Positions 1-40,628 of a stretch of 40,628 nt of DNA are shown one piece after another. The DNA is taken from positions 1 through 40,628 of the forward strand of contig CAIUOC010000008.1 of assembly GCA_903900685.1 (NCBI GenBank), given 5' to 3'. The notes under the pieces were generated by a model, which ran no database searches, was not told the DNA's origin, and saw nothing but the letters and a program-made list of their open reading frames with translations. How positions within the stretch are numbered: the stretch's first letter is position 1; every line of letters starts with the position of its first letter. The translations under genes were made by a program, and so were the position numbers. The DNA is from an uncultured Candidatus Saccharibacteria bacterium. Its GTDB lineage: Bacteria > Patescibacteriota > Saccharimonadia > Saccharimonadales > UBA4665.

Positions 1-317
1 CTTGGAATAATTTCTAAGTTCTTTAAATGATTTAAGGTTTTATTATCTTGACTTATCTTTACAGCAGCAATGTCTGAGTCTATAGCAGTAACGAATGACT
101 TTGGATTACTAAAAGCTAGGAATATAGCCATGTATCCCCAGCCACACCCCCAATCTAAAGCATTCTTATAAACAATGTCTGATTTAATAATTTCATCTAT
201 CAATAATTTACTACCTACATCAATATTTTTCGGAGAAAATAAGTCAGGTAGTGTTCCAAAAACTAATTTGTGGTTTTTAACTTCTATTTCGATTAAGTTA
301 GTTTTTTTATTTGCCAT
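1..317 (-). CDS. RsmC-like small methyltransferase, 5' part only (runs off the window's left edge)
   Basis: Reverse complement from ATG at 317 reads MANKKTNLIEIEVKNHKLVFGTLPDLFSPKNIDVGSKLLIDEI...ALDWGCGWGYMAIFLAFSNPKSFVTAIDSD; D-x-G-x-G SAM-binding motif and the 'LFSP..iD.GS..L' pattern of RsmC-type methyltransferases. Confidence 0.75.
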   Translation of the reverse strand, partial: MANKKTNLIEIEVKNHKLVFGTLPDLFSPKNIDVGSKLLIDEIIKSDIVYKNALDWGCGWGYMAIFLAFSNPKSFVTAIDSDIAAVKISQDNKTLNHLKNLEIIP

Positions 318-318
318 A

Positions 319-1815
319 TTAATTATTAGTTTTTTTAAATTTACTTATTATATTGGCTTTTGATAGACCAACTAAACCAACAAGCTGACTGTTGGAAGCT
401 TGAGTAATTCCGGTTAATGATCCAAATTCACGTAGTAATTTCTTTTTAGTTACTGGACCAATTCCTGGTATATCATCGAGTAGGCTTCTTGTTTGTCGTT
501 TTTGTTTTAATACACTATGGTAACTTACTGCGAATCTATGACTCTCGTCACGAATTCTTTGAAGTAACTTCACTATATCTGAATTTACAGGAAGCACTAA
601 TTTAACAAATTTATCTGTCTCGCGAATAATTGTATTGTGGTATTTAAGGCTTTCATAGTTAAGCTCAACATTAGAGCCGCTATTATCGACTACAATTTCT
701 TCTTCTCTTTTAGCTAGTCCAATCATGGGTATGCTAAATCCTAGTTCATCTCGAGCCCTAATTGCGGATGACAATTGCCCCCTACCACCATCAATTAATA
801 TTAAATTAGGAACACCCCATGCTTTAACATTTTTAGCTGATAATCGTCTTGTTATAACTTCAAACATATGCCCAAAGTCGTTATTGCCTGCTAGTCTCAT
901 TTTAAACTTTCTATATTCAGATTTTTCAGGTAATCCATTTTTAAAAACAACCATACTAGCTACATTATCCGTACCCTGCATATGACTAATATCATAGCCT
1001 TCGATTCTTCTAGGAACATCTTTTAGAGATAGTATGTCGACGAGTCCAGTGATTGCTCGATCCTTAGATATATCTATTGTTTCACTGTCGGTAAATAATC
1101 TTTGTTTAGTTAGTGTCTTAAGAGCATATATTTGATTACGAAGTACACTAGCTCTTTCAAAGTCTTGTTTTTTAGCAGCTTGGTGCATACTTTTATCTAA
1201 GTTTACTATTAGATTTTTTCTATTACCTTCAATGTAGCTCATCAACATTCTAAGATTAGCTTTATAGGCTGAAAGTGATGTTTTGTCTTCTTCTATTCCT
1301 GGACATAAACCTAAATGGTATTGTAAGCAAGCCCTGTTAGGAATAATTCCGTTATGTGTTGAATATGGAAAAATTTTACGAAGTAAGCGAAGAGCCCCTT
1401 TAATATCACGACTACTTAAATATGGTCCATAATATTTAGCTTTATCATCAAGCGGACTTCGAGTCACAGTAACTGACGGATATGGATTATTGTAATTTAT
1501 TCTTATGTAACTATAGCTTTTATCATCTCTAAGAAGAATATTATATTTCGGTAAGTTACGTCTAATTAGCTCAGCTTCTAGAAATAATGCATCAAGTTCA
1601 CTATCAACAACCATCCAGTCAACATCCACTATCTCAGCAATCAGAGCTATTGTTTTTGGGTCTCTTAATTTACTTGATTGAAAATATTGCCTTACTCTAT
1701 TTTTTAAATTAGCAGCCTTACCAATATATATAACTTTGCCATTTTTATCCTTATGGAAATAAACACCTGGAGAGATGGGTAATGAATCTAATTTATTCTT
1801 CAATTGATTTGTCAT
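319..1815 (-). CDS. uvrC: Excinuclease ABC subunit C (compact form)
   Basis: GIY-YIG start (SPGVYFHKDKNGKVIYIGKAANLKNRVRQYF), UVR motif, RNase H-like domain (IEGYDISHMQG), C-terminal HhH (IPGIGPVTKKKLL). Confidence 0.95.
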   Translation of the reverse strand: MTNQLKNKLDSLPISPGVYFHKDKNGKVIYIGKAANLKNRVRQYFQSSKLRDPKTIALIAEIVDVDWMVVDSELDALFLEAELIRRNLPKYNILLRDDKSYSYIRINYNNPYPSVTVTRSPLDDKAKYYGPYLSSRDIKGALRLLRKIFPYSTHNGIIPNRACLQYHLGLCPGIEEDKTSLSAYKANLRMLMSYIEGNRKNLIVNLDKSMHQAAKKQDFERASVLRNQIYALKTLTKQRLFTDSETIDISKDRAITGLVDILSLKDVPRRIEGYDISHMQGTDNVASMVVFKNGLPEKSEYRKFKMRLAGNNDFGHMFEVITRRLSAKNVKAWGVPNLILIDGGRGQLSSAIRARDELGFSIPMIGLAKREEEIVVDNSGSNVELNYESLKYHNTIIRETDKFVKLVLPVNSDIVKLLQRIRDESHRFAVSYHSVLKQKRQTRSLLDDIPGIGPVTKKKLLREFGSLTGITQASNSQLVGLVGLSKANIISKFKKTNN

Positions 1816-1847
1816 TAAAGATTACCTCAGGAGGTTTTTAAGAAAAA

Positions 1848-2507
1848 TTATTGTTTTTCTTTTACAGGTTCTTTATCAGTAGCTTCAGATTCAGTTGCAC
1901 CTTCTTTGGTTTCTTCGCTGGATTCTTCAGATTCTTCACTTAATTGCGCCTTAGTCTCTTCGACAATCGCAACTGTATGCTCAGGTTCTGTCATTATGAT
2001 AACCCCTTCAGGAGCGATAATATCAGCAACTGTTAACTTGTCGCCAAGTTCGACTAATTTTTCACCATTAACAGTTAACTCATCAGGAAGTTTAGATGGT
2101 ACTGCTTCAACTTCGACATGACTTATCATATGAATTATCATAAGGCCAGCCTTAGCTGCTGGACTATCACCAACTATATGAACTGGAATTTCAGCTTCTA
2201 CAGTCTGATTTGCATTTACAGCATTAAAAACAACATGCTTTAGCGTATTAAGTCTTGGATCAAGTTCAGCAGTTTTTATAAGTGCGGTGTACTTAACCTT
2301 GCCAATACTAATTTCAATCGGGTGATGTTTGCCGGCATGCTTATATGCTTTATAAATATCGGTATAATTACCCATTACAATAATACTGTCTTTTCCGTGG
2401 TCATGGATGACAGCTGGTAATATTCCTTGTTTTCTAAGATGCTTTACTGATTTGCCTAATATCTCTCTTTTTTGCAAATCTAAACCAATTATTTCTTGTT
2501 GTGACAT
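1848..2507 (-). CDS. rplY: 50S ribosomal protein L25/general stress protein Ctc
   Basis: L25/TL5 two-domain pattern, acidic C-terminal tail; SD AAAGGAG before the ATG. Confidence 0.85.
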   Translation of the reverse strand: MSQQEIIGLDLQKREILGKSVKHLRKQGILPAVIHDHGKDSIIVMGNYTDIYKAYKHAGKHHPIEISIGKVKYTALIKTAELDPRLNTLKHVVFNAVNANQTVEAEIPVHIVGDSPAAKAGLMIIHMISHVEVEAVPSKLPDELTVNGEKLVELGDKLTVADIIAPEGVIIMTEPEHTVAIVEETKAQLSEESEESSEETKEGATESEATDKEPVKEKQ

Positions 2508-2582
2508 TCAAACTCCTTTAATCTAAATAACATTATATCAAAAAAATGGACTCGTGAACAGATATAAGTTAATCTTACTATA

Positions 2583-3212
2583 ATGTTTAATGTTAAAGAT
2601 ATAGTTCAAAACGGTGGACTCCTGCTAATTAGCTTTATGGTCTTTGCAGAATCTGGTATGCTTTTTGGATTTTTTCTTCCTGGAGACACCTTACTATTTT
2701 CTGCTGGTTTTTTAGCAGGTACAGGAAAAATATCCTTATTTTGGTTAATTATATGTGTTATTGCTTCAGCTATTGCCGGCTGTAACGTTGGATATGAAAT
2801 TGGAAAAAGAGGTGGTCGAAAATTATTCAGCAAACCTGACGGAATACTTTTTCGACAAGAATATGTGACTAAAGCTGAAGATTTTTATGAAAGAAATGGC
2901 GGTAAAACAATCGCAATCGCTCAATTTGTTCCAATCGCAAGAACTTTTGTTCCAGTAGTAGCTGGAATTGCCAGGATGAACCGCCGGAAATTTGTAATAT
3001 ATAACGTAATCGGTGTTGGTCTATGGGGTGCTGGTGTTGTGCTGCTTGGAGATTTCCTAGGTAAAAAAATACCAAATATCGATAAGTTCCTTCTTCCTGT
3101 TATCGGAGTGGCAGTAATTATAAGTTTCGGGCCAATGCTATATAATATTGCAAAAGCACTAATTCAAGATTATAAGAGAAAACAAAATAAAGTTCATAAG
3201 AAAGAAAAATAA
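2583..3212 (+). CDS. DedA family membrane protein
   Basis: FAESGMLFGFFLPGDTLLFSAGFLA and RFVPIARTFVPVVAG-like motifs typical of DedA/SNARE-associated family. Confidence 0.9.
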   Translation: MFNVKDIVQNGGLLLISFMVFAESGMLFGFFLPGDTLLFSAGFLAGTGKISLFWLIICVIASAIAGCNVGYEIGKRGGRKLFSKPDGILFRQEYVTKAEDFYERNGGKTIAIAQFVPIARTFVPVVAGIARMNRRKFVIYNVIGVGLWGAGVVLLGDFLGKKIPNIDKFLLPVIGVAVIISFGPMLYNIAKALIQDYKRKQNKVHKKEK

Positions 3213-3213
3213 A

Positions 3214-6024
3214 CTATAGTAGTTTAGCTAAGTATTCGCCAGTGAAACTAGCCTTATTTTTAGATACTTGTTCGGGAGTACCTGAAGCAATAATTTGACC
3301 GCCAGCTTGTCCACCAGCTGGACCCATATCAATTAGATGATCAGCGTTTTTAATAACATCAAGGTTGTGTTCAATTATTAGCATAGAATTACCGGCATTA
3401 ACAAGTGCATGAAGGACTTTTAACAGTTTATCTATATCAGCCATATGAAGTCCAGTTGTTGGTTCATCTAGTATATACAAAGTTTTACCAGTTGGTCTTC
3501 TAGATAATTCACTGGCTAGTTTTATTCGCTGAGCTTCACCTCCACTTAAAGTTGTTGCTGACTGGCCTAATTTAATATAGCCAAGGCCAACATCAACTAA
3601 GGTTTCTAATTTCCTAGCAATTGTGGGAATATTCTGAAAAAACTCTAAAGCTTGTTCACAGGTCATTTCTAGAACATCGCTGATAGTTTTACCTTTAAAG
3701 TGGATTTCAAGTACTTCTCGGTTATATCTTTTACCATGACAAACCTCACAAACTACATAAACGTCTGGCAAAAAATGCATTTCAATTTTAATAATTCCAT
3801 CGCCGGAGCAGTTTTCACATCTTCCTCCCTTAACATTAAAGCTGAAACGGCCTGTAGAGTAGCCTCTAAGACGAGATTCTGGAGTATTGGCATATAATTC
3901 CCTAATTGGTGTGAATAGTCCTGTGTAGGTTGCAGGATTAGATCTTGGAGTTCTACCGATTGCAGATTGATCTATGACTATTGCTTTATCTAATTCTTTA
4001 ATTCCCTGTATATCATCATGACTACCGGGAACAGTATTAGCTCTATGTAGTCTGGCAAGTAACTCTTTTGCTAAAATATCGTTAATGAGAGTTGACTTAC
4101 CAGATCCACTAACCCCAGAAATAACAACCATCATTCCAAGTGGAATCGTTACATTAATGTTTTTTAAGTTGTTTTCTTTAGCGCCAATTATTTTCAATTC
4201 CTTACCATTACCTTTGCGACGCTTCGATGGAGTAGAAATTCTTTTTTTATCGCTCAAATATTGACCAGTTAAACTTTTTGGATTGGCAATTATGTCTTTA
4301 GGTGTTCCAGAAGCAACAATTGTTCCTCCATGTATTCCAGCTCCTGGACCAATATCAAGTACAAAGTCAGCAGCTAAAATTGTCTCTTCATCATGCTCAA
4401 CAACTATTACACTATTTCCTATATCTCTAAGATGCAATAAAGTCGAAATAAGTTTTGCATTATCTTTTTGATGTAAGCCAATACTTGGCTCATCTAATAC
4501 ATATAAAACCCCTGTTAGTCCAGAACCTATTTGAGTTGCTAGTCTGATTCTTTGAGCTTCACCTCCACTTAAAGTTGTAGCTGAGCGAGCCAATGTTAGA
4601 TAATTGAGACCAACGTTCTGCATAAAACTAAGTCTTACCGTTAACTCTTTTAAAATCTGAGCAGCAATATGCTTCTCTCTGTCACTAAGATTAATATTAC
4701 CCAAGAAATCAATGGCATCATCTATGCTAAGCTCACAAATATCCATTATCGAGACATCACTAACAGTAATTGCCAAGACCTCTGGTTTTAGTCTACGTCC
4801 ACTGCATTTGTTACAGGGTTTTTCGCGCATAAATCTTTCTATGTCGCGTCGCATAAAGTCACTTTCAGTTTCTTTATGTCTACGTTCTAGGTTAGTGACA
4901 ACTCCCTCGTATGTAGAGCTGAATGTCCTCCCGCCACCTAGGCTTATTTTATATACTTCATCGCCGGTACCATAAAAGATTAAATCCATTTGTTTTTGAG
5001 TTAATTCAGAAGTTGGAACAGAAAGTGAGAATTTATATTTTTCTGCGACTGCAGTTAGTTTTTTCATATACCAGGCATCAACACTAAATCTATTGAATGG
5101 TCTTATTGCCCCTTCGGCAATCGATAATCGACCGTTAGGAATTACAAGCTCAGGATCAACTTCAAGACGATTGCCAAGTCCTGTACAAACTGGACACGCG
5201 CCGAAAGGAGAATTAAAACTAAATGTTCTTGGCTCAAGATCTGGTATTGAGATATCCGGATGGTCAATACAGGCATATTTTAGACTATATAGTGTTTCTG
5301 TTTCACTATCGGCATCTATTATGAGAATTTTACCAGCTGCTATTTCAAGAGCTTGTTCTATAGATTGAGTTAGTCGAGTTTGACTATCAGCATTATTTAC
5401 TAATCGATCGACAATAATTTCTATTTTATGCTTGAAGTTTTTATCAAGTTCAGGAAATTCATCAAGCGAATAGACTACATTATCTACCCTAACACGTGCG
5501 AAACCAGCCCGCATATATTGTTCAGGAATATGTTCAAAAGCACCTTTCTTATCTTCAATAATTGGAGCAAGAATCATTAATTTATGATCCACTGAGTTTA
5601 CTCTAATTTTATCGGAAATATCAGCGATAGTTTGGCGCTCTACTAACTTGAAACAGATTGGGCAATGAGGTACACCAATTCTAGCAAATAACAATCTCAG
5701 ATAATCATAAATCTCGGTTACGGTTGCAACCGTACTACGTGGATTCCTGGAAGTAGATTTTTGATCAATACTAATAGCTGGAGATAATCCATCTATTTGA
5801 TCAACATCTGGTTTTTCCATAATACCTAAAAATTGTCGAGCGTAACTACTTAATGACTCAACGTAACGACGCTGGCCTTCTGCATAAATCGTATCAAAAG
5901 CAAGACTAGATTTTCCTGAACCAGATAGTCCAGTCATAACTACTAATTTATCTCTAGGAATAACAGTACTGATATCCTTGAGATTATGTTCTCTTGCTCC
6001 CTTGATTGTAATATATTCTGCCAT
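3214..6024 (-). CDS. uvrA: Excinuclease ABC subunit A
   Basis: Two ABC ATPase modules ([45 protein letters not shown]), CxxC zinc motifs, LSGGEAQRI twice. Confidence 0.98.
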
Positions 6025-6126
6025 AATTTAGGTCGCCCAATTATACATTAAATTAAGCTAAAAAGCTATATATATTTATGCAGTCAAACTTATATTATTA
6101 AAATGCTTATACTTTATAAAATAGTA

Positions 6127-6155
6127 TTGCTTGTATGTCATTTTTGTTGTATGAT
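6127..6155 (+). promoter_or_regulatory. Sigma70-type promoter for the small ORF at 6188 (-35 TTGCTT, 17-bp spacer, -10 TATGAT)
   Basis: Read directly: TTGCTT at 6127-6132, TATGAT at 6150-6155. Confidence 0.5.
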
Positions 6156-6187
6156 GTAATCCAACTTTTAGGAGTGAGAAAACTATC

Positions 6188-6394
6188 ATGCAAGACCTTT
6201 TAGTGCTAGGAATTATTCCTTACACCAACATCATACTTACATTCAATGAATATGTTATTTTAATAGTTATGGTTAGTGTTATTGCAATATTGATTCTTAG
6301 AAAAACAAACAATTTTTTCAAACTTAGACTATTTTTTGGATTATTAATTATGTTAGCTAGAAAAGATATAATTTCTAAAAATCTACCGGCATAA
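6188..6394 (+). CDS. Small hydrophobic (membrane) protein, 68 aa
   Basis: Own promoter-like signal upstream, AGGAG about 13 nt before the ATG, two hydrophobic segments; lies opposite to neighbouring genes and overlaps the sbcB 3' end by 20 nt. Confidence 0.4.
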   Translation: MQDLLVLGIIPYTNIILTFNEYVILIVMVSVIAILILRKTNNFFKLRLFFGLLIMLARKDIISKNLPA

Positions 6395-7805
6395 TTGCCT
6401 CAGCCCAGAGTTTTAATTCCTCCATTAAATAAATTTGGTCAGAAGTTAAGTTTGGCTTCAACTGTATATCTGCTATCGATTTTAAATAATTAGCCATTTT
6501 TGATTTATCTTCGCCTTTCAATAAACTATTGATTTTATGTTTTTGCCACAATGCATCAATTTCATCGGTTTTTTGATCAGGATAATTGCGAGCAACGAAT
6601 AAAGGATATAATTGAGATAGTCTTTTATCGTTGAAATCAGGTGGATATTCATAATCAAAATTTACAGAATGTACCTTAACTGTATTTCTCTTATCTTCAT
6701 CGCCAATAAAGCCATCATATAATTTACTTTCTACAGAGGAAAATTCTTTTATATTAGTATTTTCTCTATTTATTTCAATTACTTTTCTAGCTTTTAAGAT
6801 ATTAGTTATTAATTCCTGGGAATTCAAAAGTTTTTTATAATTTGTGTCAATAATCTTACGATCAAGTTTTAATCTTTTAGCATCTTCATTCCTAAGTACA
6901 GCAAGAGGTGCTATACTCGGACATCGATTGAATTGAAGTTTCTTGATTGGTAATCTTGGCCCAATATAGTCCTTATTGTATTGCCACATAGCTACTAAAT
7001 CATCGACCGATAATGACTTGTAATTATCCGGATCAAGCGTTAAATCATAAACTAATACTCCTTGAGAGTCTTGGCTTCCTTCAACGACACTAACAATTGA
7101 AGTCTTTTCGTGATCTGAAGAAAAACTTCCGGATGTATATAAAAATTGTTTCGAAGTTAAAACTAACTGACTAACACTTTTTTTATCTCTTATTGAAAGC
7201 ATAAAATCAAAAAGTTTTGGTTGTTTAGTTTTAATTAATTTAGCCAGGCCAATTAAAGCTTCAACATCACTCATAGCATCATGGGCCTTGGTGTGTAATA
7301 TATTATTTTCATTAGCAAGTTTTTCTAATTGATTGTTAGATTTACCCTCGAAATCTATTGGCCATTTAATTCCTTCAGGACGCAAAGCTCTAGTAATTCT
7401 GATTATGTCTAAGAGATCCCATTTGGAACGTCCCTCTTTCCATTGCCATTCATAGGCATCATAAAGATTACGGTAAAGTAAAAACCTAATAAACTCATCA
7501 TCAAAACTAATACTGTTATAGCCTATAAAAATTGTTCCAGGTATAGCAATTTCAGTATTAAATTGCTTAATAAATTCATCCTCAGTAATTCCATCCTTGA
7601 GAGTTTTTTGCGGAGTAATTCCAGTAATTAAAATTGCACCAGGGTCTGGTAAGCAATCTTCGGACTGTTTAATAAGTATGTTTATAGGATCGCCGATTAG
7701 TTCTAGATTCATATCTGTTCTTTGACCAGCAAACTGCATTATTCTAGCCTCTCTTGGATTCAGACCAGTAGTTTCTAAATCGTAAAAGAAAAAGCTTGTA
7801 TCCAT
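6375..7805 (-). CDS. sbcB: Exodeoxyribonuclease I
   Basis: DEDD exonuclease start FFFYDLETTGLNPREARIMQFAGQRTDMNLE...PDPGAILITGITPQ, characteristic of ExoI. Confidence 0.9.
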   Translation of the reverse strand: MDTSFFFYDLETTGLNPREARIMQFAGQRTDMNLELIGDPINILIKQSEDCLPDPGAILITGITPQKTLKDGITEDEFIKQFNTEIAIPGTIFIGYNSISFDDEFIRFLLYRNLYDAYEWQWKEGRSKWDLLDIIRITRALRPEGIKWPIDFEGKSNNQLEKLANENNILHTKAHDAMSDVEALIGLAKLIKTKQPKLFDFMLSIRDKKSVSQLVLTSKQFLYTSGSFSSDHEKTSIVSVVEGSQDSQGVLVYDLTLDPDNYKSLSVDDLVAMWQYNKDYIGPRLPIKKLQFNRCPSIAPLAVLRNEDAKRLKLDRKIIDTNYKKLLNSQELITNILKARKVIEINRENTNIKEFSSVESKLYDGFIGDEDKRNTVKVHSVNFDYEYPPDFNDKRLSQLYPLFVARNYPDQKTDEIDALWQKHKINSLLKGEDKSKMANYLKSIADIQLKPNLTSDQIYLMEELKLWAEAIMPVDF

Positions 7806-7808
7806 AAT

Positions 7809-9089
7809 TTAATAGATCAATTCGCCCTTATTGCCAACGTAAATTTTTTGGCCTCTCTCAAGTCCCTGTCGGTTTAAATCCTGTATAACACCCGTTTTTT
7901 TCATTACATCTCTTAATCTTTGAACGCTTTCAGGATTGTCGAAATCAGTTCGAGAAGCAAACTTTTCTATATTCTTCCCAGTTACTATGTATTCATTTTT
8001 GCGCTTAGATATCTTATAGGTAGCACCTTCTTCTGGTAGTCTAATAACTAAAATTTCGTTAGATTGCTTAACTACCTTATTTAAGGCTTTCTTCTTTTGA
8101 TTACCAACTAATTTGCTAACTTCTCTAAGGAACACGTCAAGATTTTTATGAGTGGCTGCGGAAATTGTAATTACCTTTACATTTTTTGGTACGATTTTTT
8201 CAAGTTTTGTAATTAGTTTTGTAATTGCCTTTTCATCTAGGGCTTCTGTTTTATTAATCACGACTATTTGTGGTCGATCGGTTAGATCGATTGAATACAA
8301 CTTAAGTTCTTTTTGAATAGTCTTATAGGCTTTAGATATATTCTCGCCATAAGCATCAATTAGATGGACTAGGACAAGTGTTCGTTCAACGTGTCTTAAG
8401 AACTCATCGCCCAATCCCTTTCCCTTAGCAGCTCCCTCAATAAGCCCAGGAATATCTGCAAAAAGTAGTGAATTATGTTTGTCTAAATCGGCAACTCCTA
8501 AATTTGGCGTTAGTGTTGTAAATGGATAATTAGCGATTTCTGGTCGAGCATTGGAAATAACAGATAATAACGTGGATTTACCAGCATTCGGTAAACCAAT
8601 TAAACCAACATCGGCAATTGATTTAAGTTCCAAACGAGCAGCTACAGCTTCTCCTGGTTCACCTTTTTCAGCAAATCTTGGAGCCTGTCTAACAGAACTA
8701 ATAAAGTGAGCATTGCCAAATCCTCCTCTACCACCCTTAGCAATAACTACTTTTTGTTGATTTTCTGTTATATCGGCCAGTATCTGATCGTCCTCATCGT
8801 AAACAACTGTTCCGAGTGGCATTGATATGAACGTGTCTTTACCGCTACGACCATGTTTTTTTTGTTTTTCACCGGCATTACCTGATTCTGCACGTACTTC
8901 TTTCTGGTAGCGAAAATTAGATAAGGTGTTCTCGTTATTACTACCAATTAAAATTACATCACCGCCGTTTCCGCCATCACCACCGTCAGGACCACCTCTG
9001 TCAATAAATTTTTCATGCCTAAAACTGATGTTGCCGTTTCCGCCATCACCAGCAATAAAAATAATATTTGCTTTGTCTATAAAACTCAT
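7809..9089 (-). CDS. obgE: GTPase Obg/CgtA
   Basis: Gly-rich Obg fold (GGDGGNGGDVILIGS), G1 GLPNAGKSTLLS, DIPGLIEGA, C-terminal OCT-like domain. Confidence 0.97.
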   Translation of the reverse strand: MSFIDKANIIFIAGDGGNGNISFRHEKFIDRGGPDGGDGGNGGDVILIGSNNENTLSNFRYQKEVRAESGNAGEKQKKHGRSGKDTFISMPLGTVVYDEDDQILADITENQQKVVIAKGGRGGFGNAHFISSVRQAPRFAEKGEPGEAVAARLELKSIADVGLIGLPNAGKSTLLSVISNARPEIANYPFTTLTPNLGVADLDKHNSLLFADIPGLIEGAAKGKGLGDEFLRHVERTLVLVHLIDAYGENISKAYKTIQKELKLYSIDLTDRPQIVVINKTEALDEKAITKLITKLEKIVPKNVKVITISAATHKNLDVFLREVSKLVGNQKKKALNKVVKQSNEILVIRLPEEGATYKISKRKNEYIVTGKNIEKFASRTDFDNPESVQRLRDVMKKTGVIQDLNRQGLERGQKIYVGNKGELIY

Positions 9090-9126
9090 GACTTAATACA
9101 GTATAACCTATATTTAACAGATACGC

Positions 9127-10191
9127 CTATCTACTTATATAGTTTGGATATTTTGCAATCGGCTCCCAGCCTCGTCCAACTCGGTCATAACCAGCTATTC
9201 CGTTCATATCTTCTATGTATATTTGATCGCCGCTAATTGCTTTTACTATAGCAACATGGCCCTGACCACCAGCTGCATATGGTGTTTGAGCAATTGATCC
9301 AACTGTTGGAATCGAGGAAACATTCCAGCCACTAAGTCTTGCATAATATGCCCAGCTACTAGCGTTACCCCAATTTGATGGCACTGCAATCTGTGTAGCA
9401 ACATACCAAGTACAATAACCAAAGTCGTAGCCATTATTGCTACTACCGGAACCATAGGTTGGGAAAAAGAAATTATAGGCTGGAGCTGCTGGTGGTTGTC
9501 CATTGGGAATTAAGATTTGTTCGCCAATATATATGCCATTAATTTCCGCATCGTTATAAGCAGTTAGCTGATCTAAGTTAGAACCATATTTAGTTGCCAG
9601 GGAATTAAGCGTATCTCCAGATTTAACAATATATACAATACCGCTAACTGGTGGAATTAATATCTTAGAGCCAACTACTAAATTACTCTTAGAAATATTA
9701 TTTGACCACAAAATACTATTAGATGTAATATTAAATTTTGCTGCCACTGATGCAAGAGTATCACCCGGTTGAACAGTGTAAGTTTTGATATCATTTTTTG
9801 AAACGAAAGCTGTTTCAACAATTTGAGGCTTGGCACTAACATTATTAGTAGCCACTGACTGAGACTGTTCAGCACTAACTGTTTCGTTTTGATTCTTTAC
9901 TGCTGTAGATTCAGGCATATTGGTAACTGATGAAACAGTTTGAGCAATTTGTGATGATGATACCTGATCTAATGGATTAATTATATTAACCGATATAATT
10001 TTATTATCTTTATTCGATGAAACTGGAGTATTAGTGCTTGCAGGAGTTCTTAATAGGATAAATAAGAAAACGATAATAACCAAAAAATTACCTAAAGTTA
10101 TTCCGGTCCAAAATTTAGTTTTTTTGGCATTATTAATAGACAGCCTTTTTACTTTGCGGCTTCTTGAGTTAGTTTTATTCGGACTAGTCAA
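9127..10191 (-). CDS. Secreted LysM (x2) + CHAP domain peptidoglycan hydrolase
   Basis: N-terminal TM, two LysM repeats (YTVQPGDTLASVAAKF; YIVKSGDTLNSLATKY), C-terminal CHAP (FGYCTWYVATQ...GHVAIVKAI). Confidence 0.9.
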   Translation of the reverse strand: MTSPNKTNSRSRKVKRLSINNAKKTKFWTGITLGNFLVIIVFLFILLRTPASTNTPVSSNKDNKIISVNIINPLDQVSSSQIAQTVSSVTNMPESTAVKNQNETVSAEQSQSVATNNVSAKPQIVETAFVSKNDIKTYTVQPGDTLASVAAKFNITSNSILWSNNISKSNLVVGSKILIPPVSGIVYIVKSGDTLNSLATKYGSNLDQLTAYNDAEINGIYIGEQILIPNGQPPAAPAYNFFFPTYGSGSSNNGYDFGYCTWYVATQIAVPSNWGNASSWAYYARLSGWNVSSIPTVGSIAQTPYAAGGQGHVAIVKAISGDQIYIEDMNGIAGYDRVGRGWEPIAKYPNYISR

Positions 10192-10340
10192 TTTAATCTC
10201 GTCTTGTGATTTGATTGAAATAATAACTCCAAAAAATTATTTAAAATAATTGCTAAAATATTGAATGACAAAATTAATTTAACAGATGCCATTCCTATTT
10301 AATTCTAGCAAAATTAGCTAATTTTTACAATAACAGGCTT

Positions 10341-11360
10341 CTATTCACCTTTTTGACCAAATTGAGCAATATTATCATTCTGTCCATTTATGTCAGGCGA
10401 AAATCTAGTAACTCCATCTTTGCCAGTTACGAAATATAAGTAGTTAGTTGGACTAGGATTAGCTAAAGCTTTTAATACTTTTTCGTCAACATTGCATATT
10501 GGTGATGGCGGTAATCCGGTCTGGTTGTAAGTATTATAGGCTGGGTTATTTATTGCTTGAGAATAAAGAGCTGTTATATTACTCTGCAGTGGGATACCCT
10601 GCTTTATGCGACTTAGAAATACCTGAGCGACTTCTTGCTGATTTGGATAGTCTGGAACTTCCTTTTGCATGATTGATGCCATAGTTATTGCCTGATAAAC
10701 ACTTAATCCTTCACTTGCATAGGCTGACTGTAATGATGGTGTAATCTTTTTGCTCATTTCGTCTAAGGCTTCTTGGATTATTTGAGTTGGGGTAGTAGAA
10801 CTATCTTTTGCATAAGAGTCAGGATATATTAATCCATCAAGCCCATAACCCGCTGGCTTGAACGATAAAACTGTGGAACCGACATAGTTTGAAGCCTGTA
10901 ATGCACTACTGACTGAAGATGGTGAAAATCCACTATTAATTAAAGTAGTTTGGATTTGAGCAATTGATTGGCCAGGTAAAATAGTAACTAATTTTGATGA
11001 GATTCTTCCATTTGTAAGTATTGATACTATCTTCTTGACACCCTGGCTTGGAGATAAAGAATAGGTGCCTGCTTCTAAGGATGATCTCAAATTGTTAGCA
11101 TCTATATACTCCTGAAAAGATAGTGTACTCTTAATTAAGCCTTTATTTTTCAGTAATTTAGCAATTTGAGTTACTGAATAGCCATTTGGAATAATTATTA
11201 CTACTGATTGTGAGGAACTACTAACGGGTTGAAGTCCTTGGTCGTACTGATATCTAACTAAAGCTACTACAATAATAGCGAGAATTACAAATACAATTCC
11301 AAGGTAGATAAAAATACTACCTCTTTGGTGATGCTTACTATTATATGTCTTAAATTTCAT
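10341..11360 (-). CDS. mltG: Endolytic transglycosylase MltG (YceG-like)
   Basis: TM anchor, YPDSY, ITMASIMQKEV, GLPPSPICN and YFVTGKDG motifs. Confidence 0.92.
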   Translation of the reverse strand: MKFKTYNSKHHQRGSIFIYLGIVFVILAIIVVALVRYQYDQGLQPVSSSSQSVVIIIPNGYSVTQIAKLLKNKGLIKSTLSFQEYIDANNLRSSLEAGTYSLSPSQGVKKIVSILTNGRISSKLVTILPGQSIAQIQTTLINSGFSPSSVSSALQASNYVGSTVLSFKPAGYGLDGLIYPDSYAKDSSTTPTQIIQEALDEMSKKITPSLQSAYASEGLSVYQAITMASIMQKEVPDYPNQQEVAQVFLSRIKQGIPLQSNITALYSQAINNPAYNTYNQTGLPPSPICNVDEKVLKALANPSPTNYLYFVTGKDGVTRFSPDINGQNDNIAQFGQKGE

Positions 11361-11760
11361 TTAAATAATCTTCCAAAATATATGTTGCTGCCAGTGAGTC
11401 GATGTCAGATTTCTGATAAGTTTTTCCACGAGCTTCTAACTCAGCTTTGGCTTTTAATGATGTGCCTGCTTCATCGATTAAATATACATCAATATTAATC
11501 TTTTTCTTAATCTCATCATAAAATTTCCTGGTTTTTCTAGACTGTTCAGTTTCTTGCCCATCCATACCTCTAGGTAGGCCGAGTACTAATACGTTGATTT
11601 GTTCATCTTTAATTATCTGATTTATAGTATCCATTATGCCATCATCTACATTAATCGTTAGAAATGGCTGAGGAAGTCTAGATATACTATTAGCTTTGGC
11701 TATCCCAATTCTTTTATCTCCTACGTCAAGAGCAAGGTAAGTTTTAAATGTACTGTCCAT
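11350..11760 (-). CDS. ruvX: Holliday junction resolvase-like/pre-16S rRNA nuclease (YqgF)
   Basis: YLALDVGDKRIGIAKA, GLPRGMDG, DEAGTSLKA motifs. Confidence 0.92.
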   Translation of the reverse strand: MDSTFKTYLALDVGDKRIGIAKANSISRLPQPFLTINVDDGIMDTINQIIKDEQINVLVLGLPRGMDGQETEQSRKTRKFYDEIKKKINIDVYLIDEAGTSLKAKAELEARGKTYQKSDIDSLAATYILEDYLNEI

Positions 11761-11766
11761 CTTAAT

Positions 11767-13503
11767 TTATGATTTATTAATATTGATTACTATTTTATTC
11801 TGATCTTTTGGAACTGCATTTACCCAAAATGGGAAGAATTTAATACTTACATTATCGACACCAGGATAGGCATTTATTATTGACTTAACATCTGCACTCT
11901 TCTTGCCAGCAATCTGATCCTTTAGATTTTGTTTATCCAAATTGGCTCCAATATACGCTTTGTCTTGCATTGTAATCTGAGCAGTTGTTGCTCCGGCTTG
12001 AAGAGAAGAATATTGTGCATTTTTTACACCATTATCTATTATTGACTGCTGAACAGTATTAATTTGGGAATTTATATTGTTATTAACTAGCGTATTTAAA
12101 TATGATTGCTGAACTCCAAGCATCGTATAGGTTATAGCTTCTGTTACAGTCACATTATTGCCTACAGAACCAAGCGTTGGTGAGGCTGTAGTGGTTGTGG
12201 CTCCTGTTGAAAAAGTACCAACAATTGGTACCAAGCCTGCCTGAATTAATTGATTCTTTAAAGTTTGTTTTATAGAACTTGTATCTTGAGCAGTAATTTT
12301 TTGAGTCGCACTATTTATATCTGTCTGAGAAACAGCATTAACCATGTTATCTTTTCCATTTTTAAAATCAGAGGAGCTTGTGCCTGATACCTGAGAATAA
12401 GAACCGGTTGCAGAGAAATTTGATCCAGAAGGTAAATTACCGTTACTTCCTCCATTTTGAGCAATAATTGATGTTGATCCATTAGCGGCGAAAGAAACAC
12501 ATCCATCTTTAAATGTACCCGTATTAGAGAAAGTAGTACTATTTTGAGTTAGAAAAGTAATTCCATTTGCTGTAAAGCCAACGTTAGGAGAGACTGGTGG
12601 GGGTCCATTTTTTGGTGGTGTTTGAATACAATAAACAGATACTAGAGTTATAGTTCCTGAAGCCTTTTCGCCATTATTAACTTGTCCGGTGGTTGGTACT
12701 GAGGCGGTACTATTCTTAGAGCTTGTTTGAGCAACTGCCGGCACAATAGCTGAAGATGTATTGAGGCTCTTAGCGGCAGTATCAAGGTTAAGAGTTAAAT
12801 TAGCAGTAACTGGTTCAGTTTTGGTACTGATATTGATTGTTGCCTTATTGAATAGGCTTCCAAATATTAAGAATAGAACTATTAAAGCAATTATTACTAT
12901 TCCACCAATAACTAGTATCTTTCTGAATTTAGTAAAATTTGGAACTTTTAGATTTTTATCTTTTTTATTGTTTTTTTTGTTGCCTTTGCTTTTGGATTCT
13001 TCAAGCCCCTTACCGGTTGCCTCATTTTGAAGCTCATCACCAATATCTATAGTGTCGTCAAAATCTTCTGATCTATGAATCTTTTCGGCTGAAAGACCAC
13101 TAGCTGCTGCAAGTTCTCCAACCGATTTTTCCATATTTTCCTGACTATTATCATCCTGAACTTCTTCAGAATTGATATTTTCGTCAGAATTATAATCAGC
13201 TCCTGAATCAGGATGATCTGGAATTTCAGGCTTCGATTGTAAGGTTTTTGCAACATGGAGACCAACTACACCGGCTATTGGAAGGACACTTGTCTCAGAA
13301 GTAATAAGTACTATATTTTTACCTTCTTTTTCGGCAGATCGTTTTAGAAGTTTTAGATTTACAATACTCTGAAATACGCTAGCTCTTTTAGGCAAAACTA
13401 ATGCTATGACCTTATGATCGCTTTCTTTAACTTTATCTATTATGCCAGTTATTTCTTCATCGACATCTATGTATATAGTGTCTTTCGCTTTTTCAGTACT
13501 CAT
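11767..13503 (-). CDS. Conserved membrane-anchored protein: cytoplasmic N-domain, acidic linker, single TM, large secreted domain
   Basis: TM at KILVIGGIVIIALIVLFLIFGSLF; Ser/Thr/Asn-rich exported part with a Cys pair; overlaps the 3' end of the ftsA-like gene. Confidence 0.7.
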   Translation of the reverse strand: MSTEKAKDTIYIDVDEEITGIIDKVKESDHKVIALVLPKRASVFQSIVNLKLLKRSAEKEGKNIVLITSETSVLPIAGVVGLHVAKTLQSKPEIPDHPDSGADYNSDENINSEEVQDDNSQENMEKSVGELAAASGLSAEKIHRSEDFDDTIDIGDELQNEATGKGLEESKSKGNKKNNKKDKNLKVPNFTKFRKILVIGGIVIIALIVLFLIFGSLFNKATINISTKTEPVTANLTLNLDTAAKSLNTSSAIVPAVAQTSSKNSTASVPTTGQVNNGEKASGTITLVSVYCIQTPPKNGPPPVSPNVGFTANGITFLTQNSTTFSNTGTFKDGCVSFAANGSTSIIAQNGGSNGNLPSGSNFSATGSYSQVSGTSSSDFKNGKDNMVNAVSQTDINSATQKITAQDTSSIKQTLKNQLIQAGLVPIVGTFSTGATTTTASPTLGSVGNNVTVTEAITYTMLGVQQSYLNTLVNNNINSQINTVQQSIIDNGVKNAQYSSLQAGATTAQITMQDKAYIGANLDKQNLKDQIAGKKSADVKSIINAYPGVDNVSIKFFPFWVNAVPKDQNKIVININKS

Positions 13504-14783
13504 GTTCTTAGAATCCTATCTAATCTTTCTCTTATTGAATTAGTTTCAGTATTATTAACTTGCTGTAATGTATCGAGTCCAACTCTTAGTAAACCCATAG
13601 CAGTTATATAAGTATGGTCGTTCACTTGACCTGTTTTGTCAACAATACCAACAACCTGCGAAGGTTTAATATACTGAACAGTTGGTTGTTTTGTAAATGG
13701 TAATTGTCGATACCATTTAGTGTTTTGAAGTTCATCCATGACTAGATCGAGTGAAGAACCGCCACCACAAAGCAGTATTCGATTAGGTAAATGATCTAGT
13801 TTTGGAAATTCACTCAAAGCTAGTTCTACTCCACCAATCCATACATCTAGTGTTTTATTTAGAGCGGCTTCAACGGCTGGAATTTTTTGGGAAGGTGTGT
13901 GGTTATTAACAAGACCTAGTTTCAATTTTTCAGCTTCTTCAAAATCTACGCCAAGTTCTTTTTCGATAGATTTAGTATAGGCTCTACCTCCAATACCGAA
14001 CATCTTGGTTCCTTGAACTCCACCATCATTTACAACAGCTATATCTGTTGTTCCACCGCCAATATCCATTAATATTGCACTCATGCTAGCATTCGGATCA
14101 TCTCCGATTACAGATCTTGAAACGGCAAATGGCTCTGCTGCTACAGCCAAAAGATCTAGATCTAATTGTTGCGCTGTTCTCTCAAGAGCACCAATGTGAA
14201 TCATTGGTGCGAATGCCGCAAAAAGCTGAATAACTACATCGCTACCCTGAAAACCAACTGGATTAGTTACTGGGTAGCCGTCTATATCAATACTTACAAG
14301 TGCGCTGTTGACTAGTCTTACTTCTATATCTTTACCGCCTAATTCCCAGCTTAATTGTTGACGTGCTTTTTCCTGTGCTTTGTTTTGAACTAATCTGATT
14401 ATTCGTTCAATCTCCTCAAGGTCTATTGGTTTTTTTGAGTCCTTACGCCTGACTCTTACTGTGATAGTTGTTCCTTTAACAAGCTCTCCGGCAATTCCAA
14501 TAACTGCACTGCGAACACTAAGACCAGCTTGATTTTCGGCTTCAGCAAGAGCCTTATCACAATTCTCAACAACACTTGTAATGTCTGAAATAGCTCCAGC
14601 TTGCATATCGCTTAGAGATTGATGGGCTCTACCTACACCTATTATTTCAGTCTGATCATCTCCTACTTTGCCGATTAATACCTTAACAAATTCTGTTCCA
14701 ATATCTAAGGCAACAACGTACTGACCATTGTCCTTGGCCTTCTTATTTTTTTTGTTTTTGATATTTTTTATTTTACTTAGCAT
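13500..14783 (-). CDS. FtsA/PilM-like actin-fold ATPase
   Basis: ALDIGTEFVKVLIG, ILMDIGGGTTDIAVV and LCGGGSSL phosphate/adenosine motifs of the FtsA/PilM/MreB superfamily. Confidence 0.85.
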   Translation of the reverse strand: MLSKIKNIKNKKNKKAKDNGQYVVALDIGTEFVKVLIGKVGDDQTEIIGVGRAHQSLSDMQAGAISDITSVVENCDKALAEAENQAGLSVRSAVIGIAGELVKGTTITVRVRRKDSKKPIDLEEIERIIRLVQNKAQEKARQQLSWELGGKDIEVRLVNSALVSIDIDGYPVTNPVGFQGSDVVIQLFAAFAPMIHIGALERTAQQLDLDLLAVAAEPFAVSRSVIGDDPNASMSAILMDIGGGTTDIAVVNDGGVQGTKMFGIGGRAYTKSIEKELGVDFEEAEKLKLGLVNNHTPSQKIPAVEAALNKTLDVWIGGVELALSEFPKLDHLPNRILLCGGGSSLDLVMDELQNTKWYRQLPFTKQPTVQYIKPSQVVGIVDKTGQVNDHTYITAMGLLRVGLDTLQQVNNTETNSIRERLDRILRT

Positions 14784-14822
14784 AACTATTAATAATTATA
14801 CCACTTTTTAATAAAGTGCTAC

Positions 14823-16709
14823 TTAAGATAATACAGCTTTTATTCTTCTTATACCAGATGATGAAGATTCCTCTTTAATAATTTTAAATTTTTTACCAGC
14901 CTCAGCTAATTGACCCGTATGTTCTACGTGTGGACCACCACAAATTTCTAGGCTAAATGGTAATTCTGAATCTTTAGCTTGCATCCTGTAAATTTTAACT
15001 ATTTCGCCATATCTATCCCCAAAAGCTCCAAGCACATGTAGGTCTTCGAGGGCCTCTTTTGTTGGATGTTCCTCGAATGTGACAACTAGATCTTTTTCAA
15101 TTTGACCATTAACAATATCCTCTACTTGTTTAATTTGCTCAGCTGTCATTTTTTCAGGATGTGAGAAATCAAATCGCAATCTTTCTTCTGTAATATTACT
15201 GCCGTGTTGTATTACATGCTTACCAAGAACATCTCTAAGCGCCTGATACATAAGATGTGTTGCTGTGTGGTATTTCTTGTGCTGCAGAGTATGACCTCCA
15301 AGGCCTCCTTTAAATGTGCCTTTTGATGCAGTCTGACTACGATTTCTCTGCTCAGCCATCTGGTTATTAAAGTCAGCTTTCCAGTCATTATTAATGGGAT
15401 AATTCTGAGTCTGAGCTTCTTCTAGGCTAAGTTCCATCGGGAAGCCATATGTATCATAAAGTGTAAATATATCCTTTCCCGTAATACTACCAATGTCAGA
15501 CATTTTCTTAAGCTCACGGACACCTTTTCTTAGTGTTTGCCTAAATACTTTTTCTTCCTTTAATAGCACTTCTAGAACTTTTTCTTTATTAGAATTAACT
15601 TCTGGAAAATCAGGAGCATAAAGATCACTAATTACCGGAACAATATCTTGTAAAAAATTCTGTTCAACTCCCAGAGCAAAAGCAAACCGGACAGCTCTAC
15701 GAATTAATCTCCGCATAACATAACCTTGCTCTTTATTGCTAGGTGCAATACCATCGACACTTAAAAAAACTGCGCCTCTTAAATGATCGGCAATTATCCT
15801 CATATCATTCGTGTATTGATCATATTTTTTGCCAGATATTTCTTCCAGTTTTGCAATAATTGGCCAGAGTAATGAAATTCTAAAAACGTCACTATTATCT
15901 AAACTTGCTGCTGCAATTCTTTCTAAGCCACCACCATAATCTACGTTTTGTTTAGGTAGTTTAGAGAATCCTGAATCTGTCTTCTGATATTCCATAAAAA
16001 CACTATTTCCAAGTTCAATATATCTACCACAATCACAATTAGGGTGGCAATGTTCGCCGTAGCTCTTGTTGTGCTGAACGCTTGGATATAGATAGAACAT
16101 TTCCGTGTCAGGACCACCGGGTTCTCCAACTGGCATATTCTCGGCTGATCCTGCTCTACACCACCAGTTTTTGTCTTTATAGTAAAATATTCTTCCTTCT
16201 TGCTCACCTACTTTGTAGCCATTCTCTTCACTGCCAATATCAACAGTTTTTGAAGACACGCCAAGATCGTCGAATATCTTTCGCCAAATTAACTCACTAT
16301 CATTATCTTTCTCTATACCTAGCGATTCGTCTCCACTATAAACTGTTACATAAATTCTATCTGGATCAAGCCCAACAACTTTAGTAATAAATTCAAAGAA
16401 CCAGTTTATTTGTTCTGACTTAAAATAATCTCCTAAACTCCAGTTGCCAAGCATTTCAAAAAAAGTTGTATGACGATTATCTCCAACTTCTTCTATATCC
16501 TGAGCTCTTAAGCATGTTTGCGAATCTACGAGTCTTGAGCCTTCAGGATGCTCTTCGCCTAAAAGATAGGGTAATAATGGTTGCATACCACTGCCGGTAA
16601 AAAGCGTAGATGGATCATTTTCAGGTACTAGTCTAGCTCGAGCAATTGGATGATGCCCTCTGTCCTTAAAAAAATTAATATAAGCTAGTCGTATTTCTTG
16701 TGCTGTCAT
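14823..16709 (-). CDS. alaS: Alanyl-tRNA synthetase lacking the C-terminal C-Ala region
   Basis: Class II motif region (ARLVPENDPSTLFTGSGMQPLLPYLLG), editing domain HTATH and CGGPH; ORF ends just after the editing domain (628 aa). Confidence 0.95.
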   Translation of the reverse strand: MTAQEIRLAYINFFKDRGHHPIARARLVPENDPSTLFTGSGMQPLLPYLLGEEHPEGSRLVDSQTCLRAQDIEEVGDNRHTTFFEMLGNWSLGDYFKSEQINWFFEFITKVVGLDPDRIYVTVYSGDESLGIEKDNDSELIWRKIFDDLGVSSKTVDIGSEENGYKVGEQEGRIFYYKDKNWWCRAGSAENMPVGEPGGPDTEMFYLYPSVQHNKSYGEHCHPNCDCGRYIELGNSVFMEYQKTDSGFSKLPKQNVDYGGGLERIAAASLDNSDVFRISLLWPIIAKLEEISGKKYDQYTNDMRIIADHLRGAVFLSVDGIAPSNKEQGYVMRRLIRRAVRFAFALGVEQNFLQDIVPVISDLYAPDFPEVNSNKEKVLEVLLKEEKVFRQTLRKGVRELKKMSDIGSITGKDIFTLYDTYGFPMELSLEEAQTQNYPINNDWKADFNNQMAEQRNRSQTASKGTFKGGLGGHTLQHKKYHTATHLMYQALRDVLGKHVIQHGSNITEERLRFDFSHPEKMTAEQIKQVEDIVNGQIEKDLVVTFEEHPTKEALEDLHVLGAFGDRYGEIVKIYRMQAKDSELPFSLEICGGPHVEHTGQLAEAGKKFKIIKEESSSSGIRRIKAVLS

Positions 16710-16731
16710 AATAATATGTCTTTTAATTGTA

Positions 16732-17778
16732 TCAGATTACTATGCCGCCACCGACAACTCTATCTTTTTCATAAATAACAGCTGATTGGCCAGGCGTGAC
16801 AGCTCTGACTTCATCCTCTAGATCTATTGTATAAACATCGCCCTGATGATTAATATTGGTAATATTAATTAGATCTGCTCGATATCGAGTCCTGATTTTA
16901 TATTTAGAGTCCTTGCTGGGCGGCTTATTGATCCAATGTATATTACTTAGTTTTAAAGAACTTTTCCAGAGGCTGATGTCGGTAATATCTGTAGTCACGA
17001 AAACTTGATTCCTGGTAATATTTTTACCTGTTACATAATAAGGTAGTCCTCCACCAACATTAAGCCCATGTCTTTGCCCGATAGTGTAATATAGAGCTCC
17101 TTCATGCTCACCTATATCTTCACCAGTTTGATTAATAATTCGACCCGGCTTAGAAATTCCAAGTTCACTTTCAAGGAATTCTTTTATACCGACTTGGCCA
17201 ACAAAACATATTCCTTGCGAATCTTTTTTATTTGCTGTACTAAGGCCAAGTTTTTCGGCAATTTTTCTAACTTCAGGTTTTTCAAGCTCTCCGACTGGCA
17301 TTAAGCTTTTTTCGAGAGCTGATTCTTCAACTCGGTACAAAAAATAACTCTGGTCTTTATTGCTATCTAGTCCGGTTAAGAGTTGTCCATCATTTATTCT
17401 GGCATAGTGGCCAGTTGCGATCAGTTCAGCACCGTCCGATAAGGCAGTATTTAGGAAAAGTTTGAATTTAATTTCTTGATTGCACATAATATCCGGATTT
17501 GGCGTTCTACCAGCTTGATATTCACTCACCATATAATCAACTACTTGCGACCTATATTCTTTTTCGAAATCATAGAGTTTAAATTTAATTCCAAGTTGAG
17601 CGGCTACTTTTTTTGCATCCATGTAGTCTTCTTCCCAACTACAATAATGACCCGGTAAATTTTTACTCCAGTTCTTCATGTAGACACCAGTTACATCAAA
17701 ACCCTGTTTTAATAAAAGTGCTGCACTCACAGAACTATCAACTCCACCACTCATTCCAACATAGATTTTTTTAGGCAT
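16732..17778 (-). CDS. mnmA: tRNA-specific 2-thiouridylase MnmA
   Basis: GMSGGVDSSVSAALL PP-loop, PDIMCNQEIKF, GICFVGQ. Confidence 0.97.
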   Translation of the reverse strand: MPKKIYVGMSGGVDSSVSAALLLKQGFDVTGVYMKNWSKNLPGHYCSWEEDYMDAKKVAAQLGIKFKLYDFEKEYRSQVVDYMVSEYQAGRTPNPDIMCNQEIKFKLFLNTALSDGAELIATGHYARINDGQLLTGLDSNKDQSYFLYRVEESALEKSLMPVGELEKPEVRKIAEKLGLSTANKKDSQGICFVGQVGIKEFLESELGISKPGRIINQTGEDIGEHEGALYYTIGQRHGLNVGGGLPYYVTGKNITRNQVFVTTDITDISLWKSSLKLSNIHWINKPPSKDSKYKIRTRYRADLINITNINHQGDVYTIDLEDEVRAVTPGQSAVIYEKDRVVGGGIVI

Positions 17779-18931
17779 TATTCATCTGCTCCTTAACTAA
17801 ATCTACAATAATACTTATTGTTTGATCTATATCTTCTAGAGTTGTTTCCCGGCCCATAGATATTCTAAGACTAGACCTAGCTTGATCGTCAGTAATTCCC
17901 ATAGCCTTCAATACATGAGAAGGCATATTATTGCTTGCACTACAGGCCGAACCGGCAGCAACATAAATTAATGCGTTATTTAATAATGCAATTAGCATTT
18001 CATTATCTACTCCTGGAAAACTAAGATGTATATTATTAGGTAATCTTTTATTCAAACTGCCATTTATTATTACATCTGGTAATTTAGCTGCTATATTCTT
18101 AAAAAAATGAGATTGTAGTTTAGAAAGCCTGTCTGTCTCTTCTTTTCTTATTAATTGCGTCTTGTCCAAAGCACAAGCAAGTCCTATAAAACCTGCTACA
18201 TTCTCGGTACCGCTTCTTAAATTGTTCTCTTGACCACCTCCAAGCATTAAAGGAGATAATTTGACCCTGGAACTTACAAATAAAATACCGGTTTGTTTTG
18301 GACCATAAATTTTTCCTCCATTTAAAGAAATTAAATCTACTCCGAGTTGAGAGTGATGAATATCTAAGTAATTGACCGACTGAGAAGCATCAGTATGCAG
18401 ATAAAGTGGAGTATGGTTATTCGCTAGTAATCTCTGGCTTCTTATTGCTTTTATTTTTTGAGCAATTTCTTTAATTGGCTGGATTGTACCAACTTCATTA
18501 TTAGCATGCATCACTGAAATAAGAACAGTATCTTTATCGATTAACTTCAATAAGCTTGGTAGATTAATCATACCTCTGCTATCAACCGGAGCAATTTTAT
18601 GAAGGTATTGTTTAGCCGGAAGTAATACTGAATCGTGTTCAATTGCTGAGACAATTAAATTTTTATCTGGGTTAGCTTGCATAACTCCAGATATTGCTAA
18701 GTTATTAGCTTCTGTTCCACCAGCAGTAAAAATAATTTCCGTTGGTTTTGCGCCAAGCCAAAAAGAAATCTTACCTCTCGAATCGTTCAGCTTATTTTTA
18801 ACATCAATTGCTGGATCATAATTTGCTGATGGGTTATAAAAGTTAGCTGAAAAAAATGGCATCATTGCACTAAGAACATTATTGTCCATTGGTGTGGCTG
18901 CGGCATAATCTAAATAAATAGGGTTTTTCAT
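17771..18931 (-). CDS. Cysteine desulfurase (IscS/NifS family)
   Basis: YLDYAAATPMD, TSGGTEANN-like FTAGGTEANNLA, HTDASQS, GSACSASN; overlaps mnmA start. Confidence 0.94.
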   Translation of the reverse strand: MKNPIYLDYAAATPMDNNVLSAMMPFFSANFYNPSANYDPAIDVKNKLNDSRGKISFWLGAKPTEIIFTAGGTEANNLAISGVMQANPDKNLIVSAIEHDSVLLPAKQYLHKIAPVDSRGMINLPSLLKLIDKDTVLISVMHANNEVGTIQPIKEIAQKIKAIRSQRLLANNHTPLYLHTDASQSVNYLDIHHSQLGVDLISLNGGKIYGPKQTGILFVSSRVKLSPLMLGGGQENNLRSGTENVAGFIGLACALDKTQLIRKEETDRLSKLQSHFFKNIAAKLPDVIINGSLNKRLPNNIHLSFPGVDNEMLIALLNNALIYVAAGSACSASNNMPSHVLKAMGITDDQARSSLRISMGRETTLEDIDQTISIIVDLVKEQMNNA

Positions 18932-18994
18932 AGTAACTTTCTAGTAATATACTCTTGACTATACGTTCGTGTAAAAAATATTATTTATCTATAG

Positions 18995-19768
18995 TTATCT
19001 AAAATTAAATAGCGTATTGGCATTATTCGTTGTGGCTTTTGAAAATTCTTCTAAAGATTCATTTCTTAACATCGCTAAAAAGTCTGCTGTATTGATTACG
19101 TGTTTTAACTGGGCAATTGTACCCCTATAAGGAACAGGTGTCAAGAATGGTGAATCTGTTTCAAGAAGAATACTACTCAGCGGGGCCGATCTAACCACAT
19201 CAAGTTGAGTCTCATTTTTAGTGAATGTCATAATTCCATTTAATCCAATATAAAGACCTCTGTCGATAATTTTCCTTAGTTCCTTGGAATCTGCTGTAAA
19301 ACTATGAATAACGCCTCTTATACCTCTATATTCATCAAATATAGGCCAGAATTCATCAAATGCTTCTCTGACATGAAAAATAACTGGCAAGTTATGTTTT
19401 TTTGCTAGGTCGAGCTGAAACCGTAAAATGGTTTTCTGATTATCAGAGCTTGAATGATTATAATAGAAATCCAAACCACATTCACCAATTGCGACTAGTT
19501 TTTTTGATCCAATTAAGTCCGCAAATTCAGTTAGTTTATTAGGTTTATTGATGTAATCTTTTGCTTCATGTGGGTGAATACCAATTGATGAATAAATATT
19601 TTCATGCATTTTGGCAAATTCAACTGCTAATTTACTATCCTCTAAATCAGTACCAACGCAGATAGCCGATAAGACTCCAGCTTTTTTAGCGTCGTCAATT
19701 ACAGTTTCTGGATTTAGTCCATAATCTTTTGAATGAATATGACAATGGGTGTCAGTGAAACTATTCAT
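18995..19768 (-). CDS. tatD: TatD family metal-dependent hydrolase
   Basis: FTDTHCHIHS, GIHPHEA, GECGLDFYY, LLETDSPFLTP. Confidence 0.95.
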   Translation of the reverse strand: MNSFTDTHCHIHSKDYGLNPETVIDDAKKAGVLSAICVGTDLEDSKLAVEFAKMHENIYSSIGIHPHEAKDYINKPNKLTEFADLIGSKKLVAIGECGLDFYYNHSSSDNQKTILRFQLDLAKKHNLPVIFHVREAFDEFWPIFDEYRGIRGVIHSFTADSKELRKIIDRGLYIGLNGIMTFTKNETQLDVVRSAPLSSILLETDSPFLTPVPYRGTIAQLKHVINTADFLAMLRNESLEEFSKATTNNANTLFNFR

Positions 19769-19773
19769 AATTA

Positions 19774-21240
19774 CTATTTAGTATATTTAGTCGGTAATTC
19801 TTTTTTAGGAAATAGTGTGGTTTTTAGTGGCCTAATCACACCATCCTTAAAGACGTATCTGATTTTAATTGCTGAATCTGGTAAGAATGGTTCTAGAAGA
19901 TCAGCTATTTGGATTAAACTACTTGCCTGATAAGCTAGTACTTCTCTTAAGTGGTCAGCATCATTAGTCTGAGCTATAGCCCAGGGTTTTTCTTCATCTA
20001 TATACTGGTTTAGCCCCTTAACTTGCTGAAAGACTTCATCTAGAGCTCTATCGAACTGACAATTTTCTAGGGCTTCTTGGTATGGTCCTATATCATGATC
20101 GGCCTGAGGCATTATACCGATTAATCCTTTTTGGTATTTCATTATCATAGATGCAGTTCTTTGAACTGCATTGCCAAGTTGGTTAGCAAGTTCATTATTG
20201 TATGCGTCATCTATAAGTTTCCAACTGAACTCTCCATCGTTATAGCTTGGAATATGTCTAAGCATAAAGTACCTAAAGCCATCAACTCCATACTGGTCGA
20301 TTAGTTCTTTAGGGTGTATTCCATTACCAAGACTTTTACTCATTTCTTGACCATCGACATTAATAAACCCATGAGCATAGAGTACTTTTGGTAATGGCAA
20401 TCCTAGGCTTAAAAGCATAGCTGGCCAAATAGCAGCGTGAAAACGTAGTATATCTTTTCCAATAACCTGAATATCTGGTGGCCAAAACTTTTTAAAGTCT
20501 TCATTCTCAGGGTAACCCAAAACACTTAAATAATTCATTAACGCTTCAAACCAAACATACATAACCTGATTTGGATCATCTGGAATATCAATTCCCCACT
20601 CTAGCTTGTTTTTAGGCCTAGAAACACTGATGTCAGTTAAACCATCTCTTAGCAGTGACAGAATTTCATTTTTCCGTGTACTAGGAATAATTCTAAATTC
20701 ATCCTTTTCTATAGCTTCCATTATTGGCTTTGTGTATTTTGATAACTTAAAGAAATAATTATTCTCTTCAAGGTGCTTATAGGCTTGTGGATGGTTAGGA
20801 TCGGTCCGAGCAGGATCAACCTGGCTTTCTGGTACATACTCTTCCTGTTTCATGTCGTACCAACCAGAATATTTACCTTTGTATATGTCATGTTCCAGCT
20901 TTTGCCAAATCATTGCAGCTCTTTGGGTATGACCCCTATCTGTCGTTCTTATGAATCTATCATTACTTATATTCAACGCTTTTTGTAATTGTTTGAATTC
21001 ATTTGATATTCCATCGGTGAATTCTTTAGGCGTAATTTTAAGAGCAGCGGCTTTTTGTGCCACTTTATCTCCATGCTCATCGGTTCCAGTTGAAAAAATT
21101 ACTTTCTTTCCATCCTGACGAGCAATTCGAGCAACAACATCAGCCATCAAAAATTCTAGCGCATGGCCTAAATGTGGTGATCCATTGGCGTACGGTATTG
21201 AAGTAGTTACGTAATAATTTTCAGTCTGACTTTTTTCCAT
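19774..21240 (-). CDS. metG: Methionyl-tRNA synthetase (short form)
   Basis: TSIPYANGSPHLGHALEFLMADV, GTDEHGDKV, KMSKS-type motif EMSKSLGN. Confidence 0.97.
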   Translation of the reverse strand: MEKSQTENYYVTTSIPYANGSPHLGHALEFLMADVVARIARQDGKKVIFSTGTDEHGDKVAQKAAALKITPKEFTDGISNEFKQLQKALNISNDRFIRTTDRGHTQRAAMIWQKLEHDIYKGKYSGWYDMKQEEYVPESQVDPARTDPNHPQAYKHLEENNYFFKLSKYTKPIMEAIEKDEFRIIPSTRKNEILSLLRDGLTDISVSRPKNKLEWGIDIPDDPNQVMYVWFEALMNYLSVLGYPENEDFKKFWPPDIQVIGKDILRFHAAIWPAMLLSLGLPLPKVLYAHGFINVDGQEMSKSLGNGIHPKELIDQYGVDGFRYFMLRHIPSYNDGEFSWKLIDDAYNNELANQLGNAVQRTASMIMKYQKGLIGIMPQADHDIGPYQEALENCQFDRALDEVFQQVKGLNQYIDEEKPWAIAQTNDADHLREVLAYQASSLIQIADLLEPFLPDSAIKIRYVFKDGVIRPLKTTLFPKKELPTKYTK

Positions 21241-21282
21241 GAATTCAAATACCTTTTTAGATTTTATGATTTACTTTATTAG

Positions 21283-21311
21283 ATTATAGACCAACTGGTT
21301 GGAACTATAAA
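21283..21311 (-). promoter_or_regulatory. Predicted metG promoter (-10 TATAAT 21288-21283; -35-like TTTATA 21311-21306; 17-bp spacer) with an inverted repeat in the spacer
   Basis: Plus-strand text TATAG-A-CCAAC-TG-GTTGG-AA-CTATA at 21285-21309. Confidence 0.5.
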
Positions 21312-21325
21312 CTATTTAAGAGAAA

Positions 21326-22111
21326 TTAAGAGTTGGTATTAATATCTCTTAAATTAAATGTCATCATTCCAATAATCAAACAAATTAAACCGAAAGATGT
21401 CAAAACAAGAAGATCTCTAGTATTTAATACATTACCATTCGAATAGTAATGAAATAACGAGAACTTATCAGGAATTCTTAAACTTGACACTGATGAAACC
21501 ATCGATGTGATTAAATAACTTATAAATACATAAGCTGAAGAGACGCCAATAGCCAGTCCATTCTTGCCTGATATGCAACCTATTAAAAAAGCTACTAGTC
21601 CAAAATCTAGGCACAATAATAAACAATTGAGCGATATTTTTAATAGGTTTATATAGTCATAGTTATAATGAATTAGTTTTAGGCCAATTATAACCCCGAT
21701 ACATGCAGCCATTGTTACTAAGCCAATTATAACTATAGAGGCAGCTAATTTATTAAGGAGTATTCTAGTTCTACCATTTGTAAGCGATAATTGCGTCTCC
21801 ACAAGACCTTTCTTCTCTTCGCCAGTGAAAAGATTACTGAATATATAGATTGATAATACCGATAAGCCAATTGGAACTCTAAGTGCAAAAATTTGTTGAG
21901 ATATATACCCACCGACTGTATTCCAGGAAGCTTTATCTCCTATAATTTTTTGCAGCGATGTAGGTAATGAATTTAGCGAACTACTGATATTGCCATTTTT
22001 GAAAACCGGGAAGAAATACATTGTGAAAACCGCTAACAGTAAAACTCCTAAAAACCACCAAAAAATTAGCATTCTTTTTTGAAAAATAATTTTAGTAATT
22101 AAAAATCTCAT
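21326..22111 (-). CDS. ABC transporter permease (ABC-2 type)
   Basis: Six-TM-like hydrophobic pattern; starts inside the end of the ATPase ORF (4-bp overlap). Confidence 0.8.
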   Translation of the reverse strand: MRFLITKIIFQKRMLIFWWFLGVLLLAVFTMYFFPVFKNGNISSSLNSLPTSLQKIIGDKASWNTVGGYISQQIFALRVPIGLSVLSIYIFSNLFTGEEKKGLVETQLSLTNGRTRILLNKLAASIVIIGLVTMAACIGVIIGLKLIHYNYDYINLLKISLNCLLLCLDFGLVAFLIGCISGKNGLAIGVSSAYVFISYLITSMVSSVSSLRIPDKFSLFHYYSNGNVLNTRDLLVLTSFGLICLIIGMMTFNLRDINTNS

Positions 22112-23019
22112 TCAATATTCTCCTTCTGGTAAAGGTCTAGAAAAATCTCGTCAAGTTCTGGCTCAAGAATAGTGATGTCAGTTATATTTTTAGTCGATAG
22201 ATAATTCATTAATTTATTAATATCTCCCGAAAAACCCAAGCTAATTCTATTGTCGGTCTCACTAATAAAGTGAAGTCCTGGTAATGATTTATGTTGATAT
22301 TTAATTTTTTCAAGTTCTTTTTGATTGGCTGAAATAACAATCTTTTTTCGAGAAGAAGATCTAAGTTCATTAATTGATTTTAGACCGATTATGCTTCCAT
22401 TCTTTATAAATCCAACTCGATCGCAAAGCTCTTGGACTTCTGCTAAAATATGAGATGACATAAAAACAGTTCCGCCATTTTTCTTATACTGTAATAGTAG
22501 CCTAACAAAAACTTGTTGAATTAAAGGATCAAAACCCTGAGTTGGCTCATCTAAAATTAGTAGTTTTGGTTTATGCATCAGAGCTGAAATTAAACCTATC
22601 TTTTGTTTATTACCAGTAGATAATTTTCCAATTTTTGTATCTAATTTTACCTGCAGTATATTTGCTAGAGTTTCAGCATTAGCCATATAGTTACCTTTAA
22701 ATCTAGAATTGATGAACTTAAGGTATTGCTTGGCGGTTAGATCCTTATCCATTACCATTTCACTCGATAAATAACCAATTAGTGAATGAGATCTTTTAAT
22801 TTTTTGATTAGATATACCAAATATTTCAACATAGCCCTTCTTAGCTCTAAAAATATCTAGTATAACCCTAATGGTAGTAGTTTTTCCCGAACCATTAGGA
22901 CCAAGAAATCCAAAAATTTCTCCCTCACGAATTTCAAGATTTATGCCTTTAAGCACATCGTTGCTACCAAAAGACTTATATACATCCTTGATTACAATTG
23001 CGTTACTTTTTTTGTCCAT
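22108..23019 (-). CDS. ABC transporter ATP-binding protein
   Basis: Walker A GPNGSGKTTT, signature LSTGNKQK, Walker B LLILDEPTQGFDP. Confidence 0.95.
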   Translation of the reverse strand: MDKKSNAIVIKDVYKSFGSNDVLKGINLEIREGEIFGFLGPNGSGKTTTIRVILDIFRAKKGYVEIFGISNQKIKRSHSLIGYLSSEMVMDKDLTAKQYLKFINSRFKGNYMANAETLANILQVKLDTKIGKLSTGNKQKIGLISALMHKPKLLILDEPTQGFDPLIQQVFVRLLLQYKKNGGTVFMSSHILAEVQELCDRVGFIKNGSIIGLKSINELRSSSRKKIVISANQKELEKIKYQHKSLPGLHFISETDNRISLGFSGDINKLMNYLSTKNITDITILEPELDEIFLDLYQKENIE

Positions 23020-23023
23020 ATAA

Positions 23024-23053
23024 ATAGCCTAGCACAAAAATGTACTAGGCTAT
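23024..23053 (-). terminator. 9-bp perfect stem (ATAGCCTAG / CTAGGCTAT) between the RRM gene and the ABC operon; possible terminator/attenuator
   Basis: Inverted repeat read directly; T-rich TTTATAT follows on the minus strand. Confidence 0.45.
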
Positions 23054-23074
23054 AAATTGACTTTATACTAAAAT

Positions 23075-23404
23075 TTAGTATCTTCGGTCACGGCCACCGC
23101 CGCCACCGCCGCCACCGCCGCCGTTACCACCACGGAAAGAATCTCTTGGTCGTTCTTCACGAGGTCGAGCTTCACTAACGTTAATAGCTCTTCCTAATAA
23201 ATCCTTACCATTTAATTCTTTGATTGCTTTTTGAGCTTCGTCGTCGTTTGACATTTCAACGAAACCAAAACCTTTAGATTGGCCACTATCTCGGTCTTTG
23301 ATGACATTTGCTGAAACTACAGAACCTGCAGATTCAAAAAATTCTTTTAATTCATCGTCACCGACTGAATAAGCTAAAGAGCCTATAAAGAGTTTATTTG
23401 CCAT
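23075..23404 (-). CDS. RRM-type RNA-binding protein with Gly-rich tail
   Basis: RNP2 LFIGSLAY, RNP1 KGFGFVEM, C-terminal GGGGGGGGGGRDRRY; AGGAG SD. Confidence 0.93.
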   Translation of the reverse strand: MANKLFIGSLAYSVGDDELKEFFESAGSVVSANVIKDRDSGQSKGFGFVEMSNDDEAQKAIKELNGKDLLGRAINVSEARPREERPRDSFRGGNGGGGGGGGGGRDRRY

Positions 23405-23571
23405 TATTCTAATCTCCTATCTATAGCGCGAGAGGGAACTGGCAAACAGTTAGCTGCTCCTCGAATCACTTACTTTTAATTATCTAGAACCTAACAATTT
23501 ACGTTTAAGCAGCTTTATCTAGTTTCTAGACTATAACATAAGCAAGGCAAAAAGTGAAATCAAAAAACTTT

Positions 23572-24300
23572 CTAGGCAAATCTTGTCACAATAAATATAA
23601 ATAAAGTTCCAAGAATGGTTAGGCCAATAATGGTTTTAGTACTTCCATCCTCATGAGCCTGAGGCAAAATATCACTTGCACCTATATACAGCAGAAACCC
23701 ACAGAAGAAGCCGAGATATATAACCAGATTAGTTGTGGAGAGGTGAAATAGCCTAGTCGAGAGAACACCAAGAACTGGAGCTATTGCATCAAGTATTAAT
23801 AGTTTTATTGCCTTACTATTCTTATTCTTGTTAGCTAACATTAAATTCACCGTATTAAGACCATCGGCAAAATCATGCCCTATAACAGCTATGGCAACTG
23901 CAATTCCTACAGTTGTATTAACCTGAAAACCAAGTCCAATTCCGACACCATCTAGGAAGCTGTGTCCTGACAGAGCGAATGCAGATAATACTCCGACCTG
24001 AGGGTGGTGATGTTGACCGTATTGCTTTTCTTCAGCATGATGCATAAGAAGTAGTTTCTCGGATATATGAAAAACCAAAAAACCAACTACTAAAGCTACC
24101 ATTGGAATTGTTGAATTTATATTATTTGCAGAAATTAACTTAAATATCTCAGGCAGTAGATCAAAAGCAACAACACCTATAATTACGCCGGCTGTGAAGC
24201 CCATGATCTTTTTGATCCATTTTTGATTTTTAAGGGCAAAAAAACCGCCACTTAGAGTAGACATAAATGTTGCTATGGATAATAGTATCGGCGTCATCAA
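23572..24300 (-). CDS. ZIP family metal transporter
   Basis: Multiple TMs; HSFLDGVGIGLGFQ and GHDFADGLNTV ZIP signature. Confidence 0.88.
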   Translation of the reverse strand: MMTPILLSIATFMSTLSGGFFALKNQKWIKKIMGFTAGVIIGVVAFDLLPEIFKLISANNINSTIPMVALVVGFLVFHISEKLLLMHHAEEKQYGQHHHPQVGVLSAFALSGHSFLDGVGIGLGFQVNTTVGIAVAIAVIGHDFADGLNTVNLMLANKNKNSKAIKLLILDAIAPVLGVLSTRLFHLSTTNLVIYLGFFCGFLLYIGASDILPQAHEDGSTKTIIGLTILGTLFIFIVTRFA

Positions 24301-24353
24301 TATACACTTATACAGACGTAAAACCTTTTTTGCAAATCTGTCGCATTAATAGT

Positions 24354-24466
24354 TATTTTTTTGCGAGTGCTGGATTCTTTTGATATAGCGAGGCTCTGAA
24401 ATATATTGTGCTAGGATCATAAGTACTCACCTGAACACTGGGAGCATCTATCCCCTCAAATATTCA
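24354..24466 (-). pseudogene. Diverged 3' fragment of a pilin-like gene
   Basis: Reverse complement reads ...IFEGIDAPSVQVSTYDPSTIYFRASLYQKNPALAKK*, matching the pattern SSVQTFVLDPTAQYFRVFLYQ of the full pilin gene at 24723-25412. Confidence 0.6.
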
Positions 24467-24508
24467 TTTCCTCCTTGTTTATCCAAACCTTAGAGTAGTG
24501 GTATTGCA

Positions 24509-24690
24509 TTCGAACTAACAACGTTCGTGCCTGATATCATTTGAATTCCAAGATACTGGGCTACTGGTGTATTAACTGATGGAGTAGGAATAAGTACGCC
24601 TAGTCCAGAGGTCTGGGCTACGGAGTTTGCAACTGCCATGACAGACAGTAACATTTCTACATTACCAAAACCTTTGTTATCTAATTTTAT
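24509..24690 (-). pseudogene. Truncated, startless, in-frame partial copy of the pilin-like gene (silent-cassette-like)
   Basis: 24509-24642 matches 24979-25112 with one mismatch in 134 nt; 24641-24688 matches 25351-25398; the copy lacks the intervening 240 nt yet stays in frame: NKGFGNVEMLLSV|MAVANSVAQTSGLG...; no ATG. Confidence 0.85.
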
Positions 24691-24722
24691 TGCCGTTTTT
24701 TATACTTATGGACTGATTCTAG

Positions 24723-25412
24723 CTAGCAAGCTGATAGTTTGTTGATATTAACACCGTAATCGTGTTTGAAATTGAATCCAGGAACATTGTAAGGATAATA
24801 ATTGGCGTTAACTTCAGGATTTCCAGTTGTATGTGCATCATGCTGGTAAAGGAAAACTCTGAAATATTGAGCAGTTGGATCTAGAACAAATGTTTGAACA
24901 CTGCTTAAATCTGCTCCTCGGGTCTGTACGTTGCCACCACCTGCACCTCCTATACTTGGATTAAGTATCGAAACATAGTTCGAGCTAACAACGTTCGTGC
25001 CTGATATCATTTGAATTCCAAGATACTGGGCTACTGGTGTATTAACTGATGGAGTAGGAATAAGTACGCCTAGTCCAGAGGTCTGGGCTACGGAGTTTGC
25101 AACTGCCATGACGTTTACCTGATTAACACTTGAACCACCAGTGACATTGTTTACCTGATTACCTATTGAACCACTAGCCACGCTTGGTTGCACGCAGGCA
25201 GATAAAGTTTCTGTTGCTGTTCCTAACTTATTTGGCCAAACAGTTGATAATGTAGCTATTTTTGTATAGCCTCCCGCATGGGCTTTAGTTGTCGTATTGC
25301 TATTCTGTAAGACATATAGACCAATACCAATTACAGCCCCAACAGCTACCACAGAAAGTAACATTTCCGCATTACCAAAACCTTTGTTATTTAATTTTTT
25401 TATAATTTTCAT
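24723..25412 (-). CDS. Type IV pilin-like protein
   Basis: Prepilin-like N terminus MKIIKKLNNKGFGNAEMLLSVVAVGAVIGIGLYVLQ; GGAAC SD-like sequence upstream. Confidence 0.75.
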   Translation of the reverse strand: MKIIKKLNNKGFGNAEMLLSVVAVGAVIGIGLYVLQNSNTTTKAHAGGYTKIATLSTVWPNKLGTATETLSACVQPSVASGSIGNQVNNVTGGSSVNQVNVMAVANSVAQTSGLGVLIPTPSVNTPVAQYLGIQMISGTNVVSSNYVSILNPSIGGAGGGNVQTRGADLSSVQTFVLDPTAQYFRVFLYQHDAHTTGNPEVNANYYPYNVPGFNFKHDYGVNINKLSAC

Positions 25413-25497
25413 CTTGTTCCTTTTTTATTTTTATAATTATATATGGATTATACTACTTTAATAAACATAATCAAATTATTATAAAGCAAGAGTTATA

Positions 25498-26472
25498 TTA
25501 AGCTTCAGTATTTTCTTGTTGAATAGTGTTCTCGTTAATAAATAGTTTTAGCTCATCATATAGGTTGTAGCCAAATAGATTCGCAAGATCTACGAGCCCA
25601 GGGGTTTGAATAATCTGACTAATCTCTTCGGATCTAATGCCTGAATACCACTTTGTATCTTTTTTTAGATCATTAGACCAATATTGTTTTGAGTTTTTAA
25701 CGAAATCATTCAATTCAGTAGCCTGATTTAATTTATCCTGTTCATTGATGAATTTTTCAAGTTCACCTGATCCAAGAATATATGCTAATGAATTAGGGTT
25801 TCCGCCAATACTATGGCACTGCGTGTAGTCAGTATTTTTACGTATTTTTGTATTACTCAAGAATTTACTTAATTCTTTGACAGCATCGTCCATATTATCC
25901 ATAAAATCCTCATACCTTATAGTGAGACAATTCAGACTATGACTGTTTACCGTTCTTAGTGCATCAACATAAGTGTCCCTCCATATACTTGCTGCTTCAT
26001 ATAATGTACAGTTATTTCTTTTTCGATAACTATCCGCAAATGCAAATGGGCTACGAAGAGTAATTATGACCTTAGGTTTAGTATCATAATTGCCTTGAGA
26101 GAGATAAAGTTGTAGCCAAGCTACATATTTACTACCATCAATAATATTATCTTTAGAAAAAGCTAAAGAAGCGTCGTCAATAAATTTTTGAATATTATTG
26201 AATGAAGAATTATTTCTTTGTTTTTCATCGAAAAAAATACACTCTCTTCTTGATCCACCATGAACCTCTTTTCCGCACTCTACACATAACCATTTTATTC
26301 CCCTTGGATGCGAATGATATAATTTATCATATTCTAGAAAATGAATGGACTCGCCTATATAGTGAGTGTTAGTAAGTCGGGCAGTTAACTCTCTACCAAT
26401 TAATGTAGACCCACAAAACAAGGTGCCAACCAAAAAAACTGGACTTAGAGATTTATTATATTTATCATCCAT
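25498..26472 (-). CDS. Sulfotransferase-like protein (PAPS-type P-loop)
   Basis: N-terminal VFLVGTLFCGSTLIGREL loop, RSPFAFADSYRKRN 3'-phosphate-type motif, internal CVECGKE...C cluster. Confidence 0.65.
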   Translation of the reverse strand: MDDKYNKSLSPVFLVGTLFCGSTLIGRELTARLTNTHYIGESIHFLEYDKLYHSHPRGIKWLCVECGKEVHGGSRRECIFFDEKQRNNSSFNNIQKFIDDASLAFSKDNIIDGSKYVAWLQLYLSQGNYDTKPKVIITLRSPFAFADSYRKRNNCTLYEAASIWRDTYVDALRTVNSHSLNCLTIRYEDFMDNMDDAVKELSKFLSNTKIRKNTDYTQCHSIGGNPNSLAYILGSGELEKFINEQDKLNQATELNDFVKNSKQYWSNDLKKDTKWYSGIRSEEISQIIQTPGLVDLANLFGYNLYDELKLFINENTIQQENTEA

Positions 26473-26473
26473 C

Positions 26474-28465
26474 TTAGATATATCTTCTTTTTTTAATATA
26501 AGACATGAGTTTTAGTATAAAGAAGATATTATACAATTTATAGTAGCGAATGGTTCCCATTTTCCAGCAATACTGCTGTAAGATTATTTTTGTAACTTTA
26601 ATTGGATGAATTAGTGAATTGATTAAGTATTTGAATCTATTATGGTTAAAATCAACCAAAGGAATATACGAAACCTTATTAAATCCACTATCCATTTTAA
26701 TATTTCCAAATAGTATTATTTCCTTTGTAGTTGGCTTATACAGTAACCTCTTGATACCACCTAACGACACTTTTAATAAATAATCCGGGCTACAATGATA
26801 ATTTGCATTATAGGAAGATAGGCCGTCTATCAGTCCCTCATGGATAATATCCTGAACCTCGTCGATATGTTTGGTTTTCATTGTAGTGTAAATATATTCC
26901 CAAATTTCAGGAACAAAAAGCTTAGCACTATTCTTTGATGCCACATCGCCTAAAACTATACCTCTCATTGCACCTCTTTCGGAGTGAAATCTATTAGACA
27001 GAATGCCATAATATATACCTTTAACTTCGTTAGTTTTACCAATCAATTTTAAATACTGTTTTAAGAATATTTGTATAGTTCCACCCCAGCCTAAATCCAA
27101 AATTTCTATATCGCTATTGTCTTTTGGAATTATTTGACTGACTAACTTATTGGCAATAATAATTTTCTTGTCAATATTCTTAGAATTAGTTAGTGAAGAT
27201 TCGAGTAATTTTTTGAATTCACTACTACTCATAAGATTAATTAATAGTTCACTTGATTTATGGTCCTTTGCAAATAAGAACTTATAAGTCTCACTTTTTG
27301 TTTTCATTTTTTCTCCATATCTAAGTAGATCATTAATGGCTTTTATATATTGTGGAGACTTGCCTTTAATAATCTGGAATATGACGGCTCTCATTATTAT
27401 TTTACGTTTAATCTTATTGGCTACAATAAATTTATAACTAGTCGATTTGTTTTGCCCAAACAATATCTTATTTGCTTGGTCGAAAATTAAAGCTTCTGAG
27501 GAAACCATAATAAAATTTGTATCACTTGTATTTTGAGATCTAAAATTACATTCGTAAATGTAGCTAATTAAAGGCAAGGAAAATAGTTGCCCAATATTAT
27601 ATATTTTAGATTGATAATTATTTGTTTCTAGTCTTCTCTGGGATTTTAATGATTTTCTTGTTTCAAAATTAATATTCTTATTGATGAGTTTAACTTTAGA
27701 ATAACCAATTTTTGTCTGAAAGTAATAATATAATTTCAGAATACGATTATTATAATAAATTGCGTCCGATCCATGAGTAAGCGGCATTATATAGTCCGAT
27801 ATATAATTATCTCCAATATGGACATTGGATTTTAGCGAAAAACCTTCAAAGTGATCATTCTTTTTAAGATATTTATACAATTTTCCACTACCTTTGTTAT
27901 GCAATATTTCTGAAGATGTAACACCATCATCGAAAATATCTAATATCTTAAATTTTTTAAGAAGATAATCGACATTCTCTACACTTAAATACATATCTGA
28001 AATATAAAAGATTTTAATATCGTAGTTATCTTTGGCATATCTTAAGTCTTCGATTATTGATTTATTTACATGAAGATTTTTAAGTTCAATATCTAATTCA
28101 ATATCGATCATTCTACGTAGCATTCTATTGATAATTTGTTTTGTTAATTTTTTGTTATATTTGTTTGCAAGCAAACCAATTATTTCGCTAAACCATTCTT
28201 CGATCTGGACCTCGTCATCCGTTCCTTGCATTTTTGTATTTAGTTTAATATTTTTAAGAATGTCTCTTGAATAATTCCTAAATGAATATATTTCATTGAC
28301 TGTAATTGTTTCATCGATATTTTCCTTGAATATATCAGCCCATTCTTTTGCAACTAAATAAAACTGTAGTTTTTCTGGCCTTATTTTACGATTCAAAACA
28401 GTGTCAAAAATATCTACAGTGATTGACTTTGCCCCACCCTCAAGACAATTAATCAATTTCTTCAT
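26474..28465 (-). CDS. HAD-superfamily hydrolase-like multidomain protein (COG5610-like)
   Basis: HAD motif I VDIFDTVLNR, motif II FYISDMYLS, Lys GSGKLYKYLKK, motif IV HIGDNYISD; C-terminal LDLGWGGTIQIFLKQYL; 1-nt gap to the sulfotransferase. Confidence 0.7.
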   Translation of the reverse strand: MKKLINCLEGGAKSITVDIFDTVLNRKIRPEKLQFYLVAKEWADIFKENIDETITVNEIYSFRNYSRDILKNIKLNTKMQGTDDEVQIEEWFSEIIGLLANKYNKKLTKQIINRMLRRMIDIELDIELKNLHVNKSIIEDLRYAKDNYDIKIFYISDMYLSVENVDYLLKKFKILDIFDDGVTSSEILHNKGSGKLYKYLKKNDHFEGFSLKSNVHIGDNYISDYIMPLTHGSDAIYYNNRILKLYYYFQTKIGYSKVKLINKNINFETRKSLKSQRRLETNNYQSKIYNIGQLFSLPLISYIYECNFRSQNTSDTNFIMVSSEALIFDQANKILFGQNKSTSYKFIVANKIKRKIIMRAVIFQIIKGKSPQYIKAINDLLRYGEKMKTKSETYKFLFAKDHKSSELLINLMSSSEFKKLLESSLTNSKNIDKKIIIANKLVSQIIPKDNSDIEILDLGWGGTIQIFLKQYLKLIGKTNEVKGIYYGILSNRFHSERGAMRGIVLGDVASKNSAKLFVPEIWEYIYTTMKTKHIDEVQDIIHEGLIDGLSSYNANYHCSPDYLLKVSLGGIKRLLYKPTTKEIILFGNIKMDSGFNKVSYIPLVDFNHNRFKYLINSLIHPIKVTKIILQQYCWKMGTIRYYKLYNIFFILKLMSYIKKRRYI

Positions 28466-28572
28466 TTATTTTTTAATACTCCAAATATTTACTATATAAT
28501 AACACTAAATTCGTATATTTTTTATATATAAAATTAAGTTTTGGAATTTGGAATAATATTAAATAGTATTAA

Positions 28573-28619
28573 AACAAAAAAGACCTTCAAGTAAATGAAA
28601 GTCTCTTATAGTGGAGCTA
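28573..28619 (-). repeat. Degenerate second copy of the ssrA 3' end plus terminator (candidate displaced att site)
   Basis: aacaaaaaagaccttcaagtaaatgaaagtctcttatagtggagcta versus 29851-29898 aacaaaaaagaccttcggtttgaccgaaagtcccttatggtggagctg. Confidence 0.75.
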
Positions 28620-28655
28620 ATCTTAAAAAATTGGCTCCAAATATATGAGTAACTG

Positions 28656-28686
28656 ATTTGATTTATTGATTTATTTATTTATTTAC
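28656..28686. repeat. Short TTTA-rich tandem repeat
   Basis: tttgatttattgatttatttatttatttac read directly. Confidence 0.5.
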
Positions 28687-28777
28687 TAAGCCATGAAATC
28701 TTAAAATACAAAAACAAGGAGAAAGCAAAATGAAATTGCTATATCATTATATTTATTACTCTTTTATGGAAGTAAAT

Positions 28778-29449
28778 TTACAAGCTAAATGACTTTAGAA
28801 TATCGATTGCAGTTTTTACCTCTGGTTGATTAAGATAATCTGTTGTCTTAAGTTTACTATTTTGTAAACTATCATTTGAACTATAATAACCATTTAGATA
28901 TATATATTCATCGTTTGGCATCGATACGTAATCTATTCCACCTACTTGACACTGAAAAGTCGCATAACCATTTCCCTTCAATAAATCACCAGTACTTCCA
29001 ATCCATAACTGAATCGGAACATCTACATAAGAAGAATAAGAAATAGCAAGATTATTATTTAGATTTTCGAGAATAGTAATTTTTGGAGGAGCAACGCAAT
29101 CTTCATTCTGAATAATTGGATTGTGATTGGTTTTACTGAGACTATAATCACTTTTAAAATTATTTGGCCCAGAGATTGTCAGATTTTCGAGAGTATATTT
29201 ATCGGTACTTTGAATACTGTTTATTGCCAACTTCCAATTTGCAGGGTATTGAAATTCAGCAGTACTATTTGAAGATTTATAAATAAGCCAACCTGTTTTT
29301 TTCGTTACCTGCACATGCTGAGTGATTATTGCTTTATGTTCGTGTTTGTATACTTGCCAGCCCATCACTCCTAATAGCATTACTACTGTAAATACTAATA
29401 TAGTCTCTAAAGCACTAAAGCCTTTTTCGTTTTTGTTTAGTTTGTTCAT
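28778..29449 (-). CDS. Type IV pilin-like protein
   Basis: MNKLNKNEKGFSALETILVFTVVMLLGVMGWQVYKHEHK: prepilin-like KGFSALE plus hydrophobic helix. Confidence 0.75.
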   Translation of the reverse strand: MNKLNKNEKGFSALETILVFTVVMLLGVMGWQVYKHEHKAIITQHVQVTKKTGWLIYKSSNSTAEFQYPANWKLAINSIQSTDKYTLENLTISGPNNFKSDYSLSKTNHNPIIQNEDCVAPPKITILENLNNNLAISYSSYVDVPIQLWIGSTGDLLKGNGYATFQCQVGGIDYVSMPNDEYIYLNGYYSSNDSLQNSKLKTTDYLNQPEVKTAIDILKSFSL

Positions 29450-29481
29450 GATTGCTTTAAGTATAGTTTAAATGTATTTTT

Positions 29482-29955
29482 TTGCAACAGATAAAAGCGT
29501 TGGAGCAACGTTCAGTGGAACTACAACAAACCAAGTCAAAGCTGATTATTGAAATGGCAAAGGCTGACCCCGAATACAAGCAGGACATCAAGGACGAGGT
29601 TGATAAAATTAAGACTCAGATAGCCGATAACGAAACACTGGTAAATCAGTCAGATGAACTAAACGAAGACTTGTTAGGGTTCGTGAAGTTCGGGCTGGAA
29701 TACACCAACACACTAATGGACAACTGCTGAAAGCTAGACCACGAAGAACGGGTACGGTGCCAACAACTGATATTACCAGGCTGAATTTAATACAATCACT
29801 CTAAAAAAGTTGGCACCCCCTTAATTAGCCCTATTTACTCCTTTCAAGCCAACAAAAAAGACCTTCGGTTTGACCGAAAGTCCCTTATGGTGGAGCTGGT
29901 GAGCACTGCCCTCACGTCCGAAGGTTTATTGATTGCCGATCTTCTACAGGCATAG
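29482..29955 (+). pseudogene. C-terminal relic of a large serine recombinase, frame running into the ssrA terminator and 3' end
   Basis: Frame from 29482: ...LLGFVKFGLEYTNTLMDNC*KLDHEERVRCQQLILPG*I*YNHSKKVGTPLISPIYSFQANKKDLRFDRKSLMVELV...; resembles the coiled-coil and 'RCQQLIFPGGFWVD..KKVYTP.ISPIY' tails of serine recombinases; in-frame TGA, TGA, TAA stops. Confidence 0.65.
29855..29882 (-). terminator. Rho-independent terminator of ssrA
   Basis: Minus strand GACTTTCGGTCAAACCGAAGGTCTTTTTTG: GC stem followed by T run. Confidence 0.85.
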
Positions 29956-30293
29956 ATAGTTTAAAGGTTTGTCTTGGAATAAGAACGAGAAACTATCAAA
30001 ATTCAAATCCCAATATATCTATGAAGTCTTAATGTCTATTCTAGATCAAAAATAGGCAAGCATCCAGATGATATGACGTCGTTAGTTAATATCTGGCGTC
30101 TCAACATACAACGGCTATAGCGTTTAGGCTACAGCTGGTGCGAAAGTACTTACGCTAAAAGGATTAAATCCTCTTACAGCAGTTGCTACGCGGTTCAAAA
30201 CTTTTGCAGTTATTGAATTTTGCCGTATAACGCTCAGCGAGCGACCTGCAGATCAAGCCAATAAAGTCCTACGTCAAGCTTAAATTCAGCCCC
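29888..30293 (-). ncRNA. ssrA: tmRNA (transfer-messenger RNA)
   Basis: 5' GGGGCTGAATTTAAGCTTGACG pairs with 3' CAGCTCC + encoded ACCA; resume context AATAACT|GCA; tag ORF 30207-30124 AKVLNRVATAVRGFNPFSVSTFAPAVA*; extended -10 upstream and terminator downstream. Confidence 0.92.
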
Positions 30294-30302
30294 GTATTCA
30301 TA

Positions 30303-30311
30303 ATTATACCA
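30303..30311 (-). promoter_or_regulatory. Extended -10 promoter (TGGTATAAT) of ssrA
   Basis: Minus strand TATGGTATAATTATGAATAC-GGGGCTG. Confidence 0.6.
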
Positions 30312-30335
30312 TATTTTTATTATATTGGCTATGCT

Positions 30336-30800
30336 TTATATTTTTACGTAAAGACTCATTAGAGTTTCTTCTATTCTTCTCTGTTTTTTATCATTCATCT
30401 CACCAATAATATTGGTATGTAATTTAGCCAAAATATTATTGGCAGCGTCTCTTAATTTGATTCCTTTTATCGTTAAATTAGTAATGTGTTCTCGTTTATG
30501 TTCAGGGTTAATAACTGAAACTATCAGTCCACTGAGTCTCATTAATCTAATTTGGCGACTAATACTAGCTTCAGTTTGACCAAGTATCTTAGCGATTTGT
30601 TTTTGCTTAAACTGTGGATTAGCTTCTAGAACATGAATAATCTTATATTGAGAAAAGCCAATACCCAACTGTTCAAGTAGTATTTGATCAGATTGACGCT
30701 CGATCCGAAAGGCAAGTCGTTCTATGATATCAACGATAGATGAGAGACCTGAGTTATCATTCATAAACATTATCATAGCATTAACTTTATTACTTAACAA
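30336..30800 (-). CDS. MarR-family transcriptional regulator; true start probably ATG at 30776 or shortly after
   Basis: wHTH core GFSQYKIIHVLEANPQFKQKQIAKILGQTEASISRQIRLMRLSGLI. Confidence 0.88.
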   Translation of the reverse strand: MLSNKVNAMIMFMNDNSGLSSIVDIIERLAFRIERQSDQILLEQLGIGFSQYKIIHVLEANPQFKQKQIAKILGQTEASISRQIRLMRLSGLIVSVINPEHKREHITNLTIKGIKLRDAANNILAKLHTNIIGEMNDKKQRRIEETLMSLYVKI

Positions 30801-30812
30801 GTTAAGTAATAA
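30787..30812. promoter_or_regulatory. Perfect 12-2-12 palindrome TTATTACTTAAC-AA-GTTAAGTAATAA, candidate MarR operator
   Basis: Read directly; immediately after the ksgA stop codon and about 10 nt before the first marR ATG. Confidence 0.75.
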
Positions 30813-31613
30813 TCAGAGTAGGGAAGAATCGATTAATGCAACTGTAAGATCATGCCAATTTTCTAATGTTAATTCTTGAGCGCGAGTTTGAGCATTTATA
30901 CCAACAGACTCAAGAATTGTCTCAGCTTGATTTTTTTTAATACTTAACCCTGCGCTAATTGAATTGGATAGTTTCTTACGCCTCTGTCCAAATCCAGCCT
31001 TAACTACCTTAAAAAATGTTTTTTTATCCAAGTCAGGAAATAAATCCGTCTGTCTTCTTGCTAGAATAACAACTTGAGAATCAACTTTTGGCGGTGGATC
31101 AAAAAGTAGTGCTGGCACAATTAACCCTAAACTAACGTGGTTATAATATTGTACACTGACACTAAGTAAGCTCATGGATCCAGGACCTGCATCTACTCGT
31201 TGAGCAACTTCTTTTTGAACTAGAATAGCTGCTTTAGAAAACGGATTATCTGATTCAGACAGTACTCTAAATAGTTTACTTGTTAAGTAATATGGAATAT
31301 TGGCTATTACCTTATAGTCCTTAGGCAAGGAATCAAGATTAAACTTGAGTATATCGCTATCAATAATTGTCAGATTATCAGCTTTGATTTCTTTCTTAAG
31401 CTTATTGATTAGTTCCCTGTCCACTTCAACAGTAGTTACTGTATTAGCGTTCTTAACTAGAAGTTTTGTTAAGGAGCCATGTCCTGGGCCAACTTCAAGT
31501 ACATTATCCGTTTGCTTAAGATCAACGGCTTCCATCATTGACTCAAGACTATAAAGATCGTTGAGCCAATGCTGTCCTAGTGATTTATTTGCTGGAACTG
31601 CCATATTTACCAA
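30813..31613 (-). CDS. rsmA: 16S rRNA dimethyladenosine transferase
   Basis: KSLGQHWLNDLYSLESMM, VLEVGPGHGSLT, VIANIPYYLTSKL. Confidence 0.96.
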   Translation of the reverse strand: MVNMAVPANKSLGQHWLNDLYSLESMMEAVDLKQTDNVLEVGPGHGSLTKLLVKNANTVTTVEVDRELINKLKKEIKADNLTIIDSDILKFNLDSLPKDYKVIANIPYYLTSKLFRVLSESDNPFSKAAILVQKEVAQRVDAGPGSMSLLSVSVQYYNHVSLGLIVPALLFDPPPKVDSQVVILARRQTDLFPDLDKKTFFKVVKAGFGQRRKKLSNSISAGLSIKKNQAETILESVGINAQTRAQELTLENWHDLTVALIDSSLL

Positions 31614-32866
31614 TTTCCGTTATTAATCCAATGCGTATAGGCATTATACCAGCCACCATAACGACTTGTGGCATAGCCAGAGCACCATCTAAGCTGAGTT
31701 ATTGGGTTTGTAGCCCAATCTGATCCTGCGCTAACCATCTTATATCCAGGAGTAGCCTGACATAGGCCATAGCCATTTGAAGTACCAGAATTATCTGGAA
31801 CAGCTGGGCAATAGTGCTCACCTTGAGCTTTTGTTGGACACCAACCAGATTCATGAGAAATAATATAGTCAGCATACTGATAATCTTGTGGGGCAATACC
31901 AGCAAGTGACATATCTCCCTTTATTCCAGATAGGCTTGTTCCCTGACTAATTATTTCAGTTACTGGCTGAACAGTAACAATAGATTGCAGTACTGTTTGG
32001 CTTATAACTTTGCCATTTTGCAACTGATTAAGGTAAGTTATGGTTTCGGAGCCAGGACTACCTTTTTGAGTTATGGCTGATGTTCCATAGGCAAGCGAGC
32101 TATCCTGAATGGTTTGAACTGGCATTGATATTGCCTGAGTAACATTCGTTATATTGGTTCCTTTATGTATTAGAAAAACAGCCATATTTGCAGTAATTGG
32201 TGTGGCTCCAAAGGGAGTAATACTATCTCCCTTGGCAAGTTTAATTTTTTCTTGTTTTGCAAATTCATCAACAGTTTTCGCATGAGTTCTAACAACAGTA
32301 GGAGTACCGTAAATATTTAAGTTTACTGGTATAGCAGGGTCAACTACGATTCTTGAGCCAATTGCACCGTCTGAAAGAAAATTCGTAGAAGGAAGAACTT
32401 TCACATTGTCTTCTGGATATACCTGGACGCCAACCTGTGTTGCAATTGCCCTTGGAGTGACTTCAGCACTATACGAAAAAGTTCTGTTAACTCCGTCTAT
32501 CACTTCGACTGGCCTACCTCTATAGACATTAATTCTAAAGTCGTTTTGGTTAATCTGAGTTGTTAGACTTGGAGCAACAACATCGCCCTGATTAATCTTT
32601 ATACCAAGGCTTGCTAGCAAATCTCCTACCGTAGATATCTTTGTAGGCACAGTAACGGTATGGCCATCATGCTTAATTATCACAATCTTAGAATCAATAG
32701 GACTAGTTATTGTTTTGCTGGAATAGATCCAAAAAAACACAAAACCAATTATGCAAATAAAAAGTAAAATTAATGGATACAAAAAAGGCTTATTAATTTC
32801 TGGAACTTCAGATTTGGAATCAACCTCTATTTGTTCAGTGTATTTTATATTTCTAGATTTATTCAT
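31607..32866 (-). CDS. DUF348/G5-type secreted protein with C-terminal Rpf/transglycosylase-like domain (RpfB/YabE-like)
   Basis: TM, repeated DUF348-like segments (IIKHDGHTVTVPTKISTVGDLLASLGI), C-terminal YIISHESGWCPTKAQGEHYCPAVPDNSGTSNGYGLCQATPG; 7-bp overlap with rsmA. Confidence 0.85.
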   Translation of the reverse strand: MNKSRNIKYTEQIEVDSKSEVPEINKPFLYPLILLFICIIGFVFFWIYSSKTITSPIDSKIVIIKHDGHTVTVPTKISTVGDLLASLGIKINQGDVVAPSLTTQINQNDFRINVYRGRPVEVIDGVNRTFSYSAEVTPRAIATQVGVQVYPEDNVKVLPSTNFLSDGAIGSRIVVDPAIPVNLNIYGTPTVVRTHAKTVDEFAKQEKIKLAKGDSITPFGATPITANMAVFLIHKGTNITNVTQAISMPVQTIQDSSLAYGTSAITQKGSPGSETITYLNQLQNGKVISQTVLQSIVTVQPVTEIISQGTSLSGIKGDMSLAGIAPQDYQYADYIISHESGWCPTKAQGEHYCPAVPDNSGTSNGYGLCQATPGYKMVSAGSDWATNPITQLRWCSGYATSRYGGWYNAYTHWINNGNW

Positions 32867-32927
32867 TATCTAATTCTAAATATCCTCTGTTAACTCATGA
32901 CTTTGTTTAATATAATTTTATCATGTA

Positions 32928-33371
32928 TCAGAATTTAATAAGCTTAATGCCAGTAATAACATCTTTAGTTAGATTATCACTACCAATTGAGTCGATATTT
33001 ATAAATTCAGCAACCCTAATTTCGTGAGATCCGTGGGTATCCCTGTAGTTATCCAACTCAACTAAAAAATAATGGGCCATATAATTAAAGCCGGTCTCAG
33101 AAATTATAATATTGCCTAGATCCTTAAGCTGCGACTCTTTTATTATAATTCCCGTTTCCTCTCTAAGCTCTCTTACTGCAGCAAGTTTTACAGGTTCACC
33201 TTTTTTTATTCCGCCACCTGGCAACTGCCACTTTTTATTGCCAATCCAGCCCTGAACCAACAGTATATCGTTTTTATACCTAACAATAACTCTAGTCCTG
33301 TCGGTATTTCTAACTACTAAAAATATTAATGGCCAGGTTATCCAAAATGTAATTTTAGAAAATAGATTCAT
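32928..33371 (-). CDS. NUDIX hydrolase with N-terminal hydrophobic segment
   Basis: Nudix box GGGIKKGEPVKLAAVRELREETGI. Confidence 0.9.
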   Translation of the reverse strand: MNLFSKITFWITWPLIFLVVRNTDRTRVIVRYKNDILLVQGWIGNKKWQLPGGGIKKGEPVKLAAVRELREETGIIIKESQLKDLGNIIISETGFNYMAHYFLVELDNYRDTHGSHEIRVAEFINIDSIGSDNLTKDVITGIKLIKF

Positions 33372-33376
33372 TGTTT

Positions 33377-35527
33377 TTAGTTTTCGAGTTTTTTCAAAGG
33401 AGCAAATGAAACATTAAGCTTCTTAGAACCCTTGCCCTTAAAATAAATAACCACGTTTTCACCTTCCATCTCCATAACATGACCCTCTCCGAATAAACTA
33501 TGAGAAACCTTATCGCCGATTTCAAGTTCGGGAACATAATGTGGCTCATCACTTACCTTTACTCCATAGCCATGACTGCTTTGAATATCATCAAAGTATG
33601 TTCCTTCGACTGTTGTTTCTGAATCTATTTCACTAAGAAACCTACTTGGAACATTATGCTGTATACCGCCATATAGAAGTCTTGAGCTGGCAGATAGAAG
33701 ATATAGCTCTTCTCTTGCTCTAGTCATACCAACGTAACACAACCTTCTCTCTTCTTCCATCTCACTCTGATCATATAATGCCCTAGAGTGTGGGAATATA
33801 GTTTCCTCCATGCCAGTCATAAATACAGCTGGAAATTCAAGCCCCTTAGCAGCATGTAATGTCATTAGGGTTACACTATCGTCACTCATATTTGCTTGAT
33901 CGAGATCACTAATTAAGCTAATTTCTTCTAAGAAGCCACTCATTCCAAACTCAGCATACTCTTCAGTTACACTTAAAAGTTCCTTGACGTTTTCCTGTCT
34001 AGATTCACCCATTAAGGTTTTGTCATTCAAAAACTCTAAATAACCAATTCTCTTAATTAGAGTATCGAGAATAACCGAAGGAGTTAATTCATCAATACTT
34101 TCATGAAGAGTCATTATGATACCCCCAAGTTCAAATAAGCCTTTTCTAGCTTTGTCAGTTAGAATATTACATTCAGTTACTCTAGCCAGACCTTGAGATA
34201 GCGTTAATTTATTTTCAATCATCCAATCGTTAAAAGTCTGAACAGATTTAGCGCCTATACCCCTGGTTGGTAGATTAATAATTCGATCAAAGCTTACTCT
34301 ATCTTCTGGTTGGTAGATTAATCTAAGATAAGCGATTAAGTCACGAACCTCTTTACGATCATAAAACCTTGTTCCGCCAACAATCTTATAAGGTATACCA
34401 TAATGCACGAGCGCTTCTTCGATTGATCTCGATTGGGCATTAGTCCTATAAAGAACTGCAAAATCCTGGTAACGTCTAAGGCCGGCATCAATGGCGGTTC
34501 TTATTCTTCTAATAATTGTCTCACCTTCACTTCTTTCATTATTTACCTGAATGATTTGAACTGGCATTCCAACTTCACCATCAGTCCATAACTTTTTCTT
34601 AGATCGATGCTCATTCTTAGTAATTACAGCATTCGCGGCATTGAGGATAGATTTAGTACTCCTGTAATTTTGTTCCAGTTTTATAACCTCACAACCAGGA
34701 TAATCTTTTTCAAAGTTTAAAATATTTCTAAAGTCGGCACCCCGGAATGAATAAACACTCTGCCAATCATCGCCAACTACAGCAATATTTTTTTCTTTTG
34801 AAGTTAAAAACTTAACTAATTTATATTGTGCAGTATTGGTGTCCTGATACTCATCAATCATTATGTACTTAAATTGGTTCTGCCACTTTTCTCTGACTTC
34901 ACTTTTAGTGCTAAGTAGTTTAACAGTTGATAATATAAGATCATCGAAATCTAAAGCGTTATTTTCCTTAAGTAATGTTTCATATATTGGATAAACTTGA
35001 GCAGCAGTTTTTTGGGTTGGGGAGCTTGCAGTCGAAGAGTATTGATCTGGGTTAAGCATTTCATTTTTGGCTGAACTAATAGCACTAGATATACCTCTTG
35101 CTGGGAATGCTTTTTCATCTATCTGAAGTCTCTTACTGGCTCGCTTTATAGCACTAATACGATCATTCTCGTCGAAGATTATGAAATTATTGGGAATTCC
35201 TATATGGTCACCGTCTTGACGAAGTAATTTTACGCATATGGAGTGGAAGGTTCCCATATATGGCATAAATCCTCGGTTATTCGAGTTATCTCCTAGAAGC
35301 TTGCCAACCCTTTCTCTCATCTCTTTAGCAGCCTTATTAGTAAAAGTTACGGCTAAGATGTTATAAGGAGTTGCTTTTTGATTAGCAATTAAATAAGCGA
35401 TTCTGTGAGTTAGGGTTTTTGTTTTTCCACTACCAGCACCAGCTTGTATTAATAAAGGTCCACCAATCGTTTTGACTGCTCTTAATTGTTCTGCATTTAA
35501 ATCTCTAACTATTTCCTCTTGAAGCAT
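33377..35527 (-). CDS. pcrA: UvrD/PcrA-type DNA helicase
   Basis: LNAEQLRAVKTIGGPLLIQAGAGSGKTKTLTHRIAYLI, DEYQDTN, VGDDWQSVYSFRGAD, TLHAAKGLEF, VGMTRARE. Confidence 0.96.
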   Translation of the reverse strand: MLQEEIVRDLNAEQLRAVKTIGGPLLIQAGAGSGKTKTLTHRIAYLIANQKATPYNILAVTFTNKAAKEMRERVGKLLGDNSNNRGFMPYMGTFHSICVKLLRQDGDHIGIPNNFIIFDENDRISAIKRASKRLQIDEKAFPARGISSAISSAKNEMLNPDQYSSTASSPTQKTAAQVYPIYETLLKENNALDFDDLILSTVKLLSTKSEVREKWQNQFKYIMIDEYQDTNTAQYKLVKFLTSKEKNIAVVGDDWQSVYSFRGADFRNILNFEKDYPGCEVIKLEQNYRSTKSILNAANAVITKNEHRSKKKLWTDGEVGMPVQIIQVNNERSEGETIIRRIRTAIDAGLRRYQDFAVLYRTNAQSRSIEEALVHYGIPYKIVGGTRFYDRKEVRDLIAYLRLIYQPEDRVSFDRIINLPTRGIGAKSVQTFNDWMIENKLTLSQGLARVTECNILTDKARKGLFELGGIIMTLHESIDELTPSVILDTLIKRIGYLEFLNDKTLMGESRQENVKELLSVTEEYAEFGMSGFLEEISLISDLDQANMSDDSVTLMTLHAAKGLEFPAVFMTGMEETIFPHSRALYDQSEMEEERRLCYVGMTRAREELYLLSASSRLLYGGIQHNVPSRFLSEIDSETTVEGTYFDDIQSSHGYGVKVSDEPHYVPELEIGDKVSHSLFGEGHVMEMEGENVVIYFKGKGSKKLNVSFAPLKKLEN

Positions 35528-35560
35528 CTATATATTGTAGCAAGTCTTAGCTATTTATTG

Positions 35561-36352
35561 TTAGCTGATTTTTAATCTAGTTTGATGAACTTTTGAAGCG
35601 ACATCAATAATGCCAGTAAATTTATAGCAATTTAAACTAGCAGCTCCGACTAATGCGCCATCACATCCAGACAGATTTAAATAGGTACCAACTGTTTGAT
35701 CGCTTACGCTTCCACCGTATAGAACCCTTACTCTTTGCGCTACAATGGGACCAAATAAATGTTTAATCTGATCTCTTATAAAGTTGATTATTTCTTGGAC
35801 ATCATTGGGTTTGGCAATTTCACCACCGAATGTTGAGATTGCCCAAACTGGTTCATAGGCTATAACAATGTTCTCAATTTCATTAGAAGTTAAATTGGCA
35901 AAAGCAGTTATTAACTGGTCATGAATTACAGTTTTTGTTTCTCCAGCAGTTCTTTCAGTTTTTGTTTCTCCAATACAGACAATTGGAGTAATCTCATTCC
36001 TGACAGCAGCACTAACCTTATCGCGGACTGTTTCTAGCGTTTCATTAAAGTACAAACGTCTTTCTGAGTGACCAATAATACAATAACTAACCATATCTCG
36101 GAGCATAGTGAAACTTACTTCTCCGGTGTAGGCACCCTCATCCTTATAGTAAGCATCTTGAGCTGATAATCTAAACTTACGTCTATCTATTTCCATACTG
36201 ACTGGTTGTAGGCATAGTGTAGACGGAGCTAAAACCATTTCCACACCTTTATGTATTTTTATTTTTTGATCAAGCCTATGGACTAGTATGCTTGCCTGGG
36301 AGACATTGAGATTCATTTTCCAGTTACCAACTATTAATATTTTTCTGTCCAT
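35561..36352 (-). CDS. tpiA: Triosephosphate isomerase
   Basis: GNWKMNLN, IIGHSERR, IAYEPVWAI, LYGGSV. Confidence 0.97.
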   Translation of the reverse strand: MDRKILIVGNWKMNLNVSQASILVHRLDQKIKIHKGVEMVLAPSTLCLQPVSMEIDRRKFRLSAQDAYYKDEGAYTGEVSFTMLRDMVSYCIIGHSERRLYFNETLETVRDKVSAAVRNEITPIVCIGETKTERTAGETKTVIHDQLITAFANLTSNEIENIVIAYEPVWAISTFGGEIAKPNDVQEIINFIRDQIKHLFGPIVAQRVRVLYGGSVSDQTVGTYLNLSGCDGALVGAASLNCYKFTGIIDVASKVHQTRLKIS

Positions 36353-36354
36353 AT

Positions 36355-37665
36355 TTAAATCCTAGCCTTTTCCTTTTTATCTAGCAATGCTTCTACTCCA
36401 GGTAATTTTCTGCCTGCCATCAATTCCAAACTAGCTCCTCCACCAGTCGATACATGATCGAAGGAATCTACAAGATTTCTATTTTCAACATAACCGACAG
36501 TATCACCTCCACCTACGAGACTAAATGGGCGATTACCAAATTCACCCAATATACCATCGACTAATATTTCACTTCCTCTAGCAAAAGGACCTATAGGGCC
36601 ATGTAAGCCTTCAATTTCCGTAACACCCATTGTGCCATTCCAAACTACAGTTTTGGTAAGCTGTAAAGTTCCTACAATAAAAGCGGCAGAAAAAGGACCT
36701 ATATCTAATATCTGTTCTTCCTTGTCAATTTTGTAATCTTTAGCTTCAGGGTTTTTTGGATAACTTTCAATATCTGCAACTATGTGTGTCGACCAATCAA
36801 CAATTCTTGTATGACTTAAACTGTTTATCTTTTTTGCGACTACAGCATCTTTTGGAATAAAAAAAGAGAATGCTTTGCGTCTAGATTTCTCATGAGCTTT
36901 ATCCATAATATCTCTAGCTAAACTTAATTCATCCTTATCATAGACTGAGTGAGCAATATCTATACCGCTAGCCTTCAAAAAAGTATTAGCCATAGCACCG
37001 CCGATAGCTACAAAGTCTGCAATTTCAATAAATTTATTTAATAGTGATATCTTATCGGCTATTTTTGCTCCACCAATTATTGCGGCTAATGGCCTTATAG
37101 GACTTTCCATAACGTTAGTGATAGTATCAACTTCTTTTTCTAAAAGTAATCCTGAAACACTTGGTATAAATTTAGTTATAGCATCCGTGCTTGCATGAGC
37201 CCGATGGACAACGCCAAAGCCATCTTGTACAAAAATATCTGCTAGACTTGCAAGCCTTTTTGCAAAGTCTGAGTTATTTTCCTCTTCTTCTTTATGAAAT
37301 CTTAGGTTCTCAAGTAATAATATTTGACCGCTCTTTAAATCTTTGGCAGCATTGTCAACCTCTGTACCAATGCAGTCATGTACGAAGCTAACTTTATTTG
37401 GCTCAAGGAGTTTTCTTAATTCATCGGCAACAACCTTCAAACTATATTTAATATCCTGTGGTCCTTTTGGCCTGCCAAGATGAGAGCAAATAATTAATTT
37501 AACATTCTTACTCAGCAAATATTTAATTGTTGGTATAGACTGCAATATTCTATAGTCGTCGGTTATTTTACCATTGCTACTAAGCGGGACATTGTAGTCT
37601 GCACGAAGTAGAACTGTTTTGCCTGTAAGGTTTATGTCCTTAATTGTTTGTTTATTAAAACTCAT
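36355..37665 (-). CDS. pgk: Phosphoglycerate kinase
   Basis: VLLRADYNVPL, CSHLGRPKG, LLLENLRFHKEEE, GGAKIADKI, VWNGTMGVTE. Confidence 0.97.
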   Translation of the reverse strand: MSFNKQTIKDINLTGKTVLLRADYNVPLSSNGKITDDYRILQSIPTIKYLLSKNVKLIICSHLGRPKGPQDIKYSLKVVADELRKLLEPNKVSFVHDCIGTEVDNAAKDLKSGQILLLENLRFHKEEEENNSDFAKRLASLADIFVQDGFGVVHRAHASTDAITKFIPSVSGLLLEKEVDTITNVMESPIRPLAAIIGGAKIADKISLLNKFIEIADFVAIGGAMANTFLKASGIDIAHSVYDKDELSLARDIMDKAHEKSRRKAFSFFIPKDAVVAKKINSLSHTRIVDWSTHIVADIESYPKNPEAKDYKIDKEEQILDIGPFSAAFIVGTLQLTKTVVWNGTMGVTEIEGLHGPIGPFARGSEILVDGILGEFGNRPFSLVGGGDTVGYVENRNLVDSFDHVSTGGGASLELMAGRKLPGVEALLDKKEKARI

Positions 37666-37684
37666 TGCCCACCAATCATTTCTT

Positions 37685-39109
37685 CTATTCTATCATGCGA
37701 ACCTTAATAGTGTCAGTGGTACCTACAACTCCCGAGTATTTACCAGATGCGGTTACAATAATATCATTCTTACTAAGTATCTTTCGAGTTTTAAGCCAGT
37801 CCGTTAATCTATCTATAGTTAATTTATTATAAGGTCTTACGAAGCTCTTGACTGAAAAAACAATTGCTAACTGTTGAGCAACTTTCGGATTACTCGTAAC
37901 TGCAATTAAAGGAATGGGGCTTCTTAAAGAAGAAATGTTAATAGCCGTTGCGCCAGTTTTAGTTTCAGCTACTACTGCAACAGCATTGATATTTTTTGCT
38001 AAATTATTAATTGCCGAAGATATGGCATATGAACGTGTATTTTTATCTGAAATAATTGATTTTTGTGGAGTATTTTGTTCGGTGTATAGAATAATTCTCT
38101 TCATTGTCTTAACAGATTCAAGTGGATAATTACCGCTAGCAGTCTCGTCACTTAGCATTACTGCGTCAGCACCGACAAGTACGGCAGTTGCAATATCTCC
38201 GACTTCAGCTCGTGTTGGCTCGGGAGAATCAATCATGCTGTGCAACATCTGAGTAGCAACAATCGTTGGCTTAGCATAATTTTGACCCATACTAATAATT
38301 TTTCTCTGAATAATTGGCACTGTTTCGTAGGGCATTTCTATTGCTAAGTCACCTCTCGCAACCATAATTGCATCACTAGATTGAAAAATTTCTTCTAGAT
38401 TGTCAACTGCTGATTTAGTTTCAATCTTAGCAATAATTTTAGAATGACTTCCAATATTGCTAAGGATTTTCCTGAGACTTTCAATTTCAACAGATGACTG
38501 GACAAAACTTAGTGCAACATAGTCAATGTCCTGGGTAGATCCAAAAACAATATCTCTTTTGTCTTTTGCGGTAATAACATCTCCGCTAAAATCAGTATCA
38601 GGAAGATTGACACTTTTTCTTCTTATTAATACACCTTCATTTTCAGTCTTTGCATAAACTATTCCCTTATTAACAGATGTAATCTGACATATTATTCGCC
38701 CATCTGCCAAATATAACTTCTCGCCTCTATTTACCTTTAACGATAAATCATACTGAGTTGGTATTATTCCAGTTAAAGCATAGTCACTATTATATGCAAA
38801 TCTTAGCTCCTCACCTTTATTAACAGAAATTACTCCCATAAAATCACCCAATCTAATTTTTGGACCTTGAAGATCTTGAATGATTGCAACTGGTTTTTGT
38901 AGATTTTCAGAAGCTTCTCTAATCCACTTTATTTGTTGTTTTCTTTCATCATAATCGCCATGTGAAAAATTTAACCTGAGACCGTTAGCGCCAGCCTTTA
39001 TTAATTTTTCAATCGAAGAATATGAATTTGTAGATGGACCAATAGTAGCAATTATCTTAGTATGCTTATAATTTTCAATTGGAATTATTCGATTGCTATA
39101 TTCTGACAT
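37685..39109 (-). CDS. pyk: Pyruvate kinase
   Basis: TKIIATIGPS, RLNFSHGDY, IAKIETKSAVDNLEEI, MVARGDLAIEMP, ATQMLHSMIDSPEPTRAEVGDIATAVLVGADAVMLSDETA. Confidence 0.97.
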   Translation of the reverse strand: MSEYSNRIIPIENYKHTKIIATIGPSTNSYSSIEKLIKAGANGLRLNFSHGDYDERKQQIKWIREASENLQKPVAIIQDLQGPKIRLGDFMGVISVNKGEELRFAYNSDYALTGIIPTQYDLSLKVNRGEKLYLADGRIICQITSVNKGIVYAKTENEGVLIRRKSVNLPDTDFSGDVITAKDKRDIVFGSTQDIDYVALSFVQSSVEIESLRKILSNIGSHSKIIAKIETKSAVDNLEEIFQSSDAIMVARGDLAIEMPYETVPIIQRKIISMGQNYAKPTIVATQMLHSMIDSPEPTRAEVGDIATAVLVGADAVMLSDETASGNYPLESVKTMKRIILYTEQNTPQKSIISDKNTRSYAISSAINNLAKNINAVAVVAETKTGATAINISSLRSPIPLIAVTSNPKVAQQLAIVFSVKSFVRPYNKLTIDRLTDWLKTRKILSKNDIIVTASGKYSGVVGTTDTIKVRMIE

Positions 39110-39149
39110 TTAATTATATTTTTAAATAGTTATACCTTTTTATGAAAAG

Positions 39150-39872
39150 TTAATTAGATAACGAAACTGTTGAGGAATTAAGATGTAAATTATAACGGTA
39201 CTCATTAATTAAAGCAAGTGTATTCTTATTGCTTGAGCAGCTTGTAGTTGGTGGCATATAGGCTATATAGTAAGATTTAGTCTGTAATAATAAAACCCCT
39301 GATGAAACGTTGATATTCGAAGGATAAGTACCATTAATTTGAGAAATTATACCAAGTGGTGAGCCACCCATAACACTTGAGCTAGCCGTACAATTTATAT
39401 CTGATTTAGTAATCGCTTTTGAGGATAGGAAGACTGCTTGAGTCGGGGTGGCTGAGAAGACAGTAGTAGTTCCAGTGACAGTAGTTAAGTCAGAGTACTG
39501 ACTAGGAACCAATATTTTTAGACCAAAGGTTGGTAAGGCAAAATCAGAAATAGCCTGAGAGTTACTGTTAATTGATACTGGGGTATTCGATTTAATTATT
39601 TTTGAATCTAAATTATTAATTCTTAAGTTAGTGTCGGCTAGCTGATTTTGATAAACAAAATATGTTACAGCAACTGCAGCGACAACTAAAAAAATTAGTA
39701 TATAGATAAAGAAATTGGAATTTGTGGCCTGATCAGACTTATCGCTAAGCATATTATCTATTTCAATAGCTTTATTGACTTTAGGAGTCTCTAAAAAACT
39801 ATCTTCTTTAACTCTATTAACTTTTGAGTTAGTGGGGTCGATTTGATCAGGTACTTTAAAGCCATTATCCAT
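39150..39872 (-). CDS. Hypothetical single-TM protein with exported C-terminal domain
   Basis: Single TM FFIYILIFLVVAAVAVTYFVY; long ORF with TGGTATAAT just upstream. Confidence 0.65.
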   Translation of the reverse strand: MDNGFKVPDQIDPTNSKVNRVKEDSFLETPKVNKAIEIDNMLSDKSDQATNSNFFIYILIFLVVAAVAVTYFVYQNQLADTNLRINNLDSKIIKSNTPVSINSNSQAISDFALPTFGLKILVPSQYSDLTTVTGTTTVFSATPTQAVFLSSKAITKSDINCTASSSVMGGSPLGIISQINGTYPSNINVSSGVLLLQTKSYYIAYMPPTTSCSSNKNTLALINEYRYNLHLNSSTVSLSN

Positions 39873-39910
39873 ATTATAAAATTATACCAATAAGCTTATG
39901 TTTAATGAAA

Positions 39911-40591
39911 TTATTTGACAATTAGTACGTTAGTGCCGACATTAATCCATTTATGAAGCCAGGCTGCAGTTTTTAGAGGACACTCAACACAACCATGTGA
40001 GGCATTGGTTGAATATGGAGCAATATTACCGAATTCACTTGGTATCCTCCAAGGAGCATCATGAAAACCAAACTGACCATATTGATTCTGTAAAAATGGT
40101 ATCCAATAGTTAACAGGATCATTCCAGCTGGTACTCGAATTAGAGCCAATCAGGTTAATGTGAGTATATTTTCCGAAAACTTTATAACTACCAAGTGGAG
40201 TTAGATCCGAAGCCAAAGTTTGATTACCGGTGATGACAGGTGAATTAAAGACAGAGATTGATCCATTACAGGCCCATAAATGTCTTCTACTGATACTTAC
40301 AACAACCGATTTTTCATAACTATTATTGGAACAGTATTGATCAGATAAAACTGCTGATTGATTTGGGTTTTTGTTATTGATAGGCGATGAGGTTTGATGT
40401 GAAATTACATAAGTTAGTGAAAGAATAATAAATGAACAAACAATTAGTAAAAACAGAATGTGCCTAGTTAAGGGTATTCTTCTGGGTTTTTTTTGTCTCT
40501 TGATAGAATTGTTATTAATTGTACGATTATTGCCTATAGAAGCGGAATATCTGTAAATCTCTAATTTAGGTTTTTGATTTTTATTAGTCAT
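39911..40591 (-). CDS. L,D-transpeptidase (YkuD domain), membrane-anchored
   Basis: N-terminal TM, VVSISRRHLWACNGSISVFNSPVITG and catalytic NASHGCVECPLKTAAWLHKW. Confidence 0.9.
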   Translation of the reverse strand: MTNKNQKPKLEIYRYSASIGNNRTINNNSIKRQKKPRRIPLTRHILFLLIVCSFIILSLTYVISHQTSSPINNKNPNQSAVLSDQYCSNNSYEKSVVVSISRRHLWACNGSISVFNSPVITGNQTLASDLTPLGSYKVFGKYTHINLIGSNSSTSWNDPVNYWIPFLQNQYGQFGFHDAPWRIPSEFGNIAPYSTNASHGCVECPLKTAAWLHKWINVGTNVLIVK

Positions 40592-40628
40592 TTGATTTTT
40601 TTTAATATCATTAATATTGTAACCTATA

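Follow-up and report, generated by a model that had tools for sequence, protein, structure and literature searches.

The window analysed here is a stretch of 40,628 nucleotides, contig C8 of the draft genome of an uncultured Candidatus Saccharibacteria bacterium (983 kb, 106 contigs, 97.5% complete). The gene content, with pilin-like proteins like those known from Saccharibacteria, likewise suggests such an organism. The minus strand of the window carries a full-length pilin-like gene (24723-25412) for a protein of 229 amino acids with a leader of class III type (G11|F12, E16), an AHAGG motif and an orphan distal domain. About 25 nt past the stop codon of this gene, on the same strand, starts a decayed paralog (24380-24697), a pseudogene with no start codon, an internal deletion of 240 nt, stop codons and a frameshift.

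The leader of the 229-residue protein, MKIIKKLNNKG|FGNAE, is of class III type, with glycine at position -1, a hydrophobic residue at +1, glutamate at +5 and a hydrophobic helix behind it. Residues G11, F12 and E16 are invariant across 11 aligned sequences, namely this gene and the ten further genes that complete the profile set. The first-pass annotation of this DNA had called the gene pilin-like, and this identity is supported by the leader and hydrophobic helix and by profile relatives in 75 of the 93 genomes of the family. Its expression status we infer, and it is best described as a putative expressed gene. The leader profile gave weak matches to pilins in the PDB, where a sequence search with the full protein returned insignificant matches only; no pilin match to the protein was found in Pfam or NCBIfam. 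A structure prediction based on this one sequence reached a mean pLDDT of 32.8 and is credible for nothing but the N-terminal helix, residues 15-37. No relative of the full protein was found in searches of GTDB and IMG/VR contigs, and none of residues 46-229 among the 93 family genomes; for the distal domain, 393 genomes of the class yielded no confident relative and only two weak, unrelated-looking matches. As for assembly machinery, the genome contains four matches above the cut-off to T2SSE-family (PilB/PilT-like) ATPases, some of which may be paralogs belonging to other systems.

The copy is built from pieces that can each be placed on the gene. Its homogenised block (24509-24642) is identical at 133 of 134 positions to a partner block that begins at codon 101 of the gene (24979-25112), and within it up to 128 consecutive nucleotides match exactly. 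Upstream lies an N block (24643-24690), which, aligned in register so that it abuts the 134-nt block, is identical to 25353-25400 at 43 of 48 positions (5 mismatches); aligned as 24641-24688 against 25351-25398, it shows 4 mismatches in 48 nt (91.7%). With BLAST E-values of about 1e-64 for the block and about 1e-11 for the N block, both similarities are far above chance. Between the two pieces the copy lacks 25113-25352 of the gene, 240 nt that encode most of the membrane helix and the proximal domain, and at the joint just two nucleotides (GT) are common with the N region of the gene. The 5' end of the copy reads stop codon TAA, then AAA ACG GCA ATA AAA TTA GAT AAC, with no start codon. Recomputation thus reproduced the repeat lengths and mismatch counts of the first-pass annotation (1 in 134, 4 in 48), as well as the exact 240-nt gap and the missing ATG. 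Two further features of this part of the gene were observed. A short repeat of 29 nt (86% identity, spacing 36), encoding GNQVNNVTGGSSVNQVN, occupies 25113-25177 directly before the block, and the block itself (24979-25112) has a GC content of 46%, compared with 35% for the window, a value reached by only about 1% of the window's 134-nt stretches; this could hint at a foreign origin for that part of the gene.

The copy had been taken to stay in frame and to end at 24509. The reading frame is indeed kept across the N block and the 134-nt block, but is lost beyond them: a stop codon follows five codons after the block (SSNAIPLL*), and about 55 nt past the block, behind stop codons and in a different phase, a homologous tail begins that extends the copy to at least 24380. 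This tail (24380-24454), GIDAPSVQVSTYDPSTIYFRASLYQ, is identical in 13 of 25 residues and 42 of 75 nucleotides to GADLSSVQTFVLDPTAQYFRVFLYQ, which the gene encodes near the pilin C-terminus (24843-24917). Its alignment to the C-terminal region, made by all-frame translation, scored 62, whereas the best of 2000 dinucleotide shuffles reached 40. A six-frame search of the whole genome found the copy independently, its match reaching 24397 with 3 to 5 in-frame stops. Since the tail lies in another phase and a stop follows five codons after the block, the copy is, as its sequence reads, the wreck of a complete paralog and not an in-frame cassette.

Divergence between gene and copy is distributed as a mosaic, with 5 mismatches in 48 nt in the N block, 1 in 134 in the middle block and 33 in 75 in the tail. 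Block and tail contrast strongly (Fisher p = 1.8e-16), with the limitation that just 75 nt of tail can be aligned, and the contrast is also seen at third codon positions, of which 1 of 44 differs in the block and 13 of 25 in the tail (p = 1.5e-6); the contrast of block and N block alone is weaker and in the same direction (p = 0.005). The block is therefore far more similar than both of its flanks, silent sites included, as a conversion tract would be. A duplicate decaying under unequal constraint, with the middle identical because it is conserved, might have been considered, since the constraint on the N-termini of pilins is indeed unlike that on their distal parts. This is very improbable, as third positions are identical at 43 of 44 codons in the block and at only 12 of 25 in the tail, and as the copy is a pseudogene on which selection at the protein level is impossible. 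Because the silent sites show the same contrast and the copy is outside such selection, a uniformly decaying duplicate is rejected. Recent block-wise recombination between the neighbouring copies is supported as the most economical reading of the sequences, and the gene-conversion-like exchange proposed in the first-pass annotation gains from the newly found tail a far sharper contrast (1/134 against 33/75).

It is proposed, with a probability of roughly two-thirds, that a tandem duplication was followed by decay of the downstream copy and later by homogenisation of a short tract, which would make the arrangement a by-product of a fast-evolving surface-protein locus rather than a switching device. 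An ancestral duplication would have produced a head-to-tail pair of pilin-like genes, of which the downstream member would then have died, with the loss of the start, the 240-nt deletion, the stops and the frameshift that it now displays, and diverged strongly, to the 44% of nucleotides that differ in the alignable tail. A later exchange, to which the mosaic pattern points, would have rendered about 134 nt identical in the two neighbours, most likely by RecA-dependent short-tract gene conversion or by template switching. RecA is present in the genome, and it occurs almost everywhere. We think transfer from the working gene to the dead copy likelier than the reverse; the data polarise neither direction. 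In the copy, the 5' boundary of the block falls at the point of the 240-nt deletion, a coincidence expected for a conversion tract halted by missing homology, whichever way it ran. Decayed tandem paralogs with gene-conversion tracts in bacterial multigene families offer the same picture, an adjacent pseudogenised duplicate with one tract far above its flanks, and nothing at this locus clearly differs from them.

The coincidence of boundary and deletion is compatible with a fusion too. The block could derive from a third, recent duplicate that two deletions fused to what was left of an older paralog, with no conversion at all; the junction of the N block and the 134-nt block, with its 2 shared nucleotides (GT), resembles a joint of illegitimate deletion. 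Such a history calls for one more duplication plus two deletions, while a single conversion tract is enough otherwise, and we consider it unlikely, while keeping it in view: as the distal domain has no outgroup, conversion is not separable from a multi-step fusion via a third, lost duplicate. Less credence still is given to an assembly artefact in which the repeat would be a graph tangle between strains in a fragmented genome. The draft does consist of 106 contigs, a 128-nt exact repeat is about as long as the k-mers with which common short-read assemblers work, and contig C105 of the same genome breaks inside an exact repeat of 124 nt. It can be reasoned, however, that four junctions (mid-block, block-C1, N2-block and block-C2) must all exist in the sampled DNA for this contig to be assembled, and that a tangle may alter the number of 470-nt units but would hardly invent the mosaic of N2, block and tail. 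A near-identical repeat within a surface-protein gene also recalls the template and variable repeats of a diversity-generating retroelement. The sole difference between the blocks is a coding-strand C/T and does not involve an adenine of that strand, and no reverse transcriptase (PF00078) was found in the draft genome, so that this candidate was rejected and its chance is practically nil.

The first-pass annotation had gone further and compared the locus with pilS/pilE. In Neisseria, silent loci serve as donors of variants to pilE (PMC3899283), and here likewise a type IV-pilin-like gene stands beside a promoterless, startless partial copy, with a trace of recent recombination in the distal part. 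That the copy is a silent cassette donating sequence to the expressed pilin is nevertheless very doubtful. It is the single copy besides the gene in the draft genome, with no donor repertoire, and outside the block it is closed by stops and a frameshift. The block differs by one synonymous base, so that conversion across it leaves the protein unchanged and delivers no variation, while a conversion tract that extended beyond the distal end of the block would bring in the SSNAIPLL-stop and truncate the pilin to 150 amino acids. No quadruplex motif (G3+N1-7) was found on either strand of the window, and a comparable repeat is absent from the corresponding slot in the sister species. The analogy thus fails on the tested features, which are repertoire, open variant copies and quadruplex, and recombination between pilin copies is what stands. 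It is equally far-fetched that the 128-nt direct repeats could delete and reinsert the 470-nt unit, giving a 229-residue pilin or one of 150 residues without the C-terminal part, as a crude on/off switch for the pilin surface domain of an episymbiont. Papers found on antigenic variation in Patescibacteria offered speculation only, on tandem VirB2 arrays and large FhaB proteins. The locus is best read as two adjacent duplicates that recombined in the ordinary way, and nothing in it points to a dedicated antigen-switching or programmed variation system.

Three congeneric species carry different cargo, pilin-like genes included, in the slot between ksgA-MarR and ZIP-RBP-ABC-metG: here (24300-29888 of the window) two pilin-like genes with sulfotransferase-like and HAD-like genes, in one sister species (L032 1756-4203) a 197-residue pilin-like gene with an O-antigen-polymerase-like membrane protein, and in another (L035 6375-8358) a pilin-like protein of 448 residues. 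The 197-residue gene has an internal direct repeat of 65 nt, 95% identical, at 2527-2678. A tmRNA gene (66.8 bits) was observed on the minus strand at 29888-30293 of the window.

Elsewhere in the genome the leader profile matches at 16 places, the N block of the copy being one of them. Tandem pilin-like genes on contig C105 (L093 4096-4219 and 5074-5197) share 124 nt exactly, covering the upstream region, leader and helix, and the contig ends within the second gene; other tandem pairs are alike at 86% over 253 nt (contig C99) and at 96% over 53 nt (contig C100). Similar 5' ends also occur on separate contigs, C23 and C105 at 93%, C105 and C4 at 82-95%. Duplication, decay and partial homogenisation are the normal course for pilin-like genes of this genome, and the one peculiarity of the present locus is that homogenisation affected the middle of the gene. 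Among the type IV pilins and minor pilins of Saccharibacteria, TM7x is reported to have 12 putative pilins whose globular regions vary and which act in host binding and twitching (PMC12206443). Those pilins and the present ones have in common a leader of class III type, globular domains of diverse kinds, a large number of genes in each genome and T2SSE-family ATPases; the distal domain here has no detected homolog. The VirB2-like arrays of Patescibacteria, the phylum to which this bacterium belongs, likewise consist of pilin-like genes in tandem, but they are secretion-system pilins of low mutual identity (25% of amino acids on average; PMC12102498), whereas the present gene has a leader like that of type IV prepilins and shares one near-identical block with its copy.

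The locus shows duplication, decay and exchange of short tracts among the pilin-like genes of this bacterium, and in this way the proteins with which Patescibacteria contact their hosts could become diverse. Instability of the 470-nt unit in populations, should it be seen, would hint at phase variation of pilins in the group. Another decayed member is perhaps present on contig C4 (L094 2213-2723), where a pilin-like gene is apparently split by a frameshift, a leader ORF of 67 residues overlapping one of 120 residues in another frame. On contig C100 (L030), an intergenic element is repeated four times in 3.1 kb (252-365, 1122-1194, 1459-1553 and 2516-2667; 79-84% identity), between pilin-like and small coiled-coil genes, and carries the hairpin ACCATCTATGAAAGTAGGTGGT, a T-rich stretch and a promoter-like box.
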